Part shown: one piece after another, positions 1-64,000 of the stretch
Layout: each line of letters begins with the position of its first letter
Position numbering within the stretch: position 1 is the stretch's first letter
Assembly: GCA_913047695.1 (NCBI GenBank)
Contig: CAJWUI010000004.1
Coordinates: 1 to 64,000 of the forward strand
Origin: an uncultured Bacteroidota bacterium
GTDB lineage: Bacteria > Bacteroidota > Bacteroidia > Flavobacteriales > Flavobacteriaceae
Length of the DNA: 64,000 nucleotides
Direction of reading: 5' to 3'
The notes under the pieces: model-generated
Told to the model about the DNA's origin: nothing
The model's database searches: none
The model's input: only the letters and a program-made list of their open reading frames with translations
Position numbers and translations under genes: made by a program

Positions 1-1
1 A

Positions 2-52
2 CTAGGTCAAGGAGATCAATCCTCTAAAGATGGACCTCAAAGCCCGGAATAA
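2..52 (+). CDS. C-terminal tail of an upstream gene (partial)
   Basis: One forward frame is open from the window edge to a TAA at 50-52 and would encode a hydrophilic tail rich in Gly, Gln, Ser and Pro ending in PQSPE. The stop lies 12 bases before the next ATG, the tight spacing seen elsewhere in this window. Only 16 residues are visible, so neither function nor even coding status can be established. It could be non-coding leader instead. Confidence 0.35.
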   Translation, partial: LGQGDQSSKDGPQSPE

Positions 53-64
53 AAAAAATATAAA

Positions 65-841
65 ATGAATAAAGCAATATTATCAACCTTAAATTATAGA
101 ATTCTAATTGTAATAATAGAAACAATCTTAGTTTTTATATTATATAAACAATATGAAATATACATCGAAGTGGACTTTTTTATTTTTAGTATAGCTATTG
201 TATTTCCCTTAGTATTTTCCATTACTAGTGCTTATCAAAGGCGCCAAGAAGCCATAATGATATTCTCAGAATTTAGAAATAAAATAATTGATACTTCAAA
301 TATTTTATATGCTGTTAATGGTATTCATAAAAAAGATTATGATAAAATTTTCAGCGGTCTGATTGATATCCAACAAGATTTTATAGACCATCTAAAAAAT
401 GATAAAGACATCGATAATTTTCAGAGAATTAGACAGAAAAGGAAAAATATTTTCAAGGAAATAATATCCTACAAAGACCTTTACAATGAAAGAGAGAAGG
501 ATAGTTTAATTGCAACTAAAAATGAAATTTTTCTTTGTATGGAAAAATTAAATGGGCTTAAGCTTCACAGTACCCCTATTTCACTAAGGAGGTACTGCCT
601 TATCTTTATATATCTGTCACCATTTTTGTTCAACACAAAATTAATTACAGAAGGGCAATTTGAAATGTCATTGGGCATTGACCTTCCAGTTTCAATCCTT
701 TTTTCAATCACAATAAGTTTTATTCTTATGGCCCTGTATAATATACAGGACTATATAGAAAATCCATTTGATCAAAAAGGACTTGATGATCTTCAAATAG
801 ATCAAATGCAAATTTTTCAAAAGGAAAGCCTTTACGAGTAG
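65..841 (+). CDS. bestrophin-like membrane protein, copy 1
   Basis: This 258-residue protein has two hydrophobic segments near the N-terminus (about 12-28 and 36-55) and two near the C-terminus (about 175-190 and 205-228), with a charged helical middle. The segment SIAIVFPLVF followed by an RR-containing stretch, and the C-terminal IENPFD..GLDDL, resemble the bacterial bestrophin (UPF0187) chloride-channel pattern, where IEDPFG..DNDL is typical. That is a motif-level inference, not a confident family call. A clear paralogue lies at 4307-5044 on the other strand. Its 3' end overlaps the convergent symporter gene by 10 bases. If the inference holds, it would be an inner-membrane anion channel; otherwise it is an unknown membrane protein. 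Confidence 0.7.
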   Translation: MNKAILSTLNYRILIVIIETILVFILYKQYEIYIEVDFFIFSIAIVFPLVFSITSAYQRRQEAIMIFSEFRNKIIDTSNILYAVNGIHKKDYDKIFSGLIDIQQDFIDHLKNDKDIDNFQRIRQKRKNIFKEIISYKDLYNEREKDSLIATKNEIFLCMEKLNGLKLHSTPISLRRYCLIFIYLSPFLFNTKLITEGQFEMSLGIDLPVSILFSITISFILMALYNIQDYIENPFDQKGLDDLQIDQMQIFQKESLYE

Positions 842-2412
842 GTTCCAAGACCTATATAAATAAGTATAGTTACAAGACAAAGAATCGCCGATAAGTGCTT
901 GGTATATTTCCAAGTGCTCAAATCCAAGATATAAGTATCTTTTTCCTCTACAACTTTATTACTTGGATAGAGGTAAGAGACGGTAAACATTACTATCATA
1001 TTAAGGACAAATTCAATACCCCAAATATGAACAAAATGCAAATCAACAGGGATAATAAAGGTGCAGGTTAAATAAAATGAAAGACCAACTATCAAAGACA
1101 ATTTAGCGGCGATAGCTGAAATATTTTTTGTAAAAAAACCAGCAATCATTATCGAGGCTATAGGGATAAAGAAAATTCCGTTTAATTGCTGTAACAGCTG
1201 ATATAAACCATCAGGGGCATTAGCTACTAGTGGTGCAACAAGAATTGCAAATAATGCCAGAATAGTTGAAGTAATTTTACCTACTCGAACTAGTTTTGAG
1301 TCTGAACTTTTACGATTTATATAGCCTTTATAGAGGTCAATACTAAAAATAGTTGCAGCACTGTTAAGCACACTATTAAATGTACTTAATACTGCTCCCA
1401 TTATAATTGCTGCAAACACACCTATAAGACCTACTGGGAAAATTTTTTTTACCAGTTCGGGATAGATCATATCTTGCTGATCATATAAAGAATTTCCATA
1501 ATAATAGTATCCAATTACCCCTGGAAGGATAATAATTAATGGGACTAAAATTTTCAAAACCCCTGTAAAAAGAAGCCCTTTTTGGGCCTCGATTAAGTTT
1601 TTAGCACCTAATGCTCTTTGTATTATCGTTTGGTTCATACTCCAGAAATAAAGCTGGTTTATAACAAGTCCAGTGAAAAGTACTTCAAATGGTAAAACTG
1701 AATCTGCACTTCCTACCACATTAAATTTTTCAGGAGCAAATTCATATACTGATTTTAGGCCATTAAATAAATTTCCATTTCCAATATTATATAAGGCTAT
1801 ACAGGGAATAGCGAGCCCTCCTATCAAAAGACCATATCCATTTAATGTATCCGATACAGCGACAGCCTTAAGTCCTCCCATTATAGCATAGAGGGAACCA
1901 ATTAGTCCAATAACTATAACTGTAAGGGTAATACCCTGTTGCTTTGAAATTTGAAAGGCCTTAGAAATATCAAAAATACTTTCTAGGTTTATTGCACCAG
2001 TGTAAAGTACAATTGGAAGTATAGTCACTACAAATGAGATCATCAAAAAAAAGGCCACAAGAGCACGCGTTTGTTTATCAAATCTTTTTTCAAGATATTC
2101 TGGAATTGTAGTAAGTCCCATTTTTAAATATTTTGGAACAAAATAAACGGCGGCAGCTACAAGGGCAAGTGCAGAAGTAACCTCCCATGCAATGATTATA
2201 AAACCGTTTTTGTAAGAGGAGCCGTTCATTCCAATTAGATGTTCGGTAGAAATATTTGTAAGCAGCATTGATCCTGCAATTACAACTCCAGTTAGGCTTC
2301 TACCTCCTAAAAAATACCCGTCTTGAGAATTTAAATTTTCCTTTCTAAGGCGGTACCATGAATAAACTGCTACGAAAAGTGTGTAAGCTAAAAATGATAA
2401 TCCTGTAGTCAA
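832..2412 (-). CDS. sodium:solute symporter, SSS/SLC5 family
   Basis: The 526-residue product is almost entirely transmembrane helices, as expected for the 13-14 helix LeuT-fold sodium/solute symporters. The N-terminal GGRSLTG followed by TNISTEHLIGMNG is the characteristic SSS signature around helix 1 and the first half of the substrate and Na+ site. Length and pattern are closest to the sugar-transporting SglT/YidK branch, but the substrate cannot be read from sequence. It should import a small organic solute with Na+ across the inner membrane, fitting a cell that also carries a Na+-pumping NADH dehydrogenase. It is transcribed alone, converging on the bestrophin-like gene. Confidence 0.9.
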   Translation of the reverse strand: MTTGLSFLAYTLFVAVYSWYRLRKENLNSQDGYFLGGRSLTGVVIAGSMLLTNISTEHLIGMNGSSYKNGFIIIAWEVTSALALVAAAVYFVPKYLKMGLTTIPEYLEKRFDKQTRALVAFFLMISFVVTILPIVLYTGAINLESIFDISKAFQISKQQGITLTVIVIGLIGSLYAIMGGLKAVAVSDTLNGYGLLIGGLAIPCIALYNIGNGNLFNGLKSVYEFAPEKFNVVGSADSVLPFEVLFTGLVINQLYFWSMNQTIIQRALGAKNLIEAQKGLLFTGVLKILVPLIIILPGVIGYYYYGNSLYDQQDMIYPELVKKIFPVGLIGVFAAIIMGAVLSTFNSVLNSAATIFSIDLYKGYINRKSSDSKLVRVGKITSTILALFAILVAPLVANAPDGLYQLLQQLNGIFFIPIASIMIAGFFTKNISAIAAKLSLIVGLSFYLTCTFIIPVDLHFVHIWGIEFVLNMIVMFTVSYLYPSNKVVEEKDTYILDLSTWKYTKHLSAILCLVTILIYIGLGTYS

Positions 2413-2522
2413 AATATAATGAGTTAAAATATTTTAATATCTACTAGTTAAGACATTATTCATCTGAATTGGTCAAAAAAACTAGCGTTCGTAAGTTAGC
2501 TAGCCTATTTGTTATTAAAAAA

Positions 2523-4229
2523 TTATTTACTTGAAATTATATAATTATTAACCCTTTCCTCCAATATTGGCAATGTTACAGTGCCTATTTCTAAAATTAC
2601 TTCATGAAATTGGCGAATATCAAAAAGATCACCTAACTCTCTCTCAGCTTTACTTCTTAATTCTCTGATTTTCATTTCACCTGTTTTATAGGCTAAGGCT
2701 TGACCAGGCCAAGAAATATACCTATCAATTTCAGTATTTATTTCATGAATGGATAGCGATGTGTTTTCTTCCATAAAAGATACGGCCTCATCTCTAGTCC
2801 ATCCAAAAGCATGAATTCCTGTATCGACAACTAGTCTGCAAGCACGCCACATTTCGTAGGTAAACTTTCCAAATTTTTCATATGCAGTAGTGTAAATTCC
2901 CATTTCTTCTGCTAAAAATTCTGTGTACAGGCCCCAGCCCTCACCATACGCTGATAGATAAAGATTTCGTCTAAATTTGGGAATAGTTTCAGGTAGTTCA
3001 TTATTTAGACTTCCCTGAAGGTGATGTCCTGGAACTGCCTCATGAGCTGTGAGCGAAGGGATTAAATATAGAGGTCTACTTGGAAGGTTATAAGTATTTA
3101 CCCAATAGTAACCTGGATCAGTACTCTCAGCAGAAGTCCCTATATACCTTCCAGCTGTATACTTGGGGGCAATGGCATCCGGTACTGGAGCTACTCCGTA
3201 GGGTTTTCTAGGTAATGTTTTAAAAAAACGAGGTAATTGCTCATCCAATTTTTTGGCAATATTCCTAGCATGTTTTAAAAGTTCATCAGCTGTTTTAGGA
3301 TAAAACTGGGGATCAGTTCTTAGGAATTTGATAAATGATTTTAAACTTCCTTTATAACCTAACCCTTTAACAATCAATTTCATTTCTTTTTTTATTCTGG
3401 AAACTTCTTGTAATCCTTTTTCATGAATACTTTCTGCAGATTCATTTGTTTGAGTAGTATAAAAATCGATACGACTTTGATAGTAATCACTTCCATTTGG
3501 AGTCTGAGAGACACCTATCGTTTTTCTTGTATTTGGATAATAGGTAGTTTCAAAAAACTCTTTAACGGATTTAAAAGCAGGAATTACTTCATTTCTTACA
3601 ACATCTCTTGCGGCTAGTTGAAGGGAATCTTTATCTTTTTTTGAGAGCTGAGAAGGAAGTTTTAAAAAAGGCGAGTAGTAAAAGTTCTCTTCTGCACTAT
3701 CTGTAATATGTAAGTTATAAGTGGATTCATATCCTTTAAAAATAACTAAAGGCTGTCCCATACCAGCATCTAAACCTTTTTTAATCAAAACCTTTTGTTG
3801 ATTGATATAATTAGGAATTGCTTTTAGAAGTTTTAAGTATTTAACGGCACTTTTTTTATCCGTAAGCGGCCTCACGCGAAAAGTAAGACTAAGATGAAAA
3901 CCTCCATCAGATAGAATTGGATTCCAATGTGTTTTAAATTTATATTTAACTATTGTTTCATTCAAGACAAAATTTAAAAGCTTATATGAAATTTGAGAAT
4001 CCTCGGATAATTTTTCAACATTAACTGATTTTAGTTGTGTTTTGAGTGAATCGCAAAAGCTCGCATAGTCCTCAAAATGTGACTCGGTATATTGACCAAG
4101 AGGTGAATCATCTGCTTTAGCATTATAGTTCTCATAAGAATCAATTATTGTATTTAATTGTCTCTCGCTTATCAATTTAGAACAGCTAAAAAGGAAAAAA
4201 AATGAAACGAGAATAATTTGTACTTTCAT
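2523..4229 (-). CDS. DUF885 family lipoprotein, putative metallopeptidase
   Basis: The 568-residue protein starts with a lipoprotein signal peptide (FFFLFSC, Cys about residue 16), so it is probably exported and lipid-anchored. The family hallmark HEAVPGHHLQ lies at residues 396-405 and contains an HExxxxHH-type arrangement thought to bind metal. A conserved Gly-Glu-Gly-Trp (GEGWGLY) segment follows about 30 residues later. Length matches DUF885 proteins. The family is related to zinc metallopeptidases, but the substrate is not established for most members, so a peptidase role is an inference. It is monocistronic or loosely linked to the membrane protein gene upstream at 4307. Confidence 0.88.
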   Translation of the reverse strand: MKVQIILVSFFFLFSCSKLISERQLNTIIDSYENYNAKADDSPLGQYTESHFEDYASFCDSLKTQLKSVNVEKLSEDSQISYKLLNFVLNETIVKYKFKTHWNPILSDGGFHLSLTFRVRPLTDKKSAVKYLKLLKAIPNYINQQKVLIKKGLDAGMGQPLVIFKGYESTYNLHITDSAEENFYYSPFLKLPSQLSKKDKDSLQLAARDVVRNEVIPAFKSVKEFFETTYYPNTRKTIGVSQTPNGSDYYQSRIDFYTTQTNESAESIHEKGLQEVSRIKKEMKLIVKGLGYKGSLKSFIKFLRTDPQFYPKTADELLKHARNIAKKLDEQLPRFFKTLPRKPYGVAPVPDAIAPKYTAGRYIGTSAESTDPGYYWVNTYNLPSRPLYLIPSLTAHEAVPGHHLQGSLNNELPETIPKFRRNLYLSAYGEGWGLYTEFLAEEMGIYTTAYEKFGKFTYEMWRACRLVVDTGIHAFGWTRDEAVSFMEENTSLSIHEINTEIDRYISWPGQALAYKTGEMKIRELRSKAERELGDLFDIRQFHEVILEIGTVTLPILEERVNNYIISSK

Positions 4230-4306
4230 TAAATTAAAACTAGATTTTCGGATTAAAACATTTATAATCTATCAATACCAACTTTGTAGATTAAGTTAAT
4301 ATAGAC

Positions 4307-5044
4307 TTATTTACGACCTATTTTAAAAAGCTTGAATTTAATATCGTCCAGTCCCTCATCATCAAAAGGATACTCCATTTGATCTTGAATATTATATAAT
4401 GAAATTAAAATGAACTCACTCAATACAACTATAAAATAGGTGAGCCAGCTAGGGTTTTCAAAGCCTATTTTATTAATTATGGTGGGAGTATATACTGCCG
4501 GAAAAATATAAATAAATATTAAACAGTAAGCCTTAAGACTCACTGGTGTTCTGTGGGAGTGGATGGCGATAAGATTATCAGCGCTGTCAATCACATCTCT
4601 TAAAAAACGAAATATTTTTTCTTTTGTACCTCTACCAATTAATTCCCCGTTGACTTTTATAAACTCTGAAATGGCTTTGAGTTTGAGATCATAGTCTGAG
4701 GTATTTTCACTTTTTGTGTTAAGGTGCGAAAATAACCCTACATTGATTTGTTCCAGTAGTTTTTGACTATCTGATTTAAGCTCATCGGTAAGTTTTGAAT
4801 GTTGGAAAAAGTGCTCAACTGTTTTAAGGCCAGCTCTAAACCTGCTCAAATGTTCTAGTGCCTTTTCTCTTCTTCTAAAAGCTCCTCTTATTGTAAATAC
4901 TAAAGGAAAAATGATAGCAATACTCATAAGAGTTAAGTCAATATTATAAACAACTTTAAAATTGTACGCTATATATGGTACAAGAAGTGATAAGACCAAA
5001 GTAATCAGTGTCCTAAAATTGATTATGATGAGGTAACGAGACAT
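4307..5044 (-). CDS. bestrophin-like membrane protein, copy 2
   Basis: This 245-residue protein is a paralogue of the product of 65-841. Shared blocks are SIAI(V/I)FPLVF near residue 41, an RR(E/Q) stretch just after it, a TP(I/V)SL..YCLIFIY block near residue 165, and LYNIQD..E.PFD..GLDD at the C-terminus. The four hydrophobic segments occur at equivalent positions. The C-terminal block again recalls bestrophin channels. The central region has diverged strongly, which suggests an old duplication or separate acquisition rather than a recent copy. It is read away from the CotH-like gene, whose start is only 41 bases away, so the two promoters must overlap. Confidence 0.7.
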   Translation of the reverse strand: MSRYLIIINFRTLITLVLSLLVPYIAYNFKVVYNIDLTLMSIAIIFPLVFTIRGAFRRREKALEHLSRFRAGLKTVEHFFQHSKLTDELKSDSQKLLEQINVGLFSHLNTKSENTSDYDLKLKAISEFIKVNGELIGRGTKEKIFRFLRDVIDSADNLIAIHSHRTPVSLKAYCLIFIYIFPAVYTPTIINKIGFENPSWLTYFIVVLSEFILISLYNIQDQMEYPFDDEGLDDIKFKLFKIGRK

Positions 5045-5085
5045 AAAAACAATTGTTATATTTGAGTAAATTTATTATTAAAATC

Positions 5086-6105
5086 ATGAAGAAACAAGTA
5101 ATATTCCTGTTCATTATTTTGCTGTCTACGATAATTTCAGCACAAAAACCTTTAAAATCAGATCTACTCTATTCTGATCAATCTCCTCTAGAAATCAAAT
5201 TAAGTTATTCGAACAAAGAAATGAACCAAAAAACTGATGATTCAACTTATATAAAGGTTCCTATGGAGTTTTTTCATGGTGACAAATGGTCAACCATCGA
5301 AGTTAGATTGAGAGCGAGGGGAAATTTTAGACGTAATACCTGCTATTTTCCGCCCATAAAAATGAAAATAAAAAAAGATCAAACTGCAGGAACGATTTTC
5401 GAAGGTAATAAAACAATGAAACTCGTTTTACCATGTAAATTAGAATCAGAAAACAATGATAATATCTTACAAGAGTTTATAGCATACAAAATTTATGAAA
5501 TGGTCTCCCCCTATCATTTTAAAACAAAGAGAGTAAACATTGATTTCAACGAAATCAGGGGTAAAAAAACTAAAAACTTCAAATTGAAAGGATTCTTAAT
5601 TGAGGACGACAAACGTGTTGCTAAACGTCATGAGGGTAAAGTATTTGAGCGATTTGTTCATCCAATGGGAATGCAGCATTTAACTTCCGTACATAACGCA
5701 TTTTTTCAGTTTCTTCTTGGTAATACTGACTTTTCAGTAGCATACCAGCATAATGGAAAGTTACTTTATGTAGAAAAACAAATTATTCCACTGCCTTACG
5801 ATTTTGATATGACGGGTTGGGTAAATCCTAGTTATGCAACTGTAAACCAATCTTTGGGAATAAAATCTGTTCAAGAAAGGGTTTATCGTGGTTTCAAAAG
5901 AGAACAAAAATATTTTGATCAAGTTAGGGCAGAATTTATTTCCAAAAAGACTGAACTTTTAGATATGGTCTCAAGTTTTAAATCTGAGTTTTCTAATCCA
6001 AAAGAATTCGAAAATATGTTTGAATTCATGAACGACTTTTATGAAATATTAGAAGATGATTCCAAATTTGATAAGAGAATTGTATCTCAAGCGAGAACAA
6101 AATAA
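5086..6105 (+). CDS. secreted CotH-like protein (putative protein kinase fold)
   Basis: An ATG at 5086 gives a 339-residue protein with a clean signal peptide (MKKQVIFLFIILLSTIISAQ); the upstream in-frame TTG at 5053 would spoil it and is rejected. The block GNTDFSV (about residue 218) followed by PYDFDMTGWVNP (about 246) matches the pattern of CotH-family atypical kinases, where a metal-binding Asp lies in a P-Y/W-D-x-D motif. I therefore suspect a CotH-like secreted or periplasmic protein, but the family call rests on these motifs only. A possible promoter element TATATTTG lies at 5057-5064. The neighbour downstream is a secreted phosphatase-like enzyme. Confidence 0.65.
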   Translation: MKKQVIFLFIILLSTIISAQKPLKSDLLYSDQSPLEIKLSYSNKEMNQKTDDSTYIKVPMEFFHGDKWSTIEVRLRARGNFRRNTCYFPPIKMKIKKDQTAGTIFEGNKTMKLVLPCKLESENNDNILQEFIAYKIYEMVSPYHFKTKRVNIDFNEIRGKKTKNFKLKGFLIEDDKRVAKRHEGKVFERFVHPMGMQHLTSVHNAFFQFLLGNTDFSVAYQHNGKLLYVEKQIIPLPYDFDMTGWVNPSYATVNQSLGIKSVQERVYRGFKREQKYFDQVRAEFISKKTELLDMVSSFKSEFSNPKEFENMFEFMNDFYEILEDDSKFDKRIVSQARTK

Positions 6106-6246
6106 TTTTTTGTATGAAAAACTCTAACAAACTTTCAATTTAATCATGACCGTAAAATTTTTAAAAATATATTTAATCAATTAAATTTTGTGAATCAAAA
6201 TTTGTTCAAGTGTTCTTCAACGCTGGTTTAATTTCTAATTATATAT

Positions 6247-7578
6247 ATGTTATTACTTCGAAAAGAAATTTACTCAATTTTACTTATTTGTTATATCTCT
6301 TTGATATCCTGTTCTGCTCAGAATCATGACCACATCGGTCTTCATCACTGGGAGATTCCAAGTAAAAATCCTGATAGAATCATATTAACTTTTCATGAGG
6401 ATCCATCTGAGTCTAGAGCCGTTACATGGCGAACAGATACAACTATTAAGAATGCTTATGCTGAAATTGCTGAAGCAACAGTAAATTCAAATTTTGTAAC
6501 AAATTCGAAAAAGTATATGGCAAAAACTGAGACATTTGATCTGGGACTTTATAAAGGGAATAAATCACTAAAAGTACATTATCACAGTGTTGCATTTAAT
6601 TATCTAAAACCAAATAAAATTTATGTATATCGAGTTGGTGATGGTAAATCGCATTGGTCTGAGTGGATACAATTTAAAACAGCAAAAAATGAGTACGCAC
6701 CCACAAAATTTGTCTATTTTGGGGATGCTCAAAATGATGTATTATCACACTGGTCCCGTGTCATTAGAATGGCTTATCAAAATGCTCCTGATGCTTCATT
6801 TGTAATTCATGCAGGAGATCTTATTAATAATGCTCATAAAGATTACGAGTGGGCACAATGGTTTAAATCAGGTGGGTTTATTCATAGCCAATGGACAGCT
6901 ATACCTGTTGTTGGTAATCATGAATTTATCCCTTTGAACCGAGGCGACGAAAGAAAATTAGCTATTCAGTGGAAACCGCAATTTACACTCCCAATTGAAA
7001 AGGAATTAGATGAAAAATTACACGAAACTGTTTATACTGTTGATTATCAAGATATTCGAATTATAGTACTTAACTCAAATGGTATGCTCAAAGAACAAAC
7101 TCAATATGTTGAGCAGCAATTAAAAAAATCAACTGCTAAATGGAATATTATTACATGCCATCATTCGGTATTCTCACCAGCTGAAGGTCGAGATTTCGAG
7201 TATGCAAGAAAAAAGTGGAAACCATTATTTGATGAGTTTAATGTTGATTTAGTCTTAAACGGACACGATCACACATATGCTCGAGGCCATGTGCCAACAA
7301 TATCAACAACTAAGGGTTCTAAAAATCTTGGTACGATATATGTAACGTCCGTTAGTGGCCCAAAACAATATCCATTGGATCGGGAACAGATAAAAAGGTA
7401 TTCAAAAGAAGGCTACCAGTTAGACAAATCTGCTGAACAAACTCAATTTTTTCAAGTTATTACAATAGAGAATAACAAATTAATATATGTAGCTTATAAT
7501 GCACTTGGAGAAGAATACGATAGAGCTGTAATTATTAAAGATTTTGATTCAGGAGAGAAAGAACTTCGAGTAAAATAA
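6247..7578 (+). CDS. purple acid phosphatase-like metallophosphoesterase
   Basis: The 443-residue product has a signal peptide ending at an SCSAQ segment, possibly a lipobox. An N-terminal fibronectin-like purple acid phosphatase domain follows (VTWRTD near residue 60), then a calcineurin-like catalytic domain. Metal-binding motifs are in order: FGDAQND, HAGDLINN, GNHEF, CHHSVF and NGHDHTYARG. These support hydrolysis of phosphoesters outside the inner membrane, probably for phosphate scavenging. The GDxxY tyrosine that gives true purple acid phosphatases their colour is replaced by Asn in HAGDLINN, so metal content or chemistry may differ. The gene is probably monocistronic, with an AT-rich inverted repeat at its end. 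Confidence 0.87.
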   Translation: MLLLRKEIYSILLICYISLISCSAQNHDHIGLHHWEIPSKNPDRIILTFHEDPSESRAVTWRTDTTIKNAYAEIAEATVNSNFVTNSKKYMAKTETFDLGLYKGNKSLKVHYHSVAFNYLKPNKIYVYRVGDGKSHWSEWIQFKTAKNEYAPTKFVYFGDAQNDVLSHWSRVIRMAYQNAPDASFVIHAGDLINNAHKDYEWAQWFKSGGFIHSQWTAIPVVGNHEFIPLNRGDERKLAIQWKPQFTLPIEKELDEKLHETVYTVDYQDIRIIVLNSNGMLKEQTQYVEQQLKKSTAKWNIITCHHSVFSPAEGRDFEYARKKWKPLFDEFNVDLVLNGHDHTYARGHVPTISTTKGSKNLGTIYVTSVSGPKQYPLDREQIKRYSKEGYQLDKSAEQTQFFQVITIENNKLIYVAYNALGEEYDRAVIIKDFDSGEKELRVK

Positions 7579-7603
7579 AATTTATTTGAATAAATTTTAT
7601 TTT
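7572..7603 (+). terminator. 15-bp perfect inverted repeat after the phosphatase gene
   Basis: Two perfect 15-base arms (7572-7586 and 7589-7603) are separated by only two bases. They include the stop codon of the phosphatase gene, and the right arm ends in TTTT. The hairpin contains only A:T pairs, so it would be a weak intrinsic terminator on its own, but its position at the gene end and perfect symmetry suggest a termination or mRNA 3'-end stabilising role. Confidence 0.5.
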
Positions 7604-7652
7604 AACCAACATAAGTTTGCTTATATTTTAAAGCTTAACTTTAGTTCTAATA

Positions 7653-8651
7653 ATGGATTTAAAGAGAAACTTTATTGATGCAGTTATTGCATGGGTCGAT
7701 GGTTCTGAATCTAAATTAAATAAAAAAAGAAATCACTATCTCAATCTAAGTCTTAAACAACAAATTCCTGGAGCTGCAAATACACGTTTTAGGTCTTTGT
7801 ATGAGATTAGATATTGCGTTTTATCGATTTTAAAATTTGCTCCATTTATAAGAAAGATTTTTATAGTAACTGACAAACAGGATCCAAAGATATCTTCAAT
7901 TGTAAAAAAATATTTTCCAGAGCGTATCTCTGACTTTAGAATTGTTGATCATTCTGAAATTTTCGAAGGTTTTGAATCTTATTTACCGACATTTAATAGT
8001 ATTTGTATTTCAAATATGTTGTGGAAAATTAAAGGCCTATCAGATCAGTTTATTTATTTTAATGATGATGTTTTTATAGTTCGTCCAACAAACCCATCTA
8101 CATTTTTTAAAAATAATAAACCTGTTTTAAGAGGAAAATGGAGGCTACCTCCTTATGAGAGAATTTTTTGGGACAAAACAAAATTTTTTTTACTTAAGCT
8201 TTTTATGGGTGTGGCAAAAGAAAAAACTCCTTCATTTCAAATTAATCAATGGAACGCTGCTAAATTACTAGGTTTTAATTTTAGATATTTTATGTCGGGA
8301 CATGTTCCCTTAGCCTTGAATAAAAAAAACTTAGAAGAATTTTTTACTGATCATCCTAAGATCCTAAAAGAAAATATTGTTTATCGTTTTAGGAATTATA
8401 ATCAGTTTAATACAGTTTCACTAGCTAATCATGTTGAGTATAAAAATGGAAATTTGAATGTGAACTCTTCTAATAGTTTGTATGTAAAACCCTATAAACG
8501 AAAAGATAGCTACATTTTGAAAAAGTTTTTGAATTACCAAAAGGACAAAGAAATATTATTTCTTTGTGTTCAAAGTTTAGATTTGGCATCCAAGTCAGTT
8601 CAACATCTCGTCCAAAAAAAAATGAATGAAATATTAGAAATCGATCTTTAA
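7653..8651 (+). CDS. Stealth-family sugar-phosphate transferase
   Basis: The 332-residue protein carries the conserved regions of the Stealth family in order. CR1 is AVIAWVDGSE at about residues 11-20. CR2 runs from RFRSLYEIRYCVLSI through IRKIFIVTD and LPTFNS to FIYFNDDVFIVRP. CR3 is near YFMSGHVPLAL. Stealth proteins transfer hexose-1-phosphate to build phosphodiester-linked polysaccharides, so this enzyme probably makes a surface or capsular glycan in the cytoplasm. It is followed after five bases by a glycosyltransferase, and the two likely act on the same polymer. No flippase or polymerase gene is nearby, so the substrate is unknown. Confidence 0.9.
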   Translation: MDLKRNFIDAVIAWVDGSESKLNKKRNHYLNLSLKQQIPGAANTRFRSLYEIRYCVLSILKFAPFIRKIFIVTDKQDPKISSIVKKYFPERISDFRIVDHSEIFEGFESYLPTFNSICISNMLWKIKGLSDQFIYFNDDVFIVRPTNPSTFFKNNKPVLRGKWRLPPYERIFWDKTKFFLLKLFMGVAKEKTPSFQINQWNAAKLLGFNFRYFMSGHVPLALNKKNLEEFFTDHPKILKENIVYRFRNYNQFNTVSLANHVEYKNGNLNVNSSNSLYVKPYKRKDSYILKKFLNYQKDKEILFLCVQSLDLASKSVQHLVQKKMNEILEIDL

Positions 8652-8656
8652 ATTTT

Positions 8657-9493
8657 ATGAAAAAAAAAATTGCTGCTGTTTCAATGTGTCGAAATGATCT
8701 TTTTTTTTCAGAGAGATGGATCTCTTATTACGGTAAAAGATTAGGCTATAAAAATCTGTATCTTTTTATTGATGGTACTGATCAAAAGCTACCTGTAAGA
8801 GCTGAAAAAATAAATTGTTTTCAGATTAGTCATATAAAATTGAATAGGCTAAAAGCTGACCGTATTAGAGCAAAGAGAATTTCAGAATTTGCTAAAGAAT
8901 TACATAAGAAATATGATGTTGTGTTAGCCACCGATATAGACGAATTTTTAGTACTTGATCCTAATACAGGATTTAAATTAAAAGAATATTTAAGCAAAAG
9001 TTTTATTTCTTCCTCTCTTTCAGCATTAGGAATTGATGTTGCTCAACATCCAACTTTTGAAAAATCAATTGATAAAAATAAACCCTTTTTGTCACAGCGT
9101 AAATATGCTTTTGTTTCTGATCGTTATACTAAGCCAATAATAAGTTTAGAACCTTTAAATTGGGGATCAGGTTTTCATAGGGTAAAGGGCAAAGATTTTA
9201 CTATAGATCCAAACTTATTTTTATTCCATTTTGGTCTTGCCGACATTCAAATGTTACAAAATAAGTTCAAGAATAACGAACTAATTTCTTTAGGTTGGAA
9301 CAACCATTTTAAAAGAAGATATAAGTTGTATGAAAAAATTAAAAATCAAATTCCAGTTGAAGCAGAACAATTATTTCAAGAGGCAAGAGAATATTTTAAA
9401 AAAAACAGGAAATTAATTGCTTGGAATAAACCTTCAAGTTTAAAAATGTCGGGTCTAATTAAAATTCCAAAAAGATTCAAAGGTTTAGTTTGA
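8657..9493 (+). CDS. glycosyltransferase, family 2-like (PF13704 type)
   Basis: The 278-residue protein opens with AAVSMCRND, a typical start for glycosyltransferases of the Glyco_tranf_2_4 group. ATDIDEFLVL at about residues 94-103 contains the D-x-D-E-F motif that binds the nucleotide-sugar metal. There are no membrane segments, so it should act in the cytoplasm. It starts five bases after the Stealth gene and is surely co-transcribed with it, which points to synthesis of a phosphoglycan. Sugar donor and acceptor cannot be inferred. It converges on fabD. Confidence 0.82.
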   Translation: MKKKIAAVSMCRNDLFFSERWISYYGKRLGYKNLYLFIDGTDQKLPVRAEKINCFQISHIKLNRLKADRIRAKRISEFAKELHKKYDVVLATDIDEFLVLDPNTGFKLKEYLSKSFISSSLSALGIDVAQHPTFEKSIDKNKPFLSQRKYAFVSDRYTKPIISLEPLNWGSGFHRVKGKDFTIDPNLFLFHFGLADIQMLQNKFKNNELISLGWNNHFKRRYKLYEKIKNQIPVEAEQLFQEAREYFKKNRKLIAWNKPSSLKMSGLIKIPKRFKGLV

Positions 9494-9529
9494 TGTATAA
9501 ATTTCAAAAGTATTTTTGAAGGTAAAAAA

Positions 9530-10417
9530 TTAAAATGTAGGATTTCCAGAATAAGTTTTAACAGATCTATCAATTTTCCTTACTAAACCCTGAAGTACAT
9601 TTCCAGGTCCAACTTCAGTAAAAATTGAAGCACCTTCTTTTATCATTTTCTGTATAGTTTGCGTCCACCTAACAGGAGCTGTTAATTGAGCTATTAAATT
9701 TTCTTTTAACTCTTCCGGATCTATAACTCCTTTTGCACAAACATTTTGATATACAGGGCACATAGGTTTTAAAAAAGTTATGTTTTTTATTGCTTTCGAT
9801 AGTCGAGATTTGGCAGGATCCATTAATGAAGAATGAAAAGCTCCTCCTACAGGTAATAAAATTGCTCTTCTTGCACCAGCATTTGTTAATTTGTCACATG
9901 CTTCTTTTATTTGATCTCTGGCACCTGAAATTACCAGCTGTCCAGGACAATTATAATTTGCAGGGCCTACCACACCTGATATATCATTACATATAGATTC
10001 TACTATTTTATCTTCTAAACCCAAAATAGCTGCCATTGTTCCTTCAGTTTGGTCACAAGCCTCTTGCATTGCCAAAGCTCTTTCTTTAACTAGGTATAAA
10101 CCGTCTTCATATGACAGAACTCCAGCGACAACTAAAGCTGAAAATTCTCCCAAAGAGTGACCAGCAACCATTTCAGGAATGAAATGTTCATCCATTAGTT
10201 CACTTAGAATAAAGGAGTGAATAAAAATGCTAGGTTGAGTTACTTTTGTTGCTTTTAATTTTTCAGCGTCTTCTCCGAACATGATTTCATGAATGTTAAA
10301 CCCAAGGATTTCATTAGCTTGTTCGAAGCGTTTTTTGGCTTTTTTAGAATTTTCATGAAGTTCCTTTCCCATACCTAGAAATTGTGATCCTTGACCGGGA
10401 AAAATAAAAGCTTTCAT
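9530..10417 (-). CDS. fabD: malonyl-CoA:ACP transacylase
   Basis: FabD loads malonyl groups from CoA onto acyl carrier protein, supplying elongation units for fatty acid synthesis in the cytoplasm. The 295-residue length is normal. The N-terminal FPGQGSQ and the GHSLGE nucleophile elbow (catalytic Ser about residue 90) are both present. So is the active-site His in GGAFHSSLM near residue 197, together with the closing GPGNVLQGL motif. The start codon overlaps the folA stop in an ATGA, so the two are translated from the same mRNA and probably coupled. Confidence 0.96.
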   Translation of the reverse strand: MKAFIFPGQGSQFLGMGKELHENSKKAKKRFEQANEILGFNIHEIMFGEDAEKLKATKVTQPSIFIHSFILSELMDEHFIPEMVAGHSLGEFSALVVAGVLSYEDGLYLVKERALAMQEACDQTEGTMAAILGLEDKIVESICNDISGVVGPANYNCPGQLVISGARDQIKEACDKLTNAGARRAILLPVGGAFHSSLMDPAKSRLSKAIKNITFLKPMCPVYQNVCAKGVIDPEELKENLIAQLTAPVRWTQTIQKMIKEGASIFTEVGPGNVLQGLVRKIDRSVKTYSGNPTF

Positions 10418-10929
10418 TTAATTTTAGTATATGTTAAAAATGAATAGTTATAAGGTTGATTAGTGCTTGAGTTATTCTTTTCAGATGAATGCAGAGTCCA
10501 TTTTGACATATCAATTTTAGGAAAAAAAGCATCACCCTCGAAAGTCTTGTGTACGCGAGTTAGTTCAATTTTATCTGCAATTGGAAGAAATAAAGAATAA
10601 ATTTCTCCACCACCAATTATATATGGAAATGGATCGTCCCCAGAAAGCTTAAGTGCCTCATGAATAGAATGGGCAATGAATGCGTCTTTAGCATCATATT
10701 TTTTATTTCGAGTTAAAATTATATTTTTTCTTCCAGGTAAAGCGGCTGGCATTGACTCGAAAGTCTTTCTACCCATAATTATGGCATGTCCATTAGTTAA
10801 CTTTTTAAATCGCTTTAAGTCTTCTGAGATGTGCCAAATGAGTTTGTTATCTCTCCCCAAAACGTGGTTTTCTGAAACTGCAGCAATTAAAATAATTTCT
10901 TTTAAATAATTTGTTTTAATCATTGTCAT
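10414..10929 (-). CDS. folA: dihydrofolate reductase
   Basis: The enzyme reduces dihydrofolate to tetrahydrofolate with NADPH and is needed to recycle the dihydrofolate made by ThyA, encoded nearby on the same strand. The 171-residue protein shows AAVSENHVLGRDNKLIWHI at the N-terminus, where the Trp-His pair and following acidic residue line the folate site. GRKTFESMP and the NADPH-binding IIGGGEIY follow. Two ATG codons (10929 and 10923) are possible starts. It forms a two-gene operon with fabD. A CAAAAATA at 10950-10957 could be its minus-strand -7 promoter element. Confidence 0.95.
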   Translation of the reverse strand: MTMIKTNYLKEIILIAAVSENHVLGRDNKLIWHISEDLKRFKKLTNGHAIIMGRKTFESMPAALPGRKNIILTRNKKYDAKDAFIAHSIHEALKLSGDDPFPYIIGGGEIYSLFLPIADKIELTRVHKTFEGDAFFPKIDMSKWTLHSSEKNNSSTNQPYNYSFLTYTKIK

Positions 10930-10945
10930 TAAAAGATTAATTTTG
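10910..10945 (+). promoter_or_regulatory. possible Bacteroidota promoter for the class V aminotransferase gene
   Basis: A TTTG at 10910-10913 and a TAATTTTG at 10938-10945 resemble the Bacteroidota -33 and -7 elements, although the 24-base spacing is slightly long. Transcription from here would begin near 10950 and would exclude the TTG at 10943 as start codon, supporting the ATG at 10976. Confidence 0.45.
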
Positions 10946-10975
10946 ATAGCAAAAATACACTTTTCTACTTCTAAA

Positions 10976-12013
10976 ATGTATTCTAAAATTTTTCCGTTAT
11001 TATCAAAAGGAGTTTACCTAAATACAGCCTATGTAGGATTAATGTCTAAAAAATTAGTAGAATTTAGAGTCAAAAACGAAAAAGATTATTTACAGAAAGG
11101 TGAGGATTATAAAAAAAATTCATACAAAATCTTAGAAGAAGCACATTTTACAATTTCTCGTTTTTTTGGGGTTAATTTTAATAATGCTTTTGTAGTTAAT
11201 AATTTCTCCGCAGGCATCAGGCATGTCATTCGTTTTATTCCAAAAAAATTAAATGTGCTTTTAATCGATAATGATTACCCTTCCTTAATTTCAGCATTTG
11301 AAGAGGAGGACTTTTTAATTCATAAAGTTCCTATGTTAGATTTGGATCTAGAAGATCAAATTGATGATTATATTTCGAAAAATCAGATCGACATTTTAGC
11401 GTTAAGTATTGTACAATATTCAACTGGTCTTCTCATTGATATAGACTTTTTAGAGGGCCTTAAGTTAAAATACCCAAATTTAATTTTAATAGGTGACGGA
11501 ACTCAATTCCTAGGAGCCCACAAATTTAGTTTTGATTCATCTCCTTTTGATGTTTTAGCAGCTAGTGGATATAAATGGTTATTAGCAGGTTTTGGAAACG
11601 GAGTATTGATGATATCCAAAAAGTACCTCAACTTAATTAATCAAGATTCCTCTGTTATACGTGATATTATTTTTAAAGGACATTTTAATATTCTAGCAAC
11701 TGCAAGTTTAAACTTTGCAATAAAATCACTAGAAGAGCAAGGGTTTGAAAATTTAATGAATAAAAAAGCGGTACTAACTGAAAAAGTTAAAAATTCACTT
11801 TCCGAAATAAATCAAATTGGCTCTTGGGTTTCAAAAAGAAAACAACATAGTAGCATATTTATTTTAGAAGGAAATAAGGATTTATTTCAAAATCTAACTA
11901 AGTCTAAAATTCATTGTGTATTGAGAGGAAAAGGAATAAGAATATCATTTCATTATTACAACACTGAAGGGGATTTATTTTACTTAAAAAATGTGCTTAA
12001 GGGAAATAATTAA
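10976..12013 (+). CDS. class V aminotransferase-fold PLP enzyme (cysteine desulfurase-like)
   Basis: The 345-residue product has the class V aminotransferase layout. YLNTAYVG near the start binds the substrate carboxylate side, [10 protein letters not shown] holds the PLP-pyridine Asp, and [13 protein letters not shown] contains the PLP-forming lysine. The family includes cysteine desulfurases, selenocysteine lyases and isopenicillin epimerase-like enzymes. The substrate here is not clear, and no mobile loop with a catalytic Cys typical of NifS/IscS was recognised. The ATG at 10976 is preferred over the TTG at 10943 because conserved sequence starts just after it. It converges on thyA with interlocked stops. 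Confidence 0.8.
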
Positions 12014-12834
12014 ATTGATACAGCACCAGAAATTAATGGATGAGGATCATAGTTAATAATTTCAAAATCACTGTAGGTAAATTCAAAAATAGAGGTTACA
12101 TTTTTATTCAATCTCATAATAGGAAGCGGCTTCGGAGAACGAGACAATTGTTCTTTTACTTGTTCTTCATGATTAGAGTATATATGTACATCACCGAAGG
12201 TATGTACAAAATCTCCAGGCCTGTAATTACAAACTTGAGCTACCATCATTGTTAATAACGCGTATGAGGCGATGTTAAAAGGTACTCCTAAGAAGACATC
12301 TGCACTTCTTTGGTATAATTGGCAAGAAAGCTTGTCGTTGGAAACATAAAATTGGAAAAAAGCATGACAAGGAGGGAGTGCTGCTTTTTGATTTGAAATA
12401 TTTTCGGCAAAAGATAAATTGGGATTTGGTAAAACGGTTGGGTTCCAGGCAGAAATGAGCATTCTTCTTGAGTCTGGATTTATCTTTAGGGTTTTTATAA
12501 CTTCATCAATTTGATCGATGCCGTCACTATTCCAATTTCGCCATTGATGACCGTAAATTGGACCTAAATCTCCTTTTTCGTTTGCCCACTCGTTCCAAAT
12601 TCTTACACCATTTTTTTGAAGGTAGGATATATTTGTTGAGCCTTTTAAAAACCAAAGGAGCTCATGAATTACAGATTTCACATGAATTTTCTTTGTTGTA
12701 ACTAAAGGAAATCCTTTTGAAAGATCAAAACGCATTTGATATCCAAAAATACTTTTAGTTCCTGTTCCGGTTCGATCAGCCTTTCTAACACCATTAGATT
12801 GAACATTTCTAAGTAAATCTAGATATTGTTTCAT
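12010..12834 (-). CDS. thyA: thymidylate synthase
   Basis: ThyA methylates dUMP to dTMP using methylene-tetrahydrofolate and releases dihydrofolate, which FolA (encoded at 10414) regenerates. The 274 residues show the classical features. [14 protein letters not shown] at the N-terminus binds phosphate, and [12 protein letters not shown] contains the catalytic cysteine at about residue 154. [20 protein letters not shown] and the closing [10 protein letters not shown] are also present. A CAAATGTA at 12850-12857 may be the -7 promoter element. Its stop interlocks with that of the convergent aminotransferase gene in TTAA. Confidence 0.97.
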
Positions 12835-12920
12835 TTATAAAATTTAAATCAAATGTATGTTATTTGATTTATAAAAAAGTTTAAACTCTAAAAGTTTATT
12901 AAAATAAATTAACAAATAAA

Positions 12921-13535
12921 TTAGCTTTTTCGTTTTGAAAGCTCATCTCTTACCCTAGCAGCCTTTTCATAGTTTTCTTGACTTACAAGTTTTGTAAGAA
13001 GAGTTTTCAATTTACTTACAGAAAGTTTTTTTAGATCTCCAATATCCTCATTTCTGTTGCTTTGTTCCTTAACAAAATTTTGAATCCATTTATCTTCAGA
13101 TAATTTTTTTGAATTTTCAGAAATTGCTGCTGTAAAACCTGCTTTTTTAAGTATAGAATCATAGGCATAAATTGGGGCATTATATCGAATAGCTAGCGCA
13201 ATTGCATCAGAGGTGCGAGCGTCAATAATTTCTTCTATTTTATCACGTTCGCAAATAAGGCTTGAAAAAAATATACCATCAACTAACTTATGTATGATGA
13301 CCTGTTTTATTAAGATATTAAATCTTTCACCAAAACTTTTAAAAAGGTCATGAGTTAGTGGACGAGAGGGCTTGACTTCTTCTTCAAGTGCAATAGCAAT
13401 TGATTGAGCTTCAAAACCTCCAATTATAATTGGAAGTTTTCTTTCTCCTTTTTCTTCATTTAATATAAGTGCATAAGCTCCAGTTTGAGTTTCGCTATAA
13501 GAAATTCCTCTAACTGTCATTTGAATTAAATCCAT
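12921..13535 (-). CDS. DUF151 bifunctional nuclease-family protein with UVR domain
   Basis: The 204-residue protein combines a DUF151 bifunctional nuclease (BFN) domain at about residues 1-135 with a short UvrB/UvrC-type UVR motif at about 165-203, ending KAARVRDELSKR. In the first domain GYxx-like ALILNEEKG, LPIIIGGFEAQSIA and DARTSDAIALA are the conserved blocks. Plant members were described with DNase and RNase activity; the bacterial role is not well established, and the UVR motif suggests protein contact. It is cytoplasmic, since no signal is visible. It is transcribed alone, divergently from pdhB. Confidence 0.88.
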   Translation of the reverse strand: MDLIQMTVRGISYSETQTGAYALILNEEKGERKLPIIIGGFEAQSIAIALEEEVKPSRPLTHDLFKSFGERFNILIKQVIIHKLVDGIFFSSLICERDKIEEIIDARTSDAIALAIRYNAPIYAYDSILKKAGFTAAISENSKKLSEDKWIQNFVKEQSNRNEDIGDLKKLSVSKLKTLLTKLVSQENYEKAARVRDELSKRKS

Positions 13536-13643
13536 TTTCCTGTTTTATATTTGAATATTAAATATTATAATGATCAACTTATATCATACTCAAAACGAAA
13601 TATTTCATAGTTTATTGAGTGAAAATAATATATAATTAATGAT

Positions 13644-13651
13644 TAAATTTG
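13644..13651 (+). promoter_or_regulatory. possible -7 promoter element for pdhB
   Basis: TAAATTTG matches the Bacteroidota -7 consensus TAnnTTTG and lies 21 bases before the pdhB ATG. The nearest upstream TTG (13615-13617) is 26 bases away, longer than usual, so only the -7 element is supported. Confidence 0.4.
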
Positions 13652-13672
13652 TAACACATTGTAATTTAAGTA

Positions 13673-14656
13673 ATGAAAACCATTCAATTTAGGGAGGCAA
13701 TAGCTCAAGCCATGAGCGAAGAAATGAGAAGAGACAAGACTATTTATCTCATGGGTGAGGAGGTCGCAGAATATAACGGTGCTTATAAAGCTTCAAAAGG
13801 AATGTTAGATGAATTTGGTGACAAAAGAGTAATTGATACACCTATATCTGAAGCTGGATTTTCTGGAATTGGGGTTGGATCAACTATGACAGGTAACCGA
13901 CCTATCATTGAGTATATGACTTTTAATTTTGCTTTGGTTGGTATTGATCAGATTATTAATAATGCTGCTAAAATTAGGCAAATGTCAGGAGGACAATTTA
14001 ATTGCCCTATTGTTTTTAGAGGTCCTACTGCTTCTGCTGGTCAGCTTGCTGCTACTCATTCACAAGCATTTGAAAGCTGGTATGCTAACTGCCCTGGTCT
14101 GAAGGTAATAGTTCCCTCGAATCCCTACGATGCTAAAGGACTTTTGAAGTCTGCTATAAGGGATGACGATCCTGTCATTTTTATGGAATCAGAGCAAATG
14201 TATGGAGATAAAGGTGAAGTGCCAGAAGGTGATTACACATTACCCATTGGTGTTGCGGATGTGAAACGTTCTGGAAAAGATGTTACTTTAGTATCGTTTG
14301 GCAAAATTTTAAAAGAAGGTGTAAAAGCTGCGCAAGAATTAGAGAAAGAAGGAATTGAAGTTGAACTTATCGATTTAAGAACAATACGACCATTAGATTA
14401 CCAAACCATTTTTGATTCTGTCAAAAAAACTAATAGACTTGTGATTTTAGAGGAATCATGGCCATTTGGGAATATTTCAACTGAAATTACATATCAAGTT
14501 CAAAATCATGTTTTTGATTATTTAGACGCACCTATTGAAAAAATTAATACCGCAGATACCCCAGCTCCATATTCCCCCGTTCTTTTGGCAGAATGGTTGC
14601 CGAATTTCAAAGATGTAATTAAGGCAGTCAAAAAAGTAATGTATATTACCAAATAA
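13673..14656 (+). CDS. pdhB: pyruvate dehydrogenase E1 component, beta subunit
   Basis: This 327-residue protein is the beta half of the thiamine-diphosphate E1 enzyme that decarboxylates pyruvate. Typical blocks include LMGEEVAEYNGAYKASKGM (the Glu activates thiamine), DTPISEAGFSGIGVG, RGPTASAGQLAATHSQ, VPSNPYDAKGLL and the C-terminal EESWPFGNIS. The length is standard. No alpha subunit or E2/E3 gene lies beside it, so the complex must be encoded in pieces around the chromosome. A branched-chain 2-oxoacid E1 beta is the alternative, but the sequence blocks look like PdhB. Confidence 0.94.
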   Translation: MKTIQFREAIAQAMSEEMRRDKTIYLMGEEVAEYNGAYKASKGMLDEFGDKRVIDTPISEAGFSGIGVGSTMTGNRPIIEYMTFNFALVGIDQIINNAAKIRQMSGGQFNCPIVFRGPTASAGQLAATHSQAFESWYANCPGLKVIVPSNPYDAKGLLKSAIRDDDPVIFMESEQMYGDKGEVPEGDYTLPIGVADVKRSGKDVTLVSFGKILKEGVKAAQELEKEGIEVELIDLRTIRPLDYQTIFDSVKKTNRLVILEESWPFGNISTEITYQVQNHVFDYLDAPIEKINTADTPAPYSPVLLAEWLPNFKDVIKAVKKVMYITK

Positions 14657-14749
14657 GATCAAATAAATTATATAATGAGCAAAATGAATTAGATTTCATA
14701 TTCTGGAATGTTTTGCTATTTTTACGCACACTTTTCTAAAACAATTTAA

Positions 14750-16987
14750 ATGGAACTAATGATTCAATTTTTACCCGCCTTCGGAATACTAGCACTTATT
14801 TTTGTATTTATTAAAAATAGGTGGGTAACAAAACAAGATGTAGGAAACGAAAAAATGGCTCGTATAGCACAAAATATTGCTGAAGGAGCTATGTCCTTTC
14901 TAAAGGCAGAGTATAAAATTTTGTCAGTTTTTGTTGTTGCTGTAGCAATTTTATTATTTTTCAAAGGCCAATCTGAAACTGGATCAAATGGAATGGTTGC
15001 TGTCTCATTTGTGGTTGGTGCAGTTTGTTCTGCACTTGCTGGATTTATTGGTATGAAAGTTGCAACCAAGGCAAACGTAAGAACAACAAATGCAGCTCAA
15101 AAATCATTAGGGAAAGCCTTAGAAGTTGCGTTTGCTGGGGGTGCAGTTATGGGATTAGGTGTTGTTGGATTAGGAGTTTTAGGTTTGAGTGGGCTTTTTG
15201 CTTTTTACAGTTCTCAAGGCTGGAACATAACAGAAACATTAAATGTCCTTTCTGGATTTTCTTTAGGAGCATCATCAATTGCTCTTTTTGCAAGAGTAGG
15301 AGGAGGAATCTATACTAAAGCTGCTGATGTAGGAGCAGATCTTGTTGGAAAAGTAGAAGCAGGAATACCAGAAGATCATCCTCTTAACCCCGCAACGATT
15401 GCTGACAATGTAGGAGACAATGTTGGCGATGTTGCAGGTATGGGAGCTGACCTTTTTGAATCATATGTAGGTTCAATTATTGGAACAATGGTTTTGGGGG
15501 CATTAATTTCGACACCAAACTTTAACGGATTAGGGGCTGTTTATCTTCCTATGGCACTAGCTGCAGTTGGAATTATTATGTCTATTATTGGAACATTTTT
15601 TGTTAGAGTTAAGGAAGGTGGCTCTCCTCATAAAGCGTTAAATATAGGCGAGTTTGGTTCAGCAGGACTTATGCTGATTGCTTCCTATTTTCTAATAAAA
15701 GCGTTTATTCCAGAATCAGTTGATGGACTTCCGAATGGTGCGAACGGGGTTTTCTTTGCTACAATCGCTGGATTAGTCTCAGGGTTAGCTGTTGGTAAAG
15801 TAACAGAATACTATACCGGTACAGGTACAAAACCAGTCAAATCAATTGTTAACCAGTCTGAAACTGGTGCAGCAACAAATATTATATCTGGGCTAGGTGT
15901 TGGGATGATGTCCACCGCAATTCCAATTATCTTAATAGCCTCAGCTATATTAGTTTCTCACTACTTTGCGGGTCTTTATGGTATTGCTATTGCTGCAGTT
16001 GGGATGCTTGCAAACACAGGTATACAGCTAGCAGTCGATGCATACGGACCCATCTCAGACAATGCAGGCGGTATAGCTGAAATGGCAGAGCTCAATCCTG
16101 AAGTAAGAGAGCGTACCGATAAACTAGACGCTGTTGGTAATACTACAGCCGCAATTGGTAAGGGGTTTGCCATAGCATCTGCCGCATTGACGGCTTTAGC
16201 TTTATTTGCTGCATACATGAAAACTGCTGGAATTTCCTCAATTGATGTCTCTCAACCAAAAATAATGGCTGGGCTATTAGTAGGTGGAATGTTACCTTTT
16301 GTTTTTTCTGCGTTGTCAATGAATGCGGTAGGTAGAGCTGCAATGGCAATGATAGAAGAAGTAAGAAGGCAGTTTAGAGATATTCCTGCACTCAAAGCTG
16401 CACTTGAAGTAATGAGAAAAAATAATTCTGATATGTCTAAGGCCTCAAAAGCTGATCAAAAAATATTCAATGCTGCCGATGGTATTGCAGAGTATGATAA
16501 ATGTGTTGCAATTTCAACAACTGCTTCGATTAAGGAAATGGTGCTCCCAGGAATTCTAGCTATCATTGTGCCTGTCGGAGTTGGATTTTTTGGTGGACCC
16601 GAAATGTTAGGAGGTTTATTGGCAGGTGTTACAACTTGTGGAGTCCTAATGGCAATTTTTCAGTCAAATGCAGGTGGTGCTTGGGATAATGCAAAAAAAA
16701 TGATTGAAGAGCAAGGTAAAAAAGGTACTGAAGCCCATAAAGCTGCGGTAGTTGGAGATACAGTTGGGGATCCTTTTAAAGATACCTCAGGCCCATCATT
16801 AAATATATTACTTAAATTAATGTCTGTTGTTGCATTAGTGATTGCCCCTAGCATATCAGTGTCTCAAAAAAATATGACTGAGTATTTAGAAACAAATTCG
16901 AAAAATAATTTATCAGAAATTTATTTTGATGATAGTTTTTTAATACTTGATAGCAATAAAATAACAGTTTTTAATTACAAAAAATGA
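14750..16987 (+). CDS. hppA: membrane-bound ion-translocating pyrophosphatase, K+-dependent type
   Basis: The enzyme couples hydrolysis of cytosolic pyrophosphate to ion export. Its 745 residues are mostly transmembrane helices (16 expected). The substrate and metal site is seen in [20 protein letters not shown] and the repeated [12 protein letters not shown] (about residues 218-230), with a matching second site in [17 protein letters not shown] near the C-terminus. [10 protein letters not shown] (about residue 463) has Ala where K+-independent enzymes carry Lys, so K+ dependence is predicted. [11 protein letters not shown] resembles Na+-pumping members, though H+ or mixed transport is possible. 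The last 36 or so residues form a hydrophilic tail without recognised motif. Confidence 0.95.
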
Positions 16988-17019
16988 CTAAGTATGAATT
17001 ATAAACAACAACTATAAAT

Positions 17020-17640
17020 TTAAGCAGCTCCAATTTCTTTTAATTCACCATCAAGTTTTTCAACTATAATTTCGAAATCTTTTTTGTTTTCAACGAAATC
17101 TAATCCATCAACATCAATCGTAATTAGTTTTCCCTTATCATAAGTAGAAGTCCATGCTTCATACCTTTCGTTTAGTCTGCTTAGGTATTCTATGCTTATT
17201 GAATTCTCATAATCCCTTCCACGTTTATGTATTTTATTAACCAAGTTTGGGATATTACTTCTTAGGTAAATTAAAAGGTTGGGACCTTGAATTTGTGATT
17301 CCATTAGTTCAAAAAGTTCCTGATAGTTTTTAAAGTCTCTTAGATTCATAAGACCCATTGATTTAAGATTTGGAGCAAAGATGTGAGCGTCTTCATAGAT
17401 TGTTCTATCTTGAACGATTGAACCATTATTATTTTTGATTTTCAATAGTTGCTCAAAACGACTTTTTAAAAAGTAAATCTGAAGGTTAAACGACCACCTT
17501 TCCATGTGATTGTAAAAATCATTAAGATAAGGGTTATCTATAACATCCTCAAAATGTGCTTCCCATCCATAATGTTTAGCTAATAATTCTGTAAGGCTTG
17601 TTTTGCCTGCTCCAATGTTTCCTGCAATTGCAATATGCAT
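17020..17640 (-). CDS. deoxynucleoside kinase
   Basis: The 206-residue enzyme phosphorylates deoxynucleosides for dNTP salvage in the cytoplasm. MHIAIAGNIGAGKTSL carries the P-loop at residues 7-14. HFEDVIDNPYLNDFY holds the catalytic Glu and substrate contacts, and DRTIYEDAHIFA is the DRS-like motif of the deoxyguanosine/deoxyadenosine kinase group. RGRDYENSISIEYL is the arginine-rich lid. The ATG at 17640 is chosen because the 16 extra residues from 17688 are Asn-rich and precede the first beta strand. Substrate preference cannot be read. It is divergent from metK, with about 115 bases before the metK promoter. Confidence 0.9.
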   Translation of the reverse strand: MHIAIAGNIGAGKTSLTELLAKHYGWEAHFEDVIDNPYLNDFYNHMERWSFNLQIYFLKSRFEQLLKIKNNNGSIVQDRTIYEDAHIFAPNLKSMGLMNLRDFKNYQELFELMESQIQGPNLLIYLRSNIPNLVNKIHKRGRDYENSISIEYLSRLNERYEAWTSTYDKGKLITIDVDGLDFVENKKDFEIIVEKLDGELKEIGAA

Positions 17641-17754
17641 ATTAGAATAATTATTATTTTCATTTGCAAAGTAGTTTTTTTTAAACAATAATTTATGCGA
17701 TGTATTAAAAATTATGTTTTGTTCTTCTTTTTTTTAAAAAAAAACTAAAGCTTG

Positions 17755-17784
17755 TTTGTCAAATAAAAAAAAAGTGTAATTTTG
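17755..17784 (+). promoter_or_regulatory. promoter of the metK-metY-metX operon
   Basis: TTTG at 17755-17758, an 18-base spacer and TAATTTTG at 17777-17784 match the Bacteroidota promoter consensus exactly. Transcription should begin about 4-8 bases after the -7 element, near 17788-17792, just before the first helix of the riboswitch aptamer at 17794. Confidence 0.75.
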
Positions 17785-17793
17785 GAAACCAAA

Positions 17794-17846
17794 CGAGGAA
17801 GGATTTGACTGATTGCAAACCTCGAAAAAAAAATGCTAAAGCAGTG
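17794..17846 (+). promoter_or_regulatory. SAM-binding riboswitch aptamer, SAM-II/SAM-V type
   Basis: The segment folds as the compact SAM-II/SAM-V pseudoknot. P1 pairs CGAGG (17794-17798) with CCTCG (17820-17824). The L1 loop reads GGATTTGACTGATTGCAAA, close to what I recall of the metX SAM-II aptamer (GATTTAACCGTATTGCAA). P2 pairs TTGC (17813-17816) with GC-T-AA (17835-17839, T bulged) and ACTG (17808-17811) with CAGT (17842-17845). The A-rich linker and AATGCTAAA also match memory of the family. It sits right in front of metK, metY and metX, the expected regulon. Choice between SAM-II and the marine SAM-V variant needs a covariance search. Confidence 0.85.
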
Positions 17847-17890
17847 TTGCTTTTCAAAAACGCTTTAGTTTATTCCTTCCGAAAAAGCAA
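17797..17890 (+). promoter_or_regulatory. riboswitch expression platform with alternative pairings
   Basis: Three further complementarities connect the aptamer to the metK start. GGAAGGA (17797-17803) can pair with TCCTTCC (17874-17880). Nested inside, CTAAAGC (17836-17842) can pair with GCTTTAG (17862-17868). Both use bases needed for P1, L1 or P2, so they would form only without SAM. A third, TTGCTTTT (17847-17854) with AAAAGCAA (17883-17890), would cover the bases just before the ATG at 17895 and is crossed by the other two. This suggests SAM-bound OFF and SAM-free ON states acting on translation. No terminator is visible. The mechanism is inferred from pairing only. Confidence 0.55.
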
Positions 17891-17894
17891 TTTA

Positions 17895-19151
17895 ATGCCA
17901 TATTTTTTTACATCAGAATCTGTAAGTGAAGGTCATCCAGATAAAATTTCTGACCAAATAAGTGATGCTTTACTTGATAACTTTCTGGCATTTGATCCTG
18001 ACAGTAGGGTAGCATGTGAAACACTAGTCACGACCGGCCAAGTTATACTAGCTGGTGAGGTAAAAAGTAAAACTTATCTTGATGTTCAAACTATTGCACG
18101 TAATACTATAAACTCTATTGGGTATACAAAAAGTTCGTATCAATTTAGCGGGGATTCCTGTGGTGTAATTTCATTAATTCACGAACAATCACAAGACATT
18201 AACAGGGGAGTTGGATCTGATCTTAAAGAGAAGCAAGGAGCAGGAGATCAGGGAATTATGTTTGGCTATGCTACAAATGAAACAGACACATATATACCAC
18301 TTGCACTTCACCTTTCCCATCAAATTTTAATTGAGCTTTCCATGCTAAGAAAGGAAAATAATTTAATTAAATATCTGCGTCCCGACTCTAAATCACAAGT
18401 GACAATCGAATACGATGAAAACAATAATCCGTTTCGTGTTGACACGATAGTAATATCAACTCAGCATGATGAGTTTGATAATGATGATAACAGAATGCGA
18501 GAAAAAATAAAATCAGACTTAATTAAAATTTTAATTCCTAGAGTTATAAATAAGCTACCCGATAATTCAAAAAAACTCTTTGGGAATGATATAAAATATC
18601 ATATAAATCCGACTGGAAAGTTCGTAATTGGTGGACCCCATGGAGATACTGGTTTGACGGGCAGAAAAATTATAGTAGATACCTATGGTGGTAAAGGGGC
18701 ACATGGTGGAGGAGCATTTAGCGGCAAGGATCCAAGCAAGGTTGATCGGAGTGCCGCTTATGCTGCAAGGCACATGGCAAAGAATTTGGTTGCTGCTGGA
18801 ATAGCTGATGAAATATTAGTACAAATTAGCTATGCAATAGGAGTAATTGACCCAACTTCTGTAAATATAAACACTTATGGTACCTCGAAACTAAATCTAA
18901 CTGATCAAGAAATTGCAGTTAGGTCTTCAAAACTTTTTAATTTGAGACCTTATGCTATAGAGCAGCGTCTCAAATTAAGAAATCCTATTTACTTTGAATC
19001 TTCTTCTTATGGACATATGGGGCGTCAGCCTCAGAAGGTTAAAAAAACCTTTAAATCTCCTTATAATGGTGAGATAACCAAAGAGGTGGAATTATTTACT
19101 TGGGAAAAACTAGATTATTTAAAATTAATTAAAAATGAATTTCAATTATGA
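17895..19151 (+). CDS. metK: S-adenosylmethionine synthetase
   Basis: MetK makes S-adenosylmethionine from methionine and ATP. The ATG at 17895 gives the normal 418 residues beginning [21 protein letters not shown], where His and Asp of GHPDK contact ATP and metal. [12 protein letters not shown] and [19 protein letters not shown] are the two PROSITE-type signatures. A longer reading from 17805 is rejected because that stretch is the riboswitch leader. The stop overlaps the metY start in ATGA, so the two are translationally coupled. Feedback by its own product through the upstream riboswitch is the predicted regulation. Confidence 0.97.
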
Positions 19152-20419
19152 GTACACAATTATCAACACAAGCACTTCATGCAGGTCATGATGTAATTAA
19201 ATCACAGGGAACTCAAGCAGTCCCAATTTATCAAACAACCTCTTATGTATTTAATGATTCAGATCATGCAGCGAGTTTATTCTCCCTCGCAGAACCTGGA
19301 TATATTTATACACGTTTAAACAATCCTACAAATGATGTACTAGAACAGCGGCTAGCCGCATTAGAAGGAGGTGTTGCAGCTGTAGCAACTGCATCAGGAA
19401 CATCAGCAATAGCAACCTCCCTAATGGTCATACTTAGAACTGGTGATCACATTGTTGCATCTAATAGTTTGTACGGAGGGACCTATAATCTATTAGCAAA
19501 CACATTACCACGTTTTGGGATAACAACAACTTTTGTTGACCCTGATGATCCGACTGAATTCACAAAAGCTGTAAAATCTAATACTCGCGCTTTTTTTGCT
19601 GAATCATTAGGTAATCCCAAACTAGATGTATTAGATTTAAAAGCGATTTCTGAGGCTGCAAAAAAAGCCAAAGTACCATTTATTGTTGACAATACAGTCG
19701 CATCTCCAGCTCTATTAAATCCTATCGAACATGGAGCAAACATTGTTATACATTCTTTAACAAAGTATCTCACTGGAAATGGCACAAGTATGGGTGGTGT
19801 TATTATTGATGCTGGAACATTTAATTGGGGCAATGGAAATTTTCCAGAGTTTACAGAACCTAACCCAAGTTATCACGGCTTAAATTATCATGAGGCACTT
19901 GGGAATATAGCCTTCATAGCAAAGGTTCGCGTCGAAGGATTAAGGGATTTAGGCAGTGCTCCAAGTCCTTTTAATAGCTTTCAAACTATCCAAGGGATAG
20001 AAACCTTAGATATACGTATGCAAAAACATTCTGAAAATGCAATAAAAATTGCTGCTTGGCTTTCCACAAGAGATGAAGTAGCATGGGTAAATTATCCTGG
20101 TTTAAAAACGTCAAAATATAATGATTTAGCGCAAAAATATCTCCCAAAAGGACAAAGTGGTATTGTTACATTTGGATTAAAAAAAGGATTTGAAGCAGGT
20201 AAAAAAGTTGCTGACAACACAAAACTATTTTCAATTCTAGCAAATATTGGAGATACTAAATCTTTAGTTATTCATCCAGCAAGCACAACTCACCAACAGT
20301 TAGATGCAGAAGCACAAAAGACTACGGGAGTAACTGAGGATTTGATTCGTCTATCGGTAGGCTTGGAAGATGTTAATGATTTGATTGCTGATTTAGAATC
20401 CGCATTTAGCCAGATATAA
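19148..20419 (+). CDS. metY: O-acetylhomoserine sulfhydrylase (PLP-dependent)
   Basis: This 423-residue Cys/Met-metabolism PLP enzyme should make homocysteine from O-acetylhomoserine and sulfide. Key sequence: YQTTSYVF and [10 protein letters not shown] at the N-terminus, ASGTSAI binding the cofactor phosphate, [18 protein letters not shown] with the PLP Asp, and [11 protein letters not shown] with the Schiff-base lysine at about residue 208. Length and the extended NP-rich segment after the lysine fit the MetY (OAH sulfhydrylase) branch rather than MetB. It lies between metK and metX, which supplies its substrate, so direct sulfhydrylation is the likely route to methionine here. Confidence 0.93.
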
Positions 20420-20426
20420 TTATATT

Positions 20427-21383
20427 TTGGAGATCAAAACGATTTCAATAACAAACTTTAAAACACATTCGGGTGCCATCTATCCCAAAATCAATCTGTA
20501 TTATCAGCAATTTGGAATGCAGATAGGTAAAGCACCCGTAGTTTTAGTAAATCATTCACTTACTGGGGACGCAAACCTTTCCGGGTATAAAGGCTGGTGG
20601 ACAGAAATTATTGGAGTACGTAAAGTTATTGACACTAAAAAATATACGATTATTGGGTTCAATATTCCTGGGAATGGGGTTAAGGGTCAAGTTTTTGATA
20701 CACCTGAGGATTTTAATACGGGTGATATTGCTTCACTTTTTTTAAAAGGGTTAACAAGTTTAAGAATCAAAAAGCTTTATGCACTCATAGGTGGTTCTAT
20801 AGGAGGTGGAATTGCATGGGAGATGGCTGCAATTTCTAGTGATATTACAGAATTTTTAATTCCTGTTGCAGCTGATTGGAAATCAAATGACTGGATAATT
20901 GCAAATACTTTTCTACAAAAACGAATTTTACAAAACTCTAGCCAACCTCTTCAGGATGCCAGAATGCACGCTATGTTAACTTATAGAACACCACAATCAT
21001 TCGATAGTAGATTTGGACGAACACTAAATAAAGAGCAAAATATTTTTAATATTGAAAGCTGGTTAATTTATCATGGTGAGAAACTTGAGAAACGATTTCA
21101 ATTAAAGGCTTATATAATGATGAATCATTTATTGTCCTCTATTAATATTGAACGTCATGGAGGAATTGCTCTAAACATAATAAAATCTATAAAATCAAAA
21201 ATTCATCTGATAGCTATTGATAGTGATTTATTTTTCACACCCTTTGAAGACCAAAAAACTTTTAAACTTTGCAAGAAAGTAATGAAAAATATTTATTACC
21301 ATGAAATAAAATCACTACATGGACACGATGCTTTTTTGATTGAGAGTGAGAGTATGAAAAAAATTTTATCAAAAATATTTTAA
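20427..21383 (+). CDS. metX: homoserine O-acetyltransferase-family alpha/beta hydrolase
   Basis: The 318-residue protein has the MetX alpha/beta-hydrolase layout. NHSLTGDA with a nearby GWW forms the oxyanion region. GGSIGGGIAWEMA carries the catalytic Ser, IDSDLFFTP the Asp and HGHDAFL the His. It should acetylate homoserine to give the MetY substrate. The IPGNG and FNIESWL..HGEK segments are what I recall from flavobacterial MetX relatives. The start is a TTG at 20427, seven bases after the metY stop; no ATG is available before conserved sequence. As third gene of the operon it should be controlled by the SAM riboswitch. Succinyl rather than acetyl specificity is possible. Confidence 0.88.
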   Translation: MEIKTISITNFKTHSGAIYPKINLYYQQFGMQIGKAPVVLVNHSLTGDANLSGYKGWWTEIIGVRKVIDTKKYTIIGFNIPGNGVKGQVFDTPEDFNTGDIASLFLKGLTSLRIKKLYALIGGSIGGGIAWEMAAISSDITEFLIPVAADWKSNDWIIANTFLQKRILQNSSQPLQDARMHAMLTYRTPQSFDSRFGRTLNKEQNIFNIESWLIYHGEKLEKRFQLKAYIMMNHLLSSINIERHGGIALNIIKSIKSKIHLIAIDSDLFFTPFEDQKTFKLCKKVMKNIYYHEIKSLHGHDAFLIESESMKKILSKIF

Positions 21384-21395
21384 AACTTAATAATT

Positions 21396-21821
21396 ATGAA
21401 TGTTTCACTTGAAAGAATTAATGAAGACTATCTTTTTGAAGTATCAAATTCTGAAGGTAAATCCGTATTACTAGACAACAAGTCTAAAACTCATGGAGAA
21501 GTCCAAGGAATAAGTCCAATGGAATTACTTTTAATGGGAATCGCTGGATGTAGCAGTATTGATATTATTGCAATTCTTAATAAACAAAAGATTAACCCTA
21601 GCTCACTAAAAATGGATGTGAAAGGGCACAGACATGAAGGCCAAATACCCGCTTTATTTTACAAAATTGATATAAAAATTTTCATTGAAGGAAGCTTCTC
21701 AAATGAAAAAGCAAAGCGTGCCGCAAGACTTTCTTTTGAGAAGTACTGTTCAGTATCCAAAACTTTAGAGTCTACAGCCCAGATCAATTATAAAGTATAT
21801 CATAATGGGACCGAAATTTAA
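21396..21821 (+). CDS. OsmC/Ohr family protein
   Basis: The 141-residue protein has the OsmC fold pattern with two redox cysteines, one in GIAGCSSIDI (about residue 50) and one in FEKYCSVSKTLES (about residue 112). In this family they reduce organic hydroperoxides or related electrophiles in the cytoplasm. PMELLLMGIAGC is the typical helix before the first Cys. It begins 12 bases after metX and probably shares the methionine operon transcript, a plausible link between sulfur metabolism and oxidative defence. The reductant and exact substrate are unknown. Confidence 0.88.
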   Translation: MNVSLERINEDYLFEVSNSEGKSVLLDNKSKTHGEVQGISPMELLLMGIAGCSSIDIIAILNKQKINPSSLKMDVKGHRHEGQIPALFYKIDIKIFIEGSFSNEKAKRAARLSFEKYCSVSKTLESTAQINYKVYHNGTEI

Positions 21822-21871
21822 GTTTTATTAAGAAGTATAAAATCCCAGAACCTAAGTTTTAAATAAAGTTT

Positions 21872-22573
21872 TTATCTGGTCAATTTATTAAAGATTTCTT
21901 CTAAACTCCCATTTTTTTGATTTTTTCTTAATTTTTCTAATTTTTCATCTAGAACAATCTCGCCTTTATTAATTATTAATACCCTATCACAAATTGCATC
22001 TACTTCTTGTATAATATGAGTAGAGAGTAAAACAATTTTTTCGTGACCTAATGCACTTATGAGTTTTCTTATTTCTATAAGTTGGTTTGGATCTAAGCCT
22101 GTTGAAGGTTCATCAAAAATAATTAATTTTGGATTATTAATTAGTGCAGCTGCAATGCCCACTCTTTGTTTATATCCTTTAGAAAGGAATCTAATTTTTT
22201 TATCATAATGATTTATTAATCCTGTTTGTTCTATTAATTGATCGATTGGAGCTTTTTCTAATTGATATAATTCAGCTACATACTTCAAATATTCAATTAC
22301 GTACATTTCAAAATACAAAGGGTTATTTTCAGTCAAGTAACCAACTTGGTTTTTGATACTCTTTATATTATTCCTATAACTTTTTTCAAAAAAAAATATT
22401 TCTCCTTCCCAATTTGTGTAGAATCCAGAAAGAATTTTCATAAGAGTAGATTTACCAGCACCATTAGGTCCTAGAAGTCCAATAATTTCTCCTTCTTTTA
22501 ATGTTAAGTTTATTCCATTTAAGGCATTTACGGCTCCAAAACTTTTTGCAACTTTTTTTAATTTAAGACTCAT
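21872..22573 (-). CDS. ABC transporter ATP-binding protein, GldA-like
   Basis: The 233-residue ATPase shows Walker A LLGPNGAGKST (about residues 33-43), a Q-loop in NQVGYLTENNPLY, the signature LSKGYKQRVGIA, Walker B LIIFDEPSTGLDP and the switch His in LLSTHIIQE. YLTENNPLYFEMYV resembles the gliding-motility ABC protein GldA, but GldA is about 300 residues and this one stops soon after the switch region. The partner permease is not in the window. It may therefore be a GldA paralogue or a general ABC-2 exporter ATPase. It sits downstream of the DMT exporter gene and may share its transcript. Confidence 0.85.
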   Translation of the reverse strand: MSLKLKKVAKSFGAVNALNGINLTLKEGEIIGLLGPNGAGKSTLMKILSGFYTNWEGEIFFFEKSYRNNIKSIKNQVGYLTENNPLYFEMYVIEYLKYVAELYQLEKAPIDQLIEQTGLINHYDKKIRFLSKGYKQRVGIAAALINNPKLIIFDEPSTGLDPNQLIEIRKLISALGHEKIVLLSTHIIQEVDAICDRVLIINKGEIVLDEKLEKLRKNQKNGSLEEIFNKLTR

Positions 22574-22597
22574 TTGTTTAAATATACAGCTTTAAAT

Positions 22598-23470
22598 TTA
22601 CCTGTCATCTTCTTTTGATTTTATGCTTTCAACCACAACAGTACCTAGGATTAAAATTCCACCAATAATGTTTTTGATATTTGGCATTTCATTCAAAAAA
22701 ATTATACCTAGAATTATACCAAAAAGCGGTTGAACACTACTTATTATACTCGCAGTACTAATGCTGAAATGCGAGAAACTTGAAAGAAAAAGGGTATGAC
22801 CTAATGCAGTTGTAATAAATCCTAACAGAAGAAGATATGGTAAATCAGATTGAATTTGATAGTCAGAGTAGATTAGAAAGAAAGGTAATAAAAGTAACAT
22901 AACGACAAATAGTTGATAAATCATTTGTATTGATCCATCTGCCATGGAGTTGTGTTTTTTTAAAATTAAGTTCCTTAAAGAATATGCGATAGCAGAAAAT
23001 ATTCCTACTAATAAACCTTGTGTAGCTTTATCATTAAAATCAAAATTAGGTACCAAAAAGAATACACCAATTAAAATTAAAATTCCAAAAATTATATGTC
23101 TTGCTTTTAATTTTACAGGTATAAATAATGGTTCTAAAAAAACTGTAATAATCGGATAAGTAAAAAGCGATAACATACCTACTGTTACATTGCTCCATTG
23201 CAATGCAAAAAAATAAGTAATCCAGTGTAGACCCAAAAATAGTCCGCTAATGAATAAAGCTAAGCCATGATTATTTAAGTCAATTTTAAAAGATTTTTTC
23301 TTTAACCAGGCATAGCAAATTAAAAACAAAATAGCAATTAATGAACGAAACCATATCGTAATTGGAGGAGGGATAGAAATATATCTTCCCAAAGGACCTG
23401 AGGTACTTATAAATAGCATAGCCAGATTTAAAATTACGATATAATAAAGATTGTTATTTTTTAAGTTCAA
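22598..23470 (-). CDS. DMT-family (EamA) metabolite exporter
   Basis: Starting at the TTG at 23470 the protein is 290 residues with about ten hydrophobic helices, the two-EamA-domain layout of drug/metabolite transporters. LYYIVILNLAMLFISTSGPLGRY is the first helix region. WRSL-like IWFRSLIAI follows, and LFLNEMPN..NIIGGILIL is the usual motif of the second domain. An open frame continues upstream to 23578, but it would overlap the promoter and leader peptide of the pheA operon and lacks conserved sequence, so it is rejected. The substrate is unknown; amino acid or metabolite export is typical. It is divergent from the aromatic operon. Confidence 0.85.
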   Translation of the reverse strand: MNLKNNNLYYIVILNLAMLFISTSGPLGRYISIPPPITIWFRSLIAILFLICYAWLKKKSFKIDLNNHGLALFISGLFLGLHWITYFFALQWSNVTVGMLSLFTYPIITVFLEPLFIPVKLKARHIIFGILILIGVFFLVPNFDFNDKATQGLLVGIFSAIAYSLRNLILKKHNSMADGSIQMIYQLFVVMLLLLPFFLIYSDYQIQSDLPYLLLLGFITTALGHTLFLSSFSHFSISTASIISSVQPLFGIILGIIFLNEMPNIKNIIGGILILGTVVVESIKSKEDDR

Positions 23471-23515
23471 ACTGATAAATAAAAAGAAACACAATTTAAA
23501 AAAAAACTTCAAAAA

Positions 23516-23546
23516 TTTGTTTTTGAAAAAAGCAATAGTAATTTTG
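23516..23546 (+). promoter_or_regulatory. promoter of the aromatic amino acid operon
   Basis: TTTG at 23516-23519, a 19-base spacer and TAATTTTG at 23539-23546 match the Bacteroidota promoter consensus. Transcription would begin near 23551-23554, giving a very short 5' leader before the ATG of the Tyr-rich peptide at 23563. Confidence 0.72.
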
Positions 23547-23562
23547 TTAAAAATATTAAACA

Positions 23563-23628
23563 ATGCAAACTTATTCATACTACAATAACTACTATTACTT
23601 CTACGTTGAAGAGATCAGGTCTGTTTAG
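23563..23628 (+). CDS. Tyr-rich leader peptide of the pheA operon
   Basis: A 22-codon frame (ATG at 23563, TAG at 23626-23628) encodes a 21-residue peptide beginning MQTYSYYNN and ending EEIRSV. Tyrosine occupies positions 4, 6, 7, 10, 11, 12 and 14 and phenylalanine position 13, so eight of eleven residues between 4 and 14 are aromatic. It lies between a consensus promoter and an intrinsic terminator in front of four aromatic biosynthesis genes. This is the layout of ribosome-stalling attenuation leaders such as pheL and trpL. When charged tRNA-Tyr is scarce, the ribosome should stall in this run and free the antiterminator at 23613-23619. It is too short for standard gene callers. Confidence 0.88.
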   Translation: MQTYSYYNNYYYFYVEEIRSV

Positions 23629-23661
23629 TATTATGAAAATATTTATTATAAAGTCCTGATT
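23613..23661 (+). promoter_or_regulatory. antiterminator pairing in the pheA leader
   Basis: GATCAGG at 23613-23619, inside the last codons of the leader peptide, can pair with CCTGATT at 23655-23661 (six Watson-Crick pairs and one G-T). CCTGA of the latter is also the 5' arm of the terminator, so the two structures exclude each other. A ribosome finishing the leader covers 23613-23619 and favours termination; one stalled at the earlier Tyr codons leaves it free. Confidence 0.75.
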
Positions 23662-23679
23662 CATTCGGGACTTTTTTTT
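23651..23679 (+). terminator. intrinsic terminator (attenuator) before pheA
   Basis: A nine-base-pair stem with one G-T pair joins AAGTCCTGA (23651-23659) and TCGGGACTT (23665-23673) around a five-base loop. An unbroken run of T follows at 23672-23679. The T run ends four bases before the pheA ATG at 23683, so the element can only act as an attenuator for the operon. It is the clearest GC-containing terminator hairpin noticed in the window. Confidence 0.88.
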
Positions 23680-23682
23680 ATA

Positions 23683-24516
23683 ATGAAAACTAAGAAAAAC
23701 ATAGCAATACAGGGAAGGAAGGGATCATTTCATCATATTGTTGCTGAAAGATATTTTGGAAAAGAACTTTCTTTAATATTATGCGACTCTTTTGATAAAA
23801 CTGTAAGTCAACTTATTCAAGGAGAAGCTGACTATGTGGTAATGGCAATTGAAAATTCAATAGCGGGTTCCATCATACCAAATTATGCATTAATTGATCA
23901 GAATGATTTAAAAATTATTGGAGAATATGGATTAAGCATAAGCCACAATTTTATGGGACTAGAGGGACAAAAAATTAATGATATTAAAGAAGTTTATTCA
24001 CATCCTATGGCATTTTTACAGTGCAAAAGTTTTTTTAACAATTATCCTCATATACGTCTTGTTGAATCAGAGGATACTGCCGAAGAAGCACAAAGAATTT
24101 CTAAAAACAATATAAAAGGCATTGGTGCTGTAGCGAGCAAGGAAGCAGCTGAAATGTATAATTTGTCAATTTTCGCGTCCTCTATCCAGACAATTAAAAA
24201 TAATATAACTCGATTTGTAATTCTTAATAAAGAAGGGAATTTAATTTCAAATGAAAATATCAATAAAGCTGCTCTTAAATTTATTTTAGATCATCAAAGA
24301 GGCAGCTTAGCAGCAATATTGAATGTTATGAGTGATTGTCAGCTCAATTTAACAAAAATTCAATCCTTGCCTGTAATTGAGACACCTGGTAAATATGCTT
24401 TTTTTGTAGATGTTACTTTTGAAGAGTTTGAGCATTACTTTAAGGCAAAAAAATTAATTTCAATAATGGCATCCGAGTTTAAAATTCTTGGGGAATTTTC
24501 CCTGCATCAAAAATGA
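23683..24516 (+). CDS. pheA: prephenate dehydratase
   Basis: The 277-residue enzyme converts prephenate to phenylpyruvate in phenylalanine synthesis. The catalytic part begins IAIQGRKGSFHHIVAE and continues with DYVVMAIENSIAGS and VYSHPMAFLQC. NITRFVIL carries the Thr-Arg-Phe active-site motif near residue 175. A C-terminal ACT regulatory domain follows from about residue 195, with RGSLAAILNVMSD and LTKIQSLPV being the usual Phe-binding segments. It is monofunctional, with chorismate mutase supplied by the fusion gene at 26527. The first gene of the operon, it starts right after the attenuator and overlaps the next gene by four bases. Confidence 0.95.
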   Translation: MKTKKNIAIQGRKGSFHHIVAERYFGKELSLILCDSFDKTVSQLIQGEADYVVMAIENSIAGSIIPNYALIDQNDLKIIGEYGLSISHNFMGLEGQKINDIKEVYSHPMAFLQCKSFFNNYPHIRLVESEDTAEEAQRISKNNIKGIGAVASKEAAEMYNLSIFASSIQTIKNNITRFVILNKEGNLISNENINKAALKFILDHQRGSLAAILNVMSDCQLNLTKIQSLPVIETPGKYAFFVDVTFEEFEHYFKAKKLISIMASEFKILGEFSLHQK

Positions 24517-25661
24517 AAACGGCTAAAAGATTAAATAATATAAAAGAATATTATTTCTCAAGAAAGCTGAGAGAGGTAGGAGAAATGATAAAGGATGGAA
24601 AACCAATAATTAATATGGGAATTGGTAGTCCAGATTTGGATCCTCACCCTGATATAGTAAATGCTCTTGAAAAATCAATACTCGAACCTAAGGCCCACAT
24701 GTACCAAAACTATCAGGGAATTCCAGAACTTAGAAAATCTATAGCAGAATTTTACAAAACTTATTATGATGTAGATTTGGATCCAGATTCACAGGTTCTC
24801 CCACTCATGGGCTCTAAGGAAGGAATAATGCATATATCTATGGCTTATCTTAATCCCGGGGATGAAGTTTTGATCCCTAATCCTGGTTATCCAACTTATG
24901 CATCTGTAACCAGACTAATGCAAGCTAGAGCTGTTACATATGATTTAAAACCTTCTAATAATTGGCAACCGGATTTTAAAGAATTGGAAAAATTAGATAC
25001 TACAAAAGTAAAAATCATGTGGCTAAACTATCCTCATATGCCAACTGGGGCTGAATTTTTAGAATCCACGTTTAGTTTCTTAGTTAAATGGGCTTATGAG
25101 CGTAATATTCTTTTAGTAAATGATAATCCATATAGTTTTATTCTAACTAAAAAGCCAAAAAGTATATTGTCCATACCTGGTGCTGAGGCAGTTGCAGTTG
25201 AATTAAATTCTTTAAGTAAGTCGTTTAATATGGCTGGTTGGAGAATAGGAATGTTGTCTGGAAAAAAATCAGTTATAAGTGAAGTACTTAAAGTTAAAAG
25301 TAATATGGATTCAGGAATGTTTTTTGGTATTCAAAAAGGTGCTATAGCAGCATTAAAAATGAAACCAGAATGGTTTGAAAAATTAAATGAAATCTATAAT
25401 AAAAGAAAGGAGCTTATCTTAATATTAATAAATAAAATTGGAGCCAAAATTGAATCCAAAAGTGTAGGTTTATTTTTATGGGCTAAAATTCCTCAAGGCA
25501 ATACTAGTGCAGAGGAATTTATAGATAAAATACTTTATGAAAAAAATATATTTATAACACCAGGAACTGTGTTTGGTTTACAAGGTGAAGGCTATATTCG
25601 TTTTTCACTTTGTGTTCCAGAAGCAAATATAATTGAAGCTATAAATCGTTTTAAATCATGA
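24513..25661 (+). CDS. class I aminotransferase (aromatic amino acid branch)
   Basis: The 382-residue PLP enzyme has the class I/II fold. INMGIGSPDLDPHPD lies at the N-terminus, GSKEGIMHISMAYLNPGDEVLIPNPGYP at the cofactor site, and NDNPYSFI holds the PLP-contacting Asp and Tyr. SLSKSFNMAGWRIG contains the Schiff-base lysine near residue 233, and RFSLCVPE has the substrate-carboxylate Arg. Its place between pheA and tyrA, with four-base overlaps on both sides, indicates that it transaminates phenylpyruvate and hydroxyphenylpyruvate (or prephenate). General aspartate activity cannot be excluded. Confidence 0.92.
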   Translation: MKTAKRLNNIKEYYFSRKLREVGEMIKDGKPIINMGIGSPDLDPHPDIVNALEKSILEPKAHMYQNYQGIPELRKSIAEFYKTYYDVDLDPDSQVLPLMGSKEGIMHISMAYLNPGDEVLIPNPGYPTYASVTRLMQARAVTYDLKPSNNWQPDFKELEKLDTTKVKIMWLNYPHMPTGAEFLESTFSFLVKWAYERNILLVNDNPYSFILTKKPKSILSIPGAEAVAVELNSLSKSFNMAGWRIGMLSGKKSVISEVLKVKSNMDSGMFFGIQKGAIAALKMKPEWFEKLNEIYNKRKELILILINKIGAKIESKSVGLFLWAKIPQGNTSAEEFIDKILYEKNIFITPGTVFGLQGEGYIRFSLCVPEANIIEAINRFKS

Positions 25662-26506
25662 AAATAGGTATAATTGGACTTGGATTAATTGGAGGTTCTT
25701 TTGCTTTATCAGCAAAAAAAAGCATACCAGATTGTAGCTTATATGGAACGGATAACAATCCTGTCCACCAAAAAGAGGCTTATCAACTAGGAATTATAAA
25801 TAAATCCTTGACACCTTCAAACTACTCACAAATGGATGTAATTATTTTAGCTGTACCTGTCAACGCAGTCTTAGAAATAATTTTACCACTTTTAGACCAA
25901 ATAAATGATAATGCACTTTTAATTGATGTTGGCTCAACTAAGGAAATAATATGTGAAAAAGTAAAACTGCATTCTAAGCGTAATCAGTTTTTAGCAACAC
26001 ACCCTATTGCAGGTACTGAGTTTTCTGGACCTTCAGCTGCAAATGAAAATCTATATAAAGGAAAAGCTCAAATTTTGTGTGAAGTAAATAAAACAAGACC
26101 TGATCTTTTGGAATGGGCAGTCCAATGGTTTAAAAATATGGAAATGAGAATTCAAGAAATGGGCCCTATTGAACACGATCAACATATAGCATATGTCTCT
26201 CATATTTCTCATATTTCTTCATTTATGCTTGGTAAAACTGTAATGGAAAAAGAAAAAGATGAAAAAGCAATTTTTGATATGGCTGGAAGTGGTTTTGCCT
26301 CTACTGTTAGATTAGCAAAAAGCTCTCCCTCTATGTGGGCCCCAATTTTTATGCAAAACAAAAAAAATATTTTGGATGTACTAACAGAATATATTTCAAA
26401 TTTGGAAGAATTTAAGCAATTGATGCAGGCAAACGATTACGAGTCAATATATCAAAAAATTGAGCATACGAATACTATTAAAAGAATTTTAGAAGGAATA
26501 AAATAA
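25658..26506 (+). CDS. tyrA: prephenate dehydrogenase
   Basis: The enzyme oxidatively decarboxylates prephenate (or arogenate) on the way to tyrosine. The 282 residues open with a Rossmann motif IGIIGLGLIGGSFA. They continue with DVGSTKEIIC and THPIAGTEFSGP (catalytic His region at about residue 115), then HDQHIAYVSHISH with the second conserved histidine. It ends without an ACT domain, so end-product control may rest mostly on the transcriptional attenuator. It overlaps the aminotransferase gene by four bases and lies 20 bases before the DAHP synthase gene. Confidence 0.95.
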   Translation: MKIGIIGLGLIGGSFALSAKKSIPDCSLYGTDNNPVHQKEAYQLGIINKSLTPSNYSQMDVIILAVPVNAVLEIILPLLDQINDNALLIDVGSTKEIICEKVKLHSKRNQFLATHPIAGTEFSGPSAANENLYKGKAQILCEVNKTRPDLLEWAVQWFKNMEMRIQEMGPIEHDQHIAYVSHISHISSFMLGKTVMEKEKDEKAIFDMAGSGFASTVRLAKSSPSMWAPIFMQNKKNILDVLTEYISNLEEFKQLMQANDYESIYQKIEHTNTIKRILEGIK

Positions 26507-26526
26507 AATAAAAAAAACAGAATAAA

Positions 26527-27612
26527 ATGGAAAATAAAAAGGATATGCGCAAGTGGTTAAATGACTTTGAACTTGATCATCCCCTAGTTATAGGCGGCCC
26601 TTGTAGCGCCGAGACAGAAGAACAAGTGCTCAAGGTTGCAAACCAGTTGAAAGATAGTGATGTTACTGTATTTAGAGCAGGAATTTGGAAACCAAGAACA
26701 CGCCCTGGTATGTTTGAGGGTGTAGGAGCAATAGGATTGAATTGGCTAAAAAAAGTAAAACAACAAACAGGATTATTAACAGCTACAGAGGTTGCAAATA
26801 AAAATCATGTAAAATTAGCTATTGAAAATGGCATTGATATATTGTGGATTGGAGCTCGATCTACAGTTAGTCCTTTCATTATGCAAGAATTAGCAGATGC
26901 TTTAGAAGGAACTGAAAAAATTGTTTTGGTAAAAAATCCAGTAAATCCCGACTTAGCACTTTGGTTAGGAGGCGTTGAACGTCTGCATAGTGCAAAGATT
27001 AGAAAGTTAGGTCTAATTCATCGTGGATTTTCAACTTATGAGAAAACCAAATATCGAAATAACCCTGAGTGGCAAATAGCAATTGAGGTAAAAAATCGTT
27101 TTCCCGACCTTCCAATGATATGTGACCCTTCGCATATATCAGGACGTAGAGATTTGATTTTTGATATTTCACAAACAGCTTTAGATTTGAACTTTGATGG
27201 ATTGATGATAGAATCTCATTGGGACCCAGATAATGCTTGGAGTGATGCTAAACAGCAGGTAACTCCTTCGCGTTTAATCGAGATTATGCGAGATTTAAAA
27301 GTAAGAAATAAAACAACTGATGAACAGGCATACAAACATAAGCTAGGTTCTCTAAGAGCTCAAATTGATGTAGCTGATCAAACACTTCTTGATGCCTTAG
27401 GGAAGCGTATGAAAATTGCAAAGGAAATAGGTTTATTGAAAAGAGACAATAATGTTGCAGTTCTACAAAATAAGAGATGGAACGAAATATTAGGTAAAAT
27501 GATCTTAGAGGGACATGAGCGTGAATTGTCTGAAGAATTTATACTAAGAGTATTTAAAGCAATTCATCAAGAATCAATTAACAAACAGGACAAAATTTTA
27601 AATAAAAATTAA
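26527..27612 (+). CDS. bifunctional DAHP synthase / chorismate mutase
   Basis: This 361-residue fusion carries out the first step of the shikimate pathway and the branch step to prephenate. The N-terminal DAHP synthase (about 1-255) shows VIGGPCSAET, FRAGIWKPRTRPGMFEG, WIGARSTVSPF and MICDPSHISGRRD, all metal or PEP contacts of the type I-beta/KDOPS-like class. A chorismate mutase helical domain (about 268-355) follows: LGSLRAQIDVADQTLLDALGKRM and ALGKRMKIAKEIGLLK. This order (synthase first) is common in Bacteroidota. As last core gene of the operon it puts flux entry under the same Tyr-sensing attenuator. Confidence 0.95.
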   Translation: MENKKDMRKWLNDFELDHPLVIGGPCSAETEEQVLKVANQLKDSDVTVFRAGIWKPRTRPGMFEGVGAIGLNWLKKVKQQTGLLTATEVANKNHVKLAIENGIDILWIGARSTVSPFIMQELADALEGTEKIVLVKNPVNPDLALWLGGVERLHSAKIRKLGLIHRGFSTYEKTKYRNNPEWQIAIEVKNRFPDLPMICDPSHISGRRDLIFDISQTALDLNFDGLMIESHWDPDNAWSDAKQQVTPSRLIEIMRDLKVRNKTTDEQAYKHKLGSLRAQIDVADQTLLDALGKRMKIAKEIGLLKRDNNVAVLQNKRWNEILGKMILEGHERELSEEFILRVFKAIHQESINKQDKILNKN

Positions 27613-27624
27613 ATATAATAATTA

Positions 27625-28215
27625 GTGAATTTGTCTGAATTAATCTACAATTCAAGGAATCAATTAAAGTCAAATTGGTTATTATCTTCAATTATTTGCA
27701 TTTTTTATGCATTAATAATTTCAATTCCTTCTGAGTTTAATACCTATGGTGAATTACTATCAATTTTATTGGCAGGTCCCTTACAGCTGGGCTTATGTAT
27801 TTATTTTTTAAAAATTTCTAAAGGATTAAATCCATCTTTTAATCACATATTTGAAGGTTTTAAACCATTATTAAATATTTTATTGGCTTTTTTATTAATT
27901 AACTTAGTTACGTTGTTTGGATTATTTTTTCTTATTCTCCCAGGAATAATATTGAGTTTAGGATTGTCTATGACATACTTCATAATCGCTGAAAACCCTG
28001 AAATTCCCTTTAATAAGGCCATTGAGAAAAGCTGGAAAATTATGGATGGACGTAAAATGCAGCTATTCAAATTGCACCTATATTTTATACCTTGGTATGT
28101 TCTTGGTATTCTATTTTTTATCGTAGGAGTTTTCGTAGTGATGCCTTGGCATAATCTCAGCCTAGCAAATTTTTACAAAGTAATTAGTGAAAATAAATTT
28201 GAGCTTACCAATTAG
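27625..28215 (+). CDS. DUF975-like integral membrane protein
   Basis: The 196-residue protein starts with a GTG 12 bases after the DAHP synthase gene and has about four to five hydrophobic segments. ENPEIPFNKAIEKSWKIMDG followed by a hydrophobic block and a C-terminal NFYKVI recalls the DUF975 pattern (Ser-Lys/Trp-x-M-x-G-x-K before the last helices). No biochemical function is known for that family. Its tight spacing suggests co-transcription with the aromatic operon, but a functional link is not evident. Its 3' end overlaps tsaC on the opposite strand by 11 bases. Confidence 0.7.
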   Translation: MNLSELIYNSRNQLKSNWLLSSIICIFYALIISIPSEFNTYGELLSILLAGPLQLGLCIYFLKISKGLNPSFNHIFEGFKPLLNILLAFLLINLVTLFGLFFLILPGIILSLGLSMTYFIIAENPEIPFNKAIEKSWKIMDGRKMQLFKLHLYFIPWYVLGILFFIVGVFVVMPWHNLSLANFYKVISENKFELTN

Positions 28216-29173
28216 CTACAGCTCTTTTTAATCGATCATTAATTGTTTTCCCTAATCCTATTTCCGGTAAAAGTGTTGTTATAATAATATCCAAATTCTT
28301 GCTATCGAGTGAATGAAGGGCTGAATAAAAATTTTTAGCAGCCTCATTAATATTTCCACTTTTAGAAAGTATTTCGTGTTTGGTTGCTAATGAAAAACTT
28401 TCTTTATTCTCAAAGCTTAAAACACCTATTTTTTTATGTTTATTTTGATAAATATATTTAGAGAAGCTATTGACTAGAATTATAGGTGTCTCTGGGGAGT
28501 AGTGACGTGAAAGCATACCTGGTGAACTTGGATTAAGATCATTTTTAATTTTTCTATCTATTGTTCCAATACAATTTTCTATATCACTAATTGGAATTGC
28601 ACCATGGCGATAAAGTGTTGGGTTTTGGTTTTCAAAACCAATGATTGTCGATTCTAAACCTTTACTACATGAACCACCGTTTAGAATTACATCAAGACCA
28701 TCTTTGAAAAAATTTGAAACATGTGTTGCAGAAGTTGGACTAATAAACCCAGAGGGATTTGCACTAGGAGCTGCAAGTGGGAAGTCAATAGAATTTAATA
28801 ATTTCAGTGTTAAAGTATGATTAGGTACTCTTACAGCAATAGTTGATTTTCCAGCCGAAACAGTTTTTGAGATTTTATTTTTCTTATCAAGTACTAAGGT
28901 TAGAGGGCCTGGCCAAAACTTTTTTGCTAGTTTTTTGGCCTTAAAAGGAATATTTTTTGTTATTTCTTGAAGCTTTTCATAGCTTGAGATATGCAAAATT
29001 AGTGGATTGTGTAGAGGTCTTTTTTTAAGAATAAATATTTGCTTTAGGGCCTTTTCATTTAATGCATTTCCAGCTAATCCATAAACAGTTTCAGTTGGTA
29101 TTGCAACAAGTTTTCCAATTCTTAAAGAATCTATTGCAAGATTTATGTCAGTTGTTATTTTTTGCGTTTTCAA
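28205..29173 (-). CDS. tsaC: threonylcarbamoyl-AMP synthase (Sua5/YwlC/TsaC)
   Basis: The enzyme forms threonylcarbamoyl-adenylate for the universal t6A37 modification of tRNAs that read ANN codons. The 322-residue length is that of Sua5, with a YrdC domain (about 1-200) and a C-terminal Sua5 domain. KLVAIPTETVYGLAGNA, ILKKRPLHNPL with the KRP substrate-binding triad, VAVRVPNH and PLAAPSANPSG are all present. PGMLSRHYSPETP is the linker motif that closes over the active site in Sua5 proteins. It follows the aminotransferase gene by 32 bases and may be in the same transcript. Confidence 0.95.
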   Translation of the reverse strand: MKTQKITTDINLAIDSLRIGKLVAIPTETVYGLAGNALNEKALKQIFILKKRPLHNPLILHISSYEKLQEITKNIPFKAKKLAKKFWPGPLTLVLDKKNKISKTVSAGKSTIAVRVPNHTLTLKLLNSIDFPLAAPSANPSGFISPTSATHVSNFFKDGLDVILNGGSCSKGLESTIIGFENQNPTLYRHGAIPISDIENCIGTIDRKIKNDLNPSSPGMLSRHYSPETPIILVNSFSKYIYQNKHKKIGVLSFENKESFSLATKHEILSKSGNINEAAKNFYSALHSLDSKNLDIIITTLLPEIGLGKTINDRLKRAVANW

Positions 29174-29205
29174 TTTTAAAAAATTGTATAATTTAGAATG
29201 AAATT

Positions 29206-30390
29206 TTATTTCAATACTGATGAAATTCTTTCAATAGCTAAACGAATTTTCTCTTCAGATGCAGCATATGAGATTCTAATACAATTTCCATTTCCAAATG
29301 CTTCACCAGTGACTGTTGCAACATGTGCTTTTTCCAAAAGATATAGAGCAAAATCAGTCGCATTTTCAATTTTTTTACCTTTTAGAACCTTCCCAAAATA
29401 AGAAGAGATATCCGGGAATATATAAAAGGCTCCACTAGGTTTGTTTAATTTTATTCCAGGAATCTTGTTAAGTAATTCTATAATAATTTCTCTTCTTTTT
29501 GAAAATTCATCAATCATGTATTGGATTTTTGTTACGGGTTCGTTAAGGGCAGTTATGGTAGCTCTCTGTGCAATACAATTGGCTCCTGATGTAATTTGAC
29601 CCTGTATTTTATTACATGCTTTGGCTATCCATTCGGGTGCCCCAATATATCCAATTCTCCAGCCAGTCATCGCAAAAGCTTTTGCAACTCCATTTACAGT
29701 AATTGTCCTATCGTAAAGTTCAGGTATTCTTGCAATGCTAAAATGGGGTGTTCCGTAATTGATATGTTCGTAAATTTCATCTGAAAGAATATACAGATTA
29801 GGATATTTTTTTAAAATTTCACCCATAGCCTCAAGCTCTTCTTTCGTGTAAATTGTTCCACTCGGATTATTTGGTGAGTTAAACATTACTAGCTTAGTAT
29901 TAGAATTGATAGATCTTTCTAATTGTTCTGGTGATATTTTAAAATCATTTTCAATGGTTGAGGGAATTATTACAGATTTTGCTTCAGCAAGTGTTGCTAT
30001 TGCTGAATAGCTAACCCAATATGGTGCTGGTAATATAACTTCGTCTCCGGGATTTAAAAGCACCATACAAACATTTGCAATTGATTGTTTGGCTCCAGTT
30101 GAAACAACTATTTGAGACGGTTTATATTGGATGTTATTATCTCTCTCAAATTTTTTACATATCGCTTTTTTTAAATCGGCATACCCATCAACTGGAGAAT
30201 ACGAATTCCAATTTTCATCAACAGCATTTATTGCAGCTTGTTTTATAAATTCGGGTGTATTAAAATCGGGTTCACCAAGACTAAGACCAATAATATCAAT
30301 TCCCTTATTTTTCAGTTCCCTTGCTTTCGAAGCCATTGCAAGTGTCGCAGATACTGGCAAGCTATTAATTCTTTTAGATAGATTGTCCAT
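29206..30390 (-). CDS. aspartate/general class I aminotransferase
   Basis: The 394-residue PLP enzyme looks like the I-gamma aspartate aminotransferases. SLGEPDFNTPEFIKQAA lies at the N-terminus and GAKQSIANV at the phosphate cup. FNSPNNPSGTIYTKEEL contains the Asn contact, LSDEIYEHI the Asp and Tyr, and VNGVAKAFAMTGWRIG the Schiff-base lysine at about residue 237. RISYAASEE carries the C-terminal arginine. It should interconvert aspartate/oxaloacetate or related 2-oxoacids in the cytoplasm; an aromatic or prephenate specificity is also known in this clade. The desaturase gene ends two bases upstream, so they probably form an operon. Confidence 0.93.
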   Translation of the reverse strand: MDNLSKRINSLPVSATLAMASKARELKNKGIDIIGLSLGEPDFNTPEFIKQAAINAVDENWNSYSPVDGYADLKKAICKKFERDNNIQYKPSQIVVSTGAKQSIANVCMVLLNPGDEVILPAPYWVSYSAIATLAEAKSVIIPSTIENDFKISPEQLERSINSNTKLVMFNSPNNPSGTIYTKEELEAMGEILKKYPNLYILSDEIYEHINYGTPHFSIARIPELYDRTITVNGVAKAFAMTGWRIGYIGAPEWIAKACNKIQGQITSGANCIAQRATITALNEPVTKIQYMIDEFSKRREIIIELLNKIPGIKLNKPSGAFYIFPDISSYFGKVLKGKKIENATDFALYLLEKAHVATVTGEAFGNGNCIRISYAASEEKIRLAIERISSVLK

Positions 30391-30392
30391 AT

Positions 30393-31487
30393 TTATAAAT
30401 TTTTCGCCCCCATTTTTTTTAAAAATTTAAAGTGTGATAATACGGCACTTCTAGTTGTTTTATGTTCATTGTAAGGGAGGTTAAACTCCGCTGTAGTTTT
30501 TTTTACAATTGGGCTAATTTGAGAGTAATGAATGTGGCTTATGTGTGGAAAAAAATGGTGTTCAATTTGATGATTTAAGCCTCCAGTAAACCAGTTAATT
30601 AGTCTATTATTTGTCGAAAAATTCACAGTTGTTATAAGTTGGTGTATTGCCCAAGTATTTTTCATTGTGCCTGTCTTGTGTGCTTTAAACATTTTAGAAT
30701 CCTCCATAACATGTGCCAGCTGAAATACTAAACTCAAAATAAGTCCTGCAGTGTAGTGCATTAAGGTGAAACCAAGTATTATACTCCACCATTTTATTTT
30801 CAAAAAAATAATAGGGAGTATTAACCAAAACGAAAAATAAGAGATTTTTGAGATTATTAAACCAATCCATTGCAAACTTGGAGATTTACTGTCTGTATAT
30901 GTGATATTTCTTGATGTATAATTCTTTAATTGATTAAAATCATCATAAACTGCCCATTTAAGAGTTAAAAGCCCATATAAAAAGATGAAATAAAATTGTT
31001 GGAATCTATGATAAGGAAACCACTTTGAGAATTGTGAAAACCTTAAAATACCACCAGTATCAATATCTTCGTCATGGCCGTGAATGTTTGTGTATGTGTG
31101 GTGCAAAATATTATGTTGTACTTTCCAATTAAAGACATTTCCAGCTAAAACATAAATGCTGCCACCCATAATTTTATTGACCCACTTATGTCTTGAGTAA
31201 GAACCATGGTTTCCGTCATGCATTACATTCATACCAACACCTGCCATTCCAATACCCATCAAAACACACATAAAAAATTTGATCCACAAGCCAAAATCGA
31301 AAAAATAAAATAAAATATATGGTGTGAAAAGTATTAAAAACATAATTAATGTTTTTAAATATAGTTTCCAATTCCCTGTTTTTCTTATTTGCTTCTTTTT
31401 AAAATAATCATTAACTCTAAAATTTAAAGTCTTAAAAAATTTTTTAGGATCTTCGCGAGAAAAACGAAGGCTTTGTGTAGATTTCAT
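30393..31487 (-). CDS. membrane fatty acid desaturase
   Basis: The 364-residue integral membrane di-iron enzyme has the three histidine boxes: HDGNHG (about residue 88), HNILHHTY (about 125) and QIEHHFFP (about 307). The glutamine-type third box places it with acyl-CoA/linoleoyl-type front-end desaturases rather than the simple delta-9 type. It introduces a double bond into fatty acyl chains at the inner membrane, probably for membrane fluidity in the cold. The ATG at 31487 is preferred over an upstream in-frame TTG at 31508. The electron donor gene is not nearby. Confidence 0.9.
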   Translation of the reverse strand: MKSTQSLRFSREDPKKFFKTLNFRVNDYFKKKQIRKTGNWKLYLKTLIMFLILFTPYILFYFFDFGLWIKFFMCVLMGIGMAGVGMNVMHDGNHGSYSRHKWVNKIMGGSIYVLAGNVFNWKVQHNILHHTYTNIHGHDEDIDTGGILRFSQFSKWFPYHRFQQFYFIFLYGLLTLKWAVYDDFNQLKNYTSRNITYTDSKSPSLQWIGLIISKISYFSFWLILPIIFLKIKWWSIILGFTLMHYTAGLILSLVFQLAHVMEDSKMFKAHKTGTMKNTWAIHQLITTVNFSTNNRLINWFTGGLNHQIEHHFFPHISHIHYSQISPIVKKTTAEFNLPYNEHKTTRSAVLSHFKFLKKMGAKNL

Positions 31488-31553
31488 ATATTTTTTAGTT
31501 TCATACAAATTAAATTAAAATTTAATTTTTAACATGCATAAATAAAAAAAGTT

Positions 31554-32171
31554 GTGGAAAACATTATCAATTACTTTCCAAATTTATCTGAAAAACAGCT
31601 TTTTCAATTCCAAGCTCTCTTACCATTGTATACAAAATGGAATTCTAAAATAAATCTTATATCTAGAAAAGATATGGAAGATTTTTACATCCACCATGTA
31701 CTTCACTCATTGGGGATTTCAAAGTTTATTTCATTTTTACCCCGAACTGAAATTTTGGACTTTGGAACCGGAGGTGGATTTCCAGGAATTCCTCTAGCAA
31801 TAATGTTCCCTCACGTAAAATTTTATTTAGTTGATAGTATTGGAAAAAAAATTAAAGTAGTTAAAAATATCTCTCAAGAAATAGGATTGGAAAATGTTCA
31901 AGCTAAAAATATACGTGGTGAACAATTTTCAAAAAAAGTTGATTTTATTGTAAGTCGTGCAGTTTCGAGAATGGAAGTCTTTGTTCCGTGGGTAGAAAAT
32001 AAAATAAAATCAAAAAGTAAAAACAAGATTAATAATGGAATCTTTTATTTAAAAGGGGGGGATTTAAAAGACGAACTAGCATCATTTCCAGAATCAAAAG
32101 TTTATAGTCTCAATACTCATTTTGAATATTCTTATTTCGAAACAAAAAAATTGGTATACTTATCAATTTGA
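31554..32171 (+). CDS. rsmG: 16S rRNA m7G527 methyltransferase
   Basis: RsmG methylates G527 of 16S rRNA with SAM; loss is known to give low-level streptomycin resistance in other bacteria. The 205-residue protein begins with a GTG at 31554. It shows NLISRKDMEDFYIHHVLHSL (substrate side), the SAM motif ILDFGTGGGFPGIPLAI, YLVDSIGKKIKVV and the conserved SRAVSRME block. The length is normal. It is transcribed alone and converges on pruA, whose stop is 11 bases away. The divergent neighbour upstream is the desaturase. Confidence 0.95.
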   Translation: MENIINYFPNLSEKQLFQFQALLPLYTKWNSKINLISRKDMEDFYIHHVLHSLGISKFISFLPRTEILDFGTGGGFPGIPLAIMFPHVKFYLVDSIGKKIKVVKNISQEIGLENVQAKNIRGEQFSKKVDFIVSRAVSRMEVFVPWVENKIKSKSKNKINNGIFYLKGGDLKDELASFPESKVYSLNTHFEYSYFETKKLVYLSI

Positions 32172-32182
32172 AAAGTAAATTT

Positions 32183-33811
32183 TTATTCTTCGAGGAATGG
32201 ATATCGATAATCAGATACTGGTAAAAACGTTTCTTTTATTAATCTTGGTGAGACCCATTTGATAAGGTTAAAAATTGAGCCAGCCTTGTCATTTGTTCCT
32301 GAACCTCGAGCACCGCCAAAGGGCTGCTGTCCCACTACTGCTCCAGTTGGCTTATCATTAATATAAATATTTCCAGCACTATTTTCTAGTAATGATAAAG
32401 CTTCTTCTAATGCGTATCTATCTTTTGAATATATAGCTCCCGTTAATGCATATTCTGAGGTTTGATCAATCAGCTCGAGAGTTTGTATCCAATTTTTATC
32501 GTTAAAACTGTAAATTGTGACAAGAGGTCCAAATAATTCTCGAGACATTGTTTCATATTTCGGGTCTTCAGTTACGACGACCGTAGGCTCAATAAAAAAT
32601 CCTTTTTTATCATCATAATTGCCACCGAATACAACTTTAGCTTTTGGACTTTCTTTTATTCTATTAATTGTATCGACTATCCTGTCAAATGCTTCTTTAT
32701 GTATTACTGCAGTAATAAAGTTTTTGAAATTTTCTGGTGAGCCTATTGATATTGTCCCTAGATCAGACTTAATATATCTGATGACTTCATCCGCGATAGA
32801 TTTTGGAAGATAGATTCGTGACGCAGCAGAACATTTTTGACCTTGGAATTCGAATGCACCTCTGACCACCGCAGTAGCAACTTCTTTTGGATCAGCCGTA
32901 CGATGAGCAACAATAAAATCTTTTCCACCAGTCTCGCCAACAATTCTTGGATATGAACGATATCTATTGATATTACTGCCAATTTTTCTCCATATATCTT
33001 TAAAGACATTTGTTGATCCTGTGAAGTGTAGGCCAGAAAAATCTTTACTTTCAAGTATAGTGTCAGTTATCATCTCAGGCTCTCCGAATACCATATTAAT
33101 CACTCCATCTGGTAAACCTGACTCTCTAAATACATCCATTAGAATTTTTGCAGAATAAATTTGATAATCGCTAGGTTTCCATACAATTACATTACCCATT
33201 AATGCTGCACTTGCAGGCAAATTACCGGCAATAGCTGTAAAATTAAATGGACTTATCGCATATACAAACCCTTCTAAAGGGCGATATTCTAATCGATTCC
33301 ATATTCCAGGTGTATTTTCAGGTTGTTTTTCATAGATATCGTGCATAAACTGAACATTAAATCGTAGAAAGTCAATAAATTCACAAGCAGCATCAATCTC
33401 AGCTTGATAAATAGTTTTTGACTGCGCAATCATAGTAGCTGCATTTATCTTAGAGCGATAAGGTCCTGCAACTAAATTTGCAGCTTTTAAAAAAATGGCA
33501 GCTCTAGATTCCCAGGGCATTTTACTCCACTTTTTCTTTGCTTCTAATGCGCAATCAATCGCAGTTTCAATGTTCTTTTTTTTTGCTTTATGATAAAAAC
33601 CCAGTTTATGTTGATGATCGTGCGGTGGACTCATTGGCGAAGTATCTCCTGTTTTAACATCTTTATCTCCAATCCTCATTTTTATTTCTACAGGATTTTC
33701 GAAAAGAGTTTTATATTGCTCTAAAACTTCCTTTTTTTCTTTACTTCCAGAACTATAAGATAAAATAGGTTCGTTTTTAGCTATTGGCACTTTTGGAATA
33801 ATATTAGCCAT
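32183..33811 (-). CDS. pruA: delta-1-pyrroline-5-carboxylate dehydrogenase
   Basis: The enzyme oxidises glutamate semialdehyde to glutamate in proline and ornithine catabolism. At 542 residues it matches the monofunctional P5CDH of Bacteroidota and eukaryotes, not the long PutA fusion. Aldehyde dehydrogenase motifs are present in order: SPFNFTAIAGNLPAS and WKPSD (NAD site), FTGSTNVF, ETGGKDF with the general-base Glu at about residue 294, and GQKCSAASRIY with the catalytic Cys at about residue 328. The C-terminal QQPFGGARGSGTNDKAG is diagnostic for P5CDH. No proline dehydrogenase gene is adjacent. Confidence 0.95.
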   Translation of the reverse strand: MANIIPKVPIAKNEPILSYSSGSKEKKEVLEQYKTLFENPVEIKMRIGDKDVKTGDTSPMSPPHDHQHKLGFYHKAKKKNIETAIDCALEAKKKWSKMPWESRAAIFLKAANLVAGPYRSKINAATMIAQSKTIYQAEIDAACEFIDFLRFNVQFMHDIYEKQPENTPGIWNRLEYRPLEGFVYAISPFNFTAIAGNLPASAALMGNVIVWKPSDYQIYSAKILMDVFRESGLPDGVINMVFGEPEMITDTILESKDFSGLHFTGSTNVFKDIWRKIGSNINRYRSYPRIVGETGGKDFIVAHRTADPKEVATAVVRGAFEFQGQKCSAASRIYLPKSIADEVIRYIKSDLGTISIGSPENFKNFITAVIHKEAFDRIVDTINRIKESPKAKVVFGGNYDDKKGFFIEPTVVVTEDPKYETMSRELFGPLVTIYSFNDKNWIQTLELIDQTSEYALTGAIYSKDRYALEEALSLLENSAGNIYINDKPTGAVVGQQPFGGARGSGTNDKAGSIFNLIKWVSPRLIKETFLPVSDYRYPFLEE

Positions 33812-33862
33812 ACAAATTTTAATTAAATTATTTATTTTAAATACAGTTTTGAAAAAACATTA

Positions 33863-34249
33863 TCAGTTTAATATATGTGGTGCATTCAATTTAAAGCTAG
33901 GAACCAGAACATTAAATTTTTTTGCGTTACTAAAATTAACCATAATAAAATTACCAGACATACAAGCCATAGGCGATGTAATTAAACTTCCTGACTGGTA
34001 CTTATGTGAATCTCCAGGTTTAAGTATTGGTTTTTTTCCAACTATACCTACTCCATTGACATAAGAGGTTCTAAAAATAGCTTCACTTATCTTCCAATGT
34101 CTTGTAAGTAGTTGAACAATATTTTTACTTTTATTCTCAATTGTTATGAAATACATGAATGCGTAGTGCAAAATATTTTCTTTTAGAAAACTACCCTCAA
34201 ATTTTGTCTCAACAGAAACCTTAATACCACTTGTAATTTGTTGTATCAC
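33863..34249 (-). CDS. apaG: ApaG domain protein
   Basis: The 128-residue protein is a single ApaG (fibronectin-like beta) domain. QLLTRHWKISEA, GVGIVGKKPILKPGDSHKYQSG and the following Met-Gly-x-F-like MSGNFIMVN are the conserved blocks, with the GxGxxG-like turn binding pyrophosphate or similar ligands. In enterobacteria the gene is linked to Co2+/Mg2+ homeostasis, but the molecular role is unsettled. It lies between pruA and the T9SS plug gene on the same strand, with about 50-base gaps that suggest loose or no co-transcription. Confidence 0.92.
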   Translation of the reverse strand: MIQQITSGIKVSVETKFEGSFLKENILHYAFMYFITIENKSKNIVQLLTRHWKISEAIFRTSYVNGVGIVGKKPILKPGDSHKYQSGSLITSPMACMSGNFIMVNFSNAKKFNVLVPSFKLNAPHILN

Positions 34250-34306
34250 AATAATTTATTTAATCAATGATAAAATTAAAGGTAATAAAAACTCAATTAA
34301 GCTATA

Positions 34307-35554
34307 TTAATTTTTAAGGTTAAAAGAGTTGCATTGACCTATACCAATTAATGAGTCATATTGTTTACCAATATCCCTAAAATAAACAAAAACTAAATAG
34401 TCATTTTCTGTTAATGCATGTGAACCACTAATAGCATTTTGATTAATTTCTTCTCCATTTTTTAATACATACTTATAATTGTAAAATCCTTGTTTTAGTA
34501 AAATCACTCCTTCATATATGCCAAGAGATGGATTAAAATACATCCGGTTTAAATCGCTTATTTGATAGTTATTAAAACCACCATAAACGTATATTTCACT
34601 ATCACCTAGTTTATAGTCACTTGCTAAACTAAAATAAACATAACTATAGTCTGCCTCAATATCTGGATTGCCTGGCCTCATTATGTTTCTTATTTCAAAA
34701 CTTCCATTTATATCCTGAATGAAAGTATAATCTTTATAGAATTGTGGTATATCAACATTGAGATATATTTCATAAAGCTCAGATCTATTAGTATAACTTA
34801 TGTTTGGAGTAGTAACTCTTAAATCTTTTGAGTCAAAAAAATAAAATTCGTTTCCGCCTTCAAATTGAGATGGCTGTTCATAAAAATATTCAAGAGTTTT
34901 ACCAGAAAAATATTGTGGTTTTAAATCTTTTATTTCATTATTCCATTGTCTGTTTTGAATTAAATGGACAAACAGATTTTTTTCTGGATTTCTAAAAATA
35001 CCTTTTAGTGGAGTTATTGAAAAATGAATTGACTGATGTGAATTAAATCTATCCATGTTTTGTGGGCGATATACTGCTGAACTTACATCTACCAGTTCTT
35101 CGTAAATGCAAAACTTTCTTGAAAATATTAATTCATCATTGATGTTATAAATTTTAATGAGATAATTCCCAGAAATCAACAAATTAATGTTGTTATTTGG
35201 AATTTCTAAACGATAATGAGTATAGCTTTGTAATGTATTAAAGGAATTTAAATAGTTTTCTATTCTAATATTGTCATATCCATTTAAGTATTGGTTTTTT
35301 AAAATTTCTGATGGTGTCCAGTCATGATTGAAGTGATCTATTTTGTAATAATAGTCATTTTCATTACCATTAAGATCATCGAAAATTAGAGTAATCTTTT
35401 CTCCTAATTTTACTATAGGAAAGTTGTCTGTTGCTTTTGATCCAAAAAATTTTATTGTTTTTATATTTTCAGGTGGGAAAGTTTCATAAACAACTTGACC
35501 AAAGTTTATTTTATGAATAAGCAGTATAAGCAAAAAAATCAAGATTTTTTTCAT
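34307..35554 (-). CDS. type IX secretion system Plug protein (DUF5103)
   Basis: The 415-residue protein has a signal peptide (KKILIFLLILLIHKINFGQ) and matches DUF5103, the family of the Plug protein that closes the SprA outer-membrane channel of the type IX secretion system. YYYKIDHFNHDWTPSEIL, YLNGYDNIRI and FLVSGNY-like LLISGNYLIKIY are conserved blocks, followed by a second beta-rich domain. It should sit at the periplasmic side of the outer membrane. The match is from memory of the family and not a search. T9SS is confined to Bacteroidota, which supports the taxonomic placement. Confidence 0.88.
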   Translation of the reverse strand: MKKILIFLLILLIHKINFGQVVYETFPPENIKTIKFFGSKATDNFPIVKLGEKITLIFDDLNGNENDYYYKIDHFNHDWTPSEILKNQYLNGYDNIRIENYLNSFNTLQSYTHYRLEIPNNNINLLISGNYLIKIYNINDELIFSRKFCIYEELVDVSSAVYRPQNMDRFNSHQSIHFSITPLKGIFRNPEKNLFVHLIQNRQWNNEIKDLKPQYFSGKTLEYFYEQPSQFEGGNEFYFFDSKDLRVTTPNISYTNRSELYEIYLNVDIPQFYKDYTFIQDINGSFEIRNIMRPGNPDIEADYSYVYFSLASDYKLGDSEIYVYGGFNNYQISDLNRMYFNPSLGIYEGVILLKQGFYNYKYVLKNGEEINQNAISGSHALTENDYLVFVYFRDIGKQYDSLIGIGQCNSFNLKN

Positions 35555-35668
35555 TCTGAGTAAAAATATGTGTTCATTTTCTGACCTCCAAATTGCTTAT
35601 TATTTAAAAAAAAATTCAACACTTATTTAGAATCAATATAAATAATGTATTTCCCTTGATATTTGTTT

Positions 35669-35697
35669 TTTGTAAAAGCCTTTAGTTAGTAAATTTG
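35669..35697 (+). promoter_or_regulatory. promoter of the nqrABCDEF operon
   Basis: TTTG at 35669-35672, a 17-base spacer and TAAATTTG at 35690-35697 fit the Bacteroidota promoter consensus. The -7 element ends 25 bases before the nqrA ATG, so the mRNA should have a roughly 20-base leader. Confidence 0.7.
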
Positions 35698-35722
35698 TTG
35701 TGATTTTATGAATTAGGATTTA

Positions 35723-37081
35723 ATGGAAGTTATAAAGGATATTCGGTCACGTAAAGGTGCGAATCTCAATTTAAAAGGCGGTGCAGAGAAAATTTTAGAC
35801 ACGACTATTTTACCTTCAACCTTTTCTCTTCGTCCTGACGATTTTTTCGGAACCACCCCTAAACTCCTTCTGAAAGAGGGTGCTAGAGTAAAGATAGGTA
35901 CTCCAATCTACTACAGTAAAAAAAACCCTATCATCAAAATAGTTTCACCAGTATCTGGTATTATTCACAATATCGAAAGAGGACCCAAAAGAAAAATTGA
36001 GAAAATTATCATAGAATCTTCTGACATTCAAGATTCCATTAAACACTCTGTCGCAGACTGGGGGAAAAAAAATCGAGAGGACTTAAAGTTTCTGCTCGCT
36101 GAAAGTGGAAATTGGCCATTTATTCATCAAAGACCTTATGGTACAATGGCTAATCCAACTGATACCCCAAAAGCTATTTTTGTTTCGACTGTGAAAACAG
36201 ATCCTTTGCATGAAGATTTTCAATTTATTTTAAAAGATCGAAAAAATGATTTTCAGTTAGGTATAGACTTGTTAAATAAATTGGTAGACCAACCTGTTTT
36301 TTTGGGAGTAGAAAAAATATTTTCAGACTATTTTGGGTCAATAGAAGGGGTTCATCATTATACTGTACAAGGTCCACACCCTGCGGGAAATTTAAGTTTA
36401 CACATCCAGAAATTATGTCCTTTAAATATGGGGGAACGTATTTGGACTGTAAATGCTGAAGACGTTGCTAATTTAGGAAGATTTATTAGTTCAGGAATTT
36501 TTTGTTCTAGGCGAACTATTGCCATATCTGGTAATGCAGTTGAAAACCCTAAATATTTTCAGACAAATATTGGCGCAGACTTACAACCATTTTTGAAAAA
36601 AGTTGGAACAATTAAGGAAAAAATAAGAGTGATTAATGGCGATGTTCTTACAGGGGAGACGTCATTTGCAAGACCATTTTTAGGATATTTCAATAACCTA
36701 GTAAGCATTATACCAGAGGGGGATAAATATAGAATGTTTGGGTGGCTACCTTTCATTGATAATAATATTTTGAGTTTGTCTAATACCTCGTTATCAAGGA
36801 TTTTTAACCGTAAGGGTTTTGATGTCAATACAAATTTAAATGGAGAGGAACGGGCCCTTGTTGTTACAGGTGAGATGGAAAAAATATTTCCATTAGAGAT
36901 TTACCCAATGCAACTCATAAAAGCTTGCATGGCAGGTGATATTGAAAAAATGGAAGCTCTTGGAATTTATGAAGTAGTTCCTGAGGACTTTGGGCTTGTA
37001 GATTATTCAAACACCTCAAAGATTGAGGCTCAAGAAATTATCCGACAGGGGATTGAATTAATGATTAGTGAAGTAGGTTAA
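35723..37081 (+). CDS. nqrA: Na+-translocating NADH:quinone reductase subunit A
   Basis: NqrA is the peripheral quinone-associated subunit of the six-subunit complex that oxidises NADH, reduces menaquinone and exports Na+. The 452-residue protein begins with the family start IKDIRSRKGANLNLKGGAE. The conserved blocks GTPIYYSKKNP, GIIHNIERGPKR, QRPYGTMANP and HYTVQGPHPAGNLSLHI follow, and the C-terminus ends in a short acidic helix. It is soluble, cytoplasmic side. First gene of nqrABCDEF, it ends 9 bases before nqrB. Confidence 0.96.
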   Translation: MEVIKDIRSRKGANLNLKGGAEKILDTTILPSTFSLRPDDFFGTTPKLLLKEGARVKIGTPIYYSKKNPIIKIVSPVSGIIHNIERGPKRKIEKIIIESSDIQDSIKHSVADWGKKNREDLKFLLAESGNWPFIHQRPYGTMANPTDTPKAIFVSTVKTDPLHEDFQFILKDRKNDFQLGIDLLNKLVDQPVFLGVEKIFSDYFGSIEGVHHYTVQGPHPAGNLSLHIQKLCPLNMGERIWTVNAEDVANLGRFISSGIFCSRRTIAISGNAVENPKYFQTNIGADLQPFLKKVGTIKEKIRVINGDVLTGETSFARPFLGYFNNLVSIIPEGDKYRMFGWLPFIDNNILSLSNTSLSRIFNRKGFDVNTNLNGEERALVVTGEMEKIFPLEIYPMQLIKACMAGDIEKMEALGIYEVVPEDFGLVDYSNTSKIEAQEIIRQGIELMISEVG

Positions 37082-37090
37082 AAAAAATAT

Positions 37091-38254
37091 ATGAATATTT
37101 TGAGAAAAACATTAGATAGAATTAAGCAACCATTTGGTAAAGGCCAAAAATTTGAAAAATTTGCCCCGGCAATAAACGCCTTTGATACATTTTTATTTGT
37201 ACCAAATCACACAACAAAAAAAGGTGCACATATTCGTGACGCCATTGATCTTAAAAGAACGATGGTAACGGTTATAATAGCACTTTTACCTGCATTATTA
37301 TATGGTATATACAATACAGGATACCAATATCTAATTCAAACCGGAAGTCCTTTTACATTTCTAGAAGCCTTTATCCATGGAAGTTGGAAAATTGTACCAA
37401 TGATAATTGTTTCTTATGTTGTAGGGCTATCAATAGAGTTTGGCTTTGCAGTTTATAGGGGTCACGAAGTAAATGAAGGTTATTTAGTAACTGGTCTATT
37501 AATACCAATGATAATGCCTGTTGACATACCTCTTTGGATGGTAGGTTTATCAACTGCTTTTGCTGTTTTGGTCGCTAAGGAGGCTTTTGGAGGAACAGGT
37601 ATGAATATACTTAACCCTGCTCTTACAGCTAGAGCATTTGCATTTTTTGCTTATCCAACATACATGTCAGGGAATAAAGTATGGGTTTCCGAGGCTTCAA
37701 ATATAGATGCAATTTCAGGTGAAACCATACTGGGAACTCTAGCTGCTGGAGGAAAAGTAAAATATTCTCTTATGGAAATGTTTCAAGGCTCAATACCAGG
37801 TTCAATAGCTGAAACTTCGACTTTATGGGTAGCTGTTGGTGCATTAATTTTAGTTCTTACAGGTATAGGAAGTTGGCGGATTATCGTAGGGGGTATTTTA
37901 GGCGCATCATTCATGGGCTTTTTATTTAATCTTTGGGCAGCAAACGAATTAATGAGTTTTTCTTGGATAAATCATCTTATAGTCGGAGGTTTTGCTTTTG
38001 GTATTGTATTTATGGCCACAGATCCAGTGTCAGCTGCCCAAACAAATCAAGGAAAATGGATATATGGTATTTTGGTAGGAATTTTTTGTATAATGATCCG
38101 CGTTTTTAATCCTGCATACCCAGAGGGAGTAATGCTTGCAATTTTGTTAATGAATGTATTTGCACCGACTATTGATCATTACGTAATAAATGGGAATATC
38201 CAAAAGCGAAAAAAACGTTGGAAAAGTTCTGTAAATCAACTTAAAACAGTATAG
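37091..38254 (+). CDS. nqrB: Na+-translocating NADH:quinone reductase subunit B
   Basis: NqrB is the large membrane subunit with ten predicted helices and a covalently bound FMN. The 387-residue product shows KRTMVTVIIALLPAL near helix 1, the long GTGMNILNPALTARAF segment and FMATDPVSAAQ. The flavin-attachment site should be the Thr at residue 212 in DAISGET. The usual ApbE recognition pattern has Ala before this Thr, and here it is Glu. ApbE is encoded at 44996. The stop codon abuts the nqrC ATG directly. Confidence 0.96.
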   Translation: MNILRKTLDRIKQPFGKGQKFEKFAPAINAFDTFLFVPNHTTKKGAHIRDAIDLKRTMVTVIIALLPALLYGIYNTGYQYLIQTGSPFTFLEAFIHGSWKIVPMIIVSYVVGLSIEFGFAVYRGHEVNEGYLVTGLLIPMIMPVDIPLWMVGLSTAFAVLVAKEAFGGTGMNILNPALTARAFAFFAYPTYMSGNKVWVSEASNIDAISGETILGTLAAGGKVKYSLMEMFQGSIPGSIAETSTLWVAVGALILVLTGIGSWRIIVGGILGASFMGFLFNLWAANELMSFSWINHLIVGGFAFGIVFMATDPVSAAQTNQGKWIYGILVGIFCIMIRVFNPAYPEGVMLAILLMNVFAPTIDHYVINGNIQKRKKRWKSSVNQLKTV

Positions 38255-38986
38255 ATGAATAGAGACAGCAACGCTTATACTTTTTTATTTGCAACATTAA
38301 TGGTTTTGGTAGTTGCCTCCTCATTAGCTTTTACCGCTAGTTCACTTAAAGAACTCCAAATATCAAATGTACGTAAAGAAAAAATGCAAAATATTTTAGC
38401 TACAATTGGAATTGAAACTGAAAGAGAGGCAGCCGAGGTATTATACAACAAGTATATAACGGAAGAACTTACCCTAAAAGAAGACGGGAGTTTAGATCCA
38501 GATATAAATGCTTTTGACATAAAATTAAATAACGAATTGAGAAAGAATTACTCAGATCAACGATTCCCTATTTATGTGGCTGTGGTTGAAGAAGAAAAAT
38601 ACTATGTCATCCCTTTACGTGGAAAAGGACTTTGGGATGCAATATGGGGATATATTGCTTTAGAAGAAGATAAAAATACAATTAAAGGAGCAGTGTTTGA
38701 TCATAAAGGTGAAACAGCTGGCCTTGGAGCTGAAATTACTCAGCAATGGTTTCGAAACCGTTTTTTGGGTGAAAAGGTTTTTGACCTTCAAGGCAATTTG
38801 ATTGGAATAAACGTATCTAAGACAAACAATGACCCTAAGAACTTGGACAAAGATGATCATGAAGTAGATGCAATATCTGGCGCAACAATTACAGGTGACG
38901 GTGTCACAGAGATGATTAAAGAAAGATTAACTCATTATTTACCCTATTTGAAACAGGGAAAAAGTATTGTCGCGTTATATAATTGA
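38255..38986 (+). CDS. nqrC: Na+-translocating NADH:quinone reductase subunit C
   Basis: NqrC has one N-terminal membrane anchor (about residues 9-27) and a periplasmic FMN-binding domain. The 243 residues include YVIPLRGKGLWDAIWGYIAL and HKGETAGLGAEI. DAISGATITGDGVTEM is the canonical flavinylation motif, with the FMN-bearing Thr at residue 211. Flavin is attached by ApbE. It begins immediately after nqrB and its end overlaps the zone of a possible upstream TTG for nqrD. Confidence 0.96.
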   Translation: MNRDSNAYTFLFATLMVLVVASSLAFTASSLKELQISNVRKEKMQNILATIGIETEREAAEVLYNKYITEELTLKEDGSLDPDINAFDIKLNNELRKNYSDQRFPIYVAVVEEEKYYVIPLRGKGLWDAIWGYIALEEDKNTIKGAVFDHKGETAGLGAEITQQWFRNRFLGEKVFDLQGNLIGINVSKTNNDPKNLDKDDHEVDAISGATITGDGVTEMIKERLTHYLPYLKQGKSIVALYN

Positions 38987-38990
38987 AGAA

Positions 38991-39686
38991 ATGAAAAATA
39001 AAAAAAGATTAAAAACAGAAACGACAAGTATTTTTTTTGTTAGCAAAGATCAAGAGCCTCTTTTATCAAAAAAAAACCGAAAGCTGTTAACAGATCCCAT
39101 GGATGACAATAATCCAATAACTGTTCAAGTACTAGGTATATGTTCTGCACTTGCTATAACAGTTCAGTTAAAGCCTGCATTAGTTATGAGTATATCAGTA
39201 ATGGCTGTCATGGCTGCGAGCAATGTAATTATATCCTTGCTAAGGAATCTTATACCAAATAGGATTAGAATAATTGTTCAATTAGTTGTGGTTGCTTCTA
39301 TGGTTATTTTAGTAGATCAAATTTTGAGAGCTTTTGCTTACGATGTAAGTAAAGAATTATCCATCTTCATAGGTTTAATAATAACCAATTGTATCGTGAT
39401 GGGAAGACTTGAAGCATTTGCTTTAGGTAATGGTGTTTGGAAATCATTTCTTGATGGTGTTGGTAATGCAGCTGGATACGGTTTCATTTTAATACTTGTA
39501 GCCTTTTTCAGAGAGCTATTTGGTTCAGGAAAACTATTTGGTTATCAAGTAATTCCTGAATCAATTTATGAAATGGGCTATGTAAATAATGGTTTAATGT
39601 TGCTCTCTCCCATGGCACTAATAACTGTGGGTCTAATTATTTGGATTCAAAGATATCGTAACAGGATACTTATTGAAAAAAACTAG
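38991..39686 (+). CDS. nqrD: Na+-translocating NADH:quinone reductase subunit D
   Basis: NqrD is a six-helix membrane subunit that, with NqrE, forms the Na+ channel core and holds an iron centre. The ATG at 38991 gives 231 residues. The conserved part starts at LLSKKNRKLLTDPMDDNNPI and continues GICSALAIT and TNCIVMGRLEAFALGN; the Cys in TNC is the expected iron ligand. About 25 hydrophilic residues precede the usual start (KNKKRLKTETTSIFF and following), which is unusual. No ATG, GTG or TTG closer to the conserved start was found. Confidence 0.94.
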   Translation: MKNKKRLKTETTSIFFVSKDQEPLLSKKNRKLLTDPMDDNNPITVQVLGICSALAITVQLKPALVMSISVMAVMAASNVIISLLRNLIPNRIRIIVQLVVVASMVILVDQILRAFAYDVSKELSIFIGLIITNCIVMGRLEAFALGNGVWKSFLDGVGNAAGYGFILILVAFFRELFGSGKLFGYQVIPESIYEMGYVNNGLMLLSPMALITVGLIIWIQRYRNRILIEKN

Positions 39687-39692
39687 AGAAAA

Positions 39693-40310
39693 ATGGAATC
39701 ATATTTAAACCTATTTGTAAAAAGTATTTTTGTTGAAAATATGATCTTTGCCTATTTCTTGGGAATGTGTTCTTATTTAGCTGTTTCTAAAACTGTTAAG
39801 ACAGCAGTTGGACTGGGTTTTGCAGTCATATTTGTTCTAGCTATTACAGTACCCATCAATTTTTTACTGGACACTTATCTTTTAAGGCCAGGCGCTCTTT
39901 CTTGGTTTGATAAGAGTTATGCTAATCTGGATCTAAGTTTTCTTAGCTTTATTATGTTTATAGCCGTTATTGCTTCCATGGTTCAGTTAGTTGAAATGGT
40001 TGTTGAAAAATTTGCTCCTGCTCTATATGGTGCTTTAGGTATTTTTTTACCACTAATTGCAGTTAACTGTGCCATACTTGGTGGATCACTATTTATGCAA
40101 CAAAAAGATTTTTCAGGAATAGCAGAATCGGCAATCTATGGATTAGGTTCTGGTGTAGGATGGTTGCTTGCAATTTTAGCTATAGCTGCTATTCGAGAAA
40201 AAATTACTTATTCAAATGTACCTGCTCCCTTAAGAGGCTTAGGTATTACCTTTATTATTACAGGACTTATGGCTCTTGGATTTATGAGTTTTATGGGAAT
40301 TAAAATATAA
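39693..40310 (+). CDS. nqrE: Na+-translocating NADH:quinone reductase subunit E
   Basis: NqrE is the inverted-topology partner of NqrD, six helices and 205 residues. [20 protein letters not shown] near the start carries one of the iron-coordinating cysteines, and [16 protein letters not shown] near residue 120 carries the other. [19 protein letters not shown] and [18 protein letters not shown] follow as in all NqrE/RnfA proteins. It starts six bases after nqrD and is followed by nqrF after seven, consistent with one transcript. Confidence 0.96.
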
Positions 40311-40317
40311 TTTAAAA

Positions 40318-41613
40318 ATGGAATTTACAGTTGTTTTTGCGAGTATTATAGTTTTTTTAGTAGTTACTTTTATTCTGGTTGGTATGCTTTTAGGTGTTAA
40401 GGCAAAATTGCTGCCATCTGGTCCTGTATCACTTTTGATTAATGGAGAAAATAAAGTAGAGGTTTCATCAGGTAGTACACTGCTAAGTACTCTAGGAAAC
40501 AACAAAATATTTTTACCCTCAGCTTGCGGAGGTGGGGGGACATGTATTCAATGCAAATGTCAAGTTTTAGAGGGAGGTGGAGAAATCCTTCCTACTGAAT
40601 CACCGCATTTTTCTAGAAAAGAGGTTGCGGATGGCTGGCGTTTGGGCTGTCAAGTCAAAGTCAAACAAGACATGGTAATCAAAGTGCCAGAAGAAGTTTT
40701 TGGAATTAAAAAGTATGAAGCAACCGTTGTGAGAAATTGGAATGTAGCCTCATTTATAAAGGAGTTTGTCGTTGAGATACCTGAGGAGATGGACTATAAG
40801 GCTGGAGGCTATATCCAAATTGAAATTCCACAGTGTGAAGTTAAATATCAGGACATAGATATTTCTGCTCATCCTGATGAGCACCCTGGAGACCCAGACA
40901 AATTCAAGTTAGAATGGGATAAATTTGGGCTATGGCCATTAGTGATGAAAAATCCAGATATAGTAGAGCGTGCTTATTCAATGGCTTCGTACCCAGCTGA
41001 AGGTAAAGAGATAATGTTAAATGTACGTATTGCAACACCACCATTTGACAGAGCTAAAAATACCTGGAGTGACCTTAATCCCGGAGTAGCTTCATCATAC
41101 ATATTTTCAAAAAAACCTGGGGACAAAGTTACAATATCAGGTCCTTATGGTGAATTCTTTATAAATGAATCAGATTCAGAAATGCTTTACGTTGGAGGAG
41201 GAGCTGGGATGGCACCGATGCGGTCACACCTTTATGAACTTTTTAGGACATTAAAAACTGGAAGAAAAGTTACCTTTTGGTATGGAGGGCGATCTAAAAG
41301 AGAGTTATTTTATATAGATCACTTTAAAGCTTTGGAGAAAGACTTCTCGAATTTTAAGTTCTACATAGCCCTTTCTGAACCCTTAGAGGAAGACAATTGG
41401 ACAGAAAAAACTTCTTTAGATTCTAAAGGTGATGGTTTTACTGGCTTTGTCCATCAAGTAGTAATTGATCAATATCTTTCTAATCATGATTCGCCTGAGG
41501 ATATTGAAGTTTACTTTTGTGGACCACCATTGATGAATCAAGCCGTAGAAAAAATGGCTGAGGATTTTGGTGTTCCACCCGAAAATGTAAGATTCGACGA
41601 CTTTGGTGGTTAA
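40318..41613 (+). CDS. nqrF: Na+-translocating NADH:quinone reductase subunit F
   Basis: NqrF is the NADH-oxidising entry subunit: one N-terminal membrane helix, a 2Fe-2S ferredoxin domain, and an FAD/NADH reductase domain, 431 residues in all. Cluster cysteines are in SACGGGGTCIQCKC and in WRLGCQVK. RAYSMASYP binds FAD, GGGAGMAPMRSHL binds NADH, and the C-terminal CGPPLMNQAV and FDDFGG are normal. It ends the nqr operon; the next gene, an M16 peptidase, is convergent with only 25 bases between stops and no strong terminator. Confidence 0.97.
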   Translation: MEFTVVFASIIVFLVVTFILVGMLLGVKAKLLPSGPVSLLINGENKVEVSSGSTLLSTLGNNKIFLPSACGGGGTCIQCKCQVLEGGGEILPTESPHFSRKEVADGWRLGCQVKVKQDMVIKVPEEVFGIKKYEATVVRNWNVASFIKEFVVEIPEEMDYKAGGYIQIEIPQCEVKYQDIDISAHPDEHPGDPDKFKLEWDKFGLWPLVMKNPDIVERAYSMASYPAEGKEIMLNVRIATPPFDRAKNTWSDLNPGVASSYIFSKKPGDKVTISGPYGEFFINESDSEMLYVGGGAGMAPMRSHLYELFRTLKTGRKVTFWYGGRSKRELFYIDHFKALEKDFSNFKFYIALSEPLEEDNWTEKTSLDSKGDGFTGFVHQVVIDQYLSNHDSPEDIEVYFCGPPLMNQAVEKMAEDFGVPPENVRFDDFGG

Positions 41614-41638
41614 TTATAATCTCGTTGTTTTACTTTAA

Positions 41639-44590
41639 TCAAAATCCAAAGAGTGTTTCAAGAGAAACCTCCCTTATTGTACCATATTTTTTCAAATTTT
41701 TAAAATTTATATTATCACGGTTTCCTATCAACAATATATTGTGAGGCCTTCCTTTGATATATTTTTCATGAAATCTGTTTAATTTTTCAAGTGTCATGGT
41801 TTTGACCTCGTCATAAATTTTTTCTCTGATATCATAATCAAGACCTTTTTTTTCTGCACTTAAATAGTATGACAGGATCGATGATTTTGTTACACGCTCA
41901 CTTTCTATTTTATTTAAAATAGCTTTTTTAGCTATTTCAAATGCTCGCTCTGATTCAGGTAGTTCATTAATCAATTCAAACATGGAGGATAAGGCTTCAC
42001 TTTGTTTATCACTTTGAACCCCCACGTATGATAATAGATAATCCGATCGGTCAGATTCACTCGCTTGACTATAATTAGAAAAAACAGCATATGCCAATCC
42101 TCGAGCTTCTCTAATTTCTTGAAAAACTATTGAATTCATGCCACCACCAAAGTATTGATTAAATAAATTAATTGCCGCTGTTTTTTCATTATCTAGGGGT
42201 TCAAGCCTAGAGAGAAGTATAATTTCAGTTTGTACCATGTCAAAATGTGTCCAAAAAACATAATTATTTTTGTAATCTTTTTCTTGGTATTTTTTGATTT
42301 TATTCTTTACCTCTGAAAATTTCGCAGGTACTTTATGATACTTTTTGAGAAGGGAGGTTAGTGACTTTCTATCCTTATTACCATAATATAAAATACGATG
42401 AGAATAATTTGATAATGATTTGATTAATTCGATTAATTCTTCTTTTTTGATTTTTTTTAATTCAATAGGTGTTAAAATATCTGAGGCTGGATTTTTTTCA
42501 CCATAAATACCATAAGACAACAATTGTCTCCTATGAATAAAATTTTTATCCTTTTTTGAATCTAATCGAGATTTAATTAAGCGTTCCACGAGTTTATCTA
42601 AAACCTCTTGAGTTGTAACAGGATTAATTAATAAATTTTCAAAAAGCCGGACGGAAGCTTCCATATTTTCACTCAATCCACTAAGAGTAACTGAGGTCTC
42701 TTCACCATTGGAGGATGTTTGAAAACTATATTCAGCACCGAGGTTATAAAATGCTTTTTTTAAATTTTCAGGACTTAAGCTATCAACTCCAACGTAATTC
42801 ATTAATCCCACTGCCAACCCAATTTTAGGATTTAAATTTTTACCAAAATCAAATTGATAAGTCAATTTAAATAAATCATTTTCTTTATTTTCTTTCACAA
42901 TAATTTTCATGGGCCCAATATTATAAAAATCTAAATCAGTTTTAAAGTCTAGAAATATTGGATTTAATTTTTTAACATTTACATTAGCAAGAGTCTCATG
43001 GGTATTTGATCGAATCTCTCTATTTAAAGGGACTTTAGTAATTGATGGTTTTTCAATTTTTTTAACAGAATTATCTTTCCCAGTATTTTTATAAACTACA
43101 GCATAATTATTTTTGTAGTATTTGTTTGTAAATTCTACAATATCTTTCTTTTTTATTTTAGTGAGTCTTTTAAAGTATGAAACTTTCTCATTCCAGTTCT
43201 CATCTCTTGTAAAGGCCTGAACCATTGCATCAGCTCTATAATAATTAGCAGCATCTGAATCATCTTTTTGCATGACTGTTTTTTTCAAGTCATTTACTAC
43301 AGCTATTAAAAGTTCATCATCAAATAACCCTTTTTTAATATTATCTATTTCTGCTAGAAGTAAATTTTCAACTTCTTTTAGACTTTGTCCTTTCTTTGGT
43401 GTTCCACTTAAAATATGAATTGAATAATCATTCATCTCTTCAATAGTGGCAAATGCTTCTAAAACTTTTTGTTTCTGAACTAAATTCAAATCAATAAGTC
43501 CTGCAGTACTATTTGAGAGTAACATGTCAATTAATTCAACATGCATCAATCCCTCTTTATTTTTCCCATTAAATCTAAAACCTAAAAGAACAGATTCTTT
43601 TTCTGGACCTATAACTTCTCTTCTAATTGGACTTTCAATTTCTTTTAAGGGATCATATTTTATTTTATTAAGTTCTAAGTTTGGTTTCCAATCCCCAAAA
43701 TGCTTATCGATCAATGCTATAGTTTTGTCAAAATCTAATTCTCCACTCATACAAATTGCTGCATTATTGGGTCTATAGTACTTATTAAAATATTTACGTA
43801 TTTCAGTTATGGAAGGATTTTTTAAATGGTCAACGGTACCAATAACTGATTGTTTGCCGTAGGGGTGAGAGGGGAAAAGGCTTTCAAATAGAGCCCTATA
43901 TTGTTTTCTTAAGTCATTATCTAAAGCCCGATTTTTTTCCTCATAAACCGCTTCAAGCTCGGTATGAAAAAGACGATTAACAATTTGCTTAAATCTCAAA
44001 CCCTCTATTGTTAAAAAGCGTTCTAATTCATTTGAGGGTATATCAACGGTATAAACAGTTCTGTCCTCAGTTGTATAGGCATTCAATGACTTACCACCAA
44101 TTAATGAAATCATTTTGTCATATTCATTTGGGATAGCATATAAAGCAGCTTTATTTGATATGGCATCAATTTTTTTATAAAATCTTTTACGCTCCTCTTT
44201 ATTTGAAATTTCGGCATATCTGCTAAATAAATTTTCTATAGAATCTAGAAGAGGCTTTTCTTTTTCATAGTCCTTTGTGCCGAAAAACTTGTTGCCTTTA
44301 AACATCATATGTTCAAGATAATGAGCTAAACCTGTATTATTTTCTGGATCGTTTTTGCCACCAGCTTTTACCGCGGTAAAAACATGAATTCTTGGTGCAT
44401 TTTCAAATTTGCTTAAATAAACCTTCAATCCATTATCTAATGTGTAAATTCTTGTTTTTGTAGGGTCAGCAGTAACATATTCATAGCTATATTTTCCTGA
44501 GGAATCAGTTAGAGTTTGAAATGGTTTTGTTGAGCAACTTATGGACAACAATATAAAAGTAACAACAAAGAAAAATTTTCTATAATGCAT
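41639..44590 (-). CDS. M16 family zinc metallopeptidase lipoprotein
   Basis: At 983 residues this is a full-length two-unit M16 peptidase (insulinase/pitrilysin type). The signal peptide ends in a lipobox (LLSISC, Cys19), so it is likely anchored in the cell envelope. The inverted zinc motif HYLEH is at residues 90-94, with a downstream Glu in the LEAVYEEKNRA helix as third ligand. The C-terminal half, from about residue 540, repeats the fold without the zinc site and keeps an R-Y-type substrate motif in EIREARGLAYAVFS. It should degrade peptides in a closed chamber. It separates the nqr operon from apbE, pointing the other way. Confidence 0.93.
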   Translation of the reverse strand: MHYRKFFFVVTFILLSISCSTKPFQTLTDSSGKYSYEYVTADPTKTRIYTLDNGLKVYLSKFENAPRIHVFTAVKAGGKNDPENNTGLAHYLEHMMFKGNKFFGTKDYEKEKPLLDSIENLFSRYAEISNKEERKRFYKKIDAISNKAALYAIPNEYDKMISLIGGKSLNAYTTEDRTVYTVDIPSNELERFLTIEGLRFKQIVNRLFHTELEAVYEEKNRALDNDLRKQYRALFESLFPSHPYGKQSVIGTVDHLKNPSITEIRKYFNKYYRPNNAAICMSGELDFDKTIALIDKHFGDWKPNLELNKIKYDPLKEIESPIRREVIGPEKESVLLGFRFNGKNKEGLMHVELIDMLLSNSTAGLIDLNLVQKQKVLEAFATIEEMNDYSIHILSGTPKKGQSLKEVENLLLAEIDNIKKGLFDDELLIAVVNDLKKTVMQKDDSDAANYYRADAMVQAFTRDENWNEKVSYFKRLTKIKKKDIVEFTNKYYKNNYAVVYKNTGKDNSVKKIEKPSITKVPLNREIRSNTHETLANVNVKKLNPIFLDFKTDLDFYNIGPMKIIVKENKENDLFKLTYQFDFGKNLNPKIGLAVGLMNYVGVDSLSPENLKKAFYNLGAEYSFQTSSNGEETSVTLSGLSENMEASVRLFENLLINPVTTQEVLDKLVERLIKSRLDSKKDKNFIHRRQLLSYGIYGEKNPASDILTPIELKKIKKEELIELIKSLSNYSHRILYYGNKDRKSLTSLLKKYHKVPAKFSEVKNKIKKYQEKDYKNNYVFWTHFDMVQTEIILLSRLEPLDNEKTAAINLFNQYFGGGMNSIVFQEIREARGLAYAVFSNYSQASESDRSDYLLSYVGVQSDKQSEALSSMFELINELPESERAFEIAKKAILNKIESERVTKSSILSYYLSAEKKGLDYDIREKIYDEVKTMTLEKLNRFHEKYIKGRPHNILLIGNRDNINFKNLKKYGTIREVSLETLFGF

Positions 44591-44657
44591 AAGTTTTATT
44601 TAAGTTCGCAAATTAATTATTTTAAAAGTGATATAGCAACAATTTAAGCTTTTCATT

Positions 44658-44665
44658 TAATTTTG
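44658..44665 (+). promoter_or_regulatory. possible -7 promoter element for the small gene and apbE
   Basis: TAATTTTG matches TAnnTTTG and lies 8 bases before the ATG at 44674, which would give a nearly leaderless mRNA. No TTTG is found at the expected -33 distance, so support is partial. Confidence 0.35.
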
Positions 44666-44673
44666 TTTTAATA

Positions 44674-45033
44674 ATGCAACCACTCAATAAACAAGAAATT
44701 CATCAGCTTGCTATGCAAGAAGTAGGAAACTTTTTAGAAGAAAACGGATATGAATTTTTAGCAGTTAATTCTAAAAGAAATCGATCACCACAATTTGTAT
44801 GTGTTAAAGATAAATTGCTATTCTTTATAGTTGTAAAGGGATCTTTATACCCACAATCTCCAAAACATTATGATATTGAATCAATGGAAAAAGTAAAAAT
44901 ACATGCGAAGAAAAATAATGCTAAACTTTATTATGGTGGTGTAGGATTTGCAAATGCAAAAGATTATGATATGCCTTTAAAAAAAAATAACCCATATGTT
45001 GTCAATTTCAATGGTCTTGAGAAAATTTTATAG
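44674..45033 (+). CDS. conserved small protein linked to apbE/nqr
   Basis: The 119-residue cytoplasmic protein is not one I can assign a function. It has an alternating alpha/beta pattern: helix at 1-25, strands around YEFLAVNS, PQFVCVKDKLLFFIVVKG and KLYYGGVGF. I recall similar flavobacterial proteins beside nqr or apbE, sometimes labelled as Nqr subunit F although they lack any iron-sulfur or flavin motif; that label should not be copied. The apbE frame begins inside its last 38 bases, so translation of the two is probably coupled. A role in Nqr assembly is an untested guess. Confidence 0.82.
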   Translation: MQPLNKQEIHQLAMQEVGNFLEENGYEFLAVNSKRNRSPQFVCVKDKLLFFIVVKGSLYPQSPKHYDIESMEKVKIHAKKNNAKLYYGGVGFANAKDYDMPLKKNNPYVVNFNGLEKIL

Positions 45034-46033
45034 TGTTTTTATTTTTTTACTACTTGTCAATTGTAAAAACAATCAAAAAGATGATTTCAATCAATTAAGA
45101 GGTTATGCATTAGGTACAACTTACTCAATATCTTATTCAAGCTCCAATCTCAGTAAGAATTTATTGTCACATAAAATTGATTCAATTATTAATATCATAA
45201 ATGTTTCAATGTCTACTTATGACAAAGATTCAGATATTTCAAAAATTAATAAAGGTGACAGTTTACTTAAAGTTGATACTCATTTTATAAAAGTCTATAA
45301 CAAAGCAACTGAAGTTTGGAAAAAAACTAAAGGTTATTTTGATCCAACAGTTGGAGCTCTTGTAAATGCATATGGATTTGGTCCAAATAGAACTCATAAA
45401 ACTGTTTCTCCATATCAGCTAGAACAAATTTTAAAATATACAGGATGGGATAAAACAAAATTGACATCAAAGAACACTATTCAAAAAAAACATCCAAATC
45501 TTTTTTTTGATTTTAATGCAATAGCAAAAGGCTACGCAGTTGATCTAATATCTGAATATTTGAGGTCAAATCAAGTTTCTTCTTTTTTAGTAGAAATAGG
45601 AGGTGAGATAGTAGCTCAAGGTGTTAGTCCAAAATCAAATTTGCCTTGGAAAATTGCTATTGATAATCCAAAACAAAATGAAGAAGAAAAGTTTGTTCAA
45701 ACAATTTTTTTGAATAATCAGGCATTAGCAACATCAGGAAATTACAGAAAATACAAATTAGATAAAAAAACAGGAAAACGTCATGTACATTCTATAAACC
45801 CCAAAACTGGTAATTCCTTTCCTAGTGAAGTTTTAAGCGCCTCAGTTATTGCACCAAGTTGTATGGTTGCAGATGCGTTTGCCACAGCACTTATGGTTAT
45901 GCCGTTTGAAAAAAGTAAACTTCTAATTGAGAAAGAACTGACACTAGAAGCTCTTTGGATTATTGAAAATAAAAAAGGTGTAGTTGAACAACACTTTTCT
46001 AAAGGGTTCTATAAAAATTTGTCGGAAAATTAG
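44996..46033 (+). CDS. apbE: FAD:protein FMN transferase
   Basis: ApbE moves FMN from FAD onto Thr residues of NqrB and NqrC in the periplasm and so is needed for the Nqr complex encoded just upstream. The 345-residue protein has a lipoprotein signal (FIFLLLVNC). The family blocks ALGTTYSISY, MSTYDKDSDIS, GYFDPTVGAL and DFNAIAKGYAVD are present, as are LVEIGGEIVAQG and SINPKTGN. ATG codons at 44996 and 45011 are both possible; either start lies inside the preceding small gene. The stop is interlocked with the convergent methyltransferase gene in TTAG. Confidence 0.94.
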   Translation: MLSISMVLRKFYSVFIFLLLVNCKNNQKDDFNQLRGYALGTTYSISYSSSNLSKNLLSHKIDSIINIINVSMSTYDKDSDISKINKGDSLLKVDTHFIKVYNKATEVWKKTKGYFDPTVGALVNAYGFGPNRTHKTVSPYQLEQILKYTGWDKTKLTSKNTIQKKHPNLFFDFNAIAKGYAVDLISEYLRSNQVSSFLVEIGGEIVAQGVSPKSNLPWKIAIDNPKQNEEEKFVQTIFLNNQALATSGNYRKYKLDKKTGKRHVHSINPKTGNSFPSEVLSASVIAPSCMVADAFATALMVMPFEKSKLLIEKELTLEALWIIENKKGVVEQHFSKGFYKNLSEN

Positions 46034-46782
46034 TTTTTGTAAGCTAAAGGGATATGGTCAGTTTGAAGACTAAATTTTTTAACCTCATGTTTTGAAAGCT
46101 TCTCTGTGAAACTGATACAATGTGACTCAAAACCAACACTATCTAATAAGTCGAAGTAATCTTTACCGTAAATACGGACATGATCATATTGACCAAAAAC
46201 TTTTTTACGTTCTTTTTTGTCAATTATAGAAGGATCCTCAAATGTCATCTTACGATTAAGATCCAAGGGGACTTGTGCGATTAATACCCCACCTTTTTTA
46301 AGAACTCTAAATAATTCACTAATAGCTAATTTATCATTTGAAACATGCTCCAGTACGTGATTACAAAGGACAAGATCATACGAGTTATTTTCAAATGGTA
46401 AATTACATATATCTGCTTTAATTTCTGCCAAAGGAGAGTTAAGATCACAAGTTTTATATTCCCAATGTTTAAATTTTTTAAATTTTTTATAAAGTGGTTG
46501 TTCAGGAGCTATGTGTAAAACTTTTGATGCCTCTTCAATGTATTTGGTTTCTCTTTCAAGAAAGAGCCAAAGTAGACGGTGTCTTTCTAAAGATAGAGTT
46601 CCAGGACAAAGTGCATTTTCTCTTATTTTGTGGTAACCGTATGGAAGAAATTTTCGGTATGAACTACCGTCAATTGGGTCTGTCAAAATATTTCCTTTAT
46701 ATATTTGTTTTAATATTGGCCTAAACCATATGCTAATCTTTATTAACCATACTCTTGGAAAATTATTTAAAAGCCATTTCAT
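46030..46782 (-). CDS. class I SAM-dependent methyltransferase
   Basis: The 250-residue protein has a Methyltransf_11-type core in its middle. KVLHIAPEQPL replaces the usual glycine-rich motif I, CDLNSPLAEIKADICNLPFENNSYDLVLCNHVLEHV covers motifs II-IV, and LFRVLKKGGVLIAQVP is the post-IV strand. An N-terminal basic stretch with RENALCPGTLSLERHRLLW suggests binding of a phosphorylated or nucleic-acid substrate, but the target is unknown. It overlaps map by four bases and is therefore co-translated with methionine aminopeptidase; the functional reason is not clear. Confidence 0.87.
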   Translation of the reverse strand: MKWLLNNFPRVWLIKISIWFRPILKQIYKGNILTDPIDGSSYRKFLPYGYHKIRENALCPGTLSLERHRLLWLFLERETKYIEEASKVLHIAPEQPLYKKFKKFKHWEYKTCDLNSPLAEIKADICNLPFENNSYDLVLCNHVLEHVSNDKLAISELFRVLKKGGVLIAQVPLDLNRKMTFEDPSIIDKKERKKVFGQYDHVRIYGKDYFDLLDSVGFESHCISFTEKLSKHEVKKFSLQTDHIPLAYKN

Positions 46783-47603
46783 AAAGCTAAATATTCTTTT
46801 CTAAAAGGCCTCTCCTCAGAATTACTTAAACCAAAAGCTTTGTAGATATAATCAAAAGTAGATAATAATTCAGGCTTGCCATTTATAAGAGCGACATTAT
46901 GCTCAAAATGGGCACTTACTTTTCCATCTGCAGTGAGAATTGTCCATCCGTCATCAAGTTGGTTAATTTTGTGAGTTCCCAGATTTATCATAGGTTCAAT
47001 TGCTAATACCATACCATCTAATAATTTTTTACCTCTTCCTCTACGCCCATAATTAGGAATTTCAGGACCCTCGTGCATAGTCTTGCCCAATCCGTGTCCT
47101 ACAAGTTCTCGCACAACACCAAAACCTTCTTTTTCACAATAATTTTGAATTGCATACCCTATATCACCAACTCTATTTCCTTTCTTAAAATTTTTAATTC
47201 CCTCGAAAAGAGAAGCCTTTGATACTTTAAGCAATTTTTCAATTTTAGGATCAATTTCACCAACTGCAAATGTATATGCATGGTCACCATAAAACCCATT
47301 TTTAATAGCACCGCAATCTATAGAAATAATATCACCTTCTTTTAGAGGTTCATTGTTAGGAATACCATGTACGATTTGAGCGTTAGGACTCATACAAAGT
47401 GTGTTTGGGAAGTCATAAAGGCCAAGAAAACCTGGTTCAGCTCCCAAATCACGAATATGGGTTTCTGCAATATCATCTAGTCGAAGGGTAGAAATACCGG
47501 GTTTTATTTCTGATGCCAAGATGCCTAATGTTTTTGAAACTATTAATGCACTTTCGCGTATCAACTCAATTTCTTCCTCAGTTTTTAAAATTATCTCTGC
47601 CAT
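46779..47603 (-). CDS. map: methionine aminopeptidase, type I
   Basis: The enzyme removes the initiator methionine from nascent proteins in the cytoplasm. The 274 residues carry the five metal ligands in their usual context: DCGAIKNGFYGDHAYTF (two Asp), HGLGKTMHEGPEIPNYG (His), LAIEPMIN (Glu) and SAHFEHNVAL (Glu). The substrate-site His lies in QIVHGIPNN. No N-terminal SH3-binding or zinc-finger extension is present, so it is type Ia. It is the first gene of a two-gene minus-strand operon with the methyltransferase. Confidence 0.96.
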   Translation of the reverse strand: MAEIILKTEEEIELIRESALIVSKTLGILASEIKPGISTLRLDDIAETHIRDLGAEPGFLGLYDFPNTLCMSPNAQIVHGIPNNEPLKEGDIISIDCGAIKNGFYGDHAYTFAVGEIDPKIEKLLKVSKASLFEGIKNFKKGNRVGDIGYAIQNYCEKEGFGVVRELVGHGLGKTMHEGPEIPNYGRRGRGKKLLDGMVLAIEPMINLGTHKINQLDDGWTILTADGKVSAHFEHNVALINGKPELLSTFDYIYKAFGLSNSEERPFRKEYLAL

Positions 47604-47703
47604 CTAAAAATTTATTAACGTTAATTTATATTGACTATTTTAAAATGATGTAAAAAAAATACTAAAATGAAAATTGATATAGAAAAGTTTACTTTTAATC
47701 ATT

Positions 47704-49227
47704 CTAGATTAAGATTAGGGAATTTTGAGTCATTTTTTCTGGCACTTCAATTTCAAGCAAATCCAATATAGTTGGTGCGATATCACTTAAAATGCCTGAC
47801 TTGATTTTTCTTTTTTTTGCATCAACTAAAATAATAGGCACAGGGTTTTTGGTATGAGCAGTATTTGGGCTTCCGTCAGGATTGATCATAGTTTCACAAT
47901 TTCCGTGATCTGCAATAATAAGTGTAACATAATTTTTTTCTAAAGCTTTTTTTACGACTGCAGCGGTACACTCGTCGACAACTTCACAAGCACGTATTGC
48001 AGCTTTAAAGTTTCCAGTATGCCCAACCATATCTGGGTTTGCAAAATTTAAACATAAAAAATCAGGGGTGTCTGATTCAATTTTTGCTATAGTTGAATCA
48101 CGAATTTCATATGCGCTCATTTCAGGTTTGAGGTCATAAGTAGCTACTTTTGGAGATGGGCACAGGATTCTTTCTTCTCCTTGAAAAGGATTCTCTCTTC
48201 CTCCATTAAAGAAGAATGTCACATGAGGGTACTTTTCTGTCTCTGCAATTCGAACCTGTGTTTTTCCTGCATTAGATATTACTTCTCCAAGAGTTTTATC
48301 TAAATTATCTTTATCAAATATAACTCCGATATTTTTAAAGGAATCGTCATAATTTGTTAAGGTTAAGTACTTTAATTTTTTTGGATACATATTATATTCA
48401 GGGAACGAACTCTGAGAAAGAACCTGAGTTAGTTCTCTACCTCTATCTGTGCGAAAGTTCAAAAAAATTACAATATCTTCAGCTTCAATTTTTGTTATCG
48501 CTTCTCCTAAATTGTCTTTTTTGTAAAGTGGTTTGATAAATTCATCTGTCACTCCTTCATCGTAACTTGATTTAAGAGATGATACAAAGTTATCGCTGGC
48601 CTCTCCTTTCCCATGAATCAGAAGATCATAAGCTTCTTTAATTCTTTCCCATCTTTGATCCCGATCCATAGCATAGTAACGACCTATTAAACTTGCAAGC
48701 TTTCCATTTGTATTTAACATTTTTTTTTCAATACTTTTTACAAAGTGGATTCCAGATTGAGGATCAACATCTCTTCCGTCAGTAAAAGCATGAAGATAAA
48801 ATTCTTTTAATTTATATTCTTCTAAAATATCAATAAATCCCTCAATATGTTTTATGTGTGAATGAACTCCACCATCTGAAAGTAATCCTAAAAGATGTAT
48901 CTTTTTATTTGTTCTTTTAGCGTATTCGAGACAATCACTCAAGACAGTTTTTTTTCTCAGCGAATTTTTTTCTAAAGCTTGATTTATTTTGGCCAAATCT
49001 TGATAAACAATTCGACCCGCACCCAAATTCATATGTCCTACTTCGCTGTTACCCATTTGACCTTCAGGTAATCCTACATGTTTTCCGTCAGTTCTAAGAG
49101 TACTATGTTCGTACTCGTCATATAAGAAGTCAATATATGGAGTATTTGCTTGATCAACAGCAGATACATTTCGATTTTCTGACTTACCCCAGCCGTCTAG
49201 AATAATTAGGAGTGTTTTTTGAGCCAT
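47704..49227 (-). CDS. gpmI: cofactor-independent phosphoglycerate mutase
   Basis: The Mn2+-dependent glycolytic enzyme interconverts 3- and 2-phosphoglycerate. The 507-residue length is standard. LIILDGWGKSE holds the first metal Asp, GQMGNSEVGHMNLGAG the phosphorylated catalytic Ser at about residue 62, HAFTDGRDVDP and IGRYYAMDRDQRWER the substrate contacts, and IADHGNCETM the second metal site. It is monocistronic, divergent from rsgA with 89 bases between the two starts; no clear promoter match was found there. Confidence 0.96.
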   Translation of the reverse strand: MAQKTLLIILDGWGKSENRNVSAVDQANTPYIDFLYDEYEHSTLRTDGKHVGLPEGQMGNSEVGHMNLGAGRIVYQDLAKINQALEKNSLRKKTVLSDCLEYAKRTNKKIHLLGLLSDGGVHSHIKHIEGFIDILEEYKLKEFYLHAFTDGRDVDPQSGIHFVKSIEKKMLNTNGKLASLIGRYYAMDRDQRWERIKEAYDLLIHGKGEASDNFVSSLKSSYDEGVTDEFIKPLYKKDNLGEAITKIEAEDIVIFLNFRTDRGRELTQVLSQSSFPEYNMYPKKLKYLTLTNYDDSFKNIGVIFDKDNLDKTLGEVISNAGKTQVRIAETEKYPHVTFFFNGGRENPFQGEERILCPSPKVATYDLKPEMSAYEIRDSTIAKIESDTPDFLCLNFANPDMVGHTGNFKAAIRACEVVDECTAAVVKKALEKNYVTLIIADHGNCETMINPDGSPNTAHTKNPVPIILVDAKKRKIKSGILSDIAPTILDLLEIEVPEKMTQNSLILI

Positions 49228-49316
49228 TGTTTTATTTATATAAAGATATGAATAACTCTGCTCTACTGATAAACATATAGGCTTAAAAAAAAACTGTTTC
49301 TTTGTAAATAAAATTT

Positions 49317-50246
49317 TTGAAAAAAGGACTTATTTATCGCTCAACTGGAAGCTGGCACATAGTCGAGTCCGGTGATGTTTTTTATTCATGCCGAATTAAG
49401 GGAAATTTGAGACTTAAAGGAATAAAAAGTACTAATCCTGTTGCCGTTGGTGATCGTGTCATTTTTGAGGTTGAAAACAACTCAATTAAACCAGAGGGAA
49501 GGATAATCGAGGTAGAAGAGAGAAAAAATTATATTATTAGGAAGTCAGTTAATCTATCGAGACAAACTCATATTATTGCATCGAATATAGATCTAGCTTT
49601 TTTAATGATTACGATTAATAATCCCCCAACTTTTACAGTCTTTATTGACCGATTTTTAGTTACCGCGGAGGCTTATAAAATTCCAGTAATTTTATTATTT
49701 AATAAAATTGACACCTACATAAAGAAAGATTTAAATACCATTAGCTCTCTTAAAAAAATATATGAGGATATTGGTTATACAGCTTACGAAATATCAGCTA
49801 AAACGAGTCAAAATTTAGAAAATGTAAAAATACTAATGCAAAATAAAATAATAATGATATCAGGGCATAGTGGTGTTGGAAAATCAACATTTATTAACGC
49901 AATAGACCCAGATGTTGATATAAAAACTTCTGCTATTTCAGATCAACATATGCAAGGAAAACATACAACTACTTTTGCAGAAATGCATAAATTGAAAGGA
50001 GGTACTAGAGTTATCGATACACCTGGGATTAAGGGTTTTGGGATAGTAGAAATGGGACCTCAAGAAATTGGGAATTATTTCCCTGAATTTTTTCAAAGAA
50101 AAGATAAGTGTAAGTTTAACAATTGTCTTCATCATAATGAACCTAATTGCGCGATTAAAAGTGCTGTTAAGGATGGTTCAATAGCACAGAGTAGATTCAA
50201 TAGTTATACTCAAATACTATCTGAAGACAGTAATTATAGAAATTAA
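49317..50246 (+). CDS. rsgA: ribosome small subunit-dependent GTPase A
   Basis: RsgA is a circularly permuted GTPase that checks late 30S subunit maturation. The 309-residue protein has an N-terminal OB-fold (about 1-65) and a GTPase domain with permuted order: NKIDTY (G4), then SAKT, then GHSGVGKSTFIN (G1, about residue 182) and DTPGIKGFG (G3). A C-terminal zinc finger follows in CKFNNCLHHNEPNC. The start is a TTG at 49317, which matches the family start GLIYRSTGSW; no ATG lies close upstream. It is followed one base later by dtd. Confidence 0.95.
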   Translation: MKKGLIYRSTGSWHIVESGDVFYSCRIKGNLRLKGIKSTNPVAVGDRVIFEVENNSIKPEGRIIEVEERKNYIIRKSVNLSRQTHIIASNIDLAFLMITINNPPTFTVFIDRFLVTAEAYKIPVILLFNKIDTYIKKDLNTISSLKKIYEDIGYTAYEISAKTSQNLENVKILMQNKIIMISGHSGVGKSTFINAIDPDVDIKTSAISDQHMQGKHTTTFAEMHKLKGGTRVIDTPGIKGFGIVEMGPQEIGNYFPEFFQRKDKCKFNNCLHHNEPNCAIKSAVKDGSIAQSRFNSYTQILSEDSNYRN

Positions 50247-50247
50247 T

Positions 50248-50700
50248 ATGAGAGCTGTAATACAAAGAGTTAAATATGCTAATGTGATTATTGACAGAAA
50301 AGAAAAAAGAACATCTGGCCCTGGTTTGATGATATTATTAGGAATAGGACATTCTGATAATGAAGACGATGTAAAATGGTTAGCAAATAAAATTTTGAAT
50401 TTGCGGATATTTAATGACGTAAAAGGCATCATGAACCAGTCTATTAAAGAAATAAAAGGTGAGATTATGGTAATTAGCCAGTTCACTCTTATGGCTCAAA
50501 CAAAAAAAGGAAACCGCCCTTCATATGGGAATGCTGCTAAACACGAACACGCGATTCCGTTATATAATCTATTTAAAACCGTTACTCAAAATGGCCTTTC
50601 AAAGCAAGTTATATCTGGTAAATTTGGATCAAATATGGAAGTAGAAATTGTTAACGATGGCCCAGTAACGATTTGTATTGATACAAAAAATCGGGATTAA
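50248..50700 (+). CDS. dtd: D-aminoacyl-tRNA deacylase
   Basis: Dtd hydrolyses D-amino acids (and Gly mischarged on tRNA-Ala) from tRNA, protecting translation. The 150-residue protein starts MRAVIQRVKYANV as usual. SQFTLMAQTKKGNRPSY carries the SQFTL active-site block, and MEVEIVNDGPVTICIDT contains the cross-subunit NxGPxT motif that excludes L-amino acids. It forms a dimer in the cytoplasm. The ATG is one base after the rsgA stop, so the two genes form an operon dedicated to translation quality. Confidence 0.96.
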   Translation: MRAVIQRVKYANVIIDRKEKRTSGPGLMILLGIGHSDNEDDVKWLANKILNLRIFNDVKGIMNQSIKEIKGEIMVISQFTLMAQTKKGNRPSYGNAAKHEHAIPLYNLFKTVTQNGLSKQVISGKFGSNMEVEIVNDGPVTICIDTKNRD

Positions 50701-50707
50701 ATTATAA

Positions 50708-51709
50708 TCATAAAAGATTTACTTCAAAGTCTAATCTAAGCCCATAAAAGTTAAATATCTTTTCTTTGACTTCTTCTGCTAGAGCCAAAATCTCTAAACC
50801 TTTTGCACCTCCGTAATTCACTAATACTAAAGCCTGTTTTTTGTGAATTCCCGCATCACCTTTCCTTTTTCCTTTGTATCCAATTTTTTCTATAAGCCAG
50901 CCTGCAGGCAACTTAAAATGATTTTTGTTTTCTGCATAATAGGGTATTTCAGGAAATTCTTTCTTAAGTGCTAAAAGTTTTTTTTGGGTCACAATAGGGT
51001 TTTTAAAAAAACTTCCACTGTTTCCAATTTTTTCTGGATCAGGTAGTTTTGATTTTCTAATTGCTATAACTTCAGCTGCCACATTCTGTATGGTGTTTTC
51101 TTTTCCAATCATTAATTTTTGAAGTTCACCATAGCTAACATTTATTTTATGAGGTTTTTTTCTCAACAAAAAACAAACACTAGTTATTATAACTTTTCCT
51201 TTTAGCTCTTCTTTAAAAATTGAAGACCGATACTCAAATTTACAAGATTCCTTTTCGTAATTTTTAAATTTTAATGAACTTATTTCAAGAGCTCGACAGC
51301 TCTCAAATACTGAATTTAACTCTACTCCATATGCACCAATATTTTGAATAGGTGCAGCCCCAACGCTACCAGGAATCAACGCTAAGTTTTCAATTCCAGA
51401 GTAGTCATTTTTTAAAGCCCATAAAACTAGGTCATGCCAAATCTCACCAGCTCCAACTTTAATCAAAACTTCAGTTTCTGTTTGATCTTGAACCTCTATA
51501 CCTTTATTTTTCATTATTATAGTATGCCCATCATAATTTTTAGTTAATAAAATATTACTCCCTGATCCTAAAACTCTGAAAGGCCCTTTTATTTCTGACT
51601 TTAATATTTTTAGAAGTTCACCTTCGGAGAAAATCTCCACGAGAAATTTTGTTTTAACGTCAATACCAAATGTATTGTGGTTTTTTAGAGAAACATTTTC
51701 TTTAATCAT
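50708..51709 (-). CDS. murB: UDP-N-acetylenolpyruvoylglucosamine reductase
   Basis: MurB reduces UDP-GlcNAc-enolpyruvate to UDP-MurNAc with NADPH in peptidoglycan synthesis. The 333-residue FAD protein is of type I. LKNHNTFGIDVKT at the start, LGSGSNILLT and IPGSVGAAPIQNIGAYG bind FAD. KFEYRSSIFK includes the Tyr/Arg pair, GNSGSFFKNP holds the catalytic Ser, and the Glu lies near the C-terminus. It overlaps the upstream aminotransferase gene by four bases, an arrangement without obvious metabolic logic. Confidence 0.95.
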   Translation of the reverse strand: MIKENVSLKNHNTFGIDVKTKFLVEIFSEGELLKILKSEIKGPFRVLGSGSNILLTKNYDGHTIIMKNKGIEVQDQTETEVLIKVGAGEIWHDLVLWALKNDYSGIENLALIPGSVGAAPIQNIGAYGVELNSVFESCRALEISSLKFKNYEKESCKFEYRSSIFKEELKGKVIITSVCFLLRKKPHKINVSYGELQKLMIGKENTIQNVAAEVIAIRKSKLPDPEKIGNSGSFFKNPIVTQKKLLALKKEFPEIPYYAENKNHFKLPAGWLIEKIGYKGKRKGDAGIHKKQALVLVNYGGAKGLEILALAEEVKEKIFNFYGLRLDFEVNLL

Positions 51710-52917
51710 ACAACTGGTGATGCGAAGATTTTGTTGTATTTTATTATTCCTTTTCTAATAATTTTTGTTGCCCTTAGAAGTTTTTTTTCATTTAAAACAA
51801 ATGCAACACGAACTTCATTTTTACCATAACCTGGAGTGGAATAAAAACCTGTAGCGGGAGCCAACATTACAGTCTGACCTTCATCTTCAAATGAGGTTAA
51901 CAAAAATTTAGAAAAATTTTCAGCATCATCAATGGGAAGTTTAACCATGCAATAAAATGCTCCCATTGGGTAAGAAACTTTAACGTCAGGAATTTCCTCT
52001 AATGCTTTAATCAGTACGTCTCTTCTTCTGCTATATTCGCTTATCACCTTTTTAAGATAACTGTCTGGCGCATCAAGTGCAGCTTCACTTGCTATTAGAG
52101 CATACGTGGGAGGAGAAAGACGAAGTTGAGCAAATTTTAGTAAATTTTGAATTAATAATTTATTTTTAGAAACGATACATCCAACCCTAGCACCACACAA
52201 GCTATAGCGTTTTGACACTGAATCTATCATTATGGTATGTTTATGACCTTCAGGGTGACGTAAAACTGAATAATGTTCTATATCTCCATGAATAAATTCT
52301 CTATAAACTTCGTCGACTATAAGGAATATATTTTTCCTGATTGATAATTCACAAAGGGTGTCTATTTCAAGTTTACTGTAAACATAGCCTGTTGGATTAC
52401 TAGGATTACATAGTAATATGGCTTTGGTTTTAGGAGTAATTTTACTGTCTATATTTTCCAAAGAAGGTAATTGGAATTGATTGTTAAATTCAGAGGCAAC
52501 TGGAACTACTTTGACACTAGACGCACTAGCAAAACCATTATAATTTGCGTAGAAAGGTTCAGGAATAATTATTTCATCTTCAGCATCACAAATTGAGTTT
52601 AAAACAAAGGTCAGTGCTTCACTAGCTCCTGTGGTTATTAAAATGTCCTCAGCGTTTATATTAATTTTATGTTTAGAGTAATATTTAGATAGTTTTTTAC
52701 GATATGAGAAATTACCTTGAGATGGGCCGTATGGTAATAGTTTAAGATTAGAGTTTTTGACTGCATCTATCGCTACCCTTGGAGCTTCAATATCTGGCTG
52801 TCCAATGTTAAGATGTAAAACTTTAACGCCTCTTGCTTTAGCTTGTTCTGAAAAAGCGACTAATTTTCTAATTGGTGAAACTGGAATATCAATTCCCTTT
52901 TTTGATAATTTGGGCAT
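51706..52917 (-). CDS. class I aminotransferase (aspartate/unknown specificity)
   Basis: This is the third class I aminotransferase in the window, 403 residues. Motifs: LHLNIGQPDIEAPR at the N-terminus, TGASEALTFVLNSICDAEDEIIIPEPFY, LCNPSNPTGYVYS, VDEVYREFIHG and DSVSKRYSLCGARVGC with the PLP lysine near residue 244. RVAFVLNE closes the active site with the carboxylate Arg. The SKRYSLCGARVG variant differs from the SKAFAMTGWRIG of the other two, so specificity is likely different. It is translationally coupled to murB. It could supply an amino acid for the cell wall, but that is speculation. Confidence 0.9.
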   Translation of the reverse strand: MPKLSKKGIDIPVSPIRKLVAFSEQAKARGVKVLHLNIGQPDIEAPRVAIDAVKNSNLKLLPYGPSQGNFSYRKKLSKYYSKHKININAEDILITTGASEALTFVLNSICDAEDEIIIPEPFYANYNGFASASSVKVVPVASEFNNQFQLPSLENIDSKITPKTKAILLCNPSNPTGYVYSKLEIDTLCELSIRKNIFLIVDEVYREFIHGDIEHYSVLRHPEGHKHTIMIDSVSKRYSLCGARVGCIVSKNKLLIQNLLKFAQLRLSPPTYALIASEAALDAPDSYLKKVISEYSRRRDVLIKALEEIPDVKVSYPMGAFYCMVKLPIDDAENFSKFLLTSFEDEGQTVMLAPATGFYSTPGYGKNEVRVAFVLNEKKLLRATKIIRKGIIKYNKIFASPVV

Positions 52918-53100
52918 TTTTGAATTAAAATGTAAAAATGCTAAAAAATACTATGAAACGCAATCATTGTAGAGCTTATGATGAAACTTTAAATTTATGT
53001 TTGAGCATTTGTATTAATATTTTTTCAAATTTGAAACTCAATTTTTATTATAGAGTAAGTGTCCCTACTTTTATAGGATAAAATAAACCAAAAGGTTTTT

Positions 53101-55728
53101 ATGAATATTCCTTCCAAATTCAAATCTCAAAGTATTGAGAGCAAATGGTACAAATACTGGCAAAAAAACGGTTATTTCAGATCTAAACCTGATAAAAGGA
53201 AACCTTATACCATAGTAATTCCACCACCAAATGTTACAGGTGTTTTGCATATGGGACATATGCTAAATAATTCACTACAGGATATAATTATACGAAGGGC
53301 ACGTATGAAAGGTTTCAATGCATGTTGGGTCCCAGGTACTGATCATGCATCTATAGCGACTGAAGCTAAAGTTGTAGCAATGCTCAAAGAAAAGGGAATT
53401 GAAAAAAATAATATAAGTAGAGAAGAATTTTTGAAGCACGCATGGGAATGGACTCATGAATATGGAGGTGTAATTTTAGAACAACTTAAAAAATTAGGTT
53501 GCAGTTGTGATTGGCACAGAACAAAATTTACAATGGATAAAGATTTATCTGAATCGGTTATAAGAGTTTTTGTTGATCTTTATGAAAAAGGTCTTATTTA
53601 TCGAGGTTATAGAATGGTAAATTGGGATCCTGAGGCTGAAACGACACTTTCAGACGAGGAAGTTATTTATAGAGAAGTAAATGGAAAGCTCTACCATATA
53701 GCTTATAAGATTGATCAATCTGATGAAAAAGTAATCATTGCTACTACACGACCCGAAACACTCCTAGGCGACACTGCGATTTGTATTAATCCTAATGACA
53801 AACGATACTCGCATTTAAAAGGGAAAAAAGTTTGTGTTCCTTTTACCAAAAGAAAAATTCCTATAATTCAAGATGACTATGTGAGTGTGGATTTCGGAAC
53901 AGGCTGTTTGAAAGTAACCCCTGCCCATGATATTAATGATAAAATACTTGCAGAAAAACACAATTTAGAGTTTATAAATATTTTTAATTCTAATGGGACT
54001 TTGAATAAAAATGGTTTAAAATATGAAAATTTAGATCGTTTTATTGCTAGAAAAAAAATTGTTAAAGATTTAGAGAAACAGGGTTTTCTCATAAAAATAG
54101 AATCTTACAAGCATAAAGTTGGAACATCTGAGCGAACTAATGCAGTTATTGAACCAGTACTTTCTGACCAATGGTTTTTATTAACAAAAAAAATTGCTAA
54201 TCCCGCTATTCACGGTGTATTAAATTCTAAAGAAATTGAAATAATTCCTAATAAATTCAAAAACATATATCGACATTGGATGGAAAACATACAGGATTGG
54301 AACATTTCAAGGCAACTATGGTGGGGTCACCGCATTCCAGCATATTATTATGGCGATGATAAGAAAGATTTTGTTGTAGCAATCAATCCCCAACAAGCAA
54401 TTGAAAAAATAAGAAAATTAACTAAAAATAATAATCTAAATATATCAGATATTTCTCAAGACGAAGATGTTTTAGATACTTGGTTTTCTTCATGGCTTTG
54501 GCCAATCACTGTTTTTGATGGAATACGTAAACCCAATAATAAAGATATTAAATACTACTATCCAACTCAAGATTTGATTACAGGACCTGACATTTTATTT
54601 TTTTGGGTAGCAAGAATGATAATGTCAGGTTATGAATATCGAAAATCACCACCTTTTTCAAGGGTATATTTAACAGGTCTAGTAAGAGATAAAAAAGGGA
54701 GAAAAATGTCGAAACAACTTGGCAATTCTCCAGATGCTTTAAAACTAATTGATAATTATGGAGCAGATGCAGTAAGGGTTGGCTTGATGTTAAGCTCCTC
54801 TGCAGGGAATGATTTACTTTTTGATGAAAGTCTTTGTCAGCAGGGGAAAAACTTTGCGAATAAGATTTGGAATTCTTATCGCTTAATTGAGGGTTGGGAA
54901 ATAGATCACCTTAAACCAACCTCAAAAGTATCAAATGAGGCATTATTATGGTATGACAATCAGTTTCAAAAAACACTAAACTTTGTAAATGAAAATTTTG
55001 AAAAATATAGGATTTCGGATGTTTTGATGTCAATCTATAAATTAATTTGGGATGATTTTTGTTCTTGGTTTTTAGAGTTGGTCAAGCCTTTTTATAGAGA
55101 AAGTATTGACAAATACACCTATGATAAAATAAAAACCATGTTTGAGAATAACTTAAAAATTTTACATCCCTTTATGCCATTCTTAAGTGAAGAAATATGG
55201 CATTTTATTGCACCTAGAAATAAAGAACAAGCCCTAACAATAACATCATGGCCAAAAAATAAAAAATTTGATCAAAGGCAGATTGAATTATTTTCTTTAG
55301 CGAAAAATATAGTTGCAGGGATTAGAAATTTTAGAAAACTACACAATATACCTTTTAAACAAACTATTGATATTTACGTTACAAAAAACAAAAAATCCTT
55401 ACCCTTTGAAGAAACTATTAAAAAGTTAGGAGGAGTTGATTCAATTATTTATGATACACCTAATGATATATCTGGGGGCACCTTCCGTATTGACAACTTT
55501 GAGTTTTTAATTCCCTCTAAAAATATTAAAGATATCAATTCAGAAAAAATTAGACTAACAGACGAATTAATTTATATAAAAGGGTTTCTGGCTTCCGTAG
55601 AAAAAAAGCTATCTAACAAAAACTTTGTTGAAAATGCTCCAAAGCAAATAGTATTAAATGAAAAGAAAAAAGTCTCAGATGCAAAAGAAAAAATTAAGAT
55701 ACTTGAAAGAAGTCTTGCAGCTCTCTAG
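53101..55728 (+). CDS. valS: valyl-tRNA synthetase
   Basis: ValS charges tRNA-Val. The 875-residue protein has the class I signatures: IPPPNVTGVLHMGHMLNN with the HIGH motif as HMGH (about residue 56), GRKMSKQLGNSPD with the KMSKS loop as KMSKQ (about 536), and the editing-domain TTRPETLLGDTAI near residue 218. WWGHRIPAYY is typical for Val/Ile enzymes. The helical anticodon domain and the C-terminal coiled-coil arm (ENAPKQIV...LERSLAAL) are complete. The 183-base gap upstream holds a 14-base palindrome. Its stop interlocks with that of psd in CTAG. Confidence 0.97.
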   Translation: MNIPSKFKSQSIESKWYKYWQKNGYFRSKPDKRKPYTIVIPPPNVTGVLHMGHMLNNSLQDIIIRRARMKGFNACWVPGTDHASIATEAKVVAMLKEKGIEKNNISREEFLKHAWEWTHEYGGVILEQLKKLGCSCDWHRTKFTMDKDLSESVIRVFVDLYEKGLIYRGYRMVNWDPEAETTLSDEEVIYREVNGKLYHIAYKIDQSDEKVIIATTRPETLLGDTAICINPNDKRYSHLKGKKVCVPFTKRKIPIIQDDYVSVDFGTGCLKVTPAHDINDKILAEKHNLEFINIFNSNGTLNKNGLKYENLDRFIARKKIVKDLEKQGFLIKIESYKHKVGTSERTNAVIEPVLSDQWFLLTKKIANPAIHGVLNSKEIEIIPNKFKNIYRHWMENIQDWNISRQLWWGHRIPAYYYGDDKKDFVVAINPQQAIEKIRKLTKNNNLNISDISQDEDVLDTWFSSWLWPITVFDGIRKPNNKDIKYYYPTQDLITGPDILFFWVARMIMSGYEYRKSPPFSRVYLTGLVRDKKGRKMSKQLGNSPDALKLIDNYGADAVRVGLMLSSSAGNDLLFDESLCQQGKNFANKIWNSYRLIEGWEIDHLKPTSKVSNEALLWYDNQFQKTLNFVNENFEKYRISDVLMSIYKLIWDDFCSWFLELVKPFYRESIDKYTYDKIKTMFENNLKILHPFMPFLSEEIWHFIAPRNKEQALTITSWPKNKKFDQRQIELFSLAKNIVAGIRNFRKLHNIPFKQTIDIYVTKNKKSLPFEETIKKLGGVDSIIYDTPNDISGGTFRIDNFEFLIPSKNIKDINSEKIRLTDELIYIKGFLASVEKKLSNKNFVENAPKQIVLNEKKKVSDAKEKIKILERSLAAL

Positions 55729-56381
55729 TTTTTATGACCTATGATTTGAATCCCACCTTTGACCGAGTCATTAAGTTTAATATTAAGTGGAGTGTTCAAT
55801 GGCAAAAACATATCTAATCTAGAACCAAATTTTATAAATCCTGCGTCTTCTCCTTGAAGAACGCTATTACCCTCTTGGGCATAATTAATTATTCTGCGTG
55901 CTACGGCTCCAGCTACCTGCCTGTAAAGAATTTCACCAAAAACATTATTACTTATAACAATGGTTGTTCTCTCATTAAGCTCAGATGACTTTGGATGCCA
56001 GGCAACCATATATTTACCTGGATGGTACTTACTAAACTTTATTTTACCACTCACACAATATCGAGTCACATGAACATTAATGGGTGACATAAAAATGGAT
56101 ACTTGAAGCCTCTTATCTTTAAAATATTCTTTTTCATAAACCTCTTCTATAATAACAATTTTTCCATCTACAGGAGCAATTATATGATTTTCATTTCTTA
56201 TTGTGTTTCTTTTTGGATTTCTAAAAAATTGAAGGACAATGATTAATTGAAATAGAGCTAATAGTTGAATTATAATTTTGAAAACAAAAATATTACTTAA
56301 TCCAAATTCTGCTAAAAGACAAGATATGGTTGCTAAAAAAAATGAAATGATTATTATGTTGTGCCCCTCTTTATGAAACAT
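55725..56381 (-). CDS. psd: phosphatidylserine decarboxylase family protein
   Basis: The enzyme makes phosphatidylethanolamine from phosphatidylserine. The 218-residue protein has two membrane helices at the N-terminus. The conserved blocks IAPVDGKIVIIEE, FMSPINVHVTRY with the catalytic His, and VGARRI-like VARRIINYA follow. The self-cleavage site FIKFGSRLD lies near residue 185, where the Ser becomes the pyruvoyl group. The short GS type matches the bacterial-archaeal class II proteins. It overlaps cdsA by 11 bases, so both lipid genes are translated together. The stop interlocks with valS. Confidence 0.94.
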   Translation of the reverse strand: MFHKEGHNIIIISFFLATISCLLAEFGLSNIFVFKIIIQLLALFQLIIVLQFFRNPKRNTIRNENHIIAPVDGKIVIIEEVYEKEYFKDKRLQVSIFMSPINVHVTRYCVSGKIKFSKYHPGKYMVAWHPKSSELNERTTIVISNNVFGEILYRQVAGAVARRIINYAQEGNSVLQGEDAGFIKFGSRLDMFLPLNTPLNIKLNDSVKGGIQIIGHKN

Positions 56382-57174
56382 AATTTAAAAACATTAAAAA
56401 TAAAAAAACGAATGGTGCTGAAAATAAAACGCTATCCATCCTGTCATAAAAACCACCGTGTCCAGGAATAAGTATTCCACTATCTTTTTTTAAAGCTAGG
56501 CGTTTGAATTTTGATTGAATCAAATCACCAGTTGTAGAAGTTCCAACGATAATTAGAGATAATAATGGGAATGTCCATTTTGGATATCCTGGATGAAACT
56601 GTACTAATAAAAAACTACTTAAAAAACATAGAACACCACCTCCCAACATACCTTCCCACGTTTTTTTTGGTGAAATTGAAGGGAAGAGATTTTTTTTACC
56701 AATTAGTTTACCAACTATATATGCAAAAGTATTATTTACCCATACCATGACAAATAAACTTATCGAAATTCCATTCTCAATATTTGATTTTAAAGAAGAA
56801 GTTGCAATTATGAAATAACACGAAGAAACTGGATAAAATAATGTAAGAGCAGTTTTTTGTAAGGGTTTAATTTTAATTTTTTTATTAGAAAACAAAAAGA
56901 AAATTAGCAAAATGGATATTGAGGTGCTAAAAGCTAATAAAGATAAATGTAGGTAGGGATTTAGTTTTTGGTTATAAAATTGATAGATTATAATACTGAA
57001 TAAAACAAATGGTACGGGGCTTTTATATTTAATAAGTTTTTGAAATTCATACAATGTGAAAGAAGAGAAAATAAAAATCAAAATAATGTAGCTCAAATCA
57101 GAGTATAAAGCAGTGCTAATAATCAAAGTAGAATATATGATGCCAGAAATAGAACGTATGACTAGGTTTTTCAA
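56371..57174 (-). CDS. cdsA: phosphatidate cytidylyltransferase
   Basis: CdsA makes CDP-diacylglycerol from phosphatidic acid and CTP at the inner membrane, the precursor for phosphatidylserine and hence for Psd, encoded next. The 267 residues form about eight helices. The signature is SPKKTWEGMLGGG (about residue 168) and, at the C-terminus, SKFKRLALKKDSGILIPGHGGFYDRMDSV with the catalytic Asp and Arg. It is the fourth gene of rsfS-ftsH-LUD-cdsA-psd on the minus strand, after a 64-base gap. Confidence 0.95.
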   Translation of the reverse strand: MKNLVIRSISGIIYSTLIISTALYSDLSYIILIFIFSSFTLYEFQKLIKYKSPVPFVLFSIIIYQFYNQKLNPYLHLSLLAFSTSISILLIFFLFSNKKIKIKPLQKTALTLFYPVSSCYFIIATSSLKSNIENGISISLFVMVWVNNTFAYIVGKLIGKKNLFPSISPKKTWEGMLGGGVLCFLSSFLLVQFHPGYPKWTFPLLSLIIVGTSTTGDLIQSKFKRLALKKDSGILIPGHGGFYDRMDSVLFSAPFVFLFLMFLNYVS

Positions 57175-57238
57175 TAATTTATATTTTAATTAATTGATCG
57201 GCTAAAAGTAAAATCAAAAAGGTATAAATGACACTATT

Positions 57239-57832
57239 TTAAAAATCTTCAAGTAACAAATATATGTTTTTTGAATCGGTCGTTTGACTGGTTATTTGTT
57301 CATTCTTTTCATTTTTTGAAATTGCTTTCAAAGTGGTAATGTTTGTTGGAAAATTTTTTTTGTATTTATTTTTAAGATTAGACATAGCCTCACTGACGTC
57401 TTTCGAAAATTGACTGATTTTGGCAGAAATTAAAATTGTTTCCGGAAGGTCAATCAACTTTAGATGTTTTATTTGTCGATCACTTAGTAAAATTTTACCG
57501 GAATTTGATATCAAGTATTCACATTTAATTAATAGAGCTTTGAATTTATTAAGTTTTGCAAAAGTTTCCTTTAAATAGCTTACACTAAATAGTTCCGAAA
57601 TTTCTTTATCAAAACAGACTATTTCCGCTAATGCCCAACTATTTTCAAGACAAATTTCATCAAGATTCGAAAAAACCAATTCTTTTGAATCGTTGTACAA
57701 GAAATATCCGCCATTTGATTTGAAATTCTTTACAAATCTGATATCAATAGGATCTTCAATTTCAGGGAGGTATCTACTTTTTTTGGGTTTAGCTGAATGT
57801 TTTTTTCCGAAAAAAAAATCCCAAAGTCCCAT
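57239..57832 (-). CDS. LUD-domain-like protein
   Basis: The 197-residue cytoplasmic protein resembles the small LUD-type (lactate utilisation) proteins commonly found between ftsH and cdsA in flavobacteria. The core runs FKSNGGYFLYNDSKEL, then ISNSGKILLSDRQIK and LPETILISAKISQFS, alpha/beta blocks of that fold. It begins with a short basic tail (FFFGKKHSAKPKKSR). No catalytic site or iron-sulfur motif is seen, and the function in this setting is unknown. It is eight bases after ftsH and clearly part of the operon. Confidence 0.8.
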   Translation of the reverse strand: MGLWDFFFGKKHSAKPKKSRYLPEIEDPIDIRFVKNFKSNGGYFLYNDSKELVFSNLDEICLENSWALAEIVCFDKEISELFSVSYLKETFAKLNKFKALLIKCEYLISNSGKILLSDRQIKHLKLIDLPETILISAKISQFSKDVSEAMSNLKNKYKKNFPTNITTLKAISKNEKNEQITSQTTDSKNIYLLLEDF

Positions 57833-57840
57833 TCTTGAAT

Positions 57841-59793
57841 TTATTTCTTTTCTCTTGAAGCCTTAAATTCTTCTATCTTCTCATCATTTGTCTTGTAGGG
57901 TCTTTTACCCAAGATAGTTTCTAAGTCGTCTTTGAAAATCACTTCTTTCTCTAATAGGCGATCCGCAAGTTTTTTCAATTTATCTTTTGAATTTTTTAAA
58001 AGTGTAATTGCCCTATTATACTGTTTTTCAATAATTTTTGAAATCTCTTTATCGATAACTTGAGCGGTTTGCTCTGAATAAGGTTTTGAAAAATTAAAAT
58101 CGGTTTGCCCTGAAGAATCATAATAAGTTATGTTACCTAATGTGTCATTAAGGCCATAAATTGAGACCATTGCTTTTGCCTGTCTAGTTACTTTTTCAAG
58201 ATCACTTAAGGCACCAGTAGAAATTTTATTAAAAATTATTTTTTCTGCTGCCCTACCACCGAGAGCGGCACACATTTCATCAAGCATTTGTTCTGTTCTA
58301 ACTATTTGTCGTTCTTCGGGTAAATACCATGCTGCTCCTAGGGACTGACCTCTTGGAACAATAGTCACTTTAACAAGTGGAGCGGCGTACTCTAAAAGCC
58401 AGCTAACAATAGCGTGACCAGCTTCATGATAAGCAATGGTCTCCTTTTCCTCAGGTGTAATAATTTTATTCTTCTTCTCTAATCCACCAACTATTCGATC
58501 TACAGCATCAAGAAAATCTTGCTTTCCAACCGATTTTCTATTTTTTCTCGCAGCAATTAATGCTGACTCATTGCAAACATTCGCAATGTCAGCTCCTGAG
58601 AATCCAGGAGTCTGTTTTGCAAGAAAATCAATATCCAGACTTTTTACAACTTTAAGAGGTTTAAGATGTACCTTGAAAATCTCTTTCCTTTCATTTAAAT
58701 CTGGTAAATCAACGTAGATTTGTCTGTCAAAACGTCCAGCTCTCATTAAAGCCTTGTCGAGAACATCGGCTCGATTTGTGGCTGCTATTACAATGACATT
58801 TGTATTTGTACCGAATCCGTCCATTTCGGTAAGTAATTGGTTTAGTGTGTTTTCACGCTCATCATTAGACCCAGTGATATTACTTTTTCCTCTCGCTCTT
58901 CCTATAGCATCAATCTCATCAATAAAAATTATGGAAGGAGATTTATCTTTTGCTTGCTTAAATAAGTCTCTAACGCGGGAAGCACCCACACCAACAAACA
59001 TTTCAACAAAATCTGATCCTGAAAGAGAAAAAAATGGAACTTTTGCCTCTCCAGCAACTGCTTTTGCTAAAAGGGTTTTTCCAGTTCCAGGTGAACCAAC
59101 AAGAAGTGCACCTTTTGGAATCTTACCTCCAAGAATTGTATATTTTTTTGGGTTTTTGAGAAAATCAACTATTTCTTGAATCTCTTCTTTAGCACCTTCA
59201 AGGCCTGCCACGTCTTTAAAAGTTATTTTTATATCTGTATTTTTGTCAAATAGTTTAGCTTTAGATTTGCCAATACTGAAAATTTGACCTCCAGGCCCTC
59301 CTGCACCACCACCAGACATTCTTCTCATTAAAAAAATCCATACTCCAATTATGATAATAATTGGTAAAAAACCAATAATGGTGTCAAGCCATCTATTTTC
59401 GATTGTTATAAATTCTAATCGAAAATTAATGCCGTTGCTTCTGGCTTTCTCCAATTTTTCTTCAAACAATTCTAAACTCCCTACTTCGAACTGATAATGT
59501 GGACCCTTGGTATTTTCCTGGCCTAGAATATTTTTACCAACAACAGCTTGATGTTCACTTTTTCTTAAAGCATCAGGAGTAAGTGTTACTCTAACACTAC
59601 TTTTATTTCGGATTACAATCACCTCACTTACATCTCCAGAATTGAGATACTTTTCAAAATTAGAAATGTTGGTCTTACTCATTGTTTGCCAATCATTACC
59701 ACCAAAAAGGCTAAGTCCTAGCAGTACAAAAATAACTGCACCATATATCCAGTATATGTTAAATTTAGGGGAGTTTGTATTTTTCTCTTTCAT
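57841..59793 (-). CDS. ftsH: ATP-dependent zinc metalloprotease FtsH
   Basis: FtsH is the hexameric membrane AAA+ protease that degrades misfolded membrane and regulatory proteins. The 650 residues have two membrane helices (about 13-31 and 134-154) around a periplasmic domain. Next come Walker [10 protein letters not shown] (the second residue is Ser rather than the usual Pro), Walker [12 protein letters not shown], the second region of homology near ATNRADVLD, and the zinc motif AYHEAGHAI (about residue 456). It is preceded by rsfS (five-base gap) in the rsfS-ftsH-LUD-cdsA-psd operon, a conserved order in flavobacteria. Confidence 0.97.
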
Positions 59794-59798
59794 AGTTT

Positions 59799-60170
59799 TT
59801 AATAATTCGAAGCAATAGGAGTGTTTATTGCGTCACCCCAAAGTTCCTCGATGTTATAAAATTCTCTTGTTTTTTTTTGAAATACGTGAACAACAATGTT
59901 AACATAATCAATTAGTACCCATTCAGCAATTCTCAGGCCTTCAATATGCAAAGGTTTTTCTTTTAGGATTTTACTTACGGATTTCCTTACTGCATTTACA
60001 ATTGAAGAAACTTGTGTGTTTGAATTGCCACTACAAATTACAAAATACTCACACGGACTGTTCTCTATTTCCCTCAGATCAATTTTATTAATATCTTCTC
60101 CTTTCATTTCTTCAATTCCCTTTATAATTTCATTTAAAAGGGCTTTTGTATTTTTGTTTTTTTTTAACAT
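59799..60170 (-). CDS. rsfS: ribosomal silencing factor RsfS
   Basis: RsfS binds ribosomal protein uL14 and blocks 30S-50S joining when nutrients are low. The 123-residue protein shows the family blocks MKGEDINKIDLREI, YFVICSGNSNTQVSSIVNAV and EGLRIAEWVLIDYVNIVVHVF, ending FYNIEELWGDA. It is the first gene of the ftsH operon. A CAAATTTA at 60190-60197 fits the minus-strand -7 element 20 bases upstream, although no matching -33 box was found. It is divergent from birA. Confidence 0.94.
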   Translation of the reverse strand: MLKKNKNTKALLNEIIKGIEEMKGEDINKIDLREIENSPCEYFVICSGNSNTQVSSIVNAVRKSVSKILKEKPLHIEGLRIAEWVLIDYVNIVVHVFQKKTREFYNIEELWGDAINTPIASNY

Positions 60171-60212
60171 TAAGTTCTGCTCTTTTATACAAATTTATTA
60201 CATTTTGTGTCG

Positions 60213-60974
60213 ATGAACTATCTTAACATGGGCTATTTTAAAATAATCAAACTTAATGCCATACCGTCAACTAATGATTATTTAAAAAAAAGATACAAAT
60301 CTGGTAAAGTTTTTGATGGTGAGTTAGTATGGACTGAAAACCAAACTTCAGGCAGAGGGCAGCGTAATAAAAATTGGATCTCAGAACCTTTTATGTGTCT
60401 TACATTTAGTATTTATAAGCAATTCAATCATCTTTTTATTAATCCATTCAAATTAAATGCTGTAGTTTGTTTGGCAATTATTAATGCTTTAGAAAAACTA
60501 AGTATTCCTAAATTATTAATAAAATGGCCTAACGACATTTTGTCAGAAAATAAAAAAATTGGGGGGATCTTAATTGAAAACTATTACAATAAAAGTAAAA
60601 TAAATGGTTCCATAATTGGTATTGGAATAAATTTAAATCAAGAAAAATTTGAAAATTTACCCAAAGCAACCTCTTTAAAAATAATTACAGGTGAAAAATG
60701 GGTTTCTAAAATTATTTTAGATGCTCTAGTCCCTTTACTCGAAGAATACCTTTTCATGTTCGATTTTCAAGATTCATCAATTTTAGATCAATATCAGAAA
60801 AAACTTTGGAGAAGAAACAAAACTGTCTTATATAATATGGATGGAAAATTGCATAAAGGAAAATTAAAAGGGGTTGATGAATCGGGAATGATAATTTTGC
60901 AGAATCAGGAAAAAATGATTAGTAAGTTCAATAATTCACAAATATCAATTCAATATGGTGATTTGTTAAATTAA
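60213..60974 (+). CDS. birA: biotin--[acetyl-CoA-carboxylase] ligase
   Basis: BirA activates biotin as biotinyl-AMP and attaches it to the biotin carrier protein of acetyl-CoA carboxylase. The 253-residue protein lacks the DNA-binding domain, so it is a group I enzyme without repressor function. AIPSTNDYLK, SGRGQRNKNW (biotinyl-AMP loop, about residue 47), KWPNDILSENKKIGGILIE with the catalytic Lys, and GIGINLN are the core motifs. A small C-terminal SH3-like domain follows. ATG codons at 60213 and 60228 and a GTG at 60207 are all possible starts. The stop interlocks with pyrE in TTAA. Confidence 0.94.
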   Translation: MNYLNMGYFKIIKLNAIPSTNDYLKKRYKSGKVFDGELVWTENQTSGRGQRNKNWISEPFMCLTFSIYKQFNHLFINPFKLNAVVCLAIINALEKLSIPKLLIKWPNDILSENKKIGGILIENYYNKSKINGSIIGIGINLNQEKFENLPKATSLKIITGEKWVSKIILDALVPLLEEYLFMFDFQDSSILDQYQKKLWRRNKTVLYNMDGKLHKGKLKGVDESGMIILQNQEKMISKFNNSQISIQYGDLLN

Positions 60975-61612
60975 TTATTCCATACCGAAGGATCTTTTCT
61001 CCAAGTTTTTAATCTTTCTTTTTGAAATGCAGAAATTTCACCTTCACTTTCAGCAACACTCAATAAATGTTCATAATCACACAAGGTTTGAACATTTACA
61101 TTAGCATTTATAAATGCTTTTTCTGCCATTTCGAATCCGTAAGTAAAAAGCGCAATCATCCCAATAACGTTTGCTCCTGCATTTTTGATTGAATTAACTG
61201 CATTAAGACTACTTTTACCTGTACTAATTAAATCTTCAATTACCAAAACAGGTAACTTTGAGTTTAAATGACCTTCTATTTGGTTTTTTTGACCGTGTTT
61301 TTTTGGCTCGGGGCGAATATATATGAAAGGTAATTTTAATTTATCTGCCACAAGCATTGCGATTCCAATCGCACCTGTAGCTACCCCGGCAATAATTAGT
61401 GGATCACTATGCTCTTGAGCAATTTTTTTTGATATAATATCACTTAAATGAGATCTAATCTTAGGGTATGAAAGTATAATTCGGTTATCACAATATATAG
61501 GAGATTTCCAACCACTGGCCCATGTGAAAGGATTTTCAAGATTCAATTTTATTGCATTAATTTGCAAAAGATGTTTAGCTGTTTGTAGAGCTAAGTTTTT
61601 ATTGAAAATCAT
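60971..61612 (-). CDS. pyrE: orotate phosphoribosyltransferase
   Basis: PyrE makes orotidine 5'-phosphate from orotate and PRPP in pyrimidine synthesis. Starting at the ATG at 61612 the protein is 213 residues, the normal length; a longer frame from 61654 would run into the NUDIX gene on the other strand. Typical parts are FTWASGWKSPIYCDNR for the orotate side, RPEPKKHGQKNQIEG as the flexible catalytic loop, and VLVIEDLISTGKSSL as the PRPP-binding motif near residue 120. It is divergent from the NUDIX gene, the start codons only six bases apart. Confidence 0.95.
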   Translation of the reverse strand: MIFNKNLALQTAKHLLQINAIKLNLENPFTWASGWKSPIYCDNRIILSYPKIRSHLSDIISKKIAQEHSDPLIIAGVATGAIGIAMLVADKLKLPFIYIRPEPKKHGQKNQIEGHLNSKLPVLVIEDLISTGKSSLNAVNSIKNAGANVIGMIALFTYGFEMAEKAFINANVNVQTLCDYEHLLSVAESEGEISAFQKERLKTWRKDPSVWNN

Positions 61613-61618
61613 ACACAA

Positions 61619-62215
61619 ATGTATAAAGTTTTTTACAATCAGAAACCTATTCATTTTACTTCAGATTTAAGTAAAAGCTCACCTACCACCCCACTTATTT
61701 TTATAAAATACGCTGAATCAAGATCAATTATAAAAGCACTAAAAGACAAAACTGTTGAGGGAGTCTATTTATATCATCATAATAAACAAAAAATAGAGAA
61801 ACATTTTTTTAAAATTTTCAAAGTTGTTGAGGCTGCAGGAGGACTCGTAAAAAATTCAAATGGGGCCTATTTATTTATTTTTAGAAATAGGAAATGGGAC
61901 TTACCTAAAGGGAAAGTTCAAAAAAACGAAATTATAAATGAAGCTGCAATTCGAGAGGTTATTGAAGAAACTGGAGTTAAAAATCTGAGAATCAAAAAAT
62001 CTTTATCTACAACATATCATGTTTATAAAGCAAACAAAAAGTTTAAATTAAAAAAGACATACTGGTTTCTTATGGAAACATCCTATCATGGCAATTTAGT
62101 TCCACAAATTGATGAAAATATAGATCTAGCTATTTGGAAGTACCCAGAAGAAATTCCAATACTAATGAAAAATGCATATGAGAATATTAAACTTTTAATC
62201 AATAAACTTGATTAA
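61619..62215 (+). CDS. NUDIX hydrolase
   Basis: The 198-residue protein has an N-terminal domain of about 75 residues with no recognised motif. A NUDIX domain follows, whose box reads G-x5-E-x7-REVIEETGV from about residue 98 and matches the consensus fully. RNRKWDLPKGK just before the box is the usual entry. The enzyme should hydrolyse a nucleoside diphosphate linked to another group, in the cytoplasm; the exact substrate is unknown. Similar two-part NUDIX proteins next to pyrE are familiar in flavobacteria. The start codon lies six bases from that of pyrE, so the promoters overlap the opposite genes. Confidence 0.9.
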   Translation: MYKVFYNQKPIHFTSDLSKSSPTTPLIFIKYAESRSIIKALKDKTVEGVYLYHHNKQKIEKHFFKIFKVVEAAGGLVKNSNGAYLFIFRNRKWDLPKGKVQKNEIINEAAIREVIEETGVKNLRIKKSLSTTYHVYKANKKFKLKKTYWFLMETSYHGNLVPQIDENIDLAIWKYPEEIPILMKNAYENIKLLINKLD

Positions 62216-62217
62216 GT

Positions 62218-62676
62218 TTATCTACTATTTTTTACTGCCTCAGGGACAAGTGTCGAATAGTCTCCTTTATGAGAAATTATTTCCCTTACAATACTGCTAC
62301 TTATATATGAATAATCAGCTGCAGTTAAAAGAAAAAGAGTCTCGATACCTGAGAGTCTACGATTAGTTTGCGCCACACTTTTCTCAAACTCAAAGTCAGC
62401 AGGATTTCTTAATCCTCTTACTATAGCAGTAGCATTTACATCTTTACAAAAATCTATTGTTAAACCTTGAAATGACAAAACTTTAATCTTAGGTTCTTTG
62501 ATATGGGTTTTTAGAATAAAATTCATCCTTTCATCTAGATTGTACAAATAATTTTTTTCTGAATTTTGGCCTACGCCAACTATTAATTCATCGCACATAG
62601 GTAAGGCCCTTTCGATTATATCTTTGTGCCCCAATGTCATAGGGTCAAAGGATCCAGGAAATACAAATCGTTTCAT
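62218..62676 (-). CDS. coaD: phosphopantetheine adenylyltransferase
   Basis: CoaD carries out the fourth step of coenzyme A synthesis, adenylating phosphopantetheine. The 152-residue protein starts VFPGSFDPMTLGHKDIIERA, containing the nucleotidyl-transferase T/HxGH motif as TLGH. VRGLRNPADFEFE and the C-terminal YSYISSSIVREI are the other conserved blocks. It follows ddl after ten bases on the minus strand, a linkage familiar in flavobacteria. It converges on the NUDIX gene with two bases between stops. Confidence 0.96.
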   Translation of the reverse strand: MKRFVFPGSFDPMTLGHKDIIERALPMCDELIVGVGQNSEKNYLYNLDERMNFILKTHIKEPKIKVLSFQGLTIDFCKDVNATAIVRGLRNPADFEFEKSVAQTNRRLSGIETLFLLTAADYSYISSSIVREIISHKGDYSTLVPEAVKNSR

Positions 62677-62686
62677 TAATTATTTT

Positions 62687-63664
62687 TTATTCTATTGTTT
62701 GGATTAAAATTTTAGATAAGAAATCTGATAAATTCGTTTTCATCGCTTTAATTTGTTGAGGGATTATACTTTTTTCTGTCATACCAGGCACTGAATTAAT
62801 CTCAAGTATGTGTGGGATTTTATCAACAATTATAAATTCTGTTCGGACAAACCCTTTAAGTCCTAACTTTGAGTAAATTTTTTTTGATAAAACAACTAAT
62901 TCATTTTCCAAACTTTTTTCGATTCGAGCAGGTGTTATTTCTTCAGATTGACCTTCATATTTTGCAGCATAATCAAAAAAATCATTATTAGGTATTATCT
63001 CAGTAATTGGAAATACTTGAATTTCGTTCTCATATCTTGCGGTACCAACTGAAACCTCAAGACCATTCAGGTTACTTTCTATAATGAGTTGAGTGTCATA
63101 TTTAAAAGCTTCTTTTATTGAAGGTATTAAGTTTAACTTATCGTATACTTTAAAAATTCCAAAACTACTTCCAGACCTATTTGCTTTAACAAAACAGGGT
63201 AGGCCTAATTTTTTTATTATTAAGTCTACATCAATATCATCATCTTTATCAATTGTAAAATATTTTGCTGTTGGAATTTTCCATTCTCTGAGAACCGAAA
63301 GACAATCTCTCTTGTTAAATGTTAAAGCAGCATTATAACTGTCACAACTGGATATAGGAATTTCGAGAATTTCACAGAGTGCAGCTAACTGACCATTTTC
63401 GCCCAATGAACCATGTATTAGATTAAATATTAAATCAATTTTTATAGTTTTTCCGTTAAATGTAAGCTTAAGATCACCCTTTGAGACACTGTAAATATTT
63501 CCTCTATCGTCTTTTCCTGACCATTTACTTTTTTCAACAATAATTAAAAAAGGTTCCCATTTTTTTCTATCTAGTTTTGAAAAAACTGTTTCTCCACTTT
63601 CAATTGATATTTTGTATTCGGATGAATAACCCCCACAAACTACTCCTACTTTTTTCCTAATCAT
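62687..63664 (-). CDS. ddl: D-alanine--D-alanine ligase
   Basis: Ddl joins two D-alanines for the peptidoglycan stem peptide. The 325-residue ATP-grasp enzyme shows VGVVCGGYSSEYKISIESG at the N-terminus with the Ser and Glu that bind the first D-Ala. LIHGSLGENG, LPCFVKANRSGSSFGIFKV (ATP loop) and GLKGFVRTEFI are further blocks, and LEINSVPGMTEKSIIP carries the second metal site and substrate Ser region. The lipid and cell-wall genes murB and psd lie on the same strand farther left. A consensus promoter is present 18 bases upstream. Confidence 0.95.
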   Translation of the reverse strand: MIRKKVGVVCGGYSSEYKISIESGETVFSKLDRKKWEPFLIIVEKSKWSGKDDRGNIYSVSKGDLKLTFNGKTIKIDLIFNLIHGSLGENGQLAALCEILEIPISSCDSYNAALTFNKRDCLSVLREWKIPTAKYFTIDKDDDIDVDLIIKKLGLPCFVKANRSGSSFGIFKVYDKLNLIPSIKEAFKYDTQLIIESNLNGLEVSVGTARYENEIQVFPITEIIPNNDFFDYAAKYEGQSEEITPARIEKSLENELVVLSKKIYSKLGLKGFVRTEFIIVDKIPHILEINSVPGMTEKSIIPQQIKAMKTNLSDFLSKILIQTIE

Positions 63665-63681
63665 CTATATAGATTATAATG

Positions 63682-63711
63682 CAAATGTATGTGATTTCGA
63701 ATCAACCCAAA
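63682..63711 (-). promoter_or_regulatory. promoter of ddl-coaD
   Basis: Read on the minus strand, TTTG (63711-63708), an 18-base spacer and TACATTTG (63689-63682) match the Bacteroidota consensus. Transcription would start about 10 bases before the ddl ATG at 63664. The element overlaps the first possible start (63715) of the divergent PASTA gene. Confidence 0.7.
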
Positions 63712-63750
63712 AGCATGGGTTTTTATTATCTTAGTATTTCAAATCATTCA

Positions 63751-64000
63751 ATGAATTTATTAAGATTTTTAATTAGCAAATCTTTTTTCAAACAATTGTT
63801 TTTTGCAGCATTATGTTCAGTATTTCTTTTCTTGATTATTTACTTTGGTCTTAACATTATTACTAAACACAACAGTTATCAAAAGGTGCCTGAATTACGA
63901 GGTATATCACTAAAAAAGTTGTCTGTTATTTTGGAAAAAGAAGGATTACGCTTCGAAATAATTGATTCTTCAAGATATATACCTTCAATGAAACCTATGA
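63751..64000 (+). CDS. PASTA-domain membrane protein (N-terminal part, cut by window end)
   Basis: The frame is open from the ATG at 63751 to the window end, 83 residues. It has one membrane anchor (FFAALCSVFLFLIIYFGL, about residues 21-38) and then the start of a PASTA domain: KVPELRGISLKKLSVILEKEG followed by RFEIIDSSRY. PASTA domains bind peptidoglycan fragments or partner proteins on the outer side of the inner membrane. An in-frame ATG at 63715 is possible but the later one fits better. In flavobacteria a PASTA gene is often divergent from ddl, as here. The rest of the gene is not visible. Confidence 0.85.
   Translation, partial: MNLLRFLISKSFFKQLFFAALCSVFLFLIIYFGLNIITKHNSYQKVPELRGISLKKLSVILEKEGLRFEIIDSSRYIPSMKPM

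Follow-up and report, generated by a model that had tools for sequence, protein, structure and literature searches.

The operon for phenylalanine and tyrosine synthesis in a 64,000-nucleotide stretch of DNA (hereafter the window) from an uncultured Flavobacteriaceae bacterium is preceded by a short open reading frame (ORF) crowded with Tyr codons, which raises the questions of whether this ORF encodes the leader peptide of an attenuator and which amino acid such a leader would sense. The structure, conservation and codon content of the region suggest that the locus is very probably a trp-type attenuator, in which a translating ribosome controls transcription and Tyr codons serve as the main sensor.

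Promoter and operon

A sequence-only reading had assigned four genes to the operon, and their identity was confirmed by Pfam. The promoter and the genes are located as follows:

23516–23519, + strand: upstream promoter element TTTG (−33-type); 19-base spacing to the −7 box
23539–23546, + strand: −7 box TAATTTTG (TAnnTTTG consensus); transcription start expected at approximately 23551–23552
23683–24516, + strand: pheA, prephenate dehydratase, first controlled gene (PF00800)
24513–25661, + strand: class I/II aminotransferase (PF00155, Aminotran_1_2)
25658–26506, + strand: tyrA, prephenate dehydrogenase (PF02153 and PF20463, PDH_N/PDH_C)
26527–27612, + strand: DAHP synthase–chorismate mutase fusion (PF00793 and PF01817, DAHP_synth_1 and CM_2)

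As in trp-type systems, the genes downstream of the leader make the amino acid that would be sensed; here they cover both the Phe and the Tyr branch. The pheA product carries the PDT domain, and its ACT match is under the cut-off of that family. The consensus promoter reported earlier holds in its Bacteroidetes form but not as a sigma-70-type promoter: the scan for the latter performed at chance level (10 found versus 11.5 expected), and the Bacteroidetes consensus was used instead. Section 14 of PMC6847099 places the −7 consensus TAnnTTTG 4–5 nt from the start site, thus transcription is predicted to start near 23551. All 32 genus loci with sufficient upstream sequence retain the TTTG-N19-TAATTTTG form, and the contig of the 33rd locus (L111) shows the −7 box only.

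Two neighbouring annotations are recorded here. The mechanical start of a 326-aa ORF on the minus strand (22598–23578), membrane-protein-like by eye, crosses the leader promoter, and its true start probably lies further downstream on that strand. Elsewhere in the window, a SAM-II riboswitch (RF01726, 74.9 bits) at 17789–17849 overlaps the mechanical start of ORF 17805–19151, which by eye resembles an S-adenosylmethionine synthetase.

The leader ORF

The leader region contains the following elements:

23563–23628, + strand: leader peptide ORF, MQTYSYYNNYYYFYVEEIRSV followed by a stop; 21 codons, 7 Tyr and 1 Phe
23574–23583, + strand: strand 1, UUCAUA(C)UAC, from the last base of codon 4 to Tyr codons 6–7; pairs with 23628–23637
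23598–23611, + strand: small hairpin CUUC-UACGUU-GAAG containing the single Phe codon (fold and genus alignment)
23613–23622, + strand: strand 2, GATCAGGTCT, the antiterminator 5′ arm in the final leader codons
23628–23637, + strand: 3′ partner of strand 1, its first base being the G of the UAG stop
23650–23661, + strand: strand 3, AAAGTCCTGATT, common to antiterminator and terminator
23665–23679, + strand: strand 4 with the T8 run, completing the intrinsic terminator

The 21-residue frame with seven Tyr and one Phe was found exactly as first described, the Tyr codons being numbers 4, 6, 7, 10, 11, 12 and 14 and the Phe codon number 13. Its Tyr count is the highest among 370 short ATG ORFs in the AT-rich window, and five of the 370 have a higher aromatic share. 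Since the aromatic composition is unexceptional and the ORF is conserved, the proof lies in conservation and not in composition. In the 33-row genus alignment, minority letters in codons 5–15 fall mostly on the third position (104, compared with 55 on the second and 24 on the first). Codons 2–15 contain no in-frame stop in any of the 33 rows and the sole indel before the stop column is one codon long, while the two other frames are interrupted by stops in 32 and 27 of the 33 rows. Judged from this alignment, the leader ORF evolves as coding DNA, and a short ORF rich in codons for the pathway products is predicted to be translated. In L011, an early UAA terminates the peptide ahead of strand 2, and the bases GGGACTTTGTAG are nonetheless kept, which indicates that the antiterminator arm is preserved as RNA and not as peptide. 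The antiterminator arm would account for the common C-terminal Arg-Thr-Leu of the leader peptides.

Terminator, antiterminator and protector helix

The terminator hairpin (23650–23674) was found by scanning to have 10 pairs, one of them G-U, and is followed by T8 at 23672–23679; its fold of −13.2 kcal/mol (z −6.33) was equalled by none of 200 shuffles. The hairpin and the eight-T run of the sequence-only reading thus stand, but with 10 pairs instead of 9, and the T run ends three, not four, bases before the pheA ATG at 23683. Within the leader, GATCAGG (23613–23619) pairs with CCTGATT, and this antiterminator, proposed earlier as exclusive with the terminator, is indeed the minimum-energy fold once the terminator 3′ arm is removed. 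Its stability against shuffles depends on the segment folded: −16.5 kcal/mol for 23563–23664, with a z of only −1.40 and 16/200 shuffles equalling it, and −13.3 kcal/mol for 23605–23664, with a z of −2.54 and 2/200 shuffles. In the fold of the full leader, strand 1 pairs with the stop region and the terminator forms as well (−24.2 kcal/mol, equalled by 2/200 shuffles); strand 1 was defined by this minimum-energy fold and by genus helix columns 19–25/65–71. All three competing helices of the trp-type design are present: a predicted intrinsic terminator between leader and pheA, a mutually exclusive antiterminator whose arm lies in the final leader codons, and a protector helix 1:2 seen in both the fold and the genus alignment.

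The covariation sought in the terminator and antiterminator hairpins was absent within the genus. Pairing is intact in 99.7% of the 330 alignment cells of the terminator and in 92.4% of the 264 cells that make up the common antiterminator register, each with zero two-sided changes; because the arms are almost invariant in the genus, neither helix can give a covariation signal there. In the window's clade, mismatches break the genus-wide register AGGACTTT:AAAGTCCT, and the shifted GATCAGG:CCTGATT pairs instead. For helix 1:2, counted together with the inner hairpin, 95.3% of 363 cells are paired, and seven cells are two-sided. For helix 1:2, the pairing value, the covariation score and the number of two-sided cells are each reached by 1/500 shuffles, and the weaker measures by 28/500 (pairs with two-sided change) and 284/500 (further pair types), bearing in mind that related rows can outscore shuffles without any structure. 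Alignment codons 7–8, usually UAC/UAU (Tyr), pair in the genus with GUAGUA, which holds the stop codon, and four rows show a changed third base in codon 7 together with one in the stop codon (UAU/UAA in three, UUU/UAA in L019). By this alignment evidence, the protector helix formed by the Tyr codons and the stop-codon region covaries.

The sequences themselves show the ORF, that it evolves as coding DNA, and that the competing helices are present and conserved; from this we infer stalling and termination in the following order. Transcription would begin near 23551, and translation of the 21-codon leader would follow immediately. If charged tRNA-Tyr is plentiful, the ribosome would reach the UAG stop and cover strand 2 (23613–23622), whereupon strands 3 and 4 would pair and RNA polymerase would stop at the T run before pheA. 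With charged tRNA-Tyr in short supply, the ribosome would stall on the Tyr codons (4–14) and leave strand 2 free to pair with strand 3, which would block the terminator and allow all four operon genes, from pheA to the DAHP synthase–chorismate mutase fusion, to be read. In untranslated RNA, strand 1 paired with the stop region and the terminator would together keep the operon off. Given the size of ribosome footprints, the leader geometry would fit the trp scheme: a ribosome at the stop codon would cover strand 2, and one stalled on codons 10–12 would leave 23613–23622 free.

Conservation in the genus and beyond

Relatives carrying the operon were searched for a missing aromatic ORF or terminator, a finding that would have spoken against the attenuator. 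The genus set comprised 37 genomes including that of the window, and in the 33 with a pheA match both the leader ORF and the terminator were kept without exception; the genomes lacking a pheA match (G011, G015, G017 and G032) are 57–85% complete. A covariance model built from the 33 genus leaders was run against 38 genus genomes and matched the 33 from which it had been built, 32 of them once and G005 twice. The second, weaker match (G005:C37:280-405) lies beside a second pheA fragment and may represent contamination or a strain mixture. In every one of the 33 genus rows, 8 or 9 T come directly after the hairpin; the distance from this run to pheA is 3 bases in the window's clade and mostly 7–8 elsewhere (some starts were extrapolated).

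Outside the genus, the best 80 of 203 pheA loci included three from the genus (L002–L004) and 77 others, mostly sphingobacterial (Mucilaginibacter, which belongs to the Sphingobacteriales, Pedobacter and Sphingobacterium), and an aromatic leader ORF precedes pheA in 76 of these 77. A phylum sample of 198 genomes drawn evenly gave 44 matching rows in the same family, order or class; among the 31 loci examined, the leader was found ahead of pheA in 14/14 of the same family and in 12/15 of other members of the class, 10 of the latter by script and two by eye (L171 with a 40-residue ORF, L179 with a GTG start). At the order level, 7 of 8 genomes outside family f5 with a pheA match have the leader (L113, L115, L116, L118–L121). 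Leaderless pheA loci outside the genus were thus few: L092 among the 77, L114 at the order level outside f5, both f5 genomes examined (leader in 0/2), and L173, L177 and L184 in the class, where no aromatic leader ORF was found and pheA seems to lie directly after an upstream coding stretch. In 450 bases upstream of pheA at 30 further loci (29 outside the class and G040), there was no convincing leader and two weak ORFs; these are the 30 best-scoring of 172 matching genomes and not a fair sample.

The arms differ between families (GAGGCTTT with AAGCCTC, GAGCGGGA with TCCCGCT, GCCGGGACT with AGTCCCGGC), and the three-way complementarity is retained despite this in the cases inspected. Among 125 distinct leaders, 105 have strands 2 and 3 that are more complementary, in an ungapped score, than 95% of 300 shuffles, and 84 have strands more complementary than 99%; the corresponding numbers were 22 and 12 of 31 in the genus and 83 and 72 of 94 outside it. 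The 95% level was not exceeded in 20 of the 125, and two of the four leaders of the window's clade miss it (L002, 19/300; L003, 60/300). The input was 154 loci, 11 of them without a leader by script (including L171 and L179, which have one by eye); identical arm pairs were dropped before the count (duplicates include L031–L033, identical with L002–L004, L122/L168/L142, L123/L169 and L093/L176), and for L119 and L120 the script used the wrong hairpin.

L121 (G059) carries three aromatic leader ORFs in series before pheA, each followed by a terminator-like hairpin (578–714, 728–857 and 873–994; MKHITENKAFSFEAFFFNRKTQA, MNNLVSTFRFFGFFFFRKEGAMS and MNQNTQQNFSFFGFFFFKWKSEAVD), and would apparently be a three-stage attenuator. 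A second match of the leader model R1 in L118 (618–733) was rejected, as by eye it resembles an ordinary gene end with a terminator.

Tyr and Phe codons of the leaders

The leaders as a whole are mixed. The mean numbers of Phe and Tyr codons in distinct leaders are 3.3 and 5.0 in the genus, 3.7 and 4.4 in the non-genus loci among the best 80 of 203, 5.8 and 2.9 in the same family, 4.4 and 4.1 in other class members, and 5.6 and 2.7 at the order level, giving mean Tyr shares of 0.61, 0.55 and 0.33 for the first three groups. Among 115 distinct leaders, L121 is the only one without Tyr and none lacks Phe. The window's leader has the top Tyr share (7:1, tied with L004), and together with its three closest relatives it forms the Tyr extreme of the 115 (7:1, 7:1, 6:1 and 6:1). 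A pheA tree (34 rows of 36 given, 31 of them from the 33 genus loci) places the leaders with no more than one Phe on a single branch (100/99), among genus leaders with two to five Phe.

Alignment codon 14 (Phe13 of the window) is Phe in 33 of 33 genus rows and lies inside the CUUC:GAAG stem. Two codons that belong to no conserved stem, 5 and 11, are Phe in 22 and 25 of the 33 rows and Tyr in all four members of the window's clade. Compared with the genus majority, this clade shows two Phe-to-Tyr positions and one Phe-to-Ser. Since Phe is confined to a conserved stem, the sensor codons of the clade outside the stems are Tyr, Ser or Cys and none is Phe, from which we infer that Tyr, rather than Phe, would be the dominant signal in this clade. 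According to a published model, attenuator sensitivity increases with the share of regulatory codons (PMC1183508), so a purer Tyr run should respond more sharply to Tyr. Alignment Tyr codons 7–8 are also held by pairing, so that some of the surplus of Tyr may reflect a constraint on the RNA. The earlier proposal that low tRNA-Tyr charging turns on the operon is thus supported as to the attenuator design; as the wider leader family mixes Phe and Tyr, sensing of Tyr alone would be specific to the window's clade. Phenylalanine hydroxylase was considered as a reason for a Tyr-only sensor and rejected, as PF00351 has no match in the window's genome (89% complete); the scan of 17 genus genomes, from a set of 38, gave none over the cut-off and one match below it in G034.

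Taken as a whole, it is close to an even call whether we are dealing with a class-wide Phe/Tyr-sensing leader, in which the Tyr codons act both as sensor and as the strand pairing with the stop region, and which in the window's clade would have shifted to a Tyr-specific attenuator of a joint Phe/Tyr operon.

Alternative explanations

The most serious alternative, to which we give an appreciable, somewhat less than even probability, is that the same attenuator senses a shortage of either Phe or Tyr and that the Tyr excess of the clade is drift or a by-product of RNA pairing. Both amino acids are made by the operon, one base separates Phe from Tyr codons, alignment Tyr codons 7–8 sit in helix 1:2, and the mean Tyr shares and the near absence of leaders devoid of Tyr or Phe fit such a dual sensor. 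However, the two positions outside the stems have turned to Tyr in all four members of the clade, the sole remaining Phe is stem-bound and invariant, and one Phe in eight would be a weak Phe signal if sensitivity follows codon share (PMC1183508).

Other explanations leave out attenuation by a stalled ribosome. The hairpin ends eight bases before the pheA start and with the T run adjoins it, and F. johnsoniae start sites are described in PMC6847099 as sensitive to mRNA structure; hence the hairpin might hide the pheA start and be opened by leader translation, with termination of minor importance. As the T run is constant (8 or 9 in all 33 genus rows) and its distance to pheA varies (3 versus mostly 7–8), a terminator is expected rather than a start-site mask, and we consider translational control improbable. 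A structured 5′ element is also what a riboswitch, a T-box or a protein-bound leader with an incidental ORF would show, but no Rfam family, including T-boxes and riboswitches, reaches the gathering score at the leader, and the window has no T-box match. The best weak matches are themselves leader-peptide attenuators (Thr_leader, RF00506, 26.7 bits; Phe_leader, RF01859, 21.1 bits; both below the cut-off of 55), and the coding-type evolution of the ORF and the aromatic block in 33/33 genus rows make such an element very unlikely. Finally, short aromatic ORFs are common in the AT-rich window, as the five of 370 with a higher share show, but chance placement of one ahead of an ordinary terminator is refuted by conservation, since every one of the 33 genus genomes with a pheA match keeps the ORF and other families have it too; the probability of chance is practically negligible.

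Relation to known leaders and significance

In E. coli, trpL and pheL have a short leader ORF in which codons for the end product are clustered, strands that pair as 1:2, 2:3 and 3:4, and a U run before the first gene. The leader ORF, the three pairings and the U run recur in the window; unlike in E. coli, Tyr is the dominant codon, the operon covers both the Phe and the Tyr branch, the Tyr codons pair with the stop-codon region, and the promoter is of the Bacteroidetes type. For F. psychrophilum, the accessible text of PMC9723704 describes structured 5′ elements ahead of both pheA and hisG, conserved in other Flavobacteriaceae and without an Rfam hit, and strong clues for leader-peptide attenuation at amino-acid operons. 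The pheA element has the same gene position as the window's leader, but no peptide, Phe/Tyr codons or mechanism is given for pheA itself in that text, and in the present set Phe prevails in leaders of the same family (mean 5.8 F, 2.9 Y) and Tyr in that of the window. A search of the open literature by title, abstract start or passages (subscription literature lay outside its scope) found no description of a Tyr-dominated or Phe/Tyr leader. The statement that no case was described in flavobacteria is correct only in part, as it overlooks the structured pheA 5′ element and the leader-peptide clues of PMC9723704.

Two further RNA elements were compared. The Bacteroid-trp motif (RF01692), described in PMC2864571 as a predicted cis-regulatory RNA in Bacteroidetes and in this respect like the window's leader, is linked to trp genes by its name. 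Rfam scans place it neither at the window's leader nor in the stretch around trpE in the same genome. T-boxes sense tRNA charging by binding the tRNA directly, without a translated leader. PMC1262725 names phenylalanine among attenuator-controlled pathways and tyrosine under T-boxes; tyrosine T-boxes resemble the window's leader in controlling tyrosine genes at the RNA level.

The same genome contains a His leader candidate (MKTLLHHIHQFENCSNEK followed by a stop, with HHIH) and a 12-pair terminator before hisG (L185, 2232–2122, minus strand), and a Trp leader candidate (MKNFICNISWWYAKQQILV followed by a stop, with Trp-Trp) and a 12-pair terminator before trpE (L187, 2110–2000, minus strand). 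Both candidates count in favour of the attenuator reading of the aromatic operon. Neither candidate has an Rfam match, and there is no clear leader upstream of ilvD; at homoserine dehydrogenase, an open frame occupies all of the upstream sequence in the stretch examined.

Leader-peptide attenuation requires a ribosome close behind the RNA polymerase. Bacteroidetes naturally lack Shine–Dalgarno sequences (PMC6847099), consequently a working attenuator would directly probe transcription–translation coupling in this phylum. As the leader series extends from all Phe (L121) to nearly all Tyr (the window) within a similar RNA frame, it would make the relation between codon choice and specificity testable by comparison.
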